Assembly: GCA_020724775.1 (NCBI GenBank)
Contig: DYGG01000002.1
Span: 1-58,295 of the forward strand
Reading direction: 5' to 3'
Source of the DNA: Ignavibacterium sp.
Lineage (GTDB): Bacteria > Zixibacteria > MSB-5A5 > GN15 > PGXB01
DNA length: 58,295 bases
Shown here: positions 1-58,295 of the stretch, piece by piece
How the letters are laid out: each line of letters starts with the position of its first letter
Numbering within the stretch: position 1 is the first letter of the stretch
Made by a program: the position numbers and the translations under genes
The notes under the pieces: model-generated
The model's input: only the letters and a program-made list of their open reading frames with translations
What the model was told of the DNA's origin: nothing
Database searches by the model: none

Positions 1-749
1 TTGCGGTCCCCTTCAAAAATCGACATATGGGTGTGCATCCCGGAGCCGTTCTCACCGATGATAGGCTTCGGCATAAAAGAAGCGTAGATTTCATTTTCGG
101 CCGCTACTTCCTTCACCACAAATCTATAAATCTGAGCAAAGTCAGCCATGACCAGCGCTTCCTGATATTTGAGGTCAATTTCATGCTGACTGGGGGCGAC
201 TTCATGATGCGAGCATTCCACCGGTATCCCCATCAATTCCAGCGCTGCCACCGTTTTCTTCACCACATGCGTCCCGAGGTCAAAGGCGCCATAATCAAAA
301 TAGCCGCTTTTATCCAGCAATTCCGGGCTGGTCTCATCTTTGAAATAGAAAAATTCAATCTCCGGACCGAGATACGCGGTCCACCCTTTTTTGGCAAATT
401 TGCTGAGAATTTTTTGCAGCATCCAGCGGGGGTCGCCGTCGTACGGTTTCCCGTCCGGCATTTGAATATCGCAGAACATCATGGCGGTCTTTTCGCCGCC
501 AATCTCCCACGGTATGACGCGGAATGTGCGGAGGTCCGGAATCGCCATCAGGTCAGATTCTTCGATTCTCACAAACCCCTCAATGGAGGAGCCGTCAAAC
601 GCCTGTCCCCGTTCCAGCACCGTCTCAATCTCCGAGCGCGTAATCGACATCCCTTTCAGCCGTCCCAGGATATCCGTAAAATTCAGACGCACATAATGAA
701 CATCAGCATCATCAATCATTCGCAAGACATCTTCTCTGGTTTTAACCAC
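1..749 (-). CDS. glnA: Glutamine synthetase, N-terminal part (runs off left edge)
   Basis: The first 249 residues of a glutamine synthetase, the ATP-dependent enzyme that joins ammonia to glutamate. The minus-strand reading begins MVKTREDVLRMIDDADVHYV and continues through the N-terminal beta-grasp domain (YVRLNFTDILGRLKGM, then FDGSSIEGF). The catalytic domain follows, with the metal ligand segment GPEIEFFYF and, close to the window edge, GENGSGMHTHMSIF. The start is GTG at 749, chosen because GGAGG lies 8 bases upstream and the protein begins as the family does. The C-terminal part lies outside the window, so the adenylylation site and subtype cannot be judged; the short N-terminus fits a GSI-alpha type. 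A sigma70-like promoter lies just upstream. Confidence 0.95.
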   Translation of the reverse strand, partial: MVKTREDVLRMIDDADVHYVRLNFTDILGRLKGMSITRSEIETVLERGQAFDGSSIEGFVRIEESDLMAIPDLRTFRVIPWEIGGEKTAMMFCDIQMPDGKPYDGDPRWMLQKILSKFAKKGWTAYLGPEIEFFYFKDETSPELLDKSGYFDYGAFDLGTHVVKKTVAALELMGIPVECSHHEVAPSQHEIDLKYQEALVMADFAQIYRFVVKEVAAENEIYASFMPKPIIGENGSGMHTHMSIFEGDR

Positions 750-781
750 AGTCCAATCCTCCAAAGTGGAAATGGATAGCA

Positions 782-810
782 AATCTATGTTTTTTTGACA
801 TTCAGTTCAA
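782..810 (-). promoter_or_regulatory. Putative sigma70 promoter of glnA
   Basis: On the minus strand TTGAAC (810-805) is followed after 17 bases by TAGATT (787-782), about 33 bases before the GTG start of glnA. The match to TTGACA/TATAAT is 4/6 in each box. No NtrC or sigma54 (-24/-12) signature was noticed. Confidence 0.4.
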
Positions 811-1014
811 GATAAAAATTACCCGTTCTGAATATGCCAAACTATACGCACTCTCGAAGAAAGCCAATAACGACTATTTTTGGGTCTTTAACCGCCGCCG
901 GGGTTTGAATTTGGGGCAAAGGGACCGATGCCTCTTGACAAACCGCCTTGAATGATAATTACTTAACAAGTTTATGTCGGAATGGTTTTGCAATCGTCAG
1001 GCTTTCTGAGCAAT

Positions 1015-1911
1015 ATGAAAATCAGCGGCTTTTCATATATTCGCAACGGTTTTGATTACGGCTACCCTTTCTTGCAGTCAATACAGTCGGCGCTTCCGCT
1101 TTGCGATGAATTTGTCATTGCGGTCGGCGATTCGACCGATGGCACCAGAGAGGCTATCGTCAAACTTGATTCGCCCAAGATTCGGATTGTCGATACCGTA
1201 TGGGACGACAATCTGCGTGGGGGCGGGGCAATCTTCGCGCAGCAATGCAATATCGCCCGCGATGCCATCACCGGCGATTGGGGATTGCATATACAGGCTG
1301 ATGAGGTAATCCATGAAAACGACTTAACCCGAATCTATGAAGCGGTCAAGAAATACTCTGATGCCCCCCGCGTGGAAGGACTTCTTTTCGATTTTTTGAA
1401 TTTCTTCGGCAATTACAATTATATCGGCATTACGCGGCGGTGGCACCGGCGCGAAATACGGCTAATCCGGAATAATCGGCTAATCCGCTCCTATCGCGAT
1501 TCGCAGGGATTCCGGATATATCCATCGGAAGCGGCGATGGCGGTCGGTCACCCCGGAAGGAAACTGAATGTCAAACCGACGGGAGCGCCGATTTATCACT
1601 ACTCCTATGTCCGACCTCCGCGTCTGATGCAGAAGAAGGCGCGCTATTTTCACAAGTTCTGGCACGACGACCGCTGGATTGAGGAGAATGTTGCCAACCG
1701 CGATGAATTCGATTATCACCAGGTGGATGCCGTCCGCATGTTTGATGGCACTCATCCCGCCATTATGAATGAGATTATCGCCCGGTCTGACTGGGAATTT
1801 GATGTCAGCCGCATTAAGCCCAACTTCACTGCCCGCGAATGGATTTTGTTTCAGATTGAAAGAATTACCGGTTGTCGTATCGGCGAATATAAGAATTATC
1901 GGCTAATCTGA
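1015..1911 (+). CDS. Family 2 glycosyltransferase
   Basis: A 298-residue cytoplasmic glycosyltransferase of the GT-A fold. It starts MKISGFSYIRNG and shows the nucleotide-sugar binding segment CDEFVIAVGDSTDGTRE, then GDWGLHIQADEV, where Q-A-D-E stands in place of the usual D-x-D metal site. An ATG 33 bases further upstream (982) is also in frame, but the chosen start matches the usual beginning of this group. It stands alone on the plus strand, divergent from glnA, and its end overlaps the end of the convergent CBS protein gene by 9 bases. A TTGACA at 935-940 may belong to its promoter, but no good -10 follows. The sugar and acceptor cannot be told; a role in surface polysaccharide is inference. 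Confidence 0.8.
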   Translation: MKISGFSYIRNGFDYGYPFLQSIQSALPLCDEFVIAVGDSTDGTREAIVKLDSPKIRIVDTVWDDNLRGGGAIFAQQCNIARDAITGDWGLHIQADEVIHENDLTRIYEAVKKYSDAPRVEGLLFDFLNFFGNYNYIGITRRWHRREIRLIRNNRLIRSYRDSQGFRIYPSEAAMAVGHPGRKLNVKPTGAPIYHYSYVRPPRLMQKKARYFHKFWHDDRWIEENVANRDEFDYHQVDAVRMFDGTHPAIMNEIIARSDWEFDVSRIKPNFTAREWILFQIERITGCRIGEYKNYRLI

Positions 1912-3198
1912 TATGGCGTCCCCTACCGACGCTGTATTGTTCTTTAAGCGCGCCCGCACGGTCCGAATCCGCTGTCCCTCAACTTTCTCAATTTCAAATT
2001 GGAAATCTTTCCAGTCCACTTTAGTTCCCGGAGTCGGAACCGAGCCGACCAGGTCATATATCAGCCCGCCTATTGTCTCAAAATCTTCCGTCTCGTAGTC
2101 CAGGTCAAACGCTTCTATCAGTTCATCCACCGACAGTCCGGCGTCAGCCAGCACCGAATTATCCCCCAGTTTGACCAGTTCCGCCTGTTCATAGTCGTGT
2201 TCATCCTGTATGTCGCCGACAATCTCTTCGAGAATATCTTCCAGTGTGACCAGACCGGCCGTTCCTCCATATTCGTCAACCACGATGGCAATATGAATCT
2301 TATTGGTCTTGAATTCTTTAAGAAGGTCGCTGATAATTTTGGTCTCAGAGACAAAGTATGCCCGGCGCAGATACCTTGTTATGTCAAAATCGTTTTCGTT
2401 AATCGGCAGCGGCAGACTGGTGAAGAGGTCTTTTATATATAAGACCCCGGTTATCTTGTCGATACTTTCGTCAAAAATCGGATAGCGTGAGAATCCGTGC
2501 TGGTCGGTTGTTTTCCTTATATCTGCAATGGTAGCGCTCTTGCTCAGGCCGACAATATCAATCCGGGGAATCATCACTTCTCGCACTTCCGTGACATCCA
2601 ACTGGAAGATCTGCCCTATCATTTCCTTCTCTTCATCCTGCATTATCGGTTCCGCCACACCGGCCTGGTCGGCCAGAGATTCGATGGCTCTTTCGATGAT
2701 ATCTTCCTTCTGTTCCTCCGAGACCTTTTCCAGCGACTTGTTGAATGCCCGGTTGTAGAACTGCAAGAAAGGGCGAAAGACAAAATGCGCCAACGCGAAA
2801 AGCCCGATAAATTTTTGAATACCCTCGTCAACCGGCCGCAGGGCGCGTCGCCGGGGAAGATACTCGAGAAAGAAAAGGTACAGGACCCAAGATGACCCGA
2901 TAGCGAGAGCGAGAAGCGGCGCCAGTTTTATGCTGTATTGCCCGGTGAGCGGAAGCACCGCCATTACCGCCAGAAGTGACGAGAGCGCCAGAGTGAGGGA
3001 CTTAATCAAAACCGTCATTTGAAGCGATATCCGCGGATTGGAAGAAACCTCTTTCAGATACTTCTGACTGAACCGTGAAACGCGGGAAGATATCGCTTCC
3101 ATCTGTTCCGGGTCAAGATACGAAGTCAGCGAATGGAGGGAGAATATATAGGCAATATAATTGACAGCCAGAATCAATATAAAGTAAACAAGACTCAT
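1903..3198 (-). CDS. CNNM/CBS-pair/CorC-HlyC membrane protein
   Basis: A 431-residue inner-membrane protein of the HlyC/CorC (CNNM) family. It has several hydrophobic segments in the first 150 residues, a CBS pair (about 205-330; landmarks VREVMIPRIDIVGL, HGFSRYPIF, HIAIVVDEYGGTAGLVTLEDILEEIVG) and a C-terminal CorC_HlyC domain (about 345-425). Relatives are linked to Mg2+/Co2+ efflux, although older databases call them hemolysin-like. The gene is the last of the phoH-pgpH-ybeY group and its ATG overlaps the ybeY stop by 4 bases (translational coupling). Such a protein often follows ybeY in bacteria (CorC/YbeX), which supports the assignment. Transported ion not inferable. Confidence 0.88.
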   Translation of the reverse strand: MSLVYFILILAVNYIAYIFSLHSLTSYLDPEQMEAISSRVSRFSQKYLKEVSSNPRISLQMTVLIKSLTLALSSLLAVMAVLPLTGQYSIKLAPLLALAIGSSWVLYLFFLEYLPRRRALRPVDEGIQKFIGLFALAHFVFRPFLQFYNRAFNKSLEKVSEEQKEDIIERAIESLADQAGVAEPIMQDEEKEMIGQIFQLDVTEVREVMIPRIDIVGLSKSATIADIRKTTDQHGFSRYPIFDESIDKITGVLYIKDLFTSLPLPINENDFDITRYLRRAYFVSETKIISDLLKEFKTNKIHIAIVVDEYGGTAGLVTLEDILEEIVGDIQDEHDYEQAELVKLGDNSVLADAGLSVDELIEAFDLDYETEDFETIGGLIYDLVGSVPTPGTKVDWKDFQFEIEKVEGQRIRTVRARLKNNTASVGDAISD

Positions 3199-3620
3199 CC
3201 TATCCCCACCCGGCTCAAAATGAGTCTCTCACTGATTTCCATGGTTGTCCTTTCCCGCCGCGATTTATGGTCGTATCCCAATAAATGAAGAATTCCATGC
3301 ACACACAAACGGATTATCATTTCCTCAGAAGAAATTCCGTCCTCACGGGCATTGCGGTTTGCCGTCTCGGTGGAAATATAGACCTCGCCCAGTACGGCGT
3401 CGGGTGACGCGTTTGCATCAATGTTAAACGACAGGACATCGGTTGCCTTGTCGATATGGCGGAACTGCCGGTTCAGTCTGCGAATTTCCCGGTCAGTTAC
3501 GAAGATTATCAACACCTGTCCTTCAGGAGGTTCTTCCTGCTCTTCGATTACCTTCGCCACCGCGGCGACTTTTTTGCGGGGGATTCTCCCCCGTGATGAT
3601 TTTATGACCGAGCAGCGCAT
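3195..3620 (-). CDS. ybeY: Endoribonuclease YbeY (16S rRNA maturation)
   Basis: A 141-residue single-strand-specific metallo-endoribonuclease needed for 16S rRNA 3'-end processing and ribosome quality control. The signature HGILHLLGYDH near residue 110 supplies the three zinc-binding histidines, and DVLSFNID and LGEVYIS precede it as in the family. The start ATG shares one base with the stop of the upstream pgpH-like gene (TGATG) and the stop overlaps the next gene, so the genes are translationally coupled. The association with phoH is conserved across bacteria. Confidence 0.95.
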   Translation of the reverse strand: MRCSVIKSSRGRIPRKKVAAVAKVIEEQEEPPEGQVLIIFVTDREIRRLNRQFRHIDKATDVLSFNIDANASPDAVLGEVYISTETANRNAREDGISSEEMIIRLCVHGILHLLGYDHKSRRERTTMEISERLILSRVGIG

Positions 3621-5893
3621 CAGGCTTCATCATCCTTTTTCGGGTATTCGACACGGTAATGGAAGACACCGATAAGAATTTGCACGAAAGCCTCCTTAAT
3701 CTGCGCCAGGTCTTTGAGTGTCAGGGGACACTCTTCCAGTTCACCTGATTGAATCCTGTCGTTGATTATCTTCTGGACGAGGTTGGCAATTCGCGCCGGT
3801 TTGGGCTCCGCCAGGGTGCGGCTTGCCGCCTCAACGGTGTCGGCCAGCATGACGATCGCCGTTTCTCTGGTGCGCGGCCGTGGACCGGGATAACGAAAGT
3901 CATCATCGCTGGCATTTTCTATACCAAGTTCTTTTGCCTTGTTCAGGAAATAGGTCATGGTCATGGTGCCGTGATGTTCTTCAATGAAATTGAGCACCTC
4001 GTCCGGCAGGTCCGCATCTTCTCCCATGATTCTCCCCTTTTTCACATGGGACGCCAGAATGATGGCGGACATGGTCGGGGTGAGTTTGTCATGTTTTGAT
4101 TTTATACCCAGTTGGTTTTCTACAAAGTACTCCGGGATTTCCATTTTTCCGATATCGTGGTAGTAGGCGCCCACCCGGGCAAGGAGGGCATTCGCTTCAA
4201 TCGCCTTCGCCCCCGCTTCGGCAAGACTTCCCACGATTATGGAGTGATGATAAGTCCCCGGCGCTTCCAGCGAGAGTCTTTTCAGAAGCGGTCGATTCAG
4301 GTCGGATAGTTCGAGCAAGGTAATATCGGTGGTAAATCCGAACAGCGACTCAAACAACGGGAGAATGCCGATGGTCAGAAGCGGAGAGAGAATGGCGTTG
4401 GCTAATCCATAACCCATCAGATTGAGCATATCGGAAGGGGGCGAAACCTTGAACGACTCTATCAGATAAATCAAAGCCAGATAAGTTATCGATAGATATA
4501 GAATGGAGCGGAAAAATTCGTTGCGGTGGCGGACCCTCTGGGTCGAATAGCAGGCGACGGTGCCAATTATTATAGTGGTCAGGACTATGCTGAAATTGAA
4601 ACGGTGTAATATCCCCAGAAGCAACGCCAGAATAAAGGTGTTGAACGTTCCAATTTCGGCGTCAAACAGGATGGTCACCAGAATCGAGAAGATCGCCACC
4701 GGAAAGAGGTAAATAGAAAGGTTTAACTTGACTCCGATGAGGTAAATCAAAAGCAGTTCCAGACCATATATCAACAGAAGCGCCAGAATCTTGGGATTGG
4801 AAACATATATCTGATTGTGAAAGTGATACAGATAGAGGTATAAGATGAGAAAGGCGACAATAATAAGAAGCAATCGAGCCAGGACCGGAAGAAACGGTCC
4901 CATCCAGCCTTCCTCCCGCGCCAGCGATTCCATCTGACGGTACATCGACTCCAGAATTTTCTCCTGGCGGGGCGCAATGCGACTTCCGGCACGCACGATT
5001 ACTTCTCCGGCCGCCACCACTTCACTTATGGTCGTTATCGATTCGGCAACCGCTTCTCTTCGGGCGCCCATTTCGGCCGCGTTCAGACTGAGATTAGGAA
5101 TGATAAAATGCCGCCCGATATCATAGTAGAGGTCAACATCAATGGAATCGGTCAAGGAGCGATTATTGAGCGCGGCAAGGAAATTTACGTAAGCCCGGGG
5201 CAGGTCGAGAAGTTTGTCGCGGAGGACAAACAGTTCCCGGTCATCAACGCGCACTATAATGGAGCGGTTTTTTAAGTCGGGAAGCGAATTCAGGTCGGCA
5301 ATAACGCCGTAAAAATAGATATCGTTGCGCATAATATCGCTGACGACATTTTTCAACAACGATATTTCGTTTGACCGGAGCAACCGCCGGACCGCGCCGG
5401 CATCGACGAAGGGATACTGGGCAGTTATGGATGAGACCGCTGCATCGATAAGGCTGTCGCCTCCGTTAAGGGGGCGAGCGCCTCCTTTCTGTTTCTGCAA
5501 TATTACCTTTTCCGCCGAGTCGGCCGTCTTTATGAACTGCTCAAATCGGGCATGGATTGAATCGACGGTGCCTTTGTTATATTCCAGAATTACCGGGATG
5601 GCATCAGCCGCCGCTTTTTTTTCTTCCTGTATTTCTTGGGGCGTTTTGGAAACGGTTATTTGAAAAGGTGCGATAATGTCCTCAAAGGCAATCTCCCCTT
5701 GACGGGGGAAATCGAGCGGGAAGAAGAGATTATCGGCCGGGTAGAGAAGCGCAATCAGCGCCGCAGCAAGCGCCAGCATGATATATTTTTCTATTTTACT
5801 GCGGGTGCCGGACGGCGGCGCCTGACGAGTGACTGCCTTGACTTTGAGAATACGCTTTAACAGCCGTTTCAGCCTTATCAGAAACCGATACAT
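3620..5893 (-). CDS. pgpH: 7TM-HD phosphohydrolase, PgpH-like c-di-AMP phosphodiesterase
   Basis: A 757-residue membrane protein of the 7TMR-HD family. One N-terminal transmembrane helix (about residues 34-52) leads to an extracytoplasmic 7TMR-HDED domain (about 65-310), then a multi-helix membrane bundle (about 325-520) and a cytoplasmic HD domain. The HD residues are seen in YHHSIIVGSLAEAGAKA (about 548) and YYHDIGKMEIPEYF (about 576), with further histidines in ASHVKKG and EEHHGT. Listeria PgpH, a member of the family, degrades c-di-AMP. The gene lies between phoH (9 bases upstream) and ybeY (1-base overlap), a common order. Whether this organism makes c-di-AMP cannot be seen here: no diadenylate cyclase is in the window. 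Confidence 0.9.
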   Translation of the reverse strand: MYRFLIRLKRLLKRILKVKAVTRQAPPSGTRSKIEKYIMLALAAALIALLYPADNLFFPLDFPRQGEIAFEDIIAPFQITVSKTPQEIQEEKKAAADAIPVILEYNKGTVDSIHARFEQFIKTADSAEKVILQKQKGGARPLNGGDSLIDAAVSSITAQYPFVDAGAVRRLLRSNEISLLKNVVSDIMRNDIYFYGVIADLNSLPDLKNRSIIVRVDDRELFVLRDKLLDLPRAYVNFLAALNNRSLTDSIDVDLYYDIGRHFIIPNLSLNAAEMGARREAVAESITTISEVVAAGEVIVRAGSRIAPRQEKILESMYRQMESLAREEGWMGPFLPVLARLLLIIVAFLILYLYLYHFHNQIYVSNPKILALLLIYGLELLLIYLIGVKLNLSIYLFPVAIFSILVTILFDAEIGTFNTFILALLLGILHRFNFSIVLTTIIIGTVACYSTQRVRHRNEFFRSILYLSITYLALIYLIESFKVSPPSDMLNLMGYGLANAILSPLLTIGILPLFESLFGFTTDITLLELSDLNRPLLKRLSLEAPGTYHHSIIVGSLAEAGAKAIEANALLARVGAYYHDIGKMEIPEYFVENQLGIKSKHDKLTPTMSAIILASHVKKGRIMGEDADLPDEVLNFIEEHHGTMTMTYFLNKAKELGIENASDDDFRYPGPRPRTRETAIVMLADTVEAASRTLAEPKPARIANLVQKIINDRIQSGELEECPLTLKDLAQIKEAFVQILIGVFHYRVEYPKKDDEA

Positions 5894-5902
5894 ATGGGGA
5901 CA

Positions 5903-6898
5903 TCATTGTCCCTCTTTCTCCTTTCGATACCCCTTTTCATAACGCTCATAAGCGCGGAGAATTTTCTGCACCAGCGGATGCCTGACCACATCCCTGTCGG
6001 TCAGATAAATGAATTTTATCCCCTCCACTCCGGATAAAATCTTCTGAATGACCACCAGCCCCGATTGTTTCTTATTCTCCAAATCTATTTGAGTAATATC
6101 GCCGGTTATGACCGCGCGCGAGCCCTCCCCCAGGCGGGTCAAGAACATTTTCATCTGTGCCGGCGTCGTGTTCTGTCCTTCATCAAGAATGACGAAGGTG
6201 TTATTTAATGTCCTGCCCCTCATGAAAGCCAGGGGAAGAATCTCTATAATTCCCAGTTCAATCAATTTCTTGATTTTTTCCGCCGTCATCATCTCATGCA
6301 GGGCGTCATAAACAGGGCGAAGGTACGGGTCAACTTTAGCGCGAATGTCGCCCGGCAAGAAGCCCAGCGATTCTCCGGCTTCAACGGCCGGTCTGACCAA
6401 GACAATTCGATTCACCCGGCGATTTTTCAGCGCTGCCACCGCTTCGGCAACAGCCAGATAGGTTTTGCCGGTGCCGGCAGGACCGATGGAGAAGACAATA
6501 TCGAACTGCTCTATCGCCTCAAGATAATGCTTCTGACCAACTGTTTTCGGCTTCACAGCCGCCTTAAATCCGGTATTGTTTCCCGACTGAATCGCCATCA
6601 GTTCCGCCGGGCCTCCACCTTCTTCCTTGACCATTTCGATGGCATAATTCAGATACTGTTCAGTGATAAATGCCCCCTGCGACAGGCGCGCAGTCAAGTC
6701 TTTGAAAAGTCCGACCACCTGTTCCACCTCTTCCGGTTTTCCTTCAATAATAATCTTGTCCCCCCGGGCTACAATCACCGGGGAGAAGGCTTTCTCAATC
6801 AGCCTTAAGAATATGTCGTTCTGCCCGAAAAGGAAGCGGCTGTCCAGCCCCTCAATATGAACCGTGCGCGATATTCTTTCTTCTGTAGATGGTGCCAT
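5903..6898 (-). CDS. phoH: PhoH family ATPase
   Basis: A 331-residue cytoplasmic P-loop ATPase of the PhoH/YbeZ type. An N-terminal KH-like region (about 1-110) is followed by the PhoH domain: Walker A GPAGTGKT (about 140), VLVRPAVEAGESLGFLPGD, and Walker B FVILDEGQNTT, then TRLGEGSRAVITGD. Homologues pair with YbeY in RNA metabolism. The ATG at 6898 is preferred to a TTG nine bases upstream. The gene follows aspS after 23 bases and leads into the pgpH-like gene and ybeY, as in many genomes. Confidence 0.93.
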   Translation of the reverse strand: MAPSTEERISRTVHIEGLDSRFLFGQNDIFLRLIEKAFSPVIVARGDKIIIEGKPEEVEQVVGLFKDLTARLSQGAFITEQYLNYAIEMVKEEGGGPAELMAIQSGNNTGFKAAVKPKTVGQKHYLEAIEQFDIVFSIGPAGTGKTYLAVAEAVAALKNRRVNRIVLVRPAVEAGESLGFLPGDIRAKVDPYLRPVYDALHEMMTAEKIKKLIELGIIEILPLAFMRGRTLNNTFVILDEGQNTTPAQMKMFLTRLGEGSRAVITGDITQIDLENKKQSGLVVIQKILSGVEGIKFIYLTDRDVVRHPLVQKILRAYERYEKGYRKEKEGQ

Positions 6899-6921
6899 AT
6901 TAGACAATTGTTCTCTTTACA

Positions 6922-8742
6922 TTATTCATCGGCAATCCGGAGTCCCAATTCACGCAGTTGCTCGGGGTCGATTTCAGAGGGAGCGCCATCCATTAATGAA
7001 GCCGCCGACGCAGTCTTGGGGAAGGCGATAACATCTCTAATCGATTCGGAACCGGTCATAAGCGCGACAATTCGGTCTAAGCCGGCCGCGATGCCGCCGT
7101 GCGGCGGCGCGCCATATTCCAGTGCCCGAAGCAGAAATCCGAACATCTTCTCCGCCCGTTCATCGGAAATGCCCAGAATATTGAGCACTCTCTGCTGAAT
7201 TTCACGGCGATTGATGCGAATGCTTCCGGAGGCAAGTTCCGAGCCGTTCAGAACCAGGTCGTACTGCTCGGCATGGATCTTACGCAGCGGATGTTCCGGA
7301 CTGCTCAGGGGCAAGTTCGTTTCCTTTGCCTTTTCGAATAGATGAAGGTCTTCCTCCACCGGACTGGAAACTATATTATGCATGGCGTCGAGACGTTGTT
7401 CCTGCTCATTATATTCGAACAGGGGAAAACGGGTCACCCAGAGAAATCTCCATTCATCGGTTTTAATCAAATTTTGAGACCTGCCCAAATGCAGTCTTAG
7501 TTGACCCAGTATCGCTTCCGCTTTCAGCGGCGGAGCCGATATTATAAATACGGCGTCACCCGGGGCGGCTCCGGCTTTTTCACAAATCGCCTGAATCGTC
7601 GCGTCTCCGACAAATTTCGCAATCGGAGATTTAAATTCAGTTTCCAGCCGCAGAATATATGCCAATCCGCCCGCGCCCAGATTCCGGGCGAACTCGGTCA
7701 AATCATCCAACTGCTTGCGCGAATGAGAGCCGCCTCCTTTGAGGCAGAGCCCCTTAACCACCCCTCCGTTGGCTACGGTTTCCTTAAAGATATTGAAGGC
7801 AGAGTCCCGAACCAGTCCGGTAAAATCGCTAATTTCCACTCCGAAACGAAGGTCCGGCTTATCTATTCCCCAGCGATTGATAACTTCGTCATATTCGAAT
7901 CGCGGAAAAGGGGTTATAATCTTTTGATTGAGAATTCTTTCGAAGAGTTCCGCCATTAAGCCTTCAATTACGGCGAAGACATCATCACGGGTAACAAACG
8001 ACATCTCCAGGTCAATCTGGGTATGCTCCGGCTGACGGTCTGCCCGAAGGTCTTCGTCTCGAAGACAGCGCGCCAGTTGAAAATAGCGGTCAAATCCTGA
8101 TATCATCAAAATCTGTTTTAGCAATTGAGGCGACTGGGGCAGGGCATAGAATTTCCCTTTCGACACTCGGCTCGGCACGACATAATCGCGGGCTCCCTCC
8201 GGAGTCGAGCGAATCAGAAGCGGCGTTTCAATTTCGTAAAATCCTTTCGAGGAGAGATACTCCCGTACCACCAGAGCGGCCTGATGACGAATCTTGATTT
8301 TCTCCTGAAGCGGTTTCCGCCGGAGGTCCAGATATCGGTACTCCAGGCGCAAGACTTCAGAAGCGTTAGTGCTGTCTTCTATTTCAAAGGGAGGCGTTTT
8401 TGAGTCCGCCAAGATATGGAAACTATCTACGGCAATTTCTATCGTGCCGGTCGAGAGCGATTTATTCTCGGTCCCATCGGGGCGCTTTCTGACTTTTCCG
8501 ATTGCGGCAACCACAAATTCATTGCGCGCCCGGACAGCGCGCTCGAAGATTTCCTCCGGCACGGTCGAGGGATTCAATACCACCTGTGTGATACCGTATC
8601 GGTCACGAATATCTATAAAGAGCAGCCCGCCCAGATTTCGATATGACTGTACCCAGCCGTTGAGTGTCACCGTTTCGCCGATGTTGGCGTCGGTCAATTC
8701 ACCGCAGGTATGCGTTCTCTTAAGTTCTCCAAGAAGAGGCAA
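6922..8742 (-). CDS. aspS: Aspartyl-tRNA synthetase
   Basis: A 606-residue class II aminoacyl-tRNA synthetase of the bacterial type. It has the N-terminal OB-fold for the anticodon (GWVQSYRNLGGLLFIDIRDRYG), class II motif 1 (FYEIETPLLIRSTPEGARDY), motif 2 (CLRDEDLRADRQPEHTQIDLEMSF), a GAD insertion domain (about residues 300-425) and motif 3 (GGIAAGLDRIVALM). The start is TTG at 8742 with GGAGA a few bases upstream; a stop lies 7 codons further upstream and no ATG lies between. Whether it is discriminating (Asp only) or also charges tRNA-Asn cannot be settled by reading. It heads the aspS-phoH-pgpH-ybeY group. Confidence 0.96.
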   Translation of the reverse strand: MPLLGELKRTHTCGELTDANIGETVTLNGWVQSYRNLGGLLFIDIRDRYGITQVVLNPSTVPEEIFERAVRARNEFVVAAIGKVRKRPDGTENKSLSTGTIEIAVDSFHILADSKTPPFEIEDSTNASEVLRLEYRYLDLRRKPLQEKIKIRHQAALVVREYLSSKGFYEIETPLLIRSTPEGARDYVVPSRVSKGKFYALPQSPQLLKQILMISGFDRYFQLARCLRDEDLRADRQPEHTQIDLEMSFVTRDDVFAVIEGLMAELFERILNQKIITPFPRFEYDEVINRWGIDKPDLRFGVEISDFTGLVRDSAFNIFKETVANGGVVKGLCLKGGGSHSRKQLDDLTEFARNLGAGGLAYILRLETEFKSPIAKFVGDATIQAICEKAGAAPGDAVFIISAPPLKAEAILGQLRLHLGRSQNLIKTDEWRFLWVTRFPLFEYNEQEQRLDAMHNIVSSPVEEDLHLFEKAKETNLPLSSPEHPLRKIHAEQYDLVLNGSELASGSIRINRREIQQRVLNILGISDERAEKMFGFLLRALEYGAPPHGGIAAGLDRIVALMTGSESIRDVIAFPKTASAASLMDGAPSEIDPEQLRELGLRIADE

Positions 8743-8913
8743 TATTTCTCCAATAACCTTATATCATTTATTAATTTAGTTCGGAATATCAAAGCCAGAT
8801 TTTACATTCATTTTCACCAGCAGCGGAAAGTAATGAAATCCCGGAGGCTTGTCAATAGGAACTGTTGTCAATCCAAGAGGTTAATAGATTTGAGATAGTC
8901 TGATTATGTTGAC

Positions 8914-8942
8914 TTGACAAATCGACGAGCGCTTATTAATCT
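8914..8942 (+). promoter_or_regulatory. Putative sigma70 promoter before the EIIA-like gene
   Basis: TTGACA (8914-8919), 17-base spacer, TAATCT (8937-8942), 40 bases before the ATG at 8982. The same pair with the same spacing (TTGACA-N17-TAATCT) occurs upstream of recG in this window, which raises its credibility. Confidence 0.45.
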
Positions 8943-8981
8943 CTTCAGGTTTAATGGCTTGCGGTCGATAAAAAAAACGAT

Positions 8982-9482
8982 ATGAATATTTCGCGATACT
9001 TTAAAGAAGAGTCAATCATCCTTGATTTCAGCCCGGAACTGGAGCCGCCGCCGGACGATTTGAACTCCAGCCGCTGGAAAGAGCGCAACAAGGAGCAGGT
9101 GCTATCGGACCTGGTTGATATTCTGGAAAATTCCGGGAGAACCGGAAATAAGTGCAAACTGTTGACCGATTTCATAAACCGGGAGCGGAAAGCATCTACC
9201 GCTATCGGGCATGGTATTGCTATCCCTCATGTCCGCACCATGCAAGCGAAAGAGTTCATTATCGGCTTTGCCCGGTCAGCGGAAGGAATCGATTTTGGCG
9301 CCCCCGATAATCAGCCGGTGCATCTTTTCTTCATCATGGCGGCTCCCCCGTACGACGACAATCTTTATCTGAAAGTCTTCAAAGCCCTGGCGGAATCCCT
9401 GCAGTATGAGACCTTCCGTAAGGAGTTGATGGAAGCGCAAGCCCCTTACGATATCATCCGCGCCTTTAAGAAGATGGAATGA
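8982..9482 (+). CDS. PTS EIIA (PtsN-like, fructose/nitrogen type) protein
   Basis: A 166-residue cytoplasmic protein with a PTS EIIA type 2 domain. The phosphorylatable histidine is His83 in GHGIAIPHVRT, and AAPPYDDNLYLKVFKALAESL follows as in the family. The first 35 residues (EESIILDFSPELEPPPDDLNSS) are slightly longer than in E. coli PtsN and Pro-rich. No EIIB/EIIC, HPr or EI gene is nearby, so a regulatory role (PTS-Ntr like) is more likely than sugar uptake; this is inference. No clear Shine-Dalgarno is seen before the ATG. Confidence 0.85.
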   Translation: MNISRYFKEESIILDFSPELEPPPDDLNSSRWKERNKEQVLSDLVDILENSGRTGNKCKLLTDFINRERKASTAIGHGIAIPHVRTMQAKEFIIGFARSAEGIDFGAPDNQPVHLFFIMAAPPYDDNLYLKVFKALAESLQYETFRKELMEAQAPYDIIRAFKKME

Positions 9483-9500
9483 GTAACTGATTCAAGAAGT

Positions 9501-10148
9501 TTACTGCCTTTGGTATTTTCCCATTAGCACAGTTTCATTTAGAATATGTCCCTTGATTTTCTCCATTATCACTTTCCTGGTGATTCCCTTTACGGTTTCG
9601 CCTCTCTCAAATGCCGGCATAAAATCAAGGGCGTATAATCTGAAGAAATAGCGGTGCGCCGGTCCTTTCGGCGGGCAGGGTCCGCCATAGCCGTACTTCC
9701 CGAAATCATTCTTCCCCTGCATCAGTGCCGCTTCTTTGCCTTTGACCTTCAAAATAGGTGTCACCACTTTAAGAATATTTTCCGGGATGACGGTCATCTC
9801 CGGCGGAATATTATAAAGCACCCAATGCACCCAGTTTCCTGACGGCGCATCCGGATCATCGCAGACGAGGGCCAGCGACCTGGTTCCCTCGGGTATATTG
9901 ACTATCCGGATTTCCGGAGAGATATCTTCCCCGTCACAGGTATATCTTCTCGGAATCTCTTCACCATCTTGGAAGGCGGGGCTATAAATCTGCATCTTAA
10001 CCGCCGGCGCGGCGCCGGAAGAATCTTCGGGCAGAGTCGCCCGGGAGTCGGCGACACCGACAAAAGATGTGACTGTCAGCAGAAACAAGAGTAATCCGAA
10101 GAATTTCCGCACGGTGGACGTCTCAATACGGGGCATGGAAAATTCCAT
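9501..10148 (-). CDS. PEBP/YbhB family protein, probably exported
   Basis: A 215-residue protein of the phosphatidylethanolamine-binding (Raf kinase inhibitor-like, YbhB/YbcL) family. After an N-terminal signal peptide (basic start, hydrophobic KFFGLLLFLLTVTSFVGVA) comes the PEBP fold with the anion pocket motifs SLALVCDDPDAPSGNWVHWVLYNIP and YGGPCPPKGPAHRYFFRLYALD. Bacterial members bind small phosphorylated ligands, but the physiological role is poorly defined. The gene stands 41 bases after the slipin gene, so it may be the last gene of the nfeD-slipin transcript. ATG start chosen because it gives a complete signal peptide. Confidence 0.88.
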   Translation of the reverse strand: MEFSMPRIETSTVRKFFGLLLFLLTVTSFVGVADSRATLPEDSSGAAPAVKMQIYSPAFQDGEEIPRRYTCDGEDISPEIRIVNIPEGTRSLALVCDDPDAPSGNWVHWVLYNIPPEMTVIPENILKVVTPILKVKGKEAALMQGKNDFGKYGYGGPCPPKGPAHRYFFRLYALDFMPAFERGETVKGITRKVIMEKIKGHILNETVLMGKYQRQ

Positions 10149-10189
10149 ATTATAAATCGCTGCTCCCGATTCTCAGAAAGTCTTTGTGA

Positions 10190-10939
10190 CTATTTTCTGT
10201 CCTTCAAAAACGGCTCGAAGAGGTCGATGGGAAGCGGGAAAATAATCGTGTTGGTTTTGCCGACTGAGACCTCTGTCAAGGTCTGCAGGAAGCGAAGTTG
10301 CAGAGTGCTCGGTTGTGCCGAGATAATAGCAGCCGCCCCGGCGAGTTTGGTTGACGCCTGCAGTTCTCCTTCGGCATGAATCACTTTTGCCCGTCTTTCC
10401 CGTTCCGCTTCGGCCTGACGCGCGATTGCGCGGGTCATGTCCGGCGGCAGGTCGACATTCTTTATTTCCACCACTGAGACTTTGATACCCCACGGCTCCG
10501 TTTGATGGTCGATAATTTTCTGCAACTCCTGGTTTATCTTTTCCCGGTTCGCCAGAAGTTCGTCCAATTCTACCTGCCCCAGAACCGAGCGAAGAGTTGT
10601 CTGCGCAATCTGCGAGGTGGCTTCAAAGAAATTGGCGACCGCTACGATGGCTTTATTCGGGTCCATCACCCGGAAATATAGCACGGCATTCACTTTGACA
10701 GAGACGTTGTCCCGGGTAATTACGTCCTGGGAAGGGACATCAAAGGTAATCGTGCGCAAATCAACTCTGAGCATCCGGTCAACCAGCGGAATCAAGAAGA
10801 TGATTCCCGGTCCTTTGGCGCCTATCAGCCTTCCCAACCTGAATATCACCCCGCGCTCATATTCGCGAAGAATTCTAATCGCGTTCGACAGAATTATCAG
10901 CGCAAGAAACGCTATTATTCCATAAGTGGCGAGTTGCAT
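10190..10939 (-). CDS. Slipin / stomatin-like SPFH membrane protein
   Basis: A 249-residue protein with one N-terminal membrane helix ([19 protein letters not shown]) followed by an SPFH/Band 7 domain: [48 protein letters not shown] (first half), and a coiled-coil [20 protein letters not shown] near residues 180-200. Slipins form oligomeric membrane scaffolds and are substrates of the partner NfeD protease. That partner is encoded 13 bases upstream, the classic operon. A good Shine-Dalgarno (GGAGGT) precedes the ATG. Confidence 0.93.
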
Positions 10940-10952
10940 ATAACCTCCCTAC

Positions 10953-12284
10953 TTATACCTTCCTTTTGACTTTTATTTTCAGATCTTTTACTTCCAGAAC
11001 TTCCACCGCGGCGCCCTCATCGATCGGCTCATCGGCGCGGGCTTCCCACAATTCCCCGGCGACGTAGACATACCCGGTGGGGTCGATTCTTTGTTTCACT
11101 TTGCCAACCTGCCCAACTAAACCTTCCACCCCAGTAGTCGGTCGGGCGATGCGCGCCTTAAGGGCCAACGTGAAGGCAGTCAAGACAAAACCTCCAATGA
11201 CGACCGTCACCGCAAAAATGACTGACTTGGAGATTCGCAGTGACGGGTCGGCCGTATCAATCAGCATCATTCCCCCGATAATCAGCGATATAACCCCGCC
11301 GATGGTCAATAGTCCGTGACTCACAATCTTTATCTCCAGTATGAATAGAAGTATCGCAAACAGAATCAGCAGAAGTCCGGCATAATTGATAGGCAAGGTA
11401 CGAAAACTGTAGAATGCGAGTATCATGCAGATGCCTCCGACAATGCCCGGAAGAATCGCTCCCGGATTGTAGAGTTCGATGACAATGCCCAAACCGCCCA
11501 GCGAAAACAGAATGAACGCCACATTAGGCGAAGAGATTATTTCGAGTATTGTCTGAATGAGGGTCTTTTTCAGAGGTTTTTTCAATGGTTCGGTCACATC
11601 GACTTTTTTCTTCCCCAGTACGGTATTGACCTCAAAGCCGTTAATCTGTCGGAGGAGGTCATCGACATCGGTCGCCACGAAATCAATCACTTTCAGCGCC
11701 AGCGCTTCATTGCTGGTTATCGATGCCGATTCGCGGGCCGCTTTTTCGGCCCAATCGGCGTTCCGGCCGTGTCGCTCGGCCATTCCCTTTAGGGCCGCTA
11801 CGGCGTCATTCATGATTTTCTCTTCCAGCACCGAATCGATCGGCTGGCCGGTCCCGGAAACGACATGGGCTGCGCCGATACTGGTGCTGGGGGCCATGGC
11901 GGCAATATGCGCCGCATAGGTAATATAGACTCCGGCCGATGCCGCGCGGGCTCCCACGGGGTAGACATAAATCGCCACCGGTACCTGGGAATTCATCATT
12001 GCTTTAGTTATCGCCCAGAAGGAGTCGTTGAAGCCGCCCGGCGTATCCATAAGTATCAGGAGCAAGGCGGCATGCTCCTCCTCGGCTTGCTTCACCGCTT
12101 CGATGACCCGGTCGGCAGTGACCGTCCCTATGGCCCCGTCAATAGTTAAGATTAAAACCAGATTGGCGCCGGGGGAAATCGCCGAATCGGCAGTAACGTC
12201 GGTTGTCTCAGATAAAGCAGTATTAGTGAAAAAGAAACCAAGTACGAAAAGAAGCAATGCTATATGTATAGAAAGTTTAAACAT
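10953..12284 (-). CDS. NfeD membrane-bound serine protease
   Basis: A 443-residue long-form NfeD. After a signal peptide (MFKLSIHIALLLFVLGFFF) comes a ClpP-like serine protease domain (about 40-235) with the catalytic serine at about 116 in GARAASAGVY and a candidate lysine at about 156 in EEKIMNDA. A cluster of transmembrane helices (about 255-385) and a C-terminal OB-fold (about 390-443, GLVGQVGKVKQRIDPTGYVYVAGELWEA) follow. The archaeal homologue cleaves the hydrophobic C-terminus of its slipin partner. ATG at 12284 is preferred to an upstream alternative start at 12314 because the signal peptide begins there. Confidence 0.92.
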   Translation of the reverse strand: MFKLSIHIALLLFVLGFFFTNTALSETTDVTADSAISPGANLVLILTIDGAIGTVTADRVIEAVKQAEEEHAALLLILMDTPGGFNDSFWAITKAMMNSQVPVAIYVYPVGARAASAGVYITYAAHIAAMAPSTSIGAAHVVSGTGQPIDSVLEEKIMNDAVAALKGMAERHGRNADWAEKAARESASITSNEALALKVIDFVATDVDDLLRQINGFEVNTVLGKKKVDVTEPLKKPLKKTLIQTILEIISSPNVAFILFSLGGLGIVIELYNPGAILPGIVGGICMILAFYSFRTLPINYAGLLLILFAILLFILEIKIVSHGLLTIGGVISLIIGGMMLIDTADPSLRISKSVIFAVTVVIGGFVLTAFTLALKARIARPTTGVEGLVGQVGKVKQRIDPTGYVYVAGELWEARADEPIDEGAAVEVLEVKDLKIKVKRKV

Positions 12285-12376
12285 ATTAAACCCAGAATCA
12301 AGTAATATCAACAATTCATCGGTGTCAATCGAATAATTGACTGTGCTCCGGCTTTCATCCGGTCTCTGATACAGTC

Positions 12377-13972
12377 TTAAAACAGGCGGCTGATTTTCCC
12401 TTTGAGAAAGACCGGCTCGCCATCAAAGAAGGTTGCCGATGGCTCCAGAGAGGAGAGTTTGAATTTAGGAACCATATACGGATTCTCGTCAAATATTACA
12501 AAATCTGCCTTGTATCCGGGGAGCAGATAGCCGCGTTCGTATTCCTGCCCTACAGCGTAAGCCGGTCCCGCCGTGAAATTATATATCGCCTCCGCAACGG
12601 AAATTTTTTCCTCGGGATAGAACGACTTTCGTGTTCCCGGTATGAATCTATTGACGGCGGCATCGACCCCCGCCATTGGATGCAGGGTTTCAATAGGGGC
12701 ATCGGAGCCAAAAGCCAGAGGCACCCCCCGGTCTATCAGAGTGCGGAATATGTAACAATTTCGTCCTCTTTTGCCCCAGTACTTTTCGATTAGCCTGATA
12801 TCCGAGGGGCAATGAGTCGGCTGCATTGACGCCACCACGGCGAGCCGCTTGACCCGGGTTATGTCGGAGCGACGTATCATCTGAAGATGCTCGATGCGGT
12901 GCCTAACTCCGTCCGGCAGTGCCGGGGCATGCTCCAAGCAATCAAGCACGTTGGAGATCGCTTTGTCGCCGATAGCATGTATTGCCACCGGAAGATTTAA
13001 TTTAGATGCCCTTTTGATTAACCCTGCGATTTCTTTCTTGGGCGTTGTCTCAATCCCGAAATTGTTCTCGGACCGGTGATACTTCTGAAAACAGAGCGCA
13101 GATTGGCTGCCCAGCGAGCCATCGGCGAAGATCTTTACCCCTGAAACCTTGAAGTAGTCATTACCAAAACCTCGCCTGATTCCTTTTTGAGCCAGTTCAT
13201 CAGTCATCTTTGCCGGAGGATAGAAGTTGATCCGCAATCCCAGTTTTTTTTCCTCAGAGAGGGTCTGGAAATACGGCAGTGCATCGGGACCGTCGAAGGA
13301 ATTAACGCCGGTCACCCCCCGGGCATAGGCTTCCTTAATCGCTTCCTGATGAAATCGAGATACTTTCGATTTAGCCGGTTTGCCAATCAGTTTGAAAACC
13401 GGAAAATAACCGGGTATTTCTTTGAGAATTCCTGACGGGGAGCCGTCGGCAAACCGCTCAATAGCGCCACCGGCCGGCTGGGGAGTTTCGGCTGATATTC
13501 CGGCGAGCGCCAGGGCTTTCGAATTTGTCCAGAGCATATGCTGGTCTTTGGAAAATATTGCCGCCGGGCGGCCACCGGTTACCTTATCGAGCATTAACCG
13601 GTCGGGCATAATGAATCTTTTCCAGCGGTCCGGAGAGAATCCCTCTCCCACCACCCATTCCTCTTTCCCCAGTTTTGCCGAATGCTCTTTTACTCTGTCC
13701 AGCGCCTGCTCAAGAGAATTCAACCCGTCCAGTTTTACCGTCCCCATCGATATAATAATGAAATAGAAATGAGTGTGAGCATCGACCAGCCCCGGTATGA
13801 CCGCTCTTCCTTGCAGGTCGATTTTATCGTAGGAAGAAAAATCGACATCGTATTTGAGATTTTTCCCCGTCGCCACAATCAGGTTTCCCGCGACCGCCAG
13901 AGATTCCGCCGGCGGGAGCCCGGCCACCTGTGTATATATCTTGCCGTTAAAAAAGAGTCTGCGCTTTTTCAT
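12377..13972 (-). CDS. YtcJ-like metal-dependent amidohydrolase
   Basis: A 531-residue member of the Amidohydro_3 group. The metal-binding HxH is His66/His68 in VIPGLVDAHTHFYF. Further landmarks are AIHAIGDKAISNVLDCLE, HRIEHLQMI, QPTHCPSDI and GSDAPIETLHPMAGV, and the C-terminus has the composite-domain ending GYKADFVIFDENPY. Substrates of this subfamily are mostly unknown, so only hydrolysis of a C-N (amide-like) bond is suggested. The start at MKKRRLFF overlaps the end of selB by 26 bases. It is apparently the last gene of the murB-sprA-M28-selA-selB run. No signal peptide is seen. Confidence 0.85.
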   Translation of the reverse strand: MKKRRLFFNGKIYTQVAGLPPAESLAVAGNLIVATGKNLKYDVDFSSYDKIDLQGRAVIPGLVDAHTHFYFIIISMGTVKLDGLNSLEQALDRVKEHSAKLGKEEWVVGEGFSPDRWKRFIMPDRLMLDKVTGGRPAAIFSKDQHMLWTNSKALALAGISAETPQPAGGAIERFADGSPSGILKEIPGYFPVFKLIGKPAKSKVSRFHQEAIKEAYARGVTGVNSFDGPDALPYFQTLSEEKKLGLRINFYPPAKMTDELAQKGIRRGFGNDYFKVSGVKIFADGSLGSQSALCFQKYHRSENNFGIETTPKKEIAGLIKRASKLNLPVAIHAIGDKAISNVLDCLEHAPALPDGVRHRIEHLQMIRRSDITRVKRLAVVASMQPTHCPSDIRLIEKYWGKRGRNCYIFRTLIDRGVPLAFGSDAPIETLHPMAGVDAAVNRFIPGTRKSFYPEEKISVAEAIYNFTAGPAYAVGQEYERGYLLPGYKADFVIFDENPYMVPKFKLSSLEPSATFFDGEPVFLKGKISRLF

Positions 13973-15848
13973 AATTTTCTCCGGGGATTCGCAAATCGCC
14001 TTGACGTTGTGTGATTTTGAGGTGGTCGGTCTCTTCCAGGATTGGCACGACATATTTTCGCGAACTATTTATAGCCTCTCGAAACTCCCCCACCGCTATC
14101 GGCCTTCCGTCGGCAATCAGGGCAACCAGTTTGGAAATTATCTCTTTCCAGATATCGCGATGAAACGCCAGAGCGCCTCCGATTTTGACCAGTCTTCCCG
14201 TCCCAAAAAGATACTCGATCGCTTCTGCATGGCTTTTTTCAGACCGGACCGCCTCCTCAATGGTAGGCGGCAAGGTTCCCCCCTTGCGGAACATCTCCTC
14301 CAAAATGTCAGCCTTAGCCTTTATCTCCCCTTTTGCCGACAGTTGACGTCCCGGTAGATCAAAGCGATTCTTTTTTCTTACCAATCGATTTTCATCGACA
14401 AGCAACTGCAAGACCGGCTCAACTATCGCCGTGGGAAATCCTCTGGATTTCGCCAGATAGTCAACCGTGAGGCCATCGATATGCGGTCTCTCCGCGAAGA
14501 ATTCTTCCATAATCTGAAAAAGGCTTCCGCTCAATTTCTCGTAATCGGCAGGTCTATAGCAGCGGTTACCAATCATTTTAAGGGAGCCGGTTTCGTACAA
14601 TTGACGCAAATGCTCCGTAATCTGACTCTCCGCGAAGGCGGAAAAAGCAAAATCGCCGGCGCTTACAAAAAGATTCCTTTTCAACCCCGCTCCAATCAGA
14701 TTGTCCGGCGTCAATACTCTCAAGTCACTCAAATACTGAAAAAGATGCCTTTCTCTTCGGGTCGGGAACGCCGGCAGCAAATCTATTACGACACCGCCCC
14801 CGACAGTGACCGGTGGGGTCGGCAGGCGAAAAATGAATCTATCTCCCACAAAAGCCAGAAGCGCCTCGGTGGGGCGGAAGAAGACTATCCCCTCCTCTCC
14901 AGGGCGAAGTTCTCTTTCGTCATAAAACCGCACCTCCCCTTCTACTTCTGTTGTCCCCAGAATCATCAGCAGTTTCCGTCTATCGGAAATGTTGATAGGG
15001 GCATCTTCCAGCAGTTTTACATTTGCCGCGATAACGGTTTCCGACGGGTAATTCTCTACTAACGTCGGCAATGAAATCACTCCGCCTCGAACCAGATAAT
15101 CCTTATCGACCCCGGTGAGGCTGAGCGCGGTTCTTTGGCCCGGAATAGCGGTCTCAACCTGCTGGTTGTGCGACTGAATATTGCGAATTCGTCCGCGAAC
15201 TCGTGATGGAAACACGGCCACATCCTGTCCCAATCTGAAGATTCCGTCTTTGAGCGTGCCGGTGACCACACCGCCAATCCCCTGTAACACAAAGGAGCGA
15301 TCGATATACAAACGAGGCTTGCCTATATCTTCACGCTCGGTAATCAATTCTGCCAGTTTCTCGATTTCTGATTTCAACCGCTCGATTCCTTCACCGGTCG
15401 CAGCGGAGACACGGACTACCGCTGTCCCTTCAAGAAAAGTCCCCCGCACCCTGGCGCGGATATCTTCCTCGACCAGGTCGACCCAGGATTTCTCCGCCAG
15501 ATCTATCTTGTTGATTACTATGATGCCGTACCGGACTCCCAGCAACTGCGTAATCTGAAAATGTTCCTGACTCTGTGGCATCCATCCGTCATCAGCCGCC
15601 ACGACCATGAGAACGGCATCTATTCCGCCGGCGCCGGAGATCATGTTCCGCACAAACCGCTCGTGCCCCGGAACATCGACTATCCCGATTCTTTTACCGG
15701 TAGAAGTGTCGTAAAAGGCAAAGCCGAGGTCAATGGTCATCCCCCGTTCTTTTTCCTCCGGCAGGCGGTCCGGATCGATGCCGGTCAGTCGGCTGATAAG
15801 GGATGATTTGCCATGGTCAATATGTCCCGCGGTCCCGATGACAAACAT
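13947..15848 (-). CDS. selB: Selenocysteine-specific elongation factor SelB
   Basis: A 633-residue translational GTPase that brings Sec-tRNA(Sec) to UGA codons followed by a SECIS hairpin. The GTPase motifs are G1 [13 protein letters not shown] (residues 5-17), the switch region GMTIDLGF, G3 DVPGHERFV and G4 NKID. EF-Tu-like domains II and III follow, then winged-helix repeats (about 380-630) that bind the SECIS RNA. The ATG follows the selA stop by 3 bases. No selC, selD or selenoprotein gene was found in the window. Confidence 0.95.
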
Positions 15849-15851
15849 TTC

Positions 15852-17234
15852 TTATAACTGGGGTAATAAGGTCTTGATGATTCTGGTCAGGGCTTTGAGG
15901 TCGCAGTCGTCGATCGCTTTCAAGTCGATCATAAAACGGCCGTCGCCGATGCGGCCTATTACAGGCGGTTCGGCAGCGCGAAACAACTGCGCCAGTTTCT
16001 GGGGCGAAAGTTGGCTACGGAATACCAGCGCCACGGATGGCAATGCCACAGTCGGCAGAGAGCCTCCCCCCATTTCACCTTTGGAACCTTCGAGGATAAT
16101 TTTCTCACCGCCTGCTATCTCCTGGAGAAGCCGCTGTCCTTTTTCATATAATTCTTTTTCTTTAACAGCCGCGAGACTCCAGAGTTTGATTTTCGCCTGC
16201 CAGACCCCGTCAAGGTAGAACTTGAGCAACTCCTCCAACGCCGAAAAGACGATTTTGTCCACTCGAAGCGCCCGGTACACCGGGTTTTTCTTGAGACGGT
16301 CGGTCAGGTCGCGACGTCCCACAATCAGGCCGGCTTGAACGCCGCCCAGCAGTTTGTCGCCGGAAAAGCAGGTCAGTGATGCCCCATCTCTGCTGGAAGA
16401 TTGTACGGTCGGCTCTTCAATCCCAATGAACGGTGATGTATCTATGAATACTCCGCTGCCCAAGTCATTTATGACCGGCACGGCGGATTCCGTCCCTAAC
16501 TGCGCCAGTTCTTTAAGTGTTGCTTGCTCCGTGAAACCTTTCTGGGCAAAATTGCTTTTATGCACCCGCAGAATCATTGCCGGATTATCAGTCAGCGCCG
16601 CTCGGTAATCATCTATTGTGGTTATGTTGGTGGTGCCGATTTCGAGAAGTTTCCCTTCGGCGCGCTTTATTATTTCGGGAATTCGAAATCCGCCCCCAAT
16701 CTGCACCAGTTCCCCTCGGGAGATTACCACTTTTTTCTTACAGGCAAGGGTATTGATAATAAGAAAAATCGCGGCGGCGTTATTATTGACGATAACGGCA
16801 TCTTCCGCTTCCGACGCGAGGGCGAGATACTTCTCGGCCAGTTCTCCACGGCGCCCCCGTTTGCCGCAATTGATATCGAATTCGAGATTACCGTACCCGA
16901 CGATATGGCTTTTAATCCGGTCAAAAAGCGTCTCGGCAAGCGGCGCCCGTCCCAGGTTGGTATGCACCAAAACGCCGGTGCCGTTGATAACCCGCCCTAC
17001 TTTTTTCCTGACAGTTGCGTTCAATTCTTCGATAATTTTGCTTTTCAGCCTCGTTAAGGATAATCCTTCTTCATTCTCATCGAGGCGCCGCTTGAATTCT
17101 TCCACCGCATCCCGAATTATCTCGACGGCCAGTTGCCGCGGGATTTTCTCGCAAAAAGATACGACTTCCGGCTCTGACGCCAATGCCTCTATTGAGGGAA
17201 TATCGCGTCTGCTGATTTTGCCCGATTTTGACAT
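15852..17234 (-). CDS. selA: L-seryl-tRNA(Sec) selenium transferase SelA
   Basis: A 460-residue PLP enzyme that converts Ser-tRNA(Sec) to Sec-tRNA(Sec) using selenophosphate. Visible features are the N-terminal domain ([16 protein letters not shown]), the tRNA-binding and oligomer region, [20 protein letters not shown], and the PLP lysine at about 294 in [14 protein letters not shown]. Length is normal. The ATG at 17234 is taken over an upstream in-frame TTG because [18 protein letters not shown] matches the family and the ATG lies one base after the stop of the M28 peptidase gene. It is co-directional and almost contiguous with selB. Confidence 0.95.
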
Positions 17235-17235
17235 A

Positions 17236-18156
17236 TTACAAATTATAAATGAAATGTGCCATAACCCGTCCGACCGATGCCAGCGATGCCGCCGAGCATT
17301 TATCCGGCGTGTCGTGTGAAGTATGCCAGTACTGATAGGCAAAATCTATCACCACTACCGACGGCAGCCCCACGGTCATAAAGGAAAGATGGTCATCATG
17401 CACGAAGTATCCGACGGTGTCGGAGAAGGTCGTTTCTCCTATGGTGTGAGCCGTCTCCCAAATCTTATCGTTCAATTCCGGAAAGTACTGCTCGGAGAAA
17501 TTTTCTCGATAGACCCGCAGGTCTCGGTCGCCCACCATGTCAACGACGACCGCGCAGCGGTATTTGCCTTTAATTCCCCGTCGTGTCATTTCCTTGGCGC
17601 CGAGGAAATAATCGCTCAAGTCACCGCTCATTCCGAAATCCTCGCCGTCAAGAAACACCAGGTCGATATTCACCCGCGGCTTCTGAACGGCTATGAGATT
17701 TGCCAATTCCATCAGCACAGCCACGCCCGAGGCGCCGTCATTAGCGCCGTCGATAGGAAGATTCTGCTTGCTGCTGTCCGGGTCCAGTTCGGCCCGTGGT
17801 CGGCTGTCATAGTGCGCCGCCAAAAGGATACGCTCCCCCTCCGGACCGGCCTCGCCGGAGAACCTTGCAATGAGATTGACCATTTCAATATTCTTTCCGG
17901 TATGCTTATCGGCATGGAAGAACTGCATGGTGTCGATCTCCCCTCCCAGTTCGCGACAGAAAGCGGCGAGATATTCACGACATCGCTCAGCGCTGGCGCT
18001 TCCCGGGACCCGGGGACCAAACGCCACCTGCGCCTCCAGGTACTTCATGGCTCGGTCACCATCGAAGGTTGGAACGACTTTTTCCTTGCTTACGGACCGG
18101 CAGGATAGCGCCGCCAGCACAGTAAGCATCAATATAAAAATGCCTGGGCTTCTCAT
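17236..18156 (-). CDS. M28 zinc aminopeptidase / glutaminyl cyclase-like lipoprotein
   Basis: A 306-residue exported protein with a lipoprotein-type signal (MRSPGIFILMLTVLAALSC). It belongs to the M28 fold: zinc-ligand segments are LLAAHYDSRP, GANDGASGVAVLMELA, VFLDGEDFG, VVVDMVGD and the late histidine in YWHTSHDTPD. Bacterial glutaminyl-peptide cyclotransferases share exactly this layout, so the protein could cyclise N-terminal glutamine rather than remove amino acids; reading alone does not settle this. The start is the ATG that begins the signal peptide; an alternative start lies 48 bases upstream. It sits between sprA (58-base gap) and selA (1 base), in the same direction. Confidence 0.85.
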   Translation of the reverse strand: MRSPGIFILMLTVLAALSCRSVSKEKVVPTFDGDRAMKYLEAQVAFGPRVPGSASAERCREYLAAFCRELGGEIDTMQFFHADKHTGKNIEMVNLIARFSGEAGPEGERILLAAHYDSRPRAELDPDSSKQNLPIDGANDGASGVAVLMELANLIAVQKPRVNIDLVFLDGEDFGMSGDLSDYFLGAKEMTRRGIKGKYRCAVVVDMVGDRDLRVYRENFSEQYFPELNDKIWETAHTIGETTFSDTVGYFVHDDHLSFMTVGLPSVVVIDFAYQYWHTSHDTPDKCSAASLASVGRVMAHFIYNL

Positions 18157-18213
18157 ATTATAAAGATACAAATGGAAAAAACGGAGTCTGGCAAGGAAAG
18201 TCAACCGAATAAT

Positions 18214-21200
18214 TTAGAATCTGATATCGACCCAGATGCGCAGTTCACGGATATGCGATTTTCGCTGCAGGGCGACGTCATTAGTATCCTGCCAGCGGGC
18301 GCTCAGGCCGCCCCGAATCTGGGAGGACAAGGAATACGAAATATTGGGCGTCACCATGAAGTCGGAACGCTCGCCGGAAGAAGCCAGGGGGTTTTCACCG
18401 TTGGCGCTTTCCGTTTTCTGTTTACGCATAGTAACATCAACCGCCAGGGACATGGTTGAACTGAACTTCAATCGTCCAAACAGCGGAATCTTAATGCCGG
18501 TCGGAGCGGAGAAGGAATACTTGGTTGAAACATTGTAGTTTGTTTGAACCGACCGCTGACGGCTGGTCATGGCGCCACTCTGCGAATTGAAGACCTTCTC
18601 ATCCGTTACAGAGCGGTCGGTATTGACGTTTATCTGAACACCTTTCAACAGGTCAAAATTAACCGACAAAAGCGGCCTCTGCGCAGTTGTGACTCTTTCC
18701 GACGCCGCTTTTCCGGTCTGCTTGTTAATCACTTCAGAGGTACTTCGGCTGTATCCCGTACGGGGATTGAACCTCTTGATTATCGGGTTGAGCAAGGTGA
18801 AAGTCTTGAAAGGGCTGATGGCAAAACGGATATCCGGGAAAGTGGTCTGAATCGATTTCTGGGGATTGAAGGACTTGACGATGTCCTGGTCGATTTTCCG
18901 GCTGTACGACACATCGGTCCTCAGTCCGCCAAAGAAGACGGTGCCGCTTCCGAAGGAATAACCGGTGCTCTTGGATACAGCCGTAGAGTAACCGGTGGTG
19001 GTGGCGTTGGAGTCAATTCGCGCTCCGATATCATCGGTCAAACCGAAGCGGAATTTCAGTTGCGCTCGCTCCAGAAGTCCGGTGTAGGAGTACCCGTACC
19101 GCTCATTGAAATCATAACTTATCGGATTAATCCATCCGGTCAGGAAACGCATCACTTTCGCCAGCGGCTCCAGCCCTTTGCCAAGAGTGCTCTTCTTTGT
19201 CGCAGTGGCGTCGGCCGCTTCTTTCGTCCTCGCGCGGGTTCTCTGCGGCCTGCTACCGGGGTCTCCGAATAATTTTTTCAAATTCAAAACGCCGCCGACG
19301 CCGTAAGATTTGCTCGCCGCGGCATTGCGAGTGATATCATTAACCTTTATATCTTCGCGATATCCGGTCGAAAAGGTCATCTTGTGCGTTAGGAACGAGA
19401 AGACAGCCGGTTCATAAGAAAGACCAAAGCCCTCATTATAGTTGGTCTCCCTCCCCAACCGGAACTTGCTCGGATTCAGGCTGAAAACCACGGTACGCGG
19501 GTCGGACATATCTCGTTTGGTATCCATACTGTAGGTGGCGTTCATATTGTTGGAAATCTTGTAACTGACACGCACATTGCCGCGGAAATCTCGCCGCAGA
19601 CTTTCGGTACGCACCCGGCTGGTGTTTTCCGAAACGGTCAGATTGCGGTCAAGGTCGGCGGTGGAGCCGAAACTGTTGGGGAGAAGATAGAAACGGCTTC
19701 CGCTCAGTTTATTGAGCAGGGGCACCGGCTCGGTCCAGAAAAACGGCTTAATGCTGGGAATCTTGCCAAAGGAGAATTCGTATCGACCGCCCAGATGATA
19801 GTTCTCATTAAAGGAGACAGGGGTTTTCGGCGACTTGCCTTCCGTCTTGTTATAGGAGTAGTTCATCCGCAGTTTGTTCAAGAGAATTGTGAAGAGCGGA
19901 TTACCGGAGCGTTTGTTGAAACTCTCTGAAATGGTGAATCCTTTGCTGGTATTGATGTTGCTCTCTTCATTGCGCAGTTCCTGCGGAAGAACAATGTCGG
20001 TATTGAACCTCAGCAGCGGTATTTCCGTTGTTTTCCCGTACCGTATAGAAAGAGGCAGGGAGGCGTTTAAGGAGCGCGGCAGGAATTTTTCCAGTCCAAC
20101 ACTGACGTTAATTCCATAGATGGCGGTAGAGCGACCGCTGCCGAGGTTACTTGAAGAGCCTCCTCTCGTTGAAGACGACATTTCCCGGAAATAGGCATCC
20201 CGGTACGAGTAACTCACCCCGTATGAGACAAGGTCGGCGATATTCCCGCTGGCGGAAACACGGGCCGCCATTCCGACATCGCGGCGCACATCAATCAATT
20301 TCAATTCATTAACCCAGACATCGCCGGTCGGCGTTTGAGACGAATCGAGATTGACCACTCCGCAAGCCAGATATTTCACCCGCGTCAGGTTCGGCAATCC
20401 GAAAATGCGATAATTTCCGTCGGTCGTATCGTACGGGCGGTCGACGCTGCCGTCGCGGCTGCGCATCATAAACTCTTTCAAACCGGTGATTCGGTCGAAA
20501 TCGATATTGACTTCATTGGCGGAATTCCACCCCGGCTGAAGCATCGCCTGGTATTCGTAGTAGTTGTTCGAATCCTGACCCAGGCGGAAGAAAAACATGA
20601 CAGAATCTACGTCCGGCGCTCCGTGGACCAGCATATTGAGACGCCGGTATCCCACATAGTTGGGAGCGTCAAAGAGCACCCGCTCGACCACTCCGGTATC
20701 GAGCGCCTTGAAGTTTTCGTAGTGAAGAAGAAGCGACTGCTCCGGTTCCGTGACCTGATTGGTTTTATCATAATAACCGCTGACACCGGGAGGCGGGTCG
20801 AGACGGTAATCGATGTTCTCCTGATTATTTATAACGGCCACATTGAACCGGCTGGTGGTGGGCTGCAGCGGCGCAACCGGCTTCAGTTTATCATCCCAGT
20901 TAGATTGAATGAAATCCATAGTGGCAAAGTTTATCTGACAGACTTCGCCGGTAGGGGATTCAAACCAAACCCGGACATAATTTATCTGCGACCATGACGG
21001 CGAGCCGACTACCGTGTCCAGCGCCGCCGTGTCTTTTATAGGAATGCGGTAGGTTTTCCAGCCGTTGTAATCAGAACTGTCCACATAGTAACTGCCGGGG
21101 TTGCTCAGGTCGAGTTTGAAGGAAAAGTAGTTGTTGGCTTTGTCGCAAACATTATTTCTATATATATCTTCCGTGTCCGGTTTTCCCCAACGGTTCGGAT

Positions 21201-24147
21201 CCTTGGCGTTTCCTTCGGTGCCGTTAATGGCTTCGTAGTCATAAGGGTCACACCCGTTACATCCTGCTCCCTCACCATTGTAGTACCAATTGTCGCCGTT
21301 AGGGTCGGGATTGGTGACGGGGTCATATCCCGGCTCATCGCTGTCCTTTTTACCATCCAGTCCAATATCTTCCCCCTCATCCAGAATATTGTTGTAGAAG
21401 CCGCCAATGCTCCTTCTGTCCTCGGTGTCGAGACTGTCATTGCCGTTGACATCCTCGGAGATGATGCCCATTTCGAAATGGACAATACCCTTCTCCCCTT
21501 GTATACGCAACTCCAGCAACTGGGCGGCATCCTGATTGGCGGAACCGGCCGGCATATAGCGCATTAGTCCGTTCCAGGCGCGGGTCGAATCATATGAGAT
21601 ATTGGAGGTGTATTCTCCCGCGCGACGGTCCAACTTGCCCGGCTCAAACCGCAACCAGAGGGTATGGGTGCCGCTTTCGCCCGGTTTCAGTTCCCGATTC
21701 CAAATGCTATTAGTCGCTACCTGGTCATAAGGATTGTACCATATCAGCCGCGCCCGATGACTCGCTGTGTCCAGTCCGGCCGGGCGTGACGACAACGTCC
21801 AGAGTTCGCGGAAAATTCCCAGCGAATAGGAATCGCGGCTCCCCTCAAAATCATCAATATATGCCACGCCATCGACGTTGGGATTCGGATGCGACTGGGC
21901 CATTTCGCCGGAAATCGCCAGATTCGACTCGCTCGTAGTCGAGTAGAACGGCAGCAGATTTATCGCTTTGCTGAGGAAATTCGGCTTGAATTTGTAGGAG
22001 GCATCGGCATCCCAAATTGTGGAGCGGGTGGTTTCCTGTCCTACTTTCGGCTTGCGGTCGGTCGCCTTGTCGGACTTATACAGATAAGTGGCCCCCAGTT
22101 TGAAGTTGCTGCTGAATTCATACTCACCCCGGATACCGAATAGTGTCTTCTTTTCCGCCGCAATGAAAGGGGTATATTCATAGTCAATCGAGATATTGGC
22201 GTTCGGGTCAAGCGCCTCCTCGGTAAGAAAGGTGACCAAGCCGAAGTCATACTGAATATTGTAGTCGGTTCCTTTGCTCAACTGACGCCCGTTCAGGGTA
22301 ATCCGTTCTGAATTTTCAATAATATTGGGTCTTCCCAGGCTGATTTCTGTGGCGCGGCTCCGGTTGGAAACCTCGATGTAATATTTACTTGCCTTTATTA
22401 CTTCCTGCGTGGCATTCTGATAACTGTATATCTCCGGCACCTGTTCTTTTAGCAGCAGGGTATCGAAGTAAGGCTTGTTGTTGGCAAAGGGCTTTCGGTC
22501 GGGAAATATCAGTAGTCCCCGCACCGGGTCAACAATCGACGGCTTCTGCACATCGGCAAGACCATCCGAAATTGCCTGTCCCGCCTGATTTATGCTATCC
22601 AGCCCCATAAGTCTGATATACGGGATACCATCCTGGTGGTCGAGATTATCTTCGGAGCGCTCGGTGTTTCCCGCCCCTTTCAGAATCCTTATCTCCAGCC
22701 CGGTTACATCAATGTTCGTGGCATTAAGATAATAAACATTCCGCCACATATAATTCCAGGTAACCTGAGTTGAATCGGGATTCTTGTGACGAATTAGTTT
22801 CAGAGCATATGGTTCCTGGGCAACGTTACCGACCGTATCGATCGTCCCGTTGGCACGCTTGATAATCATATAGACGCCAATTTCGGTCCCGTAAGAGATA
22901 TTGGCGTTATCAAACAGAATCCAGTTGTTCTTGACATCCACATAATAAGTATTCCGGTCTACCGGAGTCGGGTTTACCAATGCCGACAACTTTTCATTGG
23001 CGAACATGGTGGTGTCATCGGGGTTAACATAGAGGTTGGCGTTGATACCGGTGGTGGTCTGCTGATACTGGCTGATACCGGTATAGATGTCAATATAAGT
23101 GATGGCATCTCCGAGGAAGAAGTCAACAAAGAAACCCTGGCTGTTCTTCCTCCCCAGGTCAAAAATCCGTCCGGAGGCATAGTTATAGTCGCGAATGTAA
23201 TCCTTGCGAGCACTGGCGCCGGCAATTATCGAATTTCTTTCGGTGGTTCCTTTTTCCTGGCTAGCTATAGCCGTCAGAGTTAAATTGCCGATTTGGGCCG
23301 TCGTCTTGATACCAAACAACCCCTGAATTCGCGATGCATACCCCACGAACTGCGTGTTGGGAAGCGACAGGGTCGTATTACCGGCTTCGATGCTTTTAAT
23401 AATATCATCCTCATCCCCCTTATAGCGCAGCATAATCCGGTTCGCCAGCGGGATATCGGTCTGGGAATCCTGTGTTACCGAGACGGATATCTTTGTGCCG
23501 ATAGTACCGTTGATATCAAACCGGGAAATCTGCTCCATATTCAGGGACGGGAACTTGCTCTGGCGATAAGTGGCTGTGGAGGCGCGGTCATCCCACTGGG
23601 ACCGTCCCGAAAAAGTAATCTGGTGATACCCGGAAACTTTCAACCCGGCACCGCCTTCTCCCGCAATCGATTCCAAAACTTTCGATTTGATGGGAATGTT
23701 GAGTGAAAGAAGCCCCCCCTGCTTTTGCTTCTGGTCTTTGGTCAACGCTTGCGCCCTCAAGTCGCTCATATTCTGAAGCAAACTCAGGTCGCGCCGTCGC
23801 TGCATATACTCGACTGCGTCCACAGACCGGGGAGTGTATTCGTACGCCAGCGGCCCCGAACGGTAATACTCGCCTGAGAAGGTCAAAGTCCGGTTTTCAA
23901 AATCTGAGCGAATTACTTTGGTAGGGAACTCCCCGATTCGTTTCAGGCGAGGAATCCTGGCGAAACTGAGTGAAATTACAAACTTGGGTTCTTCCGAGGG
24001 GTAGGGCGCAATCTGCCCCGAGGGGTAACTGAGTTCCCCATGAAAACCCGGCTCGGCGGAATGAGAAATACTACCGATTGATAGGACAACCGATAAGAGA
24101 AGTAAATATGTCAGTTTTCTGGTCGTATCTAACCGCTCAAAGTGCAG
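18214..24147 (-). CDS. sprA: SprA-like type IX secretion outer-membrane translocon
   Basis: A giant outer-membrane protein homologous to SprA, the 36-strand barrel through which type IX secretion exports cargo in Bacteroidota. Landmarks: the N-terminal motif YEYTPRSVDAVEYMQRR, a motility-SprA-type region with ITLNGRQLSKGTDYNIQYDFG, an Asp-rich calcium-binding-like stretch (about residues 890-990, DVNGNDSLDTEDRR onward), then about 700 residues of alternating strands ending in WVDIRF with a terminal Phe. No ATG, GTG or TTG gives a signal peptide: the first conventional start in frame is TTG at 23886. The open frame continues upstream to a stop at 24148-24150 and encodes LTYLLLLSVVLSIGSISHSA, a clear signal peptide. 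I therefore extend to the CTG at 24147 (about 1977 residues). The start is uncertain; the identity is not. Confidence 0.88.
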   Translation of the reverse strand: MHFERLDTTRKLTYLLLLSVVLSIGSISHSAEPGFHGELSYPSGQIAPYPSEEPKFVISLSFARIPRLKRIGEFPTKVIRSDFENRTLTFSGEYYRSGPLAYEYTPRSVDAVEYMQRRRDLSLLQNMSDLRAQALTKDQKQKQGGLLSLNIPIKSKVLESIAGEGGAGLKVSGYHQITFSGRSQWDDRASTATYRQSKFPSLNMEQISRFDINGTIGTKISVSVTQDSQTDIPLANRIMLRYKGDEDDIIKSIEAGNTTLSLPNTQFVGYASRIQGLFGIKTTAQIGNLTLTAIASQEKGTTERNSIIAGASARKDYIRDYNYASGRIFDLGRKNSQGFFVDFFLGDAITYIDIYTGISQYQQTTTGINANLYVNPDDTTMFANEKLSALVNPTPVDRNTYYVDVKNNWILFDNANISYGTEIGVYMIIKRANGTIDTVGNVAQEPYALKLIRHKNPDSTQVTWNYMWRNVYYLNATNIDVTGLEIRILKGAGNTERSEDNLDHQDGIPYIRLMGLDSINQAGQAISDGLADVQKPSIVDPVRGLLIFPDRKPFANNKPYFDTLLLKEQVPEIYSYQNATQEVIKASKYYIEVSNRSRATEISLGRPNIIENSERITLNGRQLSKGTDYNIQYDFGLVTFLTEEALDPNANISIDYEYTPFIAAEKKTLFGIRGEYEFSSNFKLGATYLYKSDKATDRKPKVGQETTRSTIWDADASYKFKPNFLSKAINLLPFYSTTSESNLAISGEMAQSHPNPNVDGVAYIDDFEGSRDSYSLGIFRELWTLSSRPAGLDTASHRARLIWYNPYDQVATNSIWNRELKPGESGTHTLWLRFEPGKLDRRAGEYTSNISYDSTRAWNGLMRYMPAGSANQDAAQLLELRIQGEKGIVHFEMGIISEDVNGNDSLDTEDRRSIGGFYNNILDEGEDIGLDGKKDSDEPGYDPVTNPDPNGDNWYYNGEGAGCNGCDPYDYEAINGTEGNAKDPNRWGKPDTEDIYRNNVCDKANNYFSFKLDLSNPGSYYVDSSDYNGWKTYRIPIKDTAALDTVVGSPSWSQINYVRVWFESPTGEVCQINFATMDFIQSNWDDKLKPVAPLQPTTSRFNVAVINNQENIDYRLDPPPGVSGYYDKTNQVTEPEQSLLLHYENFKALDTGVVERVLFDAPNYVGYRRLNMLVHGAPDVDSVMFFFRLGQDSNNYYEYQAMLQPGWNSANEVNIDFDRITGLKEFMMRSRDGSVDRPYDTTDGNYRIFGLPNLTRVKYLACGVVNLDSSQTPTGDVWVNELKLIDVRRDVGMAARVSASGNIADLVSYGVSYSYRDAYFREMSSSTRGGSSSNLGSGRSTAIYGINVSVGLEKFLPRSLNASLPLSIRYGKTTEIPLLRFNTDIVLPQELRNEESNINTSKGFTISESFNKRSGNPLFTILLNKLRMNYSYNKTEGKSPKTPVSFNENYHLGGRYEFSFGKIPSIKPFFWTEPVPLLNKLSGSRFYLLPNSFGSTADLDRNLTVSENTSRVRTESLRRDFRGNVRVSYKISNNMNATYSMDTKRDMSDPRTVVFSLNPSKFRLGRETNYNEGFGLSYEPAVFSFLTHKMTFSTGYREDIKVNDITRNAAASKSYGVGGVLNLKKLFGDPGSRPQRTRARTKEAADATATKKSTLGKGLEPLAKVMRFLTGWINPISYDFNERYGYSYTGLLERAQLKFRFGLTDDIGARIDSNATTTGYSTAVSKSTGYSFGSGTVFFGGLRTDVSYSRKIDQDIVKSFNPQKSIQTTFPDIRFAISPFKTFTLLNPIIKRFNPRTGYSRSTSEVINKQTGKAASERVTTAQRPLLSVNFDLLKGVQINVNTDRSVTDEKVFNSQSGAMTSRQRSVQTNYNVSTKYSFSAPTGIKIPLFGRLKFSSTMSLAVDVTMRKQKTESANGENPLASSGERSDFMVTPNISYSLSSQIRGGLSARWQDTNDVALQRKSHIRELRIWVDIRF

Positions 24148-24172
24148 TTAATTTTAGTCCGTTAAAAATATT

Positions 24173-25141
24173 CTATATCTTCTCCTCCTTAAAATCGCCA
24201 AGAAACGTGATTTCTTCAGCCAGTTCAATCCCGAATTTCTCTTTGACTTTCTTTTTCAGTGTCTCCGCCAGCCGCCTGATTTCTTGCGAGTTGGCGGTAC
24301 CGTCATTAATAATAATGTTGGCATGTTTGTAATATACATAAGCCCCCCCAACCCGCATCTCTTTAGCGCCAATCTCTTCCAGCAATTTGCCGGCCGTAAG
24401 TTTCCCGAATTTCTCCCGCCTGTCCGGAATATTCTTGAAAAAACAGCCGGCCGAGTGCTCCGTCTCAGGAAGTTTATCCTTTCGGGTCTTTAATATTTCT
24501 TGCACCTTTTGGGCAATTTCAGTCTTGTCTCCAGCCCGGAGAACGATTCCGGCCCGCGCCACAAATTCCCGTGTTTTCTTCAGTTTTGATGTCCGATAGT
24601 CAAATTCAAAATAAGTTGCCGGCTCAACTCTTACTTCTCCCTTGCGGTCCACCAATTCTGCCCATTTCAAGACCGAGCCTATTTCGGAGCCGTACGCCCC
24701 GGCATTTCCGAAGATTGCCCCCCCGACTGTACCCCAGATACCTGCGGCAAACTCCAGCCCGCTTAATCCATGCTCGGTGGCAAAGTCAACCAGACGCTGG
24801 AGTTCCACACCGGCGCCGACTGTTATTTCCGTCCCATCAAGTTGTATTCCCCCTATGCTGTTTTTGATTATAAGCCCATTATACCCCTCGTCGGAGATGA
24901 GCATATTAGAGCCGCCCCCCAGCATGAAATAAGGAATTTTAAGTTCATCGGCGATATGCACTACTGCGGCAAGTTCTTTGGTAGAGCAAACATTGGCAAA
25001 AAGACGAGCCTTTCCGCCGGTGCCAAAAGTATTATGCGCCGCAAGCGGTTCATCTTCAGAAATCAGATTGCCGAATTTTTCCATAAGTACCTTGGTTGCT
25101 TCCTTTAACGGTCGCTCCAGCCTATTTGCCAGGACTTTCAT
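24173..25141 (-). CDS. murB: UDP-N-acetylenolpyruvoylglucosamine reductase
   Basis: A 322-residue FAD enzyme that reduces enolpyruvyl-UDP-GlcNAc to UDP-MurNAc for peptidoglycan synthesis. The FAD domain shows NTFGTGGKARLFANV, FMLGGGSNMLISDEGYNG and GLEFAAGIWGTVGGAIFGNAGAYG. The C-terminal domain has HSAGCFFKN, where Cys stands at the usual Ser proton donor position (a natural variant seen in other MurB proteins). It lacks the extra insertion of E. coli MurB, so it is type II. The start is ATG at 25141. The sprA frame opens 25 bases downstream. Confidence 0.95.
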   Translation of the reverse strand: MKVLANRLERPLKEATKVLMEKFGNLISEDEPLAAHNTFGTGGKARLFANVCSTKELAAVVHIADELKIPYFMLGGGSNMLISDEGYNGLIIKNSIGGIQLDGTEITVGAGVELQRLVDFATEHGLSGLEFAAGIWGTVGGAIFGNAGAYGSEIGSVLKWAELVDRKGEVRVEPATYFEFDYRTSKLKKTREFVARAGIVLRAGDKTEIAQKVQEILKTRKDKLPETEHSAGCFFKNIPDRREKFGKLTAGKLLEEIGAKEMRVGGAYVYYKHANIIINDGTANSQEIRRLAETLKKKVKEKFGIELAEEITFLGDFKEEKI

Positions 25142-25223
25142 TATAAATATACCACCAGATATCCTAAAATCAAGCCAAAATGGGGCAGGGAAGCGCTGCC
25201 ATCAGGCTTCTGCGACCCGCCAA

Positions 25224-25547
25224 CTATCCCTTCTCCGAGTCCGGTGTCTTCTCCGCATCCGTTACCGGCGCTGCCGGTTCAGCCGGTTTCTTGAGTTCGT
25301 CCAGATAATTCAAGCGGAGTTCAAACAAAATATTCGACAAAAACTTCTCCTCGTCCGGGCTCAGATTACTCTTGGTCTTCTCGGCAAGCATTGAAAGCAT
25401 ATCAATACTCCCTTTTGCCTGCTCCAGATTTCGTTCCACCTTACCGGTAAGGGGAGAGACAATCTTCCCCAGATATTGCATAGCCGCTATTTGAAGCGAC
25501 ATCACTAACTGAAAGAAATGCGCATTTATGTCGGAATTTGATGTCAC
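25224..25547 (-). CDS. DUF1844 protein
   Basis: A 107-residue small acidic cytoplasmic protein matching the DUF1844 family pattern: FFQLVMSLQIAAMQYLGKI, then LEQAKGSIDMLSMLAEKTKSNLSPDEEKFLSNILFELRLNYLDELKK. The tail is rich in Pro, Ala and Glu. The family is widespread (deltaproteobacteria, FCB and others) and has no known function. Start GTG at 25547, since no ATG gives the complete N-terminus. It lies between recG (53 bases) and murB (82 bases) in the same direction. Confidence 0.85.
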   Translation of the reverse strand: MTSNSDINAHFFQLVMSLQIAAMQYLGKIVSPLTGKVERNLEQAKGSIDMLSMLAEKTKSNLSPDEEKFLSNILFELRLNYLDELKKPAEPAAPVTDAEKTPDSEKG

Positions 25548-25600
25548 TTATTCGCTCCGGCTGTCTAAGATACCAAACGTTACAATTGATGACCGACAAA

Positions 25601-27685
25601 TCATCCGGTTTGAAGATTGTACTTCTTCAGGGAAGCCTTTTTCATCAAATATCCTAACAGATTCTGCCGCTCGCTGTCAAGCCCTTTATCGCTCAGCAGT
25701 TCGGTCACTATATGTCTGGTTATCGGCAGAAGGTCATCGTCTTTTGAGAGATTCGCAATCCGTAACTCGGGAAGTCCATGTTGACGAGTCCCGAAAAACT
25801 CTCCCGGTCCTCGCAATCTGAGGTCCGCTTCCGCAATTTCAAACCCGTCACTTGAACTCCGGAACAACTCCAGCCTTTCTTTCGCCATATCGCTAATCGG
25901 CGGGGTCGCTATGGCTATTACCAGACCGGCCTCTGTTCCCCGTCCCACCCGTCCCCGCAATTGATGCAGTTGCGACAGTCCGAACCGCTCGGCATGCTCA
26001 ATGACCATAATCGATGCGCTCGGAATATCGATGCCGACCTCGATGACGGTCGTCGCCACCAGAACCTGCAGCCGACCCGACCGAAAATCGGCAATGGCTT
26101 TCTCTCTCTGTTCACGCTTTATACGTCCATGCACCAATCCCAGCCGAAACTCAGGGAAGATATCTTTTTTCAACCGCTCATATTCTTCTTCAGCCGCCTG
26201 CAAATCGACCTTTTCCGATTTTTCCACCAGCGGGTAGATGAAGAAAATCTGTCTGCCGGTTTTGAGTTGTTCCTTCAGAAACTTGTAAATTTCCGGTCGG
26301 GCGGTTGCGTTCCGCCAGACGGTGCGGGTCGGCTTGCGACCGGGAGGCATGCTCCGTATTGTGGTCAAATCGAGGTCGCCGTAGAGCGTAAGCGCCAGCG
26401 TTCGCGGTATCGGCGTGGCACTCATGACCAGCGTGTCAGGATGACGCCCTTTCCCAACCAGATTCCCCCGCTGCATCACTCCGAATCGATGTTGCTCATC
26501 GATAATAACCAGACTCAATCGAGAGAATTTCACCGGCTCTGAAAGAAGGGCATGGGTTCCGAAGACTATCTGCGCCTCGCCGGACGCCACCGCCCGATGT
26601 GCCTCTTTCTTTTCGGCTCCGGGGAGCGAGCCGGTCAGAAGCCCGGCCTTGATACCGAGGCGGTTCAGGAATTCGGCCCAGTTGCGGTAATGCTGCTCTG
26701 CCAAAAGTTCGGTGGGAGCCATGAAAGCGGCCTGGTATCCGTTTTCGGCGGCGAAAACCGATGCCGCCAGAGCCACTACGGTCTTTCCGCAGCCGACATC
26801 CCCCTGCAACAGCCGATGCATGGGACGCTCTTTTTGAATGTCGGCGACTATGACATTGATTGCTTTGTTCTGGTCCTCGGTCAATTGGAATGGCAACTGC
26901 TTGACAAATCGGCCCAAAAGATTGCCGGGCGGCTGATACTTTTCCATCTTTCCGGCTGAGCGAATTTTCTTACGCATCCTCAGAATCAGGTACTGCAGTT
27001 CCAGCAGTTCATCGAAGGCAAGACGTCTCCGCGCCGTTTCGATATCCCCTGCGCTTTCCGGGAAATGTATCGACCTAATCGCCCGGTCAAAGGGAGCTAA
27101 ACCATGCTCCTGCACGAGAGCGCGGGGGAGCGGCTCCGGAAGTCGCTCGCTGCACAGTTCCAGGGTTTGCTTTACCAGACGGCGCATCACCCGTCCGGTC
27201 AGCCCGGTTTCTTTCAATTCCGAAGTCGCGGGATATACCGGCACGATTCTTCCGGCATGAATCAACTCGCTGTCGTCATCTTCCATCCGCTCCATTTCCG
27301 GGTGAACCATCTGCAGTTGCTGAAAGTAACTGACCGCTCCGGTGGCGGCATATATTTCCCCCTTACTGAAATACTTCTCCAGAAATCTAATCCCGGAAAA
27401 CCAGATTAAGGCAATATATCCGGTTCCATCCCCCAGCATTACTTCCAGCCGTTGGCGTTTTCCTTTGAGAATCCCCTTGCCCATCACTTTTCCGATGACG
27501 GTCACCGCTGTTTCCGACCGAAGCGCCCCAATCGGCGTAATGACGGAACGGTCGAGATATCGTCGAGGAAGGTAATACAGCAAGTCGGCAACGGTTCTGA
27601 TGCCGACCATTGCCAACGCTTCGGCGCGGCGCGGTCCGACGCCTTTGACAAACTGAATTTCGGTTGGCAGCGATATTTCTGGCAT
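25601..27685 (-). CDS. recG: ATP-dependent DNA helicase RecG
   Basis: A 694-residue superfamily 2 helicase that remodels stalled replication forks. The N-terminal wedge/OB domain (about 1-200, KGVGPRRAEALAMVGIRTVADLLYYLPRRYLDRS) is followed by helicase motifs: Walker A GDVGCGKTVVALAA, DEQH box IIDEQHRFGVMQR, MSATPIPRTLALTLYGDL, VHGRIKREQREKAIADF and the arginine-finger motif QLRGRVGRG. Length and order are typical. The ATG at 27685 is divergent from the DUF3078 gene, and a promoter-like TTGACA-N17-TAATCT lies just upstream. Confidence 0.97.
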   Translation of the reverse strand: MPEISLPTEIQFVKGVGPRRAEALAMVGIRTVADLLYYLPRRYLDRSVITPIGALRSETAVTVIGKVMGKGILKGKRQRLEVMLGDGTGYIALIWFSGIRFLEKYFSKGEIYAATGAVSYFQQLQMVHPEMERMEDDDSELIHAGRIVPVYPATSELKETGLTGRVMRRLVKQTLELCSERLPEPLPRALVQEHGLAPFDRAIRSIHFPESAGDIETARRRLAFDELLELQYLILRMRKKIRSAGKMEKYQPPGNLLGRFVKQLPFQLTEDQNKAINVIVADIQKERPMHRLLQGDVGCGKTVVALAASVFAAENGYQAAFMAPTELLAEQHYRNWAEFLNRLGIKAGLLTGSLPGAEKKEAHRAVASGEAQIVFGTHALLSEPVKFSRLSLVIIDEQHRFGVMQRGNLVGKGRHPDTLVMSATPIPRTLALTLYGDLDLTTIRSMPPGRKPTRTVWRNATARPEIYKFLKEQLKTGRQIFFIYPLVEKSEKVDLQAAEEEYERLKKDIFPEFRLGLVHGRIKREQREKAIADFRSGRLQVLVATTVIEVGIDIPSASIMVIEHAERFGLSQLHQLRGRVGRGTEAGLVIAIATPPISDMAKERLELFRSSSDGFEIAEADLRLRGPGEFFGTRQHGLPELRIANLSKDDDLLPITRHIVTELLSDKGLDSERQNLLGYLMKKASLKKYNLQTG

Positions 27686-27691
27686 CGGTTT

Positions 27692-27720
27692 AGATTAATT
27701 TTTATATTTGGCTATGTCAA
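27692..27720 (-). promoter_or_regulatory. Putative sigma70 promoter of recG
   Basis: On the minus strand TTGACA (27720-27715), 17-base spacer, TAATCT (27697-27692). It sits only 7 bases from the recG ATG, so a transcript from it would have almost no leader. The -35 is perfect, the -10 only 3/6. Confidence 0.35.
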
Positions 27721-27797
27721 CATAATTGCCTTATCCAGATAACGGTTATGGTAAGATTACCAAGCGGCGATGGAACAAGTTCAACCGGGAGGTGACG

Positions 27798-28691
27798 ATG
27801 AAAAACCCCGCATACAAGACTCTCACTCTTTTGATCTGCTTTATTATTACAGGGATGGTGACCTCCGGGGCACAAACCGGCTGGGAAAAGTCGCTCGACC
27901 TCAGCCTAAATGCCACTCAGAGCAGTTATTCGGACTCCTGGGTGGGAGGCGAAGCCGGCAGCGTTGCCTGGACCATAAACGCCAACGGCATTTTCTCTAA
28001 GCAGTTATCGCCGGTTTTTAATCTCAAGAATACGGTTAAACTGGCTTTCGGCCAGACCCACAGCCAGGATGAGTTGACTAAGAATTGGTCCAAACCGACC
28101 AAATCGACCGACAAAATCGACCTGGAAGCGGTCGGTCTCTTTACAGTAAAGTCATTGATTCAGCCGTATGTCGCCTTTCGTTTTGAAAGCCAGTTTTTGG
28201 ACGCCTCGGTCTCGGAACATAAGCGGTATGTCAACCCGATGCTTCTTACCGAATCGGCCGGTCTGGCGCGCCAAATATTGAAGAAAGATAAAAACGAAAT
28301 CTTGACTCGTCTCGGTTTCGCTTTTAAGCAGAACATAAATAAGGTCCTACAGCCGCCTGATTCATCGACCACCATAGCGGAGACTGCGACCGACGGCGGT
28401 ATCGAGTCAGTTACCGATATAAAGAAGGTCTTAAGCGACAAACTTGCTTATGTCGGAAAACTGACCGCCTATAAGGCGCTCTTTTTCTCGGACAAAGAGA
28501 AGTTCCAGGGCACGGAAGCCGAGGATTACTGGAAGGCAATCGACGTCAACTGGGAAAATTCGTTGACGGCAAGCGTTTCCAAGTATGTCCAGGTGGTCTT
28601 TTATATGCAACTTCTGTACGATAAGCAGATAAGCAGCAAGGGACGATTGAAACAGACCCTCTCTCTGGGTCTGACTTACAAGATGTTCTGA
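27798..28691 (+). CDS. DUF3078 exported beta-rich protein
   Basis: A 297-residue exported protein. The signal peptide is KTLTLLICFIITGMVTSGAQT, followed by WEKSLDLSLNATQSSYSDSWVGGEAGSVAWTINANGIFSKQL, the typical DUF3078 opening (W, N-x-S/T-Q-S, W-x-x-GG). The rest alternates in the manner of beta strands and ends in LTYKMF with a terminal Phe, as outer-membrane barrels do. The family is common in Bacteroidota and its function is unknown. The ATG at 27798 is supported by a strong GGGAGGTGA seven bases upstream. Transcribed divergently from recG; no operon partner follows closely. Confidence 0.82.
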   Translation: MKNPAYKTLTLLICFIITGMVTSGAQTGWEKSLDLSLNATQSSYSDSWVGGEAGSVAWTINANGIFSKQLSPVFNLKNTVKLAFGQTHSQDELTKNWSKPTKSTDKIDLEAVGLFTVKSLIQPYVAFRFESQFLDASVSEHKRYVNPMLLTESAGLARQILKKDKNEILTRLGFAFKQNINKVLQPPDSSTTIAETATDGGIESVTDIKKVLSDKLAYVGKLTAYKALFFSDKEKFQGTEAEDYWKAIDVNWENSLTASVSKYVQVVFYMQLLYDKQISSKGRLKQTLSLGLTYKMF

Positions 28692-28850
28692 TGAAACGAT
28701 GACTCATAAGCCAATGATTTCTATTGCAGTTACTGACCTCGTTGAAGCTATAGAGAATGCACAGACGAGGAACGGTGACTCCAAAAAGGACGAAACTCCC
28801 TGCACACAAAAACCGTATTTGAATATTGCAAGTTCAAGGAGTGGTATAAT

Positions 28851-29276
28851 ATGAAAAAATTATCGGTCTCATCAGTAGCACTTGGATTAGGAGCCACCCT
28901 ATTTGGCTTTGGGGTTTCTTATTGGGCTGTTACCAAGTTCGAGCCACGCACTTACCACTACGTGTTTATTACAGCTGGACTGGTAGCGGCAATTTATGGA
29001 TTTTGCCAGGGGTTTCGCGCTATTCGTCTGGGCAGAATATCTGTTCGCCGACCTTTTATTGCTCTATTGATGAATACACTGGGAATGGTAGCAACCCTGT
29101 ATGGCTTCAGCCAGGCATTTCGTGGCTTGCACTACCTGCCACACAGCTGGGCGGCAACGATCAGCTTCTTATTGGTCGCAATCGGCTTGGCAGGTGCTTT
29201 GTTCGGTTTTATCCGTGCTTACATACTGATTGTTACCATGTTGAGGGTTAGGCCTGGTTCGAATACGCATGTATAA
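28851..29276 (+). CDS. Unrecognised four-helix membrane protein with internal repeat
   Basis: A 141-residue, very hydrophobic and basic protein that I do not recognise. Four membrane helices are apparent, near residues 6-26, 36-54, 68-88 and 99-120. Three of them carry a related pattern: LGATLFGFGVSYWA, LVAAIYGFCQGFRAI and MVATLYGFSQAFRGL, i.e. small residue, A-x-(I/L)-(F/Y)-G-F-x-x-(A/G)-(F/Y). This suggests duplication of a one-helix unit. A Shine-Dalgarno AAGGAG lies 9 bases before the ATG. The gene stands alone, 159 bases after the DUF3078 gene and before a 445-base gene-free stretch. Its codons look less GC-rich than its neighbours. No function proposed. Confidence 0.6.
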   Translation: MKKLSVSSVALGLGATLFGFGVSYWAVTKFEPRTYHYVFITAGLVAAIYGFCQGFRAIRLGRISVRRPFIALLMNTLGMVATLYGFSQAFRGLHYLPHSWAATISFLLVAIGLAGALFGFIRAYILIVTMLRVRPGSNTHV

Positions 29277-29721
29277 ATTGACCGAAACGGCATCAAGATG
29301 AATTGTAGGGTGGAGCGCCGAATCGAGGCAATATTTTTCTGCATTCCCCGACAAGTGGCCGCCATTGCAAGAAATGTCGGTGAGTCAAGTTTGAAGAAAA
29401 CATGACTTGTATATTGTTGGTGGTCGGGCAAATCATTATCTTCGCAGCAAACGGATAGTCCCGGGTCGATTCGAATTCGTTCTTGTCATGGCGAGACTTT
29501 CTTTTAAGCAAGGGTTACTTACGAAGCCAGTCAGCAGTTTATGTGGGCACCAAGCATTTGAAGTTGAGTCCGATCTGGCGCCGGTCGGGGAATATCTCTG
29601 GGGTTGTAACACGGATTTTGACTATCTCCACAACAAATCATCTCAGCTTTACTTAATTCGGAAACTGGCTTCTTCATACTAAAATCTTGAGCCGGAGCAA
29701 GTCCCTCTGCCCGAATCACCG
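29277..29721. other. Gene-free stretch, possibly decayed
   Basis: No convincing gene on either strand. A 9-base inverted repeat, GAAGCCAGT (29523-29531) and ACTGGCTTC (29664-29672), brackets about 130 bases. Frames of up to 91 codons exist on the plus strand but have no ribosome site and unremarkable composition. No transposase remnant recognised. It may hold the 3' end of the preceding transcript and the end of the pyr operon. Confidence 0.4.
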
Positions 29722-31032
29722 TTATGCCCTATAGACTACCCGCCCGTTAAGTATGGTGAATCCTATTCTGCCGCTCAGTTTCCATCCGATAAAGGGCGAA
29801 TTCTTAGACTTGGAGCGGAAATTTTCCCTTCTTACCGTCCATTTCTTCTCAGGGTCTATAATAGTAATATCGGCCTTCTTCCCTATTTCCAGGGTACCGC
29901 CGGGCAGTTTCAGAATTCGCGCCGGATTTATGGTCATTTTGCTCAGAGCATCCGCCCAGGAAAGATATCCTCGGTCTATCAATTTGGTTTTGACCAGCCC
30001 GAGAGTGGTCTCGAGCCCAATCAATCCGGGCGGCGCCTGGTCGAACTCGACATCCTTCTCCTCCTCCGCATGCGGCGCATGGTCGGAACTGATGCAGTCG
30101 ATGGTGCCGTCAAGCAATCCTTCAATAACCGTCTCGACATCCTTTTGCGTTCTGACAGGCGGATTGACCCGCAGGCTGGTATTGAATTCCTTGCCAATTT
30201 CCTCGTCGGTCAGCGAAAAATGATGCGGCGTAACTTCGGCTGTGACATTTATCCCTTCCGCTTTCGCCAGCCGCACCGCCCGCACCGCGCCGGCGGTAGA
30301 GATATGGGCAATATGAACGCGTCCTCCGGTGAAGGCGCAGAGTCGAATGTCGCGGAGCACCGCTATCTCTTCGGCGACAGCGGGACTTCCTTTCAAACCG
30401 AGCCGGGTCGATTGATAAGATTCGTTCATTACCCCAGATGCGCTCAGAAATCTGTCTTCCGCATGGGATATAATAGGGATATTGAACATTTGAGCATATT
30501 CGAGGGCACGGCGCATCAATTCCGGATTTTGCAGATAGTTGCCGTCATCGGAAATGGCGACCGCTCCGGCATTTACCAGGTCACCGATTTCGGCCAGTTC
30601 TTCCCCTTTAATTCCTTTGGTAATTGCTCCTACCACATAGACATTGGCGTCCGCCATCTCCGCCCGGGAGAGAACGAACTTGACGGTTTCCTGATTATCT
30701 ATGGTCGGCGTAGTGTTTGGCATACAGCAGACGGAAGTAAATCCGCCGGCGGCGGCGGCCTGGCAACCGGTGATAATGGTTTCTTCATCTTCTCGTCCCG
30801 GTTCCCGCAGATGCACGTGCATATCAATCAACCCTGGCACAACCAGTTTCCCCGAGGCATCAATAATCTTATCCGGCGGAATATTGGCGGAATCTTTTTT
30901 GGAGCCCCCATCTTTTCCGACTCTGGCAATCTTGCCCTCTTTGATAAAGATATCCGCTTCGTTGCCAAAGCCGATAGCCGGGTCGATTACCAGCCCGTTT
31001 TTGATGACCAGGTCAAACTCCGATATCTTCAT
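29722..31032 (-). CDS. pyrC: Dihydroorotase
   Basis: A 436-residue type I dihydroorotase (allantoinase-like branch of the amidohydrolases), which cyclises carbamoyl-aspartate in pyrimidine synthesis. Metal motifs: GLIDMHVHLREPG with the HxH, HAEDRFLSASG, VHIAHISTAGAVR and CISSDHAPHAEEEK. Active copies, not pseudo-dihydroorotases, keep all of these. It is the last gene of pyrR-pyrB-pyrC: its ATG directly follows the pyrB stop with no spacer. The C-terminal PEKKWTVRRENFRSKSKNSPFIGW is typical of the family. Confidence 0.95.
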   Translation of the reverse strand: MKISEFDLVIKNGLVIDPAIGFGNEADIFIKEGKIARVGKDGGSKKDSANIPPDKIIDASGKLVVPGLIDMHVHLREPGREDEETIITGCQAAAAGGFTSVCCMPNTTPTIDNQETVKFVLSRAEMADANVYVVGAITKGIKGEELAEIGDLVNAGAVAISDDGNYLQNPELMRRALEYAQMFNIPIISHAEDRFLSASGVMNESYQSTRLGLKGSPAVAEEIAVLRDIRLCAFTGGRVHIAHISTAGAVRAVRLAKAEGINVTAEVTPHHFSLTDEEIGKEFNTSLRVNPPVRTQKDVETVIEGLLDGTIDCISSDHAPHAEEEKDVEFDQAPPGLIGLETTLGLVKTKLIDRGYLSWADALSKMTINPARILKLPGGTLEIGKKADITIIDPEKKWTVRRENFRSKSKNSPFIGWKLSGRIGFTILNGRVVYRA

Positions 31033-31965
31033 CTATTCCTCCTCGGCTTTCTTGCCGGATAAAAGATATAGAACCGCCATCCGCACGGCCTGACCGTTAG
31101 TAACCTGCTCCAAAATAACCGAGGCATCCCCATCGGCAACCTCGTTTGTTATCTCTACGCCCCGGTTCATCGGACCGGGATGCATTATGGTGTAATTTTT
31201 ATTCAGAAGCGCCAGGCGTTCTCGAGTCATTCCGAACAGATTGGTATATTCTCTCTGTGACGGAAAGAGTCCGGCTTGCTGCCGCTCCAGTTGAATTCTC
31301 ATGATGTTGACGACATCCGCTCCTTCAATCGCCTTGTCCATATTTTGATAGACATCGACTTCGAACTTTTCGACTTCGACAGGAAGCAATGTTGTCGGTC
31401 CGCAAACTGCCACCGACGCGCCCATCGCTTTTAATCCCCAAATATTGGAACGGACCACCCGGGAGTGTTTGATATCACCTACCAGCACCACCCTCAGGTC
31501 TTTGAGCCGACCATATTTTCTTCGAATTGTGAACATATCCAGCAGCGCCTGAGTGGGATGCTCATGCGAACCGTCGCCGGCATTAATCACATTTGACTGA
31601 ATGCACTGCGTCAGGAAATAAGGCACGCCTGTTGACGAGTGCCGCACCACCACCATGTCTATTTTCATCGCCTCGATATTTCGCACCGTATCTTTAAGAG
31701 TTTCTCCTTTTTTCACCGAAGACGTCGCCGGCGTAAAACTAATGCTGTCGGCCGACAGCCGCTTTTCGGCAAGTTCAAAGGATATCCTTGTCCGGGTGGA
31801 CGGCTCATAGAAGAGGTTTATAACCGTTATTCCCCGCAGGGTCGGCACTTTCTTGATGGGTCTCTCAATAATCTCGCGGAAAGACTCCGCCGTATCCAAT
31901 ATCAGGGTAATCTCTTCCTCGCTCATCCCCTCCAGCCCCAGCAAATGACGAGACTTGAGTTGCAT
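31033..31965 (-). CDS. pyrB: Aspartate carbamoyltransferase catalytic chain
   Basis: A 310-residue enzyme that condenses carbamoyl phosphate and aspartate. The carbamoyl-phosphate site is FYEPSTRTRISFE; the second-domain marker is HEHPTQALLDMFTI, and HPGPMNRGVEI lies near the C-terminus. No regulatory chain (pyrI) is present here, as expected when pyrR controls expression. The start ATG overlaps the pyrR stop by one base (TAATG). Confidence 0.96.
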   Translation of the reverse strand: MQLKSRHLLGLEGMSEEEITLILDTAESFREIIERPIKKVPTLRGITVINLFYEPSTRTRISFELAEKRLSADSISFTPATSSVKKGETLKDTVRNIEAMKIDMVVVRHSSTGVPYFLTQCIQSNVINAGDGSHEHPTQALLDMFTIRRKYGRLKDLRVVLVGDIKHSRVVRSNIWGLKAMGASVAVCGPTTLLPVEVEKFEVDVYQNMDKAIEGADVVNIMRIQLERQQAGLFPSQREYTNLFGMTRERLALLNKNYTIMHPGPMNRGVEITNEVADGDASVILEQVTNGQAVRMAVLYLLSGKKAEEE

Positions 31966-32573
31966 TATTTCTTACCCCCTTTCCGCCGCGGCTTCTTTGA
32001 CGCTACAATCTCCGGAACCGGCTTTTTCATTCCCTCTTTCACCACAAAAACCCCTTCCCGTCCGTCGGTTTCGTTCAGCCGCACCAGCACGCGGTCATCA
32101 GCCGCCGTCGGAATATTCTTTCCTACAAAATCAGGTCGGATGGGCAATTCTCGATGCCCCCGGTCTATCAGAACCGCCAGTTGAATCGATTTTGGTCTCC
32201 CAAAATCAATTATCTGGTCCAGCGCCGCTCTGATGGTTCGTCCCGTGAACAGGACATCATCAACCAGTATCACATTCCGCCCCGCCACATCGAACAAAAT
32301 TTCTGTCCTCTGTATCACCGGTTGGTCAAGTTTGAAATGAGTATCATCCCGATAGAGGTTGATATCCATCAAACCGACGGGGATGTCGCGATTTTCAATT
32401 TCCCGAATTCTTTCTGCGACCCGTTTGGCTATATCGGCTCCGCGACTCAGTATGCCGATTATCACCAATGTGTCCGCGCCGCCGTTTTTTTCGAGGATTT
32501 CATGCGAAATCCGCGTGATGGCGCGCGCTATCCCCTTTTCATCGAGGACCTCTTCTATCTTTTCCCTGGTCAC
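31965..32573 (-). CDS. pyrR: PyrR: RNA-binding pyr operon regulator / uracil phosphoribosyltransferase
   Basis: A 202-residue PRT-fold protein. The N-terminal part (IARAITRISHEILEKNGGADTLVIIGILSRGADIAKRVAERI) and the PRPP loop VILVDDVLFTGRTIRAAL are diagnostic. PyrR binds a specific hairpin in pyr mRNA when UMP is high and so reduces downstream expression; many copies also make UMP from uracil. About 25 C-terminal residues (KKPVPEIVASKKPRRKGGKK) are a basic extension beyond the usual end near residue 180. Start GTG at 32573, with GGAGG four bases upstream. A matching RNA loop lies in the leader. Confidence 0.96.
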   Translation of the reverse strand: MTREKIEEVLDEKGIARAITRISHEILEKNGGADTLVIIGILSRGADIAKRVAERIREIENRDIPVGLMDINLYRDDTHFKLDQPVIQRTEILFDVAGRNVILVDDVLFTGRTIRAALDQIIDFGRPKSIQLAVLIDRGHRELPIRPDFVGKNIPTAADDRVLVRLNETDGREGVFVVKEGMKKPVPEIVASKKPRRKGGKK

Positions 32574-32613
32574 ACCGCCTCCGTGGTGATAGATTATTGC
32601 TTACTGCTGCCGG

Positions 32614-32678
32614 AGGAAAAAATGATTTGAAAACTTTTGTTTGGAATACTTTGTCGAAGATACTAATCATTTCTTCCT
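32614..32678 (-). promoter_or_regulatory. Long-stem hairpin in the pyrR leader (possible attenuator part)
   Basis: Two 14-base arms, 32665-32678 and 32614-32627, pair completely with one G-U (AGGAAGAAATGATT with AATCATTTTTTCCT on the minus strand), enclosing a 37-base loop. The 3' arm contains six T in a row, then CCTCCGGC. The CTCCGG here can instead pair with CCGGAG inside the PyrR loop just upstream, so two mutually exclusive folds are possible. It may act in attenuation, but it is not a classic GC-rich terminator. Confidence 0.5.
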
Positions 32679-32680
32679 TT

Positions 32681-32700
32681 AGCCGCCTCTCCGGACGGCT
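32681..32700 (-). promoter_or_regulatory. PyrR-binding loop in the leader RNA
   Basis: On the minus strand the leader reads AGCCGTCCGGAGAGGCGGCT. AGCCGUC pairs with GGCGGCU (one G-U) and the apical part UCCGGAGAGG fits the published PyrR-binding consensus UCCNGNGAGG at every fixed position. It lies about 20 bases after the predicted transcription start and 108 bases before the pyrR GTG. This strongly suggests UMP/PyrR feedback control of pyrR-pyrB-pyrC. Confidence 0.85.
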
Positions 32701-32724
32701 TTAAAAGGTCAAAAAACCAAAGCG

Positions 32725-32752
32725 ATTATATCATTAATTTTCCGGGCGTCAA
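32725..32752 (-). promoter_or_regulatory. Promoter of pyrR-pyrB-pyrC
   Basis: TTGACG (32752-32747), 16-base spacer, TATAAT (32730-32725) on the minus strand; 5/6 and 6/6 matches to sigma70 boxes. The start point should be near 32718, giving a leader of about 145 bases that contains the PyrR loop. Confidence 0.75.
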
Positions 32753-32829
32753 GCACTTTCTGAAAGAATCTTGGGGGAAAATGCAAAGCGGTGTAAAATA
32801 CCCAGGTCAGTATCCCCCAATTCGCTAAT

Positions 32830-34404
32830 CTAAAGCCCCAATTCCTCTTTAACCCCGGTTTCGTCGAAGCGGCGGATTTCGCCCCACTCCTGAAGTTGAA
32901 AAGTTATTAATTCCGGTGGCGATAGAAAACTATGGTAAGCGGCATTTCGGAAAAACTCTTCCCGGCTTAAATTGCTTTCAATTCTGCCTTGTTTCAGGGT
33001 TATAATCCGCTCACACAAATCAAAGACAATGTTGCCGTAATGCGAGATTATCAGTACTCCAACCCCCTGTTCTTTAAGCGTTTTCACCAGACATCGAAAA
33101 TGCCCTATCCCTTCGGCATCCAAACCGCTGGTTGGCTCATCAAAAAAGATGTGTGACGGCTTCATGGAGAGAATGGCGGCAAAAGCCAGACGTCTCTTTT
33201 CCCCGCCGGAAAGACTGAAAGGGTCTCGATTATAAAATGACGCGCGCTCCAGCCCCACCATCCGATAGCAGTCCTCCGCAATCCGGTCAATTTCGGTTAA
33301 GCCAAAATTCTCCGCCCCGAAGCGAATCTCTTTTTCCACCGTCTCAAGAAAGAATTGCCTTTCCGGATGCTGAAACGAAACCGCCAGACGAGGATTTTCC
33401 GAATCGAAACCGGCATAAAGAATCTTGCCGCGGTCCGGTTTCAGGAGTTTCGCCATCAGTTGTATCAAAGTGCTTTTTCCGCTTCCCGAAGGGCCCACCA
33501 GACCGCACACCGAACGGTTGTCAACGGCAAGCGATTCCCCGCAAAACAGCCGGGTGCCGGCAGAGCCATTGGGATAAGCGAATTGAAGGTCTTTAACTCT
33601 TATCTGTCGAACCGGGAAATCATTAATGGAAGACGAATTTCCTTTTTTGACCGTTTTGAAGGTATCGCCGCGCAGCCGGTATCGAAGCGGCGTTTCAATC
33701 CCGGCTTCCCGACAAAGCGCCGGATTGGAGAAGGCCTCGCCCGGAGGTCCGGAGAAAAGAACCTTTCCTTTGCTCAGTACAATTAACCGCGGATACTGCT
33801 CAGCTATGTATGAGTATTGCGTAATCCGCACTACCGTCAGGAGGGGATGCACCTGCAGCAATCTGGTCAGAGCCTCGTGCAGAAGTCGTTTCCCGGCTTC
33901 ATCCAAAAACGACCCCGGCTCATCCAGTATCAAAATCTCCGGCGCTGCCGCCATCACCGAGGCTAACGCCAGTTTCTGCTTTTCGCCGCCGGAAAGTTGT
34001 GAAGTCAGCCGTTCTCGTTTCTCTTCCAGATTGAAAAGACGGAGCATCTCCCCTACCCGCTCCTTCATTTCGGGACGGGGCATATTTAGATTTTCGAGGG
34101 TGAAGGCGATCTCTCTCTCTACGGTCGATGCCACCAGTTGATTGTCGGGATTCTGAAATACCAGACCGATTTTTCTCTTGAGCGCACGGCCGTCGGCTGT
34201 CTCCGCAGGATTTAACCGGTCGATTTCTATTCTGCCCGATTCTGCTTTAAGAAGCCCTTTCGCGAGTAAAGCAAAAGTTGTCTTACCGGAACCGTTATTG
34301 CCGATAATGGCGCATTTCTCACCGGCGTTGATATGTAATGAGAGGTTCTCAACGGCTCGAATCCCCTGCGGATAATGAAAAGTTACATCAGCAAATTTTA
34401 TCAT
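32830..34404 (-). CDS. Fused double ABC ATPase, ECF/CbiO type
   Basis: A 524-residue cytoplasmic protein with two ABC ATPase domains in tandem, as in energy-coupling-factor (vitamin/metal uptake) transporters. Domain 1 (about 1-235): Walker A GNNGSGKTT, FQNPDNQLVASTVEREIAF (Q-loop with the ECF-type PDNQ), signature LSGGEKQKLALASVMA, Walker B LILDEPGSFLD. Domain 2 (about 260-490): GPSGSGKST, FQHPERQFFLETVEKEI, LSGGEKRRLAFAAIL, IFFDEPTSGLD. Neither an EcfT nor an S component is adjacent, so the substrate is unknown. The ATG at 34404 comes directly after the T-run of a terminator hairpin, with no room for a Shine-Dalgarno. A TTG further upstream would place the hairpin inside the coding region, so I reject it. 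Confidence 0.88.
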   Translation of the reverse strand: MIKFADVTFHYPQGIRAVENLSLHINAGEKCAIIGNNGSGKTTFALLAKGLLKAESGRIEIDRLNPAETADGRALKRKIGLVFQNPDNQLVASTVEREIAFTLENLNMPRPEMKERVGEMLRLFNLEEKRERLTSQLSGGEKQKLALASVMAAAPEILILDEPGSFLDEAGKRLLHEALTRLLQVHPLLTVVRITQYSYIAEQYPRLIVLSKGKVLFSGPPGEAFSNPALCREAGIETPLRYRLRGDTFKTVKKGNSSSINDFPVRQIRVKDLQFAYPNGSAGTRLFCGESLAVDNRSVCGLVGPSGSGKSTLIQLMAKLLKPDRGKILYAGFDSENPRLAVSFQHPERQFFLETVEKEIRFGAENFGLTEIDRIAEDCYRMVGLERASFYNRDPFSLSGGEKRRLAFAAILSMKPSHIFFDEPTSGLDAEGIGHFRCLVKTLKEQGVGVLIISHYGNIVFDLCERIITLKQGRIESNLSREEFFRNAAYHSFLSPPELITFQLQEWGEIRRFDETGVKEELGL

Positions 34405-34440
34405 AAAAAACGCCGATGGGTAATTAACGCCATCGGCGCG
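34405..34440 (-). terminator. Rho-independent terminator after gcvPB
   Basis: Arms CGCCGATGG (34411-34419) and CCATCGGCG (34430-34438) form a perfect 9-bp stem with a 10-base loop. On the minus strand the stem is followed by TTTTTT and then immediately by the ATG of the ABC ATPase gene. It should end the gcv transcript; read-through or an unseen promoter must supply the downstream gene. Confidence 0.8.
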
Positions 34441-34488
34441 AAAATTCAAGTCAATTCAGTCTTAACCGTGCCGGTTACGGAAATATTC

Positions 34489-35943
34489 TCATTTGTAGCG
34501 GATGTCAAGTTCTCGCGCCGCCTTGACTTCATCCAGTCGGCGCACCGGTGTCGTGAAGGGGGCATGATGCAACTTTTCGGCATCGCTCTCCACTTCGGCT
34601 GATATGGCTATCAAAGTCTCGGCGAATGCTTCCAGCGTCTCGCGGCTCTCGGTCTCAGTCGGCTCAATCATGAATGCCTCCGGGACTATCAGCGGGAAAT
34701 AGACGGTCGGGGCATGAAATCCGAAATCAAGAAGTCTCTTGGCAATATCCAGCGCTTTGGCGCCCTGTTTTTTTTGACGGGTGCAGGAAAGCACAAATTC
34801 ATGCTGGCAAATCGAATCATAGGGCATCTCAAAGTGTTCCTTTAGAAGTTCTTTGAGATAGTTGGCGTTGAGTATCGCATTCTCGGACACTTCTCTCAGC
34901 CCCTTGGCGCCCAGTGTTCGAATATAAGCATACGCCCGAATCGAATTGGCGAAATTGCCGTAAAAGGAATGCACTCTTCCGATCGATTTGGGACGGTCGT
35001 AATCCAGAAACAGGCGATTATCTTCGTCGGTTTTTTTCGACAATACCGGCGCCGGCAGATACGGCTCAAGCCTCTTTACGACCCCAACCGCCCCCGCGCC
35101 GGGACCGCCGCCGCCATGCGGTGTTGAGAAAGTCTTATGCAGATTGAAATGGAGAATATCGAATCCAATTTTCCCCGGCTGGACAATTCCCAACTGGGCA
35201 TTGAGATTCGCTCCGTCCATATAGAGCAACGCGCCGGCGTCATGCACAATCCGGGCAACCTCGACGATATTCGATTCGAATAATCCCAGGGTATTCGGAT
35301 TGGTGAGCATCAATGCCGCCGTCTCATTGTCGATAGCGGCCGCCACCGCCTCCGGAGAGATAATCCCGTTATCATTCGATTTGATTTGAACGGTCTTATA
35401 ACCGGCAAGGCTCACTGAAGCGGGATTGGTTCCGTGGGCCGAATCCGGAATCAATATCTTTCGGCGCGGATTCCCTTTATCCTTATGGTATGCCCTTATA
35501 ATCAATAATCCGACGAATTCCCCCTGCGCCCCGGCTACCGGCTGCAGCGATACGGCGTCAAATCCCGAAATTTCCTTGAGGTAACCTTCCAGTTCATACA
35601 TTATCTGAAGGGATCCGGCGGCCGTTCGACAGGGCGCCAGCGGATGCTGCTCAGCAAACCCGGGCAGCGAAGCCGCCCGGTCATTCAGTTTCGGGTTATA
35701 TTTCATTGTGCAGGAGCCGAGGGGGTAGAAGCCTTTATCGATGTGATGATTCTTCACTGAGAGTCCGATGTAATGCCTCATCACTTCCCCTTCGGTAACC
35801 TCCGGCATAGGGGCATCGACATCCCGTCGGTATTTTCTGGGGATGAAGTTCAGAAGTTCCTGCTCTGAGCGGGATGGCTCCGGCATCGGGGTCCCGATTC
35901 TTCCCGCCCGGGATTTTTCATGAATCAGAATCTGTTTATTCAT
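34489..35943 (-). CDS. gcvPB: Glycine dehydrogenase (decarboxylating) subunit 2
   Basis: A 484-residue PLP subunit of the P-protein of the glycine cleavage system, which decarboxylates glycine and passes aminomethyl to GcvH. The N-terminal YIGLSVKNHHIDKGFYPLGSCTMKYNP and the PLP lysine at about 273 in FNLHKTFSTPHGGGGPGAG are diagnostic. Together with gcvPA it equals the single-chain enzyme of E. coli. A thioredoxin-like lipoprotein gene sits between the two subunit genes. gcvT and lpd are not in the window. A strong terminator follows. Confidence 0.96.
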   Translation of the reverse strand: MNKQILIHEKSRAGRIGTPMPEPSRSEQELLNFIPRKYRRDVDAPMPEVTEGEVMRHYIGLSVKNHHIDKGFYPLGSCTMKYNPKLNDRAASLPGFAEQHPLAPCRTAAGSLQIMYELEGYLKEISGFDAVSLQPVAGAQGEFVGLLIIRAYHKDKGNPRRKILIPDSAHGTNPASVSLAGYKTVQIKSNDNGIISPEAVAAAIDNETAALMLTNPNTLGLFESNIVEVARIVHDAGALLYMDGANLNAQLGIVQPGKIGFDILHFNLHKTFSTPHGGGGPGAGAVGVVKRLEPYLPAPVLSKKTDEDNRLFLDYDRPKSIGRVHSFYGNFANSIRAYAYIRTLGAKGLREVSENAILNANYLKELLKEHFEMPYDSICQHEFVLSCTRQKKQGAKALDIAKRLLDFGFHAPTVYFPLIVPEAFMIEPTETESRETLEAFAETLIAISAEVESDAEKLHHAPFTTPVRRLDEVKAARELDIRYK

Positions 35944-35970
35944 TATGCTGCAATTTGCTCGCTGTTTAAA

Positions 35971-36855
35971 TTAAGACCCGCTCGTCGTGTCGGGATTTTT
36001 GAGTTTTTCAATCTGCTGACGGGCATAGGTTGTGTCGGCGCTGGTGGGATTATTGCCGATAAAGTTCTCGAAGGCTTTAATTGCGGCGGTGGTATCTCCT
36101 TTTTGACGCAGACAGATAGCGGTCCAGATTTCAGCGTCGACCGCCATCTCCGTCCCGGCAAATTGCTTCCGGACTTTTCCGAAAATCGCCATCGCATCGT
36201 CAAAGTTCTTGCCCCGACGTTTCAAGTCGGCGACCGCCATCATGGCTTTATCGGTATACCCTTCTTTATTCTGCGAGTCGGTATCGATAATTTTCTGGAA
36301 ATATGATTCCGCCTCCGGATACATTCCCCGGTCGGCATATTTCTCACCTATAATGGCATTAAGTTCGTTGGTGGCGCCGCTGTCGGCTTGACGCAGATAG
36401 TAATTCAAAGTATGAATGTCATTCATGTAATCATTAATCGCCCCGATAAAGTCAGGCGGCGGCAGAAAACCGGCGATGCGGTCAATCTCGGCGCCGTCAC
36501 TGTTGGCAAAAACGACGGTGGGATAGCCGCTCACTCCGTATTTGCGGGCAGTTATGGTGTCCTGCTCGGCATTTATTCGGGCAAATACGATATCATTTGA
36601 CATGGCGATAACCGCCGAGTCAACAAAAGTCACGGTATCCAGACGTTTGCACCAGGTGCACCAATCGGTGTAGAAATCAATTATTAATTTTTGATTCTTT
36701 TGCTGCGCCAGTTGCAATGCCTGCTCATAACTGGTGGCAAATTCAATCTTGGCAGGCGCCATCACTTCCGTTTTCTTGGAACATCCGCCAAAAAACAGCA
36801 ACGCCGCCAGGCCGACGCAAAATACGGCCAATCCCAACTTTCTCCCTTTTCTCAT
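35971..36855 (-). CDS. Thioredoxin-fold lipoprotein with TPR-like C-terminus
   Basis: A 294-residue envelope protein. A lipobox LFFGGC (Cys25) ends the signal peptide. A thioredoxin domain (about 38-150) carries the redox motif WCTWC (Cys66, Cys69) and the cis-Pro stretch GVSGYPTVVF. From about residue 165 helical TPR-like repeats follow (GMYPEAESYFQKIIDTDSQNKEGYTDKA, then DDAMAIFGKVRKQF and GDTTAAIKAFENFIGNNP). It probably handles disulfides or acts as a reductase in the envelope; the partner is unknown. It lies between gcvPA (97 bases) and gcvPB (27 bases), an unusual place since glycine cleavage is cytoplasmic. Confidence 0.85.
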   Translation of the reverse strand: MRKGRKLGLAVFCVGLAALLFFGGCSKKTEVMAPAKIEFATSYEQALQLAQQKNQKLIIDFYTDWCTWCKRLDTVTFVDSAVIAMSNDIVFARINAEQDTITARKYGVSGYPTVVFANSDGAEIDRIAGFLPPPDFIGAINDYMNDIHTLNYYLRQADSGATNELNAIIGEKYADRGMYPEAESYFQKIIDTDSQNKEGYTDKAMMAVADLKRRGKNFDDAMAIFGKVRKQFAGTEMAVDAEIWTAICLRQKGDTTAAIKAFENFIGNNPTSADTTYARQQIEKLKNPDTTSGS

Positions 36856-36952
36856 AACATCTCCAGTAATTAGAATTTATGATTTCCTTATCGAACTTAC
36901 GTTCTACGAATACACAGTAGCGTTTTTTGCATACGTTTCAAACCGGGGTCCC

Positions 36953-38320
36953 CTACCGTTTTGCCGGTGACAGGGTCGCCTCCGATGCCGCCTCCTGCAT
37001 TGCCCGGGCAAACGCCGCAATCTCAGCGTCCGTTCGCTTCTCCGTGGCGGCGACAAGCAACCCGTGCTCCATTCCAGGATAGAATCGTCCCAAATCAATT
37101 CCCGCCAGAATTCCATAGCGGTCTATCATGGTTTCAATTAATTGACTGGCTGGAATCGGTGTTCGGATGACCGTCTCCCGGACAAAGTCACCCGGGAAGT
37201 AGGCGGAAAATCCCGGAAGAGAAGCGATTTTTTCGGCGGCCCGATGTGTTTTATCCAGACAGAGCAACGCCACTTTCTTGAGACCTTCTTTGCCGAGGAG
37301 CGCCAGATAGACGGTTGCCGTTGTGGCGCAGAGCGCCTGATTGGTGCAGATATTGGAAGTTGCTTTTTCTCGCCGAATATGCTGCTCGCGAGTCTGCAGG
37401 GTCAGGACAAAGCCGGGCTTGCCTTCTTCGTCAATCGTGCGCGCCGCCAGTCTTCCCGGCATCAGTCTTATCAATTCTTTCTTGACCGCAAAAAAGCCGA
37501 GTAACGGTCCGCCGAAATTCAGCGGAATCCCCAATGGCTGTCCTTCACCCACAACAATGTCGGCGCCGCAGATCGCCGGTGTTTTTAGAAGCGCCGCCGC
37601 AATCGGGTCAACCGCTTCAATAGACAGTCCGCCGCTCTTATGAATCAAGTCTGCCGCCGGCTCAATATCTTCAATCAATCCGAAAAAGTTCGGCTGAGCC
37701 ATAAGAAGGGCCGCCGTGTTGTCATCAATTGCGGACCGGACCTGCTCCAGGTCAGTCACGCCATGGTTATGGGGAATGACGACTATCTCGATATTCAGAC
37801 CGGAGAGATAGGTTTTTATTACATCGCGATAAAGCGGGCTGACCGTATCTGAGATGAGTATTTTCGTTCGTCGCGTGTGCGCCAGCGCCAGGTGAACCGC
37901 CTCCGCAGCGGCCGAAGCGCCGTCATACATCGAAGCATTAGCGGCATCCATTCCGGTTAGACGGCAGATATTGGTCTGAAATTCGTATATAACCTGAAGC
38001 GTTCCCTGCGCCACCTCCGCCTGATACGGCGTATATGCGGTTACAAACTCCGGACGACTCAATATTGTCCCCAGCGCCGAAGGGATGAAGTGGTCATAGA
38101 CCCCGCCGCCAGCAAAAATTGCCAGTTCGGTCTTGTTCTTAAGAGAGATTTCTTCCATCTCCCGAAGCAATTCCATCTCCGACAGCGGCGCCGGAAGGTC
38201 CAGCGGCGATTTCATCTGTATCGCCGACGGTATCGGCTTTTGCAGTTCCTCAATATTTTTGACCCCAATTTTTTCAAGCATAATCCGACGGTCATCGTCG
38301 GTATTCGGTATGTATGACAT
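36953..38320 (-). CDS. gcvPA: Glycine dehydrogenase (decarboxylating) subunit 1
   Basis: A 455-residue P-protein subunit. The start MSYIPNTDDDRRIMLEKIG, then AGGGVYDHFIPSALGTILSRPEFVTAYTPYQAEVAQGTLQ and DAANASMYDGASAAAEA, are typical of GcvPA. The PLP lysine is on GcvPB. It follows gcvH by 15 bases. In the glycine cleavage cycle it forms an alpha2beta2 complex with GcvPB and uses the lipoyl arm of GcvH. Confidence 0.96.
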   Translation of the reverse strand: MSYIPNTDDDRRIMLEKIGVKNIEELQKPIPSAIQMKSPLDLPAPLSEMELLREMEEISLKNKTELAIFAGGGVYDHFIPSALGTILSRPEFVTAYTPYQAEVAQGTLQVIYEFQTNICRLTGMDAANASMYDGASAAAEAVHLALAHTRRTKILISDTVSPLYRDVIKTYLSGLNIEIVVIPHNHGVTDLEQVRSAIDDNTAALLMAQPNFFGLIEDIEPAADLIHKSGGLSIEAVDPIAAALLKTPAICGADIVVGEGQPLGIPLNFGGPLLGFFAVKKELIRLMPGRLAARTIDEEGKPGFVLTLQTREQHIRREKATSNICTNQALCATTATVYLALLGKEGLKKVALLCLDKTHRAAEKIASLPGFSAYFPGDFVRETVIRTPIPASQLIETMIDRYGILAGIDLGRFYPGMEHGLLVAATEKRTDAEIAAFARAMQEAASEATLSPAKR

Positions 38321-38335
38321 AGACGGAAGATTATC

Positions 38336-38713
38336 CTATTCGACAAGTTTTATGTAATCGTCAGCGGTGAGAAGTTTCCCCAGTTCCGAGGGGTCGTTGA
38401 TTTTGATTTTAATCATCCATCCATCCCCGTAACAGTCGCGATTTACAGCCGTCGGGTCGCTTTCCAGGTTGCCGTTGGTCTCGGAAACTTCACCGGAGAC
38501 CGGCGCGAAAATTTCGGAGACCGCTTTCACCGCTTCAATCGTCCCGAACGGCTGAAGAGCCTTTACTTTGGTCCCCACTGACGGCAACTCCACGAAAACC
38601 ACATCCCCCAGTTCCCCCTGCGCGAAATCTGTTATTCCGACCGTAGCAATATCCCCATCCATTTTAACCCATTCATGCTCTTTGGTGTATTTCAGGTCTG
38701 ATGGAATATTCAA
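38336..38713 (-). CDS. gcvH: Glycine cleavage system H protein
   Basis: A 125-residue lipoyl carrier. The lipoylated lysine is Lys63 in GTIEAVKAVSEIFAP, preceded by GITDFAQGELGDVVFVELP. Length is normal. It lies between accC (12 bases) and gcvPA (15 bases) in one operon. Confidence 0.96.
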   Translation of the reverse strand: MNIPSDLKYTKEHEWVKMDGDIATVGITDFAQGELGDVVFVELPSVGTKVKALQPFGTIEAVKAVSEIFAPVSGEVSETNGNLESDPTAVNRDCYGDGWMIKIKINDPSELGKLLTADDYIKLVE

Positions 38714-38725
38714 AAAACACCTCCT

Positions 38726-40120
38726 CTATTTTTGCTCATCTTCAGTCGCTTTAGTCGTGATCTCTTTGGTCTGTTTTTCAGCCTCTCCCATGCGGTAGAT
38801 AAAGGATGTATCAAACCGGCCGTTTATGAAATCAGGATGACTGAATATCTTTTTATGATAACCGACCGTGGTGGGAATTCCTTCAATAATGAATTCCTCC
38901 AGGGCATATTTCATTTTTTCAATCGCTTCCCGCCGTGACTGCGCCCGCACTATTAACTTGGCAATCATTGAGTCATAATACGGGGGGATAACATATTTGG
39001 CATAAGCGGCGGTATCTACCCGGATGCCATGTCCGCCCGGGACATGAAAGGAAGTTATCTCTCCCGGCACCGGACGAAAGTCTTTATCGGGGTCTTCGGC
39101 ATTTATCCGGGCTTCGATGGCATGCCACTTGAGGATGATATCTTCCTGACGGTAGCGCAGTTTTTCTCCGGCGGCCACCCGAATCTGTTCTTTCACCAAA
39201 TCTATGTCAGTCGCCTCTTCGGTAATAGGATGCTCCACCTGAATGCGGGTGTTCATCTCCATAAAATAAAAGTTGAGGTCGGCATCGACCAGGAATTCAA
39301 TGGTTCCGGCGCCCAGATATTGTATGTTCGCAGCCCCCAGAACCGCCGTCCGTCCCATGATAGCCCGAAGTTCCGGCGTCACCAGCGGCGAGGGGCATTC
39401 CTCCACCAGTTTTTGATAACGTCTCTGAATGCTGCAGTCTCTTTCTCCGAAATGAATGATATTGCCGTAGGAATCGCCCATTAATTGAATTTCAACATGG
39501 TGCGGACTCAAAATAGCCTTTTCCAGAAAAACATTGGGGTTCTTAAAAGCCGCCTCGGCCTCCACCCGCACCATTGGAAAGTTGCTTTCCAGTTCGGTTT
39601 CATCCCGGCAGAGTCGCGTCCCCTTGCCGCCGCCACCGGCAACGGCTTTTATCATCACCGGATAACCGATTTCCGCGGCAATCGATTTCGCTTCATCGAG
39701 CGTTCCAACAACCCCCTCCGAACCGGGTATGACCGGGATCCCGGCTTCGCGCATCGTCTGCTTGGCGATATTCTTGTCCCCCATCTTTCGAATCATATCC
39801 GGCTTGGGGCCGATAAAAGTCAAGCCGCAGGATTCGCAGATTTCGGCAAACTCGGCGTTTTCGGCAAGAAATCCATATCCGGGATGAATGGCGTCGGCGT
39901 TGGTCACTTCCGCCGCGGAAATAATCCGCTTGGCGTCAAGGTAACTGGAACCGGCCGGAGCCGGACCGATGCAGACATCTTCATCGGCAAACCGAACATG
40001 AAGCGAAGCGCGATCGGCTTCGCTGTAAACGGCTACAGTCTTTATCCCTAACTCGCGGCAGGCGCGGATTACCCGCAGCGCAATCTCGCCGCGATTGGCA
40101 ATTAATATCTTCTTAAACAA
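38726..40120 (-). CDS. accC: Biotin carboxylase subunit of acetyl-CoA carboxylase
   Basis: A 464-residue ATP-grasp enzyme that carboxylates the biotin on AccB, the first step of fatty-acid synthesis. Features: start [35 protein letters not shown], glycine-rich loop [12 protein letters not shown] (Thr where Met is usual), [19 protein letters not shown] and [18 protein letters not shown]. The last 15-20 residues are a Glu/Lys/Thr-rich tail. accB is close by, but pilT intervenes. Confidence 0.94.
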
Positions 40121-40169
40121 TGATTCCTATTCTCCAATCCAGTCCGATCTCCAATCAGACTAATATACA

Positions 40170-41300
40170 CTAAAAACGATGAATGTCGCCTTCTTTTTCT
40201 TCCTGCGACTCTGAGGATTGCCACCGCTCGGACGCCCCGGTAATCCCCTTGACCCGCAAGTCGAAGTCGTCCGGATTGGTGCACTGATTCATCGCCTCTT
40301 CAAATGAAATCATCCCGCTCCGGTAGAGATGCATTATCGACTGGTCAAAAGTAATCATCCCGTACTGCCCCCCCTGCTCTATAAGGTCGGGAATGCTTGA
40401 GGTCTTATCCTGATTGACAATATAATCACGAACCGCCGCGGTCGATATTAGAATTTCCAGCGCCGGTACCCGCCCCGGCATATCGGTTCGGGCAAGCAGC
40501 CGCTGGCAGACAATCGATTTGAGCGTTCCAGCCAGTAGCAGCCGAATCTGCTGATGCTGATGCGGCGGGAAAAAAGAGATAATGCGGGAGAGCGTTTCCA
40601 CGGCATTCAGAGTGTGAAGTGTCGTCAGCACCAGATGCCCGGTATCGGCGGCCGTCAGAGCAATCGACATCGTATCCAGGTCGCGGATTTCTCCAATCAG
40701 AATTACATCCGGGTCCTGGCGAAAAGCATGTCTCAGCGCCGAGGCAAAAGTCTCGGTATCGGCGCCTACCTCGCGCTGGCTTATAATAGACTTTTTATCC
40801 CGGTAGATATATTCAATCGGGTCTTCAATGGTGAGGATATTGTCATCACGATTCTCATTCATATGCTCAATCATCGCCGCCAGAGTGGTCGATTTACCGG
40901 AACCGGTGGTTCCCGTAATTATGATAAGACCGCGCCGCTCCATTGCCAGTTTCCGAATGGTATCGGGAAGATTCAGTTCATCAAAGGAAGGCACATTGGT
41001 GTTGACCGCGCGGATGGCAATACCACTGGTTCCCCGCTGTCGGAAGAGGTTTATACGGAACCGCCCCAGTTTAGCGACCGATAACGCCAGGTCCATCTCG
41101 TTTTTCTTCCGGAATCGCTCCAGTTGCTGCTCGTTCAGAATCTGGCTGACAACATTTTCCATTTCGTCTATGGTGATAGGGGTAGTCGATATCTGCTCCA
41201 GATGACCATTGACACGAATATGCGGACGAATGCCGACACGGATATGCAGGTCGGATGCATTGCGACTGAGCATCTCAACAAGCATCTGTTTGAGGTTCAT
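40170..41300 (-). CDS. pilT: PilT-type twitching motility ATPase
   Basis: A 376-residue hexameric retraction ATPase of type IV pili. The N-terminal PAS-like domain (SDLHIRVGIRPHIRVNG) leads to Walker A GTTGSGKST (residues 130-138), Asp-box ILTIEDPIEYIY, Walker B DPDVILIGEIRDLDT and the His-box HLVLTTLHTLNAVETLSRI. The C-terminal agl-like region (DQSIMHLYRSGMISFEEAM) supports PilT rather than PilB. No other pilus gene is in the window; it lies between accB and accC. Confidence 0.93.
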   Translation of the reverse strand: MNLKQMLVEMLSRNASDLHIRVGIRPHIRVNGHLEQISTTPITIDEMENVVSQILNEQQLERFRKKNEMDLALSVAKLGRFRINLFRQRGTSGIAIRAVNTNVPSFDELNLPDTIRKLAMERRGLIIITGTTGSGKSTTLAAMIEHMNENRDDNILTIEDPIEYIYRDKKSIISQREVGADTETFASALRHAFRQDPDVILIGEIRDLDTMSIALTAADTGHLVLTTLHTLNAVETLSRIISFFPPHQHQQIRLLLAGTLKSIVCQRLLARTDMPGRVPALEILISTAAVRDYIVNQDKTSSIPDLIEQGGQYGMITFDQSIMHLYRSGMISFEEAMNQCTNPDDFDLRVKGITGASERWQSSESQEEKEGDIHRF

Positions 41301-41327
41301 ATCCCGCCTCCTGAAGGTGTTCTTATC

Positions 41328-41813
41328 TTAACCTTGCGGGTCGATCAGGAATAGAACCTGCCCGAATTCGACGGGCTGGGCGTTTTCCACGAGAATTTTT
41401 GTAACGGTGCCGGCGACTTCTGATTCGATTTCATTCATCAGTTTCATCGCTTCGACGATACAAACCACCTGACCGACCGAAATTTTCTGACCCAGTTTCA
41501 CATACGGAGGGGCATCCGGCGCCGGTGAGGCGTATAATGTCCCGACCATTGGTGACTTGATCTCTACATAGTTCTTTTCGGCATCAGCAGGCTTCGTCTC
41601 CACTGCCGCGACTGCCGGCGCCGAGACTACGGCGGCCGGCGGCATCGGTACCGGTGCAACGTTCTGGATGACCGCCGGCTGGTCAGACTTGCCGTTGCGA
41701 CCGCTCATCCGGCGAGTGATTCTTACCGTCCGACCCCAGCTGGTAACCTCTAACTGATCAATATCCGATTCTTCAACCAATCTTATCAATTTCTTAATCG
41801 TTTTCTCACGCAT
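41328..41813 (-). CDS. accB: Biotin carboxyl carrier protein of acetyl-CoA carboxylase
   Basis: A 161-residue protein with an N-terminal helix (IKKLIRLVEESDIDQLEVTSWGRTVRITRR), a Pro/Ala-rich linker (about 45-78) and a biotinyl domain with Lys124 in CIVEAMKLMNEIE. A Shine-Dalgarno GAGGTGG precedes the ATG. It follows the Xaa-Pro peptidase gene; elongation factor P, often between these two in other genomes, is missing here. Confidence 0.95.
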   Translation of the reverse strand: MREKTIKKLIRLVEESDIDQLEVTSWGRTVRITRRMSGRNGKSDQPAVIQNVAPVPMPPAAVVSAPAVAAVETKPADAEKNYVEIKSPMVGTLYASPAPDAPPYVKLGQKISVGQVVCIVEAMKLMNEIESEVAGTVTKILVENAQPVEFGQVLFLIDPQG

Positions 41814-41863
41814 TTTCCACCTCGTAGGGGGTTGGGAATGGAAAAAAAGATAACAAATAAAAA

Positions 41864-42934
41864 CTACAGTTCAAACAAATTTTTTGGTGACCGGGTCATT
41901 ACTCTACCACCCCTTGTGGTCACGAGAACGTCATCCTCAATTCTTACCCCACCCCAGCCGGAAATGTAGATTCCGGGTTCTATCGTTATGACCATCCCTG
42001 ACTTAAGAGTGTCGGTGCTGCGCGGCCCGACATTCGGCTTGGAATGTATATAGACTCCCAACCCGTGCCCTAGCCCATGGCCAAAATTTTTCCCAAATCC
42101 TGCCCTGGCAATAATGTCCCGCGCTACTTTGTCGACCATTTTTCCTTCGACACCGTGCCTAACTTTTTTTATGGCAGCGAGTTGCGCCCGCAAAACGATA
42201 TTATAAATCTTCTGTCGGTCACTTGCTTTGCCGACTACCACAGTTCTGGTAAGGTCGGCGGTATAACCGTTATACATAGCGCCGAAGTCAAAAGTAACAA
42301 AGTCCCCTTGGGCTATTTTCTTTGCCGATGCCACCCCGTGAGGCATGGCGGAGCGATATCCTGATGCCACAATGGTCTCAAAAGCGGGCTTCTCCGAACC
42401 AAGAGCCATCATTTGGTACTCCAGTTCCGCCCGGATTTCGTTTTCCCTGAGACCAGGACGAAGGTAACCCAGAATTCGTTCGAAAGCAGTGTCGGTTATA
42501 TCCATCGCCTTTTGCAGAGAGGCAATCTCGTCGGCTTCTTTTATAACCGAAAAACGCTCCACTATGTCGGTCACAGGTATAAGCAGGGCGCCGGCCAGGC
42601 CGTTCTGAATTCTCTGCAGTTCACTATGGGTCAGATAGGCAGATTCAAATCCGTATCTCAGGTTTTTAGACTGGAACTGCTTAAGGTCTTTTAACTCGGA
42701 AATCGGGTCCGCTTTGGTGATAATGACCTTTGCCCCTTTGACCTCTTTGGCGGCCTGGTCTTTGTATCTGAAATCGGTAAGAAAATAGGCGTCCTTCGCT
42801 CTAATGATAAGGAGCCCCGAGGAGCCGCTATACCCGCAGAGATATCGTATATGCACCAGCCGATTGACCAGGAAGCTATCGAGGTTTTCCTTTGCAAGCA
42901 GCCTTTGTATCTTTTCAATTCGCTTCTTATACAT
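41864..42934 (-). CDS. Xaa-Pro aminopeptidase (M24 family)
   Basis: A 356-residue creatinase-fold metallopeptidase that removes residues N-terminal to proline or cleaves Xaa-Pro dipeptides. The N-terminal domain (about 1-125) is followed by the pita-bread domain with metal ligands in FDFGAMYNGYTADLTRT (two Asp), GHGLGHGLGVYIHSKP (His), ITIEPGIYI (Glu) and GVRIEDDV (Glu). It overlaps the TPR gene by 8 bases. Aminopeptidase P versus prolidase cannot be told by reading. Confidence 0.9.
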   Translation of the reverse strand: MYKKRIEKIQRLLAKENLDSFLVNRLVHIRYLCGYSGSSGLLIIRAKDAYFLTDFRYKDQAAKEVKGAKVIITKADPISELKDLKQFQSKNLRYGFESAYLTHSELQRIQNGLAGALLIPVTDIVERFSVIKEADEIASLQKAMDITDTAFERILGYLRPGLRENEIRAELEYQMMALGSEKPAFETIVASGYRSAMPHGVASAKKIAQGDFVTFDFGAMYNGYTADLTRTVVVGKASDRQKIYNIVLRAQLAAIKKVRHGVEGKMVDKVARDIIARAGFGKNFGHGLGHGLGVYIHSKPNVGPRSTDTLKSGMVITIEPGIYISGWGGVRIEDDVLVTTRGGRVMTRSPKNLFEL

Positions 42935-43541
42935 TTTTCTTGTCCTTACTTAATGATGCTTCTATGACTTCTATCTTCTCGGAAATTCGGGGATTCCCCC
43001 CGGCTTCCGCCAGTTCATTGAATACTTTCAGAGCCAAACGATAGTACCCTTGAGCCATCAGGAGATTTCCCAGAGTTTCGGTCCGGAACGGTATATCGCG
43101 CAATTTTTCTTCGGCGGTTTCCCTCTTATCTTCTCCCTTACGCAGCATTATTATTTTAGTTGCCGTGACAGGTCTATCTGTAGTCGCCGATGCCAGGGCT
43201 GAAAAATCAGGAGCCGCCTGCAGAAATCGCTCATAGTATGAAAAGGCGCTGGCGCTGTCGCCGGAATTGAATTTGATATCTCCCAGATATTTCAGCGCCA
43301 CCAGATTGTCCGGGTCCTTCTCCAGAACCCGGTAAAATTCCTGTTGCGACAGTTCCAACTGTCCGGTATGAAACAACGCCCGTGCCATAATTGTTCGCCC
43401 CGAAATCATTTCCGGATATTCCGCCAGTCTCAAACGGCAGAGTTCGATTGCCCGCGAGAATTTCTTTTCCTGGAAATATTCCCATGCCAGCGCCGGCCAA
43501 TACCCTTTGGCGGAAAGTTCAGAAATCAAATTGCTGTTCAT
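42927..43541 (-). CDS. TPR-repeat protein
   Basis: A 204-residue protein with tetratricopeptide-like helices: YWPALAWEYFQEKKFSRAIELCRLRLAEYPEM, ISGRTIMARALFHTGQLELSQQEFYRVLEKDPDN, LVALKYLGDIKFNSGDSASAFSYYERFLQAAPD, then a charged linker and one more repeat (LGNLLMAQGYYRLALKVFNELAEAGGN). No signal peptide. The start is ATG at 43541 instead of the TTG at 43553. Its end overlaps the peptidase gene by 8 bases. Function is unknown. Confidence 0.78.
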   Translation of the reverse strand: MNSNLISELSAKGYWPALAWEYFQEKKFSRAIELCRLRLAEYPEMISGRTIMARALFHTGQLELSQQEFYRVLEKDPDNLVALKYLGDIKFNSGDSASAFSYYERFLQAAPDFSALASATTDRPVTATKIIMLRKGEDKRETAEEKLRDIPFRTETLGNLLMAQGYYRLALKVFNELAEAGGNPRISEKIEVIEASLSKDKKNV

Positions 43542-43709
43542 ACCTGACGACAATATAGGAGATATAATTGTTGTAGAAAAGAAAATATCGCGTCGTTACA
43601 ATCAATACTGACCGAGCGGGACATCAACCAGGTCTGACATTGCAACTCAGTCGAGAAGGGAACTGATTGGACGATTCTGATAGGGTTTTTGAGCCTCTCT
43701 AACTCGCGA

Positions 43710-46040
43710 CTACAACCAGTCAAACCAATCCCAGAACTCGGTGCGGATGGTGCGGAAAAATTTGCGGTATATATGATAACTTATTTTTCTTTTGCCGCAA
43801 TAGATATTGGCGACTCCGGTCATCCCGGGTCGGAGAAGATGAGCGTCATTGGGCACCAGGCAGGCAGTCTGAAAGACTCTGTCCCCATCAAGATTCTCCA
43901 CAATCTTATTGTCAATTCGATAGACCTCACCATAGAAAGATAACTCGGGATATCCACGCACTTTGAATTTCACTTTCTGTCCCAAACCGATATCGGCAAG
44001 TTCTTTTTCCGACAGAGTAATCATCGCTTCCACCGTGTCCAAATTGGCTATTTCGCAGACCGTCTCCCCGGTATCGAGATGAAGCACTGTCCCTGAGATG
44101 GTCGCCTTTATCTCGTAGGCTTCCTGCTGACGGGAATGGAACTCAATCTGGCTTTTGAGACGGTCGATCTCCGCCACCTTGGCATTTATCTCTTCGGGGC
44201 GGGTTCCGGCTTTCAGCAGATAGAGGCGATTCTGCGCCCCCTTGAGGCGCGCATCCCAGACCAGGGAATCGGCCCGGGCATCCTCCCAGGCCTGTTTTGC
44301 CACCAGGTTTTTCGAGTACATCTCATTTATCCGGGTCAGATTCAGACTCGACTGGTCCAGTTTCGCCTGCATTTCCCGCACGGTATTGCGGGCTTCTTCA
44401 ATTTCCTGCGGCCGCGCCCCCTGTTTGAGAATAGCCAGTTGCTCTTCAGCCTCCCGCAGACGGGCGGTAAATTCATTTATCAGGTGCGATGTCTCGGTAT
44501 TAATCAGACGGGCTATCACCTGCCCGGCAACAATGCTGTCGCCGATGCTGACCAGCGGTAGAAGATGGGTCGTCGTATAATCGCTCGAAAATGTGCTCAC
44601 TTCCCGCTTCTGCCCGGTGGAGCGATTCGATTTATCATACTGCAGAAGTTCTGCATATCCGGCGCTGTTATATTTGAGCGTTAAAATCTGGCGTGGGCTG
44701 ATTTCCAATTCCCCTTTCACCCGCAGCTCGACTTTTACGAAAACGACCAGCAATATCAGTCCGATAAGTATCACTGCCGTCGTTATCCGCCCGGGCCAGC
44801 GACGGAGGAAACTCCCTTCCGCTTTCACCGCTTTGCCTGTCTCTTTGACTGCGTCCATAATCAGATTCCTGAATAGAAATAGCATGATGGCGGCAAATAT
44901 TAAAAAGCCGGTGCCGCCCAATCGGGATACCAGAAACTGCGCCAATATTAAGAAGAAGTATCCCAGGATAAAGACTACATAAATAAATGACAAAATTCCA
45001 TAATAAAAATAGATTCTTTTCTCGCGGAGACTGTACCCCGGGTCATCTCGCCATAGCCCCGACAGGAGTCGTCGAAGCAGCCCTCTCCAGTATCTTCCTG
45101 CTTTCTGGCGAAGATTGGGAATCTCCAGATAATCGCTGAGAAGATAATATCCGTCATATTTCAGCAGGGGATTGAAGTTGAACAGGGTGGCGATACCGGA
45201 AAAAGCCATCACAGCCAGCGCAACCAGATTTATAGTTGTGTCAGTTGCCGTTATCCTCCAGACCAGCACCGATAGCGACCAGATGAAGAGTTGGAAAAAA
45301 CCGCCGGAAAAGGAAACCCAGAGACGTTTTCTTTTCTCGGTGAAAAGCCAGGCATCGCTGACATTGCAGTAGAAAGCCGGCTGAAAGTACATCAGAAGAA
45401 AGCCGATATCGCGGACTTCGCCGCCGTAGTACTTGCAGGTTAGCCCGTGCGCGAACTCATGCAATACCGCCACCGTCAGCATAGAAAGATAGAAGATGAT
45501 TATTCCATGAATTGTAAAGATCTCCCCCATCCCCCGCACAATCTCACGACTGTTGTTCATTGATAAGAGAAGGGCAAAAAGAATCAGTAAGATAGCAAAT
45601 GCTACAAAATGCGGCGTGAAAAACAGTCGCACGCGAGTTATGAGGCGGTCAAACAGCCGACCCGGGTCGATTGCTTTCAGTTTAATAAACAGCAGCCTGC
45701 CGAAAAGAGAGCGCTTCGGCTCTCGGGTCGCCTCCCGCTGCCGCCGCAGCAGTTCCTTGCGGGTCAGGTCATTGTCGAGAAAACAGAGTGTTTGCAGATG
45801 TGCCGCGAATCCCTCAATCGAAGCGGCATCAATTTCCAGATTGAACCGCCGAGTGAACTCGACGGTAATATCCGAAATTCTCCTGGTGCCGTCAAAACAG
45901 GAGATGATAAAATACTCCGGCTCCCTCACCTGAAAGAAGAGACCGGTTATCGGGTCTTTTATAACGAAATTTCTGGAACCATCTTTGCCGGTCAGTTCCC
46001 GGATAATCAGATCATCCCTGATTTTGGGCGGTTTATCCAT
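43710..46040 (-). CDS. PqqD - M50 site-2 protease - HlyD adaptor fusion protein
   Basis: A 776-residue membrane protein with three modules. (1) A PqqD-like domain at about 10-95 (DPITGLFFQVREPEYFIISCFDGTRRISDITVEFTRRF). (2) An M50 membrane metalloprotease, with the zinc motif HEFAH at 194-198 and the third ligand Asp296 in NFNPLLKYDGYY, and several membrane helices up to about 405. (3) A membrane-fusion-protein part after a last helix at about 418-440: barrel-sandwich halves (TLKYNSAGYAELLQ, IKATISGTVLHLDTGETV), a coiled-coil hairpin (about 525-645, containing LREAEEQLAILKQGARPQEIEEA) and a beta-barrel ending FRTIRTEFWDWFDWL. This architecture is known from exporters of modified peptides, but no ABC exporter or peptide precursor is adjacent. 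ATG start. Confidence 0.85.
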   Translation of the reverse strand: MDKPPKIRDDLIIRELTGKDGSRNFVIKDPITGLFFQVREPEYFIISCFDGTRRISDITVEFTRRFNLEIDAASIEGFAAHLQTLCFLDNDLTRKELLRRQREATREPKRSLFGRLLFIKLKAIDPGRLFDRLITRVRLFFTPHFVAFAILLILFALLLSMNNSREIVRGMGEIFTIHGIIIFYLSMLTVAVLHEFAHGLTCKYYGGEVRDIGFLLMYFQPAFYCNVSDAWLFTEKRKRLWVSFSGGFFQLFIWSLSVLVWRITATDTTINLVALAVMAFSGIATLFNFNPLLKYDGYYLLSDYLEIPNLRQKAGRYWRGLLRRLLSGLWRDDPGYSLREKRIYFYYGILSFIYVVFILGYFFLILAQFLVSRLGGTGFLIFAAIMLFLFRNLIMDAVKETGKAVKAEGSFLRRWPGRITTAVILIGLILLVVFVKVELRVKGELEISPRQILTLKYNSAGYAELLQYDKSNRSTGQKREVSTFSSDYTTTHLLPLVSIGDSIVAGQVIARLINTETSHLINEFTARLREAEEQLAILKQGARPQEIEEARNTVREMQAKLDQSSLNLTRINEMYSKNLVAKQAWEDARADSLVWDARLKGAQNRLYLLKAGTRPEEINAKVAEIDRLKSQIEFHSRQQEAYEIKATISGTVLHLDTGETVCEIANLDTVEAMITLSEKELADIGLGQKVKFKVRGYPELSFYGEVYRIDNKIVENLDGDRVFQTACLVPNDAHLLRPGMTGVANIYCGKRKISYHIYRKFFRTIRTEFWDWFDWL

Positions 46041-46112
46041 AAAGCCTCAGGCGATTTGTTGATATAAAATAAGGAAGGGGAGCGAATCCGTCAAAGGAAT
46101 AAATGGCCGGTC

Positions 46113-46367
46113 TCAGCCGAATATCCTGTAATATAAATAAATCATAAGCCCCATGAAGGCGATACCGCTGTAAACGCCCAGCATATAATTTCCGATCCAC
46201 CAGGGTCGGGACTTTTTCTTCTCCGGCTTTTTCAGAATGGTATGGCAGTGCTTGCAGACCATTGCCCCCGGCGCAATCTCTTCCATACAGTAGGGGCATT
46301 TGCTTTTTTCTTTTGATTTAAGCAGTTTCACGGCAGTAAAATCAGCATCAGAATTATATTTTGGCAA
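46113..46367 (-). CDS. Small zinc-ribbon membrane protein
   Basis: An 84-residue protein with a CPYC...CKHC zinc ribbon (residues 24-42), a basic linker KKPEKKKSRPWW and one C-terminal membrane helix (LGVYSGIAFMGLMIYLYYRIF). The start is uncertain: TTG at 46367 or GTG at 46331 (then 72 residues). It is followed 72 bases later by the PqqD-M50-HlyD gene in the same direction. Function unknown; a membrane-tethered zinc ribbon is common in uncharacterised proteins. Confidence 0.65.
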   Translation of the reverse strand: MPKYNSDADFTAVKLLKSKEKSKCPYCMEEIAPGAMVCKHCHTILKKPEKKKSRPWWIGNYMLGVYSGIAFMGLMIYLYYRIFG

Positions 46368-46473
46368 TATAAAAATTTATGCCCCGCGTTTGAAGGAAGA
46401 GTCCCTCTATGTCGGCCGAATTCTCGCCGGATACTCTGTCCTTCCTAAGAGCCTGACGTAAACACTTTGGCGG

Positions 46474-48210
46474 TCAGGCCGGATATTCTATTCGCGCGAA
46501 CCACTCCAGTTCAATTTCCGGAAAGAGAGCGTCACGTTTCTTGCTGTCGGAGTAAAACTCCCAATCGCCATGCGAAGGTTTTTCCCCGGCAATCATCCTG
46601 TCTGCCATCTCGGCCAGGCGTTTGAATATCGACCAGTGCTCTGACAGGCGAAGTTCCGCATAATCGCGCGCCGACCAGGTGGATATCAGAAACTGCCAGT
46701 CGGAAGCGGCCATCAGCATCAACTCCCGCGCCGACTGCTTGATTAGTTCGGTCAATTCCTCTGATATAGAGTCTTTGTTCGCTTCATAATGGCGCGCCAG
46801 GTCGCAGAGTTTTTTCTCCGCTTCATAAATATGCTTCCAGGTCCATTCATTCTCGGCATTGAGCCAGATATAATGATTTCCCCCTTCACCCCAACTTCCC
46901 TCCGGTATCGAAATTACTTCGGTCGGCTGCACTCTATCGAGATGTTCCCCCAGAAAGGTCAGATCTACTTCCGGGTCAAGGCAGATTTTGCGCAGCACTT
47001 CCTTCAAAAACAGCGGTCCTTCAAACCACCAATGTCCGAAAAGTTCGGCGTCATACGGCGCCGTTAATATCCCCGCCCGACGCGACTGCTCATAAAATCC
47101 GGTCACGATTTCATGAATCTTCCCGACAAAGTGAGCCGAATTTTCCCCGATTCGCGCCAAGGCGGTCTTGCGGAAATACTCCACCTTGTCGGCTAAATCT
47201 GATTTCGATGAGGTCACGGCCCAGTATCGATGCCCTCCCGGAAAGCGTTTCTTATGGAAGTCGAGATAATTCCCATCGCCGGGATACCCATGCTCGCCGG
47301 ACCAGACCAGAAGCCCTGTCTCCGGGTCGCGGGTAAAAATTGAAGTCGGCTTTTTTCCTTCCGGCGAGGAACTGATCAGATAGACTTCGCGGGGCGTTTT
47401 ATCTTTCTGCTCTTCGCGCGGGCGGTATTGGGCTTCGAACTGGCCCCAGAGACGTTTTAACGCCTCGAACCGGTCAAGGTAAACACCTATCGACTTCCCC
47501 CCTTTCAGCAATGCCGAATCGACGATAAAAAAATCAATTCCGTTCTCGGAGAGGAATTCATCCACACCTTTGCGCTGGTATGCCTCCTGGCGGCCGTCAA
47601 TCGGCACCGGCGGCGCCCATTTGTAGCGGGGACGATAAGCGCACTCCGGTAACCAAATCCCGCGCGGTTTCCGCCCAAAATGTTTTTCATAATTCTTTAC
47701 CGCCAGTTTTACCTGCGCCTGCACGGTTTCATCGCGCGACAGAAGAGGGAAATAGCCGTGGGTGGCGCCGCAGGTCATTATCTCCAGATACCCTTGCGCC
47801 TGCAATCTTTTCAACTGACTGACGATGTCGCGGTCAATAGAGTGGAACTGCTCAAGCGTGTCTTTATAGAAATTTTCCCAGAAACGGGCGTTCTCCAGCA
47901 TATTCGGCTGGGAATATTTGTAAAATTCAGCGGCATCTTTTCCGGCGGCATCGATTTTCTGAACCAGATAGGTTTCGAACTCGGTCTTAAAGGAGTCATC
48001 CGCCAACTGCTCAGTAAGCACCGGCGAGATATCAATCGTCAGTTTCGGCTTATATCCCTCCTGAACCAGTTCATTGAGAATCCGAATCAGCGGCAGATAA
48101 GTCTCAGCGGCTGCTTCGGAAAGCCAGTCCATCCCGTGCGGCCAGCGGCCATGGGCAAGCACATAAGGAAGATGCGTATGCAGCACAAAAGCAAAGTATC
48201 CTTGCGGCAT
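46474..48210 (-). CDS. GH57 family alpha-glucan enzyme (DUF1957 type)
   Basis: A 578-residue cytoplasmic glycoside hydrolase family 57 protein with the C-terminal DUF1957 domain, the arrangement of GH57 1,4-alpha-glucan branching enzymes and related amylopullulanases. The start GYFAFVLHTHLPYVLAHGRWPHG has the conserved His pair; the likely nucleophile is the Glu in GIWLPECAYRP, and the likely acid is the Asp in LTAPYDAELFGHWWFEGP. The C-terminal helices (NEWTWKHIYEAEKKLCDL, LMLMAASDWQFLIST) match. The ATG at 48210 follows the DUF3467 stop by one base, so they are coupled. Probably glycogen-type storage metabolism. Confidence 0.88.
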   Translation of the reverse strand: MPQGYFAFVLHTHLPYVLAHGRWPHGMDWLSEAAAETYLPLIRILNELVQEGYKPKLTIDISPVLTEQLADDSFKTEFETYLVQKIDAAGKDAAEFYKYSQPNMLENARFWENFYKDTLEQFHSIDRDIVSQLKRLQAQGYLEIMTCGATHGYFPLLSRDETVQAQVKLAVKNYEKHFGRKPRGIWLPECAYRPRYKWAPPVPIDGRQEAYQRKGVDEFLSENGIDFFIVDSALLKGGKSIGVYLDRFEALKRLWGQFEAQYRPREEQKDKTPREVYLISSSPEGKKPTSIFTRDPETGLLVWSGEHGYPGDGNYLDFHKKRFPGGHRYWAVTSSKSDLADKVEYFRKTALARIGENSAHFVGKIHEIVTGFYEQSRRAGILTAPYDAELFGHWWFEGPLFLKEVLRKICLDPEVDLTFLGEHLDRVQPTEVISIPEGSWGEGGNHYIWLNAENEWTWKHIYEAEKKLCDLARHYEANKDSISEELTELIKQSARELMLMAASDWQFLISTWSARDYAELRLSEHWSIFKRLAEMADRMIAGEKPSHGDWEFYSDSKKRDALFPEIELEWFARIEYPA

Positions 48211-48211
48211 C

Positions 48212-48532
48212 TTATTTCTCCTCGCTGTTGCTGGCCTGTCCGAAACCGATATTTTTGGGGTGCACCTCGGGAATGCCGTGGATTTTAATTTCGCCGAACT
48301 GCTTTTCAAATTTCTTCAGGTTCTCATCGAGAGTTTTCTGCAGAAGTTTCGCATGAGTGGGTGTCATTATTATCCGCGCCTGCACTCGGGTCTTGGGCGC
48401 GCCCGGCATTATCCGCGCGAAATCCATAATTATCTCGGTCGCGGAATGCGCCACCAGGACAAGGTTGGCGTAAATTCCCTCGGCTTCCTTTTCGCCGATT
48501 TCGATATTTACCTGCTGCGGTTTCATCTCCAT
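48212..48532 (-). CDS. DUF3467 protein
   Basis: A 106-residue cytoplasmic protein matching DUF3467: GIYANLVLVAHSATEIIMDFARIMPGAPKTRVQARIIMTPTHAKLLQKTLDENLKKFEKQFGEI. This phage-related or housekeeping family has no defined biochemical role. It is the first gene before the GH57 gene (1-base gap), divergent from rfaE1. The ATG at 48532 has only AT-rich sequence immediately before it. Confidence 0.85.
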   Translation of the reverse strand: MEMKPQQVNIEIGEKEAEGIYANLVLVAHSATEIIMDFARIMPGAPKTRVQARIIMTPTHAKLLQKTLDENLKKFEKQFGEIKIHGIPEVHPKNIGFGQASNSEEK

Positions 48533-48556
48533 TTTATCAACCTCACATTCCTCTTC

Positions 48557-48585
48557 TTGTCAATTGCCTTAACATTTTATATATT
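48557..48585 (+). promoter_or_regulatory. Promoter of rfaE1
   Basis: TTGTCA (48557-48562), 17-base spacer, TATATT (48580-48585): 5/6 matches to both sigma70 boxes, 38 bases before the rfaE1 ATG. Confidence 0.55.
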
Positions 48586-48622
48586 TGACCAATCATAAAA
48601 ACTGTAGAGCAGGCGCTCAATT

Positions 48623-49624
48623 ATGCCAATTAAGATTGACCGAATCGATAAAATAACCGGTAATATCGGAAAAGCAAGGATATTAATTCTCGGCGATATC
48701 ATGCTCGACGAGTATCTCCATGGTGTTGTCAGCCGGATTTCGCCCGAAGCCCCCGTGCCGGTGGTCGAAATTAACAACGAGCAGATTCGCCTCGGGGGCG
48801 CCGCCAATGTTGCCAATAATATCCGGGCGCTGGGGGATGAGCCATTGCTGGTCGGCGTAATTGGCGAAGATGATGCCGCCATCAAACTCTCCCAACTTCT
48901 CAAAGAGCGAGATATTTCGCGGGAGTACTTAATTGACGACCGCGAGCGGCGGACCACGATAAAGACACGAATCATTGCCCATTCGCAGCAGGTGGTCCGG
49001 GCCGACCGGGAGGATACGTTTGAGATTTCAAGCGAAACGGAACGGCAGATTCTGAACCGGCTGCAAGCGGTCGCCGAAGGAATCGCGGCGGTGATAATCT
49101 CCGACTACGGCAAAGGGGTGATTACGGCATCGCTTCTGCAGAAGTTGATACCGTTCTGCCGCGAAAAAAATATCTTTGTGGCGGTTGACCCGAAAGAGAC
49201 GCATTTTTTTAATTATAAGGGCGTTTCGGTCATAACTCCGAATCATCACGAAGCGGGATTCGCCGCCGGGAAACGGATTAAGACTGACGATGATTTGAAA
49301 AATGTGGCGCAGACTTTGCTGGACAAACTGAAAGCCGATTCGCTTCTGATTACGCGCGGCGAGAAAGGGATGTCGCTATACCGGGCAAACGGAGAGGCGG
49401 ACCATTTTCCGACCGTGGCGAAGAAGGTTTATGATGTCACCGGCGCCGGCGACACGGTTATCTCCTCTTTTGTTGCGGCGGTGGCGGCGGGAGCGAGTTT
49501 GAAAGAGGCGGCGGTGATATCGAACTGTGCCGCGGGCATTGTGGTGGGTGAACTCGGCACGGCGACGGTGGCGTTACCGAAATTGGTGGAAGAATTGAAG
49601 CGGAATTTTGCGAATGGGGGATGA
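48623..49624 (+). CDS. rfaE1: D-glycero-beta-D-manno-heptose-7-phosphate kinase
   Basis: A 333-residue PfkB-type sugar kinase that phosphorylates heptose 7-phosphate at C1 for the LPS inner core. Features: ILILGDIMLDEYLHGVVSRISPEAPVPVVEI at the start, RLGGAANVANNIRALG, VAVDPKETHFFNYKGV and the catalytic VTGAGDTVISSFVAAVAAG with the base Asp. Length and pattern match the kinase half of HldE. The cytidylyltransferase half is a separate gene 130 bases downstream. Confidence 0.94.
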   Translation: MPIKIDRIDKITGNIGKARILILGDIMLDEYLHGVVSRISPEAPVPVVEINNEQIRLGGAANVANNIRALGDEPLLVGVIGEDDAAIKLSQLLKERDISREYLIDDRERRTTIKTRIIAHSQQVVRADREDTFEISSETERQILNRLQAVAEGIAAVIISDYGKGVITASLLQKLIPFCREKNIFVAVDPKETHFFNYKGVSVITPNHHEAGFAAGKRIKTDDDLKNVAQTLLDKLKADSLLITRGEKGMSLYRANGEADHFPTVAKKVYDVTGAGDTVISSFVAAVAAGASLKEAAVISNCAAGIVVGELGTATVALPKLVEELKRNFANGG

Positions 49625-49655
49625 TGTCGCTTGGTGACCGCATGGTCGCCTGATT

Positions 49656-49703
49656 GACATTCCCGACCCCGGTCGGCTTGCCCCGCTTGGCGGGGGAATC
49701 CAG
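49656..49703. repeat. Palindromic intergenic element between rfaE1 and rfaE2
   Basis: Two hairpins lie side by side: CCGACC-CC-GGTCGG (49663-49676) and CCCCGC-TTG-GCGGGG (49681-49695), flanked by ACATTCCC and GGGGAATCC, which pair in turn. The flank (TGGATTCC...GGAATG when read on the opposite strand) resembles the sequence at 51458-51483. No T-run follows, so it looks more like a dispersed palindromic repeat than a terminator. Confidence 0.5.
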
Positions 49704-49754
49704 AATGAAGACTCAAAATCAACTGTATTGGCAAAATCAAGTGAGAACAATAGA

Positions 49755-50219
49755 ATGATGATCCCACAATCAAAACTAAAATCAACCCTCGCTTCCCTTC
49801 GTCGCGCAGGCAAGACTATCGTCTTCACCAATGGCGTCTTTGATATCCTCCATTACGGGCATATCGATTACCTCACCAAAGCGAAACGGCTCGGCGATAT
49901 CCTGATTGTGGGACTTAACACCGATGCCTCGGTGCGGAAATTCAAGGGGAAGAACCGTCCGATTCAAAACGAGAGAGACCGGGCGCGGATACTTGATTCC
50001 CTCAAGCCGGTCGATTATGTAGTGCTTTTCTCCGAAGAAACTCCGGAGCGGCTGATAAGGAAAGTTAGGCCAGATATTCTGGTTAAAGGGGCTGACTATA
50101 AGATTTCCGAAATAGTGGGGGCGGAGTTTGTGAAATCATACGGCGGGAAAGTAAAACGGATTCCGCTTCAAAAGGGGCGGTCGACGAGCGGGATAATAAA
50201 GATGTTAAAGGACGAATAA
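49755..50219 (+). CDS. rfaE2: D-glycero-beta-D-manno-heptose 1-phosphate adenylyltransferase
   Basis: A 154-residue nucleotidyltransferase that makes ADP-heptose precursor from heptose 1-phosphate. The signature TNGVFDILHYGHIDYLTKAKRLGDILIVGLNTDAS has the HxGH motif, and the end KRIPLQKGRSTSGIIKML is typical. Two ATGs at 49755 and 49758 are equally possible; an in-frame TTG at 49728 is less likely. The stop is followed one base later by an unrelated gene. Confidence 0.93.
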   Translation: MMIPQSKLKSTLASLRRAGKTIVFTNGVFDILHYGHIDYLTKAKRLGDILIVGLNTDASVRKFKGKNRPIQNERDRARILDSLKPVDYVVLFSEETPERLIRKVRPDILVKGADYKISEIVGAEFVKSYGGKVKRIPLQKGRSTSGIIKMLKDE

Positions 50220-50220
50220 T

Positions 50221-50712
50221 ATGAAAGGGTATCTCTACACTAATGGCAAGAGGAAATATATCAACGACATCTCTTTGATGCGGAAACTCATACTACAACT
50301 CAGAGAGTGTGATCTATCATATCGTCATTCGATAATGAATCAAGTTGCAAACTACCTAGCCAGCACGAGCGGTGAACGCATGTCGATTTCATTGAAAGCT
50401 GCAATAGACAAACAATTGAGGTCTCAGATATTGCGTAAGGCCTTGAAGCAATTGTCGGAGACGGTTAATAAAGGCCTCCTTCACCCAATTGACCAAGACC
50501 GTACCAAATGGGTATTTTGGACCCTCCGTTGTCACCTTATCTATATAGACACTAAAATGGTGAGGCGGCTCTTGATTGAGGAAAATCACTGGGATCCAGG
50601 ATGGGCAAACTGGGCTTCGCGTCAGGCTGGAAAGATCAATGGAGGAACTACCCCAAGATTAGGAGGGCCTCACTTTAATCCCCAAGCGGTTGACGCCTGG
50701 TTTAGGCAATAG
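50221..50712 (+). CDS. Unrecognised 163-residue protein
   Basis: I do not recognise this protein. It is basic and mostly helical in appearance, without signal peptide or membrane helix. Landmarks: RKLILQLRECDLSYRHSIMNQVANYLAST, an Arg/Lys-rich middle (DKQLRSQILRKALKQLSETVNKG), the Trp-containing stretch TKWVFWTLRCHLIYIDTKMVRRL and a C-terminal end rich in Gly, Asn and Trp (WDPGWANWASRQAGKINGG, HFNPQAVDAWFRQ). AAGGA precedes the ATG by 9 bases and the gene starts one base after rfaE2. Its DNA is clearly richer in A and T and in A-ending codons than rfaE1/E2, which hints at later insertion. Function cannot be inferred. Confidence 0.6.
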   Translation: MKGYLYTNGKRKYINDISLMRKLILQLRECDLSYRHSIMNQVANYLASTSGERMSISLKAAIDKQLRSQILRKALKQLSETVNKGLLHPIDQDRTKWVFWTLRCHLIYIDTKMVRRLLIEENHWDPGWANWASRQAGKINGGTTPRLGGPHFNPQAVDAWFRQ

Positions 50713-50740
50713 CGCTTTTCGCAATAAATGGAGTATCGCT

Positions 50741-51025
50741 ATGATGAATAAAAGACAACTCAACACACTCTTGATTGGGACAGCTGTTCTAATATTCCTG
50801 AGCTTGATGTGCGTGCCATACCAAGAAGTCAGAAAGAATAGTAATGGGCAGGTGACGCAAGCTGAATTTCGGGGATATGGCCCATTATTTTCTCCGCCTA
50901 AGGCCAAGAGGGAAGTGGGGTTGCTGTACTCTGTCAAGATTGACTCAGGCAGACTAGCCATTCAATCTCTATTGGTAGTTGCCGTTTTTCTCATCTTCAT
51001 CATTGTTTGGCGAAATCGTACTTGA
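50741..51025 (+). CDS. Small two-helix membrane protein
   Basis: A 94-residue protein with an N-terminal helix (LLIGTAVLIFLSLMCVPYQEV), a short extracytoplasmic part containing the motif GPLFSPPKAKREVGLLYSVKIDSGRLAIQ and a second helix (LLVVAVFLIFIIVW) with a basic tail. This helix - FxPP - I-D-x-x-R-L - helix layout recurs in small uncharacterised membrane proteins of many bacteria. The start ATG follows GGAG by 7 bases. Same AT-rich composition as the gene before it, 28 bases upstream. Function unknown. Confidence 0.6.
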   Translation: MMNKRQLNTLLIGTAVLIFLSLMCVPYQEVRKNSNGQVTQAEFRGYGPLFSPPKAKREVGLLYSVKIDSGRLAIQSLLVVAVFLIFIIVWRNRT

Positions 51026-51528
51026 GAATCCAGCATCCACCGCCATAGTGAATTCAATATGCGCAAGGGTATTTATTCCGCAAAGCGGAACAAATATGGC
51101 ACGAGTGCGGGGCTCGTGCCGTGCAGGAAGAAGATGTCGAAACCGAGGACCTACCGCAACACCTTTAACAGGACCGGGCGGATCCGAAGAGGCTGTGTCG
51201 CAAGTGCTCAGAGTCAAACCTTAGAAGAGCGGCAGATCACAATTTCGCGGACCAAGATCTGAAATCCCAAGGGATTACAATACAGACTCGCGAAATCCCG
51301 CCGGAGGCGGGCGGCAACGGCAAACAGTGATTTTCCAGCAGATGTGAATATCTGCCAGGCATGAAAAAGACAAGATTGTCAAAACCCCCACTCGTCACAT
51401 GCGATGGACAAGTAACTCGGGGGGATTTTGACCTACTCGGGTCATGAACTTGTGATATGGATTCCAGGGCAAGACCGGAATGACTTTATCCATCAAGTGG
51501 GACACCTCACGGCGGAAGGTAAGAAAAT
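51026..51528. other. Intergenic stretch with several hairpins
   Basis: No gene supported. It contains perfect short hairpins: TTCCGC/GCGGAA (51076-51090), GGCACGAG/CTCGTGCC (51098-51120) and CCCGCC/GGCGGG (51297-51311), and TGGATTCC...GGAATGAC near 51458-51483, which resembles the element between rfaE1 and rfaE2. None has a clear T-run terminator. A 67-codon frame at 51059 is spread across the hairpins and is not believed. Confidence 0.5.
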
Positions 51529-52116
51529 TTACGCCTTCTGAAATTTTCGGCTGCCGCGTTGGGAAATCGGGATTCCCTTCTTGCAGAGAGGGCAGGCGTC
51601 CGGTTCCCAGGCGTTGGCGGTGACGGTGGCGAGCGGCTGGAGCGGATAGTCGAATTTTATCTTGCCGCCGGAGCGGTCAAGAAAAAGCCCAATACCGACA
51701 ATGTTCGCTTTGTACGATTTGACCAGTTCTATAACTTCTACAATCGATGTGCCGGTGGTCAAAACGTCATCAACAATCAAAACGCGCGTTCCTTCATCAA
51801 TATGAAATCCCCGCTTGAAAACCCGCCCTTTCCCCCCCTCGGCCGGCTCGGCGTAAATAGCATCGACCCCGAGATATCGGGCGACTTCATAAGCGATAAT
51901 GACTCCGCCGGTGGTGGGACCGACCACCAGTTCGACTTTGTCCTTCTCAAACCGCTGCGCCAGGGCGGCGCAGACTTTTTCGCAGAGACGGGGGCGCTTG
52001 AGAATCATGAATTTTTCATAGTAGATATCGCTATGCTTGCCGGAGGTCAGTTTGAAGTGCCCTTCCAGCAAGGCGTCTGATTCCTTGAAAATTCCCAGAA
52101 CCTTACTTTCGTCCAT
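51529..52116 (-). CDS. pyrE: Orotate phosphoribosyltransferase
   Basis: A 195-residue enzyme that makes OMP from orotate and PRPP. Features: ALLEGHFKLTSGKHSDIYYEKF at the start, VVGPTTGGVIIAYEVARYLG and the PRPP loop VLIVDDVLTTGTSIVEVIE. The C-terminus ACPLCKKGIPISQRGSRK has a CxxC and is common in the branch that ends CxxCxxGIP. ATG at 52116 begins one base after the acpS stop; longer starts would overlap acpS heavily. It is away from the pyrR operon. Confidence 0.95.
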   Translation of the reverse strand: MDESKVLGIFKESDALLEGHFKLTSGKHSDIYYEKFMILKRPRLCEKVCAALAQRFEKDKVELVVGPTTGGVIIAYEVARYLGVDAIYAEPAEGGKGRVFKRGFHIDEGTRVLIVDDVLTTGTSIVEVIELVKSYKANIVGIGLFLDRSGGKIKFDYPLQPLATVTANAWEPDACPLCKKGIPISQRGSRKFQKA

Positions 52117-52117
52117 T

Positions 52118-52489
52118 TCAATCTCCCGTGATGATGGCGACGGCGGCGGCCATTTGACGTTCATGCGTGATAGAAATCTTGACTTCTTTGTCCAGTATTC
52201 GTTCTCGAATGGGGTCATCGAGATGCACATACGGTTTTCCGTAGAGGTCATTCAGAATTTGTATTTGACGGAAAGAAAGCCGCTCGTCGAAGAAGGCGCC
52301 GAGGCATTTTATGACAGCTTCTTTGGCGGCAAATCGTCCGGCGAGGAACTGCACTTTGTTGAACTTGGCGGAAAACATTTCCATCTCTTCTTCCCCCAGA
52401 ATTTTCTCGGCAAATTTCCCCCCCCACTGGTCGAGCGCTTTCTTGACCCGGTCGGTCTGGATAATATCGATGCCCAGCGAATAAATCAT
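52118..52489 (-). CDS. acpS: Holo-[acyl-carrier-protein] synthase
   Basis: A 123-residue phosphopantetheinyl transferase that activates acyl carrier protein. Metal and CoA motifs: GIDIIQTDRVKKAL at the start, FLAGRFAAKEAVIKCLG in the middle and ISITHERQMAAAVAII at the end. ATG start. Paired with pyrE, but possibly just an opportunistic neighbour. Confidence 0.93.
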   Translation of the reverse strand: MIYSLGIDIIQTDRVKKALDQWGGKFAEKILGEEEMEMFSAKFNKVQFLAGRFAAKEAVIKCLGAFFDERLSFRQIQILNDLYGKPYVHLDDPIRERILDKEVKISITHERQMAAAVAIITGD

Positions 52490-53088
52490 TTAACCTTTCA
52501 CTTTCTGTTACCGAAAATATCTAATAAGGATGATAAATGAAATCTATTTATTTTGCAATATTATGAAAAAGTAGTTGCGTAAGATTCTTGGAATTGGTAC
52601 ATTGCCGATGACAAATGAGTTGGAGAGGGTTGATTTTTGAAAAATCTCTAACAACTCAATAATGAAGGTTGTCTCTTCATGGTTGCGCGTACGCCGTGAC
52701 CCCCGCCTCGGGCTGGGTAGCGAAAGCAAAATACCGGAAGCGGCTGTAAAAACCCTTTACCGTAAGGAATTGAGGAGTTTTTTCAAAGTTATTTACCCTC
52801 TCCATTTTTTTCATTCATTTTTTTCCTAAATTCAGATAGGCAGTCGCTGCTACGGTGGAAATGTACCGTTTTGGGTTCCGGTGTAAAGCGGGGATGACTG
52901 AGTACGGGGAATTCGTCAGGTCACATTCCGCCTGCGGCGGGCAAGACCTGACGAAACAGTAATTCCTTTCTTTCCCCCCGGACAAAATTACTCCTCCCGG
53001 CGTTAAGGGCTGTTGGAAAAGTCCCGGAAAATCTTTGAGAGGCGACGTTATGGCTGCGGACTATGAAGCCGACTGACCGCAGTTTACT
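52490..53088. other. Gene-free stretch upstream of acpS
   Basis: About 600 bases without a supported gene. It holds AT-rich runs near 52780-52840 (T5-T7 tracts), a large nested palindrome at 52912-52955, and the 3' end of the unknown gene behind nrdJ. A 61-codon minus-strand frame at 52544-52729 lacks a ribosome site and was rejected. Confidence 0.5.
52912..52955. repeat. Nested 44-base palindromic element
   Basis: Outer arms TTCGTCAGGTC (52912-52922) and GACCTGACGAA (52945-52955) pair over 11 bp; inside them CCGCC-TGC-GGCGG forms a second hairpin. GGGCAAGACC occurs here and near 51467-51476, and GGGCAAGCC occurs in the reverse of the element at 49.66 kb. This is the pattern of a REP-like palindrome. 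Confidence 0.65.
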
Positions 53089-53814
53089 TCAACTGAACTG
53101 TTCCAAGATAAGGCGATGAAATTCGGCTTCGAAGTTTTTGGAAGTTTTCTGCCGGCGGGTAAGCACGAAATAGAATTCGAATCCGGAAGATATCAGGTAG
53201 AGACGGTTATGCTCGATGACATAGACCCCTTCCTCTTTTCTTCCGCCAGGCATATCGCGGAAGATGTCGAGCAGTTCCCGAAGACCCTTGAATATGGGGG
53301 CATATTTTTTCTTAAGGTCGGAAGAGACCACATCCGAATCAAAATTGCCGTCCGGGTCGATGCGATAGATTTTCTCCACTCCTTCGATCTCTGAGAAGCG
53401 GTTGAGTAGGGAAACTTTGGGACGCAACGGCGCGGTTTCGGCAGCGGTCGGCGTATCCACGGGAGCGGTTTTTCGGGGCGGCTCGGGGGAGCGTGCAATC
53501 TTTACGCCGGACGGCGGTGTCGGCGGAGAAATCTGCTGCATGATGCGATTGACAAACTGACCGTCATTGAGAATCTCCATTACTTCCATATGCTGTTTGC
53601 GCAGCAGCCCCTCAACTTTCAGTTTCTCTTCCATCGAGCCAATCGAAGCGGCCAGGTCCTTTTCGATTTTATGCAGAACTTGACCTTTGGAAAAGATAGA
53701 CGTCGTTAAACGGGGGTTGGGTCGATAGGCATATTCGGTCTGAATCTGCAGTTCGACCGCACCTTTGACAATGCGGGAGGTTCTTCCCGCCGGTATGAAA
53801 TCATCCTGTGCCAT
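53089..53814 (-). CDS. Unrecognised protein downstream of nrdJ, possibly roadblock/LC7-like C-terminus
   Basis: A 241-residue cytoplasmic protein I cannot name. Residues 1-100 include a helical stretch (VLHKIEKDLAASIGSMEEKLKVEGLLRKQHMEVMEIL). A Pro-rich linker (about 95-130) follows, then a C-terminal alpha/beta domain (about 135-241): FSEIEGVEKIYRIDPDGNFDSDVVSSDLKKKYAPIFKGLRELLDIFRDM, VYVIEHNRLYLISSGFEFYFVLTRR. The order helix-strand-helix-strand-strand with a hydrophobic L-Y-L-I core would fit a roadblock/LC7 fold, which is a weak guess. It follows nrdJ by 54 bases, and a strong hairpin lies directly on its start region. Confidence 0.7.
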   Translation of the reverse strand: MAQDDFIPAGRTSRIVKGAVELQIQTEYAYRPNPRLTTSIFSKGQVLHKIEKDLAASIGSMEEKLKVEGLLRKQHMEVMEILNDGQFVNRIMQQISPPTPPSGVKIARSPEPPRKTAPVDTPTAAETAPLRPKVSLLNRFSEIEGVEKIYRIDPDGNFDSDVVSSDLKKKYAPIFKGLRELLDIFRDMPGGRKEEGVYVIEHNRLYLISSGFEFYFVLTRRQKTSKNFEAEFHRLILEQFS

Positions 53815-53820
53815 AATTTC

Positions 53821-53853
53821 TTCGGGGAGTATAATTGCATATACTCCCCCGAA
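53821..53853 (-). other. Strong hairpin between nrdJ and the downstream gene
   Basis: Arms TTCGGGGAGTATA (53821-53833) and TATACTCCCCCGAA (53840-53853) pair over 13 bp with one bulged base around a 6-base loop. It ends 7 bases before the ATG of the unknown gene. Neither strand has a T-run after it, so it is more likely an RNA-processing, stability or translation-control element than a terminator. Confidence 0.7.
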
Positions 53854-53868
53854 GATATATCGGCAGAA

Positions 53869-56133
53869 TCAGCATTTTGAATAACCGCAGGCGTGGCAGA
53901 CGAGGCATCCTCCTTCATGCTCGATACGGGAGGCGCAATCGGGGCAGAACTCTTCAGTCAGGTCTTTTTCTTTTTCCAGTTTGGCGCCGTTGCCGAAAAG
54001 TTTATGCAAAACCTGGGCGATGGCATCCGGGATGGAAGAGATGAGTCCGCCGCTTCCAAAGACCGGTTGACCGCCGCCTATGCCGCGCAATTCCTCCACT
54101 ACTCTCTCCACCGGTATTCCGGAACGGAATGCGAGCGAAATCAGACGACAGATAGCCTCAGTATCAGCCATAGTGGAATAACCGGATTTGCCAATTTGCG
54201 CGAAGACCTCAAAAGGCTTGCCTTCGTACATATTGACAGTGATATACAGGTTTCCGTATCCGGTTTTGATTTTCTGGGTGACCCCCTGAAGAACTTCGGG
54301 GCGGTCCTGAATGGTGGTTGCTATCGGCGGCGGAGTTGTCTTGCCGGCGGCCTGGGTGTGACCGGTGGAAAGAACCTGGTCGGCGCGGCTGCCGTCACGA
54401 TAGATCGTGATTCCCTTACAGCCGAGTTTGTAAGCCAGCATATAAGCGGTGCGGACATCTTCCGGTGTGGCATCCTTGGGGAGATTGATGGTTTTGGAGA
54501 CAGCGTTATCAGTGTATTTCTGGAAAGCGCCCTGCATCCGGACATGCCATTCCGGGGAGACATCATGAGCGGTGACAAAAACGCGCTTGACGTCTTCGGG
54601 AATTTCACTAAACGAGGCGATGGAGTTGGTCTGGGCAATTCTTTCCATCAACTCCTGTGAGTAGAAACCGTGGGAACGGGCGACTGCTTCGAAGAGAGGA
54701 TTGACTTCGATGAGACGAGTCTTGTCCATCACGGTCCGGACATAGGAGACGGCAAAAATCGGCTCGATACCGGAAGAACATCCGGCAATAATTGAAATGG
54801 TGCCGGTGGGGGCGATAGTCGTGACGGTGGAATTGCGCATCCGCGGACCCTGTCCGTCACGATAGAAGAATGACTTTTCCCAGTTGGGGAAAACGCCGCG
54901 GGTTTCCGCGAGCCGCTGCGACTCGTCGTGACTGACATTCTGCACCCGCGACATCAAGCGCTCGGCCAGGTCGAGCGCCTGCTGGGAATTGTAGGGTATG
55001 CCGAGCATGATGAGCATATCGGCCCAGCCCATCAGACCGAGGCCAATTTTCCGATTCTCTTTGGTGTTGAAATCGATTTCGGGAAGCGGATATTTGTTGG
55101 CTTCGATAACATTGTCAAGGAAATGGACACAGAGACGGACGGTGCGGTCAAGTTTCTCCCAATCAATTTCATAGCGAGACAGAGCATGCGGTGAGTTGAA
55201 GTCAACCACGGCGCGGACCATCTTGCTCAAATTCAGGGAACCGAGGTTGCAACTTTCGTACGGGAGAAGCGGCTGTTCGCCGCAGGGATTGGTTGATTCA
55301 TAGAGGGCAACCCGGGTGACCGGATTACCTTCGTTCATCCGGTCGAGGAACATCAGTCCCGGCTCGCCGGTGTGATGAGCATGCTCGATAATTTTATCGA
55401 ATACTTCGCGGGCATCAAGGTAGACCGGTTTTCCTTCCTTGGCATAAGCAGACCCGGTGCGGGGGTCAATCAGTTCGTATTTGCCGCCGGCTTCCACGGC
55501 GCGCATGAAGGCGTCAGTGATTGCGACAGATATATTGAAATTGGTCAACTCGGTGAGGTCATCTTTGCAGGAAATGAATTCAACAATGTCAGGATGGTCC
55601 ACCCGGAGAATACCCATATTGGCGCCACGGCGAGTTCCCCCCTGCTTGACCGCTTCGGTGGCGGAGTTAATCACACGCATGAATGAGATAGGACCGGAGG
55701 CGACTCCGGATGTGGAAGCAACCATGGAATGACGGGGACGAAGTCGGGAGAACGAAAAACCGGTACCTCCGCCCGATTTATGAATGAGAGCGGTGTGCTT
55801 GACGGCGTCAAAGATAGATTCCATCGAATCATCCACCGGCAATACAAAACAGGCGGAAAGTTGCCCGAGCGGGCGACCGGCATTCATCAGGGTCGGCGAA
55901 TTCGGCATGAACTCGAGACGATACATCAGATTGTAAAATTTATCTTCAGTCTCCTGCACCTGTTCAGGAGTGGCGCCGAATTTCTTATCCGGCTCGGCAA
56001 TCGCTTTTGCCACCCGGCGAAACAGTTCTTCCGGCGTTTCCACCACCCGTCCCTGGTCATCTTTCTTGAGATAGCGCCGCTCAAGAACTTTGATGGAGTT
56101 TTCGCTCAGTTGGTAATCTTTGTCATCTTCCAT
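53869..56133 (-). CDS. nrdJ: Class II (B12-dependent) ribonucleotide reductase
   Basis: A 754-residue adenosylcobalamin-dependent reductase that makes deoxynucleotides with or without oxygen. Features: LMYRLEFMPNSPTLMNAGRPLGQLSACFVLPV near the start, HKSGGGTGFSFSRLRP, the active-site NPCGEQPLLPYESCNLGSLNL (about residue 283, Cys and Glu radical residues) and APTGTISIIAGCSSGIEP. The C-terminal part carries a domain fused in many NrdJ proteins and a zinc ribbon CPDC...CLVCHACGYSKC that holds the electron-donating cysteines. No ATP-cone at the N-terminus is evident. AGGAGG precedes the ATG by 5 bases. It follows thyX by 9 bases; a NrdR box precedes thyX. Confidence 0.97.
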   Translation of the reverse strand: MEDDKDYQLSENSIKVLERRYLKKDDQGRVVETPEELFRRVAKAIAEPDKKFGATPEQVQETEDKFYNLMYRLEFMPNSPTLMNAGRPLGQLSACFVLPVDDSMESIFDAVKHTALIHKSGGGTGFSFSRLRPRHSMVASTSGVASGPISFMRVINSATEAVKQGGTRRGANMGILRVDHPDIVEFISCKDDLTELTNFNISVAITDAFMRAVEAGGKYELIDPRTGSAYAKEGKPVYLDAREVFDKIIEHAHHTGEPGLMFLDRMNEGNPVTRVALYESTNPCGEQPLLPYESCNLGSLNLSKMVRAVVDFNSPHALSRYEIDWEKLDRTVRLCVHFLDNVIEANKYPLPEIDFNTKENRKIGLGLMGWADMLIMLGIPYNSQQALDLAERLMSRVQNVSHDESQRLAETRGVFPNWEKSFFYRDGQGPRMRNSTVTTIAPTGTISIIAGCSSGIEPIFAVSYVRTVMDKTRLIEVNPLFEAVARSHGFYSQELMERIAQTNSIASFSEIPEDVKRVFVTAHDVSPEWHVRMQGAFQKYTDNAVSKTINLPKDATPEDVRTAYMLAYKLGCKGITIYRDGSRADQVLSTGHTQAAGKTTPPPIATTIQDRPEVLQGVTQKIKTGYGNLYITVNMYEGKPFEVFAQIGKSGYSTMADTEAICRLISLAFRSGIPVERVVEELRGIGGGQPVFGSGGLISSIPDAIAQVLHKLFGNGAKLEKEKDLTEEFCPDCASRIEHEGGCLVCHACGYSKC

Positions 56134-56142
56134 GACGACCTC

Positions 56143-56829
56143 CTAAGATTCAATCAAGGTTGCGGAATTAGTCTCTCTGTCAATCTGAAAATCACCAAAC
56201 ACGATAGGAGCCTCTTTTTTCATAACTTCCAGCATAATCATACAGATCTTTCTTATCTCCCAGTGCGCCCGGGGATTGCAACGGACTTCAAAAATATGCC
56301 GATACTCGCGGAAATTCGCCGAGATAACAATCTCCGATGTGGTGCCGTTGGGCAAAATATATCGGGCATCTTCTTTAGGCACGCCGGCCTTGACCATCTC
56401 GGAGTAAAACTGCTCGCACTGGGCCGCCAATTCTAAGTATCGGTCTTTATAGCCGGATTGTTCAATGGTCGGCGGGACGACGACATCGAACGGCCGCACT
56501 TTGCCATATTCAACATACCGCTGCGACTCCTGTGAGGGGGACATGAGACGATGTCGCACCAGTTCGTGAGTAAAAACGCGGGAGCCCCCTTTAATACGGA
56601 ATGTGGCAAGGGCATGTTCGAGTACGGAATGATGTTTCTTCCGAATGACTTTGTTTATCAACTCTGCCGTCGATGCCGGAGGGGCGAAGCGATGGAAAGA
56701 GAGATAACAGGTGCGGCAGGCAAGTTCAATCACTTGCTCCGCATTGGGGGTGATAGCCATCAGTTCGACCGACGGCGTCGCTACTAATTTAGACATTTCC
56801 TTTGCCCGGTCTGTTAAAGTAACATCCAT
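56143..56829 (-). CDS. thyX: Flavin-dependent thymidylate synthase
   Basis: A 228-residue FAD enzyme that makes dTMP from dUMP using methylenetetrahydrofolate and NADPH. The ThyX motif RHRx7S is seen as RHRLMSPSQES (residues 92-102) followed by QRY; HHSVLEHA and PNGTTSEIVISANFREYRHIFEVRCNPRAHWEIR complete the fold. Presence of ThyX makes a ThyA gene unnecessary. It is first in the thyX-nrdJ operon, so dTMP and dNTP synthesis are co-expressed. ATG at 56829 has AAGG nine bases upstream. Confidence 0.96.
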   Translation of the reverse strand: MDVTLTDRAKEMSKLVATPSVELMAITPNAEQVIELACRTCYLSFHRFAPPASTAELINKVIRKKHHSVLEHALATFRIKGGSRVFTHELVRHRLMSPSQESQRYVEYGKVRPFDVVVPPTIEQSGYKDRYLELAAQCEQFYSEMVKAGVPKEDARYILPNGTTSEIVISANFREYRHIFEVRCNPRAHWEIRKICMIMLEVMKKEAPIVFGDFQIDRETNSATLIES

Positions 56830-57008
56830 AATATAATACCTTAGTCCGCTTTATCTGAATCTCACATTTTTCAAAAAGGGTCGACTTGAGGCAAAAACTC
56901 CTGTCGCCGTTGCCGGCTCTTTCTCGTAAGCCTTTAATATATAATTAGATACCTAAACGCGCTTGACCTGCCGGGGGACTACTCGACTATATCGCCAAGC
57001 CGGCTGAC

Positions 57009-57037
57009 ACTCTAATCAAAAATACGAAATCTGTCAA
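57009..57037 (-). promoter_or_regulatory. Promoter of thyX-nrdJ
   Basis: TTGACA (57037-57032), 17-base spacer, TAGAGT (57014-57009) on the minus strand; perfect -35, 4/6 -10. The start point would be near 57002, giving a leader of about 170 bases. An 18-base perfect palindrome GATTTTTTCGAAAAAATC (57050-57067) sits just upstream of the -35 and makes that region strongly AT-rich (possible UP element). Confidence 0.55.
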
Positions 57038-57065
57038 TATAAAAATAGGGATTTTTTCGAAAAAA

Positions 57066-57081
57066 TCACAATATATTGTGT
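57066..57081. promoter_or_regulatory. NrdR box 1
   Basis: TCACAATATATTGTGT matches the NrdR consensus ACACWATATATWGTGT at 15 of 16 positions, with the 14-base core CACAATATATTGTG a perfect palindrome. NrdR is the ATP/dATP-sensing repressor of ribonucleotide reductase genes. It lies about 30 bases upstream of the predicted -35 of thyX-nrdJ. Confidence 0.8.
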
Positions 57082-57096
57082 AACAACGGAATCAAT

Positions 57097-57112
57097 GGGC
57101 GTTATTTTGTAT
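57097..57112. promoter_or_regulatory. Degenerate NrdR box 2
   Basis: GGGCGTTATTTTGTAT matches the consensus at about 9 of 16 positions only, but starts exactly 31 bases from box 1, the usual spacing of paired NrdR boxes on the same helix face. Weak by sequence, supported by position. Confidence 0.4.
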
Positions 57113-57427
57113 CTGACCGCTTCTAAACTCGAAGTCTTATCTACGTCGCGGGCTGGAGATCATAAGGACTGCATATACATATGAAGAGGACAGCAAATAT
57201 CAGAGCAGGTAATGACGGCGGTCCCTTGCCGAAATAGACAGCAAATCATCACTTGCCGTCGAACGGATTCGGAACCGACTTCGGGCACAAAAATGGCTTG
57301 ACACTAACTGATTAATTGCGGATTTTGCAAACTGAATCAGATTAATCGCTTAGCGCGATTACGACCTATGTAACTTGCAGGTGATGAATACGTAAACTCT
57401 AAGATAGAAGCGGAGGCTGAGGACTAA
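57113..57427. other. Leader/intergenic stretch before the STAS gene
   Basis: About 315 bases with no supported gene. A TTGACA at 57299-57304 has no good -10 at 16-18 bases. AATCGC...GCGATT (near 57345-57361) forms a small hairpin. An 18-codon frame MKRTANIRAGNDGGPLPK at 57181 lacks a ribosome site. No cobalamin riboswitch B12 box was found. Confidence 0.4.
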
Positions 57428-57763
57428 ATGAAACTGAGCAATTATGAAAAAGATGGAGTGGCGGTGCTGGAGCCGAAAGGGAAAATAATGGGCGGACCGG
57501 ATGCCACCGTTCTGCATGAAAAACTTCACGAATATATCGAAAAGGGGCAGAAAAAAGTTGTCGTGGATATGGCAAAGGTGGAGTGGATGAATTCGACCGG
57601 ATTGGGGATTTTAATCTCCGGTTTGACAACTTTGAGGAATAACCAGGGGGAACTTAAACTGGCGAACGTGACAGGCAAGATCCAATCGCTTTTGACGATT
57701 ACAAAACTGATTACAGTTTTCGAGGCTTTTGATTCCGTTGAAGAAGCGGTAAAATCGTTTTAA
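57428..57763 (+). CDS. Anti-anti-sigma factor (STAS domain, SpoIIAA/RsbV type)
   Basis: A 111-residue single STAS domain protein. The motif VVVDMAKVEWMNSTGLGILISG contains the usual phosphorylatable Ser near residue 56 (NSTGLG). In partner switching such proteins bind an anti-sigma kinase when unphosphorylated. GAGGA lies just upstream of the ATG. The likely partner ATPase is encoded 80 bases downstream. No sigma factor or PP2C phosphatase is visible before the window ends. Confidence 0.9.
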   Translation: MKLSNYEKDGVAVLEPKGKIMGGPDATVLHEKLHEYIEKGQKKVVVDMAKVEWMNSTGLGILISGLTTLRNNQGELKLANVTGKIQSLLTITKLITVFEAFDSVEEAVKSF

Positions 57764-57788
57764 GGAATTGCCTGGGTGATTCCTTAGA

Positions 57789-57826
57789 TGGCAGGGTGGG
57801 TTGGGTCGTCAACCTGCCTTTTTTAT
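57789..57826 (+). terminator. Terminator-like hairpin between the STAS and ATPase genes
   Basis: GGCAGG...GTTG pairs with CAACCTGCC, followed by TTTTTT at about 57819-57824. It lies between two functionally linked genes, so it would act as an attenuator or separate transcript end; the ATPase gene may have its own promoter. Confidence 0.6.
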
Positions 57827-57843
57827 TAAAATGGAAGATTAAA

Positions 57844-58269
57844 ATGAAGAAACCGACAATTAAAGGCAACAGCATTCATATCCCCTCGTCTCAGGAATAC
57901 CTCAGTGATGTTGACAGTTTTCTGGAAGGCATGCTTCGGGGTTACGGGGTGATGGAAGAGACGATCGCCGATATTGCGATATCGGTCACGGAAATCGTCA
58001 ACAACAGCATAATCCACGGCAATCGTTCCGACCTGGACAAAGAGGTGACGGTGTCAATTGAGAGGACGGGCCCGGTCATTGAGATTGTCATAGGGGATGA
58101 AGGGAACGGGTTTGACCTGACCGCCGTGCAGAATCCGGTGGATGAAGAAAACCTGATGCGTGAGGTAGGGCGTGGTATATTCATAGTCCGCTCGCTGATG
58201 GACTCAGTAAAATTTGAATTTCTACCCGGCAAAGGCACCCGGGTAACGTTGTCAAAGAAGATCTCCTGA
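57844..58269 (+). CDS. Anti-sigma factor type serine kinase / ATP-binding protein (RsbW/HATPase)
   Basis: A 141-residue GHKL ATPase of the RsbW/SpoIIAB type. The ATP site shows N box EIVNNSIIHGN (about 60-70), G1 IGDEGNGFDL and G2 GRGIFIVRSLMD. Such kinases phosphorylate a STAS antagonist and sequester a sigma factor or other target. The STAS protein upstream is its likely partner. Start ATG at 57844 rather than the GTG/TTG-type starts further upstream, which lie in the hairpin. No strong Shine-Dalgarno. It is complete and ends 26 bases before the window edge. Confidence 0.88.
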   Translation: MKKPTIKGNSIHIPSSQEYLSDVDSFLEGMLRGYGVMEETIADIAISVTEIVNNSIIHGNRSDLDKEVTVSIERTGPVIEIVIGDEGNGFDLTAVQNPVDEENLMREVGRGIFIVRSLMDSVKFEFLPGKGTRVTLSKKIS

Positions 58270-58295
58270 ATAGTCGGGAATTGAACTGGAATGGA

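Follow-up and report, generated by a model that had tools for sequence, protein, structure and literature searches.

Analysis of the 58,295-nt window (the whole stretch of DNA considered here) points to a short leader ORF as the target of PyrR control ahead of pyrR-pyrB-pyrC. The predicted PyrR-binding hairpin lies on the ribosome-binding site of this ORF, so the pyr genes are probably switched by allowing or blocking its translation. The conserved leader ORF with a Shine-Dalgarno sequence borne by the loop is a feature absent from the first-pass annotation of the window. The elements of the region are as follows.

32725-32752, minus strand: sigma70-type promoter, TTGACG (32752-32747), 16-nt spacer, TATAAT (32730-32725); from the sequence
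32676-32708, minus strand: predicted PyrR-binding loop, CCUUUUAAAGCCGUCCGGAGAGGCGGCUAAAGG; from RF00515, covariation and a pattern search
32675-32680, minus strand: AAAGGA, 3' arm of the lower stem of the loop and probable Shine-Dalgarno of the leader ORF; from the ATG peak in relatives
32539-32670, minus strand: leader ORF of 43 codons, MISIFDKVFQTKVFKSFFPPAAVSNNLSPRRRCDQGKDRRGPR, which overlaps the start of pyrR in a different frame; from the sequence and relatives
32665-32678, minus strand: 5' arm of a 14-bp stem, AGGAAGAAAUGAUU, over the Shine-Dalgarno and AUG of the leader ORF; from the sequence and duplex energy
32614-32627, minus strand: 3' arm of the 14-bp stem, AAUCAUUUUUUCCU; from the sequence and duplex energy
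32610-32615, minus strand: CUCCGG, proposed earlier as the partner of the loop apex; pairing not conserved
32592-32675, minus strand: G-poor segment from the loop to the pyrR Shine-Dalgarno (16 C and 11 G of 84), candidate Rho loading region
32578-32582, minus strand: GGAGG, Shine-Dalgarno of pyrR; from the sequence
31965-32573, minus strand: pyrR, GTG start at 32573 (NCBIfam NF003549, 238 bits, cut-off 138)
31033-31965, minus strand: pyrB, aspartate carbamoyltransferase catalytic subunit (NF002032, 412 bits)
29722-31032, minus strand: pyrC, dihydroorotase (TIGR00857, 440 bits, cut-off 279)

The window is the beginning of contig 75 of a 3.07-Mb assembly of a Candidatus Zixiibacteriota genome, which agrees with the FCB-like genome suggested in the first-pass annotation; the nearest named relatives of its PyrR come from Zixibacteria MAGs. 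The pyrR-pyrB-pyrC operon proposed there was confirmed by NCBIfam matches to each gene, and the Shine-Dalgarno GGAGG (32582-32578) is present, as claimed, ahead of the GTG at 32573. The promoter, described as a good sigma70 promoter ahead of the hairpin, lived up to this description, matching 11 of the 12 consensus positions (shuffles yield 0.7 such sites) and carrying in addition a TG ahead of the -10 element. Judging from the position of the -10 element, the transcript is expected to start near 32718, and the minus-strand leader between the promoter and pyrR is about 145 nt long. A gene encoding a two-domain energy-coupling-factor transporter ATPase (32830-34449, minus strand) stops some 80 nt short of the pyr promoter, on its upstream side.

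The PyrR protein of the window can be aligned along its length to PyrR proteins of solved structure. It retains TRI.HEI and DRGHRELPIR.DFVGKN, two stretches with residues linked to RNA binding in Bacillus. This protein is predicted to bind the window loop together with UMP. A second PyrR-like protein, 44% identical, is encoded in one relative (G025 C1:1224185-1224691).

The predicted loop has the layout CCUUUUAA-AGCCGUC-CGGAGA-GGCGGCU-AAAGG, with an upper stem of 7 bp, a lower stem of 5 bp and the apex UCCGGAGAGG, and it presents the conserved apex motif UCCxGxGAGG on a two-part hairpin. As is typical of RF00515, it precedes pyr genes in a genome that encodes PyrR. Searching a 501-base stretch against all 4227 Rfam families, as the first-pass annotation had advised for the leader, gave an RF00515 match over the full loop (40.5 bits, E 3.3e-4) that lies below the curated cut-off of 54 bits, at which the window has no match; in a genome-wide search the match at 32708-32676 was the sole one. 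Among the Zixibacteria genomes, 1 of 132 has an RF00515 match above the curated cut-off and 29 of 132 have one at E <=0.001. A pattern search finds the loop upstream of pyrR in 103 of the 118 Zixibacteria loci, a few of which are duplicates of one genome and were removed from later counts. The curated cut-off overlooks nearly all these elements, though most pyrR leaders carry the loop.

The comparison of relatives' leaders, also advised in that annotation, was performed on 49 distinct Zixibacteria loops. Under the named structure, 93.2% of cells are paired (79.8% in shuffles), each of the seven upper-stem pairs shows compensatory changes on both sides, and pairing falls to only about 55% when the partner is shifted by one column; the lower stem CCUUU/AAAGG is almost invariant. 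The covariation bears out the 7-bp hairpin with the PyrR consensus that had been read from the window by itself. Folding of the whole 155-nt leader, another of its suggestions, revealed no unusual stability (z -1.2), so the evidence for the loop comes from covariation in relatives, and on that comparison the predicted loop is real.

In nearly every relative, a short leader ORF begins at the spacing from AAAGG expected for a Shine-Dalgarno. The start codon is located 4-13 nt past AAAGG and is usually an ATG at 4-11 nt; the density of ATG past AAAGG is 10.9% at 4-7 nt, 6.8% in the next bin (to 11 nt) and about 0.7% beyond. The frame that begins at the first start after the loop meets no stop codon as far as 15 nt before pyrR in 79 of the 96 leaders, compared with 8 and 27 for the other frames, these counts not being independent, as the leaders are partly related, and the gene starts being predicted. 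An ATG with an open frame was found in 68 leaders, as against 7.0 +/- 2.4 in dinucleotide shuffles. The placement and openness of the leader ORF are thus shown by comparison, and the pattern is present in 14 families; this last count favours frame 0, since it took whichever start gave the longest frame, and the first-start test is the fairer one. In a relative of the same genus (L111), the leader ORF has 33 codons and ends with GTGA on the pyrR start, and a 1-nt indel between the window and the same-genus relative moves the end of the ORF. A conserved leader peptide was sought and rejected: changes between close pairs are mostly nonsynonymous with little synonymous bias, and codon-position bias is absent, so what counts would be the act of translation and not the peptide.

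Leaders were assigned to types by a rule and by eye. Comparison shows that nearly all type A leaders (27 of 96) have their intrinsic terminator within the leader ORF. Type B leaders (69 of 96, including the window) have no terminator, and their leader ORF ends at the pyrR start; four leaders with automatic type A calls that were weak by eye (L122, L129, L134, L169) were recounted as type B, raising it from 65 to 69. The end of the ORF falls within -32 to +47 of the pyrR start in 64 of the 65 originally assigned type B leaders, and 4-nt overlaps (GTGA, TTGA or ATGA) occur in several, e.g., L111. A Shine-Dalgarno-preceded ATG ORF of such kind is found in 78% of type B leaders vs 1.3% of the 78 leaders of other genes in the window's genome. 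In type C (L024 and L188, family f7) the loop immediately precedes pyrR, with AAAGG 6 nt ahead of the pyrR ATG, so AAAGG would be the pyrR Shine-Dalgarno; in these two leaders it apparently serves pyrR itself, as direct translational control. That the same arm serves whichever ORF is next is a strong hint that AAAGG acts as a Shine-Dalgarno, probably that of the leader ORF where one follows.

Outside Zixibacteria, such an ATG was found behind 25 of 27 Omnitrophota loops. Where these leaders have a T-run, the frame is open into the terminator in 23 of 23 (other frames 4 and 10), and the loop, leader ORF and terminator are arranged as in type A (L045, L046, L049, L050, L051, L218-L248). The ATG peak is intermediate in Armatimonadota and was not found behind the loops of Bacilli, which rely on an antiterminator. 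The terminator motif GCCTGCTTGTC...GACGGGGAGG is common to several Omnitrophota leaders. A further set of leaders (L179, L180, L190, L191, L192, L193, L194, L196; families f6, f15, f16) has no loop and consists of a promoter and a terminator followed by pyrR; two of them, L179 and L191, resemble the E. coli pyrBI leader in anatomy, with a leader ORF that crosses the terminator and reaches the pyrR start.

In the proposed mechanism, PyrR with UMP would close the loop at 32708-32676 and hide AAAGG, the 43-codon leader ORF (start 32670) would remain untranslated, and the untranslated leader would lead to early loss of the transcript. In type A relatives, transcription would end at the intrinsic terminator that lies within the leader ORF; in the window, whose type has no terminator, the stop would most likely be caused by Rho loaded on the ribosome-free, G-poor leader. 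At low UMP, PyrR would leave, a ribosome would translate the leader ORF as far as the start of pyrR, and the polymerase would continue into pyrR-pyrB-pyrC. We infer that the leader ORF itself is translated. Gating of this translation by PyrR is considered quite likely, and gating combined with either of the second steps discussed below is held likely as well, with somewhat less assurance. Rho as the second step in the window is put forward more tentatively, at slightly below an even chance.

Composition bears on this second step. Comparison shows that C exceeds G in 62 of 65 terminator-less leaders, with a mean skew of +0.22 vs +0.07 upstream of the loop and -0.03 at the start of the pyrR coding region, whereas in type A leaders ahead of the hairpin G exceeds C (skew -0.28). 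The skew of the window leader (+0.19) is modest, at the 86th percentile of 78 same-genome leaders (mean -0.015) taken from 14 genome stretches plus the window, so the signal belongs to the group rather than to the single leader. The bias is equal at all three codon positions, which indicates a property of the RNA and not of the peptide. The distance from the loop to pyrR is never below 86 nt, roughly the length Rho is generally thought to need. The genome contains a rho gene (694 bits), and together with it the window has a leader of at least about 80 nt in which C exceeds G, the excess being phylum-level and modest in the window.

The best-surviving alternative for the second step is translational coupling, in which PyrR would gate the leader ORF likewise and translation of this ORF would promote that of pyrR with no stop of transcription, either through ribosomes ending at the pyrR start or through the opening of local structure. 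Almost every type B leader has an ORF that runs into the pyrR start or just reaches it, with 4-nt overlaps in several, and CCUCCG (32616-32611), which overlaps CUCCGG, could pair in the window with the pyrR Shine-Dalgarno CGGAGG; this second pairing is not conserved. However, the pyrR Shine-Dalgarno is strong and not hidden across type B (unpaired 0.41 vs 0.38 in shuffles), and its pairing with the leader shows no excess there (mean z +0.14), on which grounds a hidden pyrR Shine-Dalgarno across type B was rejected. Coupling also leaves the C-over-G composition and the minimum leader length unexplained. The composition, the distance of at least 86 nt, the rho gene and the unhidden pyrR Shine-Dalgarno favour Rho over translational coupling, which is regarded as rather unlikely; the overlap between the leader ORF end and the pyrR start also fits coupling, and Rho and coupling may both act.

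A quite different switch follows from the mutually exclusive folds proposed in the first-pass annotation: the loop apex CCGGAG would pair with CUCCGG without PyrR, and PyrR would release CUCCGG (CCUCCG), which would then block the pyrR Shine-Dalgarno. The window and its nearest relative L111 could form both pairings, but they are not conserved. Of the 65 terminator-less leaders, 10 have an exact 6-nt complement of the apex downstream (6.0 +/- 2.6 in shuffles) and 1 has a 7-nt one (1.3 in shuffles), no clear excess is seen in their apex duplex energies (mean z -0.25, standard error 0.13), and the z value of +0.14 for the pyrR Shine-Dalgarno likewise speaks against the switch, making it highly improbable. 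Still more improbable is Bacillus-type attenuation, with PyrR stabilising an anti-antiterminator so that an intrinsic terminator forms, since, despite the RF00515 match and the description of this mechanism for Bacillus (PMC4347634, PMC7430163), the window has no terminator-like site on the minus strand from the loop to pyrR, its T-run is inside a stem arm, and the leader ATG peak is absent from Bacilli loops. An intrinsic terminator in the window leader was rejected for the same lack of a minus-strand site, and the combination of intrinsic terminator and antiterminator downstream of the loop was not found in the window, a type B leader; the earlier expectation of a mechanism unlike the usual Firmicutes one is supported.

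The 14-bp stem, described earlier as ending in T6, does exist, with one G-U pair and a duplex energy of -16.6 kcal/mol vs -7.8 kcal/mol in shuffles; the T6 run, however, lies within its 3' arm and is therefore not a terminator tail, and the stem covers AAAGG and the AUG of the leader ORF. Among 14 family members tested, it is clear in L110, L111, L112 (with changed pairs, GGAAAAAAUGAAA with UUUCAUUUUUUCC) and L118 and less so in L117 and L122; in L115 it was seen by eye. Being clear in only four of the 14, it was rejected as a general element. It may delay or lock leader translation. Against PyrR gating, it hides the leader Shine-Dalgarno and AUG in some family members even without PyrR, and the gating model leaves it unexplained. 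The modest skew of the window leader and the 1-nt indel that moves the ORF end likewise count against the model.

Taken across the phylum, a tentative and somewhat bolder reading is that the PyrR-RNA complex blocks a leader ORF indifferent to its peptide and exposes the leader to Rho, the stopping device being swapped between a terminator, Rho and a direct block of pyrR while the loop stays constant. If so, PyrR would control Rho termination.

Known Bacillus pyr attenuators combine PyrR, an anti-antiterminator and an intrinsic terminator (PMC4347634, PMC7430163). The window resembles the B. subtilis attenuators of RF00515 in the sequence and shape of the loop and in having pyrR first in the operon; B. 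subtilis has an antiterminator/terminator pair, whereas in the window an ORF starts just behind the loop, without a terminator.

For the pyr leader of Thermus ZO5, Van de Casteele et al. reportedly proposed in 1997 that a translating ribosome, with no antiterminator, prevents the terminator. The Thermus anatomy of loop, leader ORF and terminator is matched by the 27 type A Zixibacteria leaders and by the Omnitrophota leaders, and type A fits that proposal; this gives broad comparative support to a model reportedly proposed from one Thermus sequence. In the window, judged by sequence, the Shine-Dalgarno of the leader ORF is likewise within the 3' arm of the loop. An intrinsic terminator inside the leader ORF is present in 27 of 96 leaders and not in the window; unlike Thermus ZO5, the window and 68 further leaders lack an intrinsic terminator and have an ORF extending to the pyrR start and a G-poor leader.

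In Mycobacterium smegmatis, PyrR represses translation through a loop covering a Shine-Dalgarno. The closest parallels are L024 and L188, the only leaders in which the loop covers what would be the Shine-Dalgarno of the first gene, pyrR; in the window, unlike M. smegmatis, the covered Shine-Dalgarno is that of the leader ORF, about 100 nt upstream of pyrR. In the E. coli pyrBI leader (pyrL), a ribosome on the leader ORF prevents termination, depending on UTP-dependent pausing of RNA polymerase; the likeness is a leader-ORF ribosome set against termination before pyr genes, with no PyrR there. The M. tuberculosis pe20 Mbox is a sensing RNA that controls translation of a small uORF, with Rho ending the transcript (PMC12810186). 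It is a Mg2+ riboswitch with a conserved peptide, whereas the sensor here would be the PyrR protein, the peptide is unconserved, and the role of Rho is inferred.

No description of a terminator-less PyrR leader ORF, or of Zixibacteria PyrR leaders, was found in the open-licence literature, and the terminator-less form appears to be new: a PyrR-controlled, probably Rho-dependent form is predicted. PyrR control is usually presented as the Bacillus antiterminator story; in a large uncultured phylum and in Omnitrophota the same loop apparently gates a short ORF, with a readout device that varies by family.
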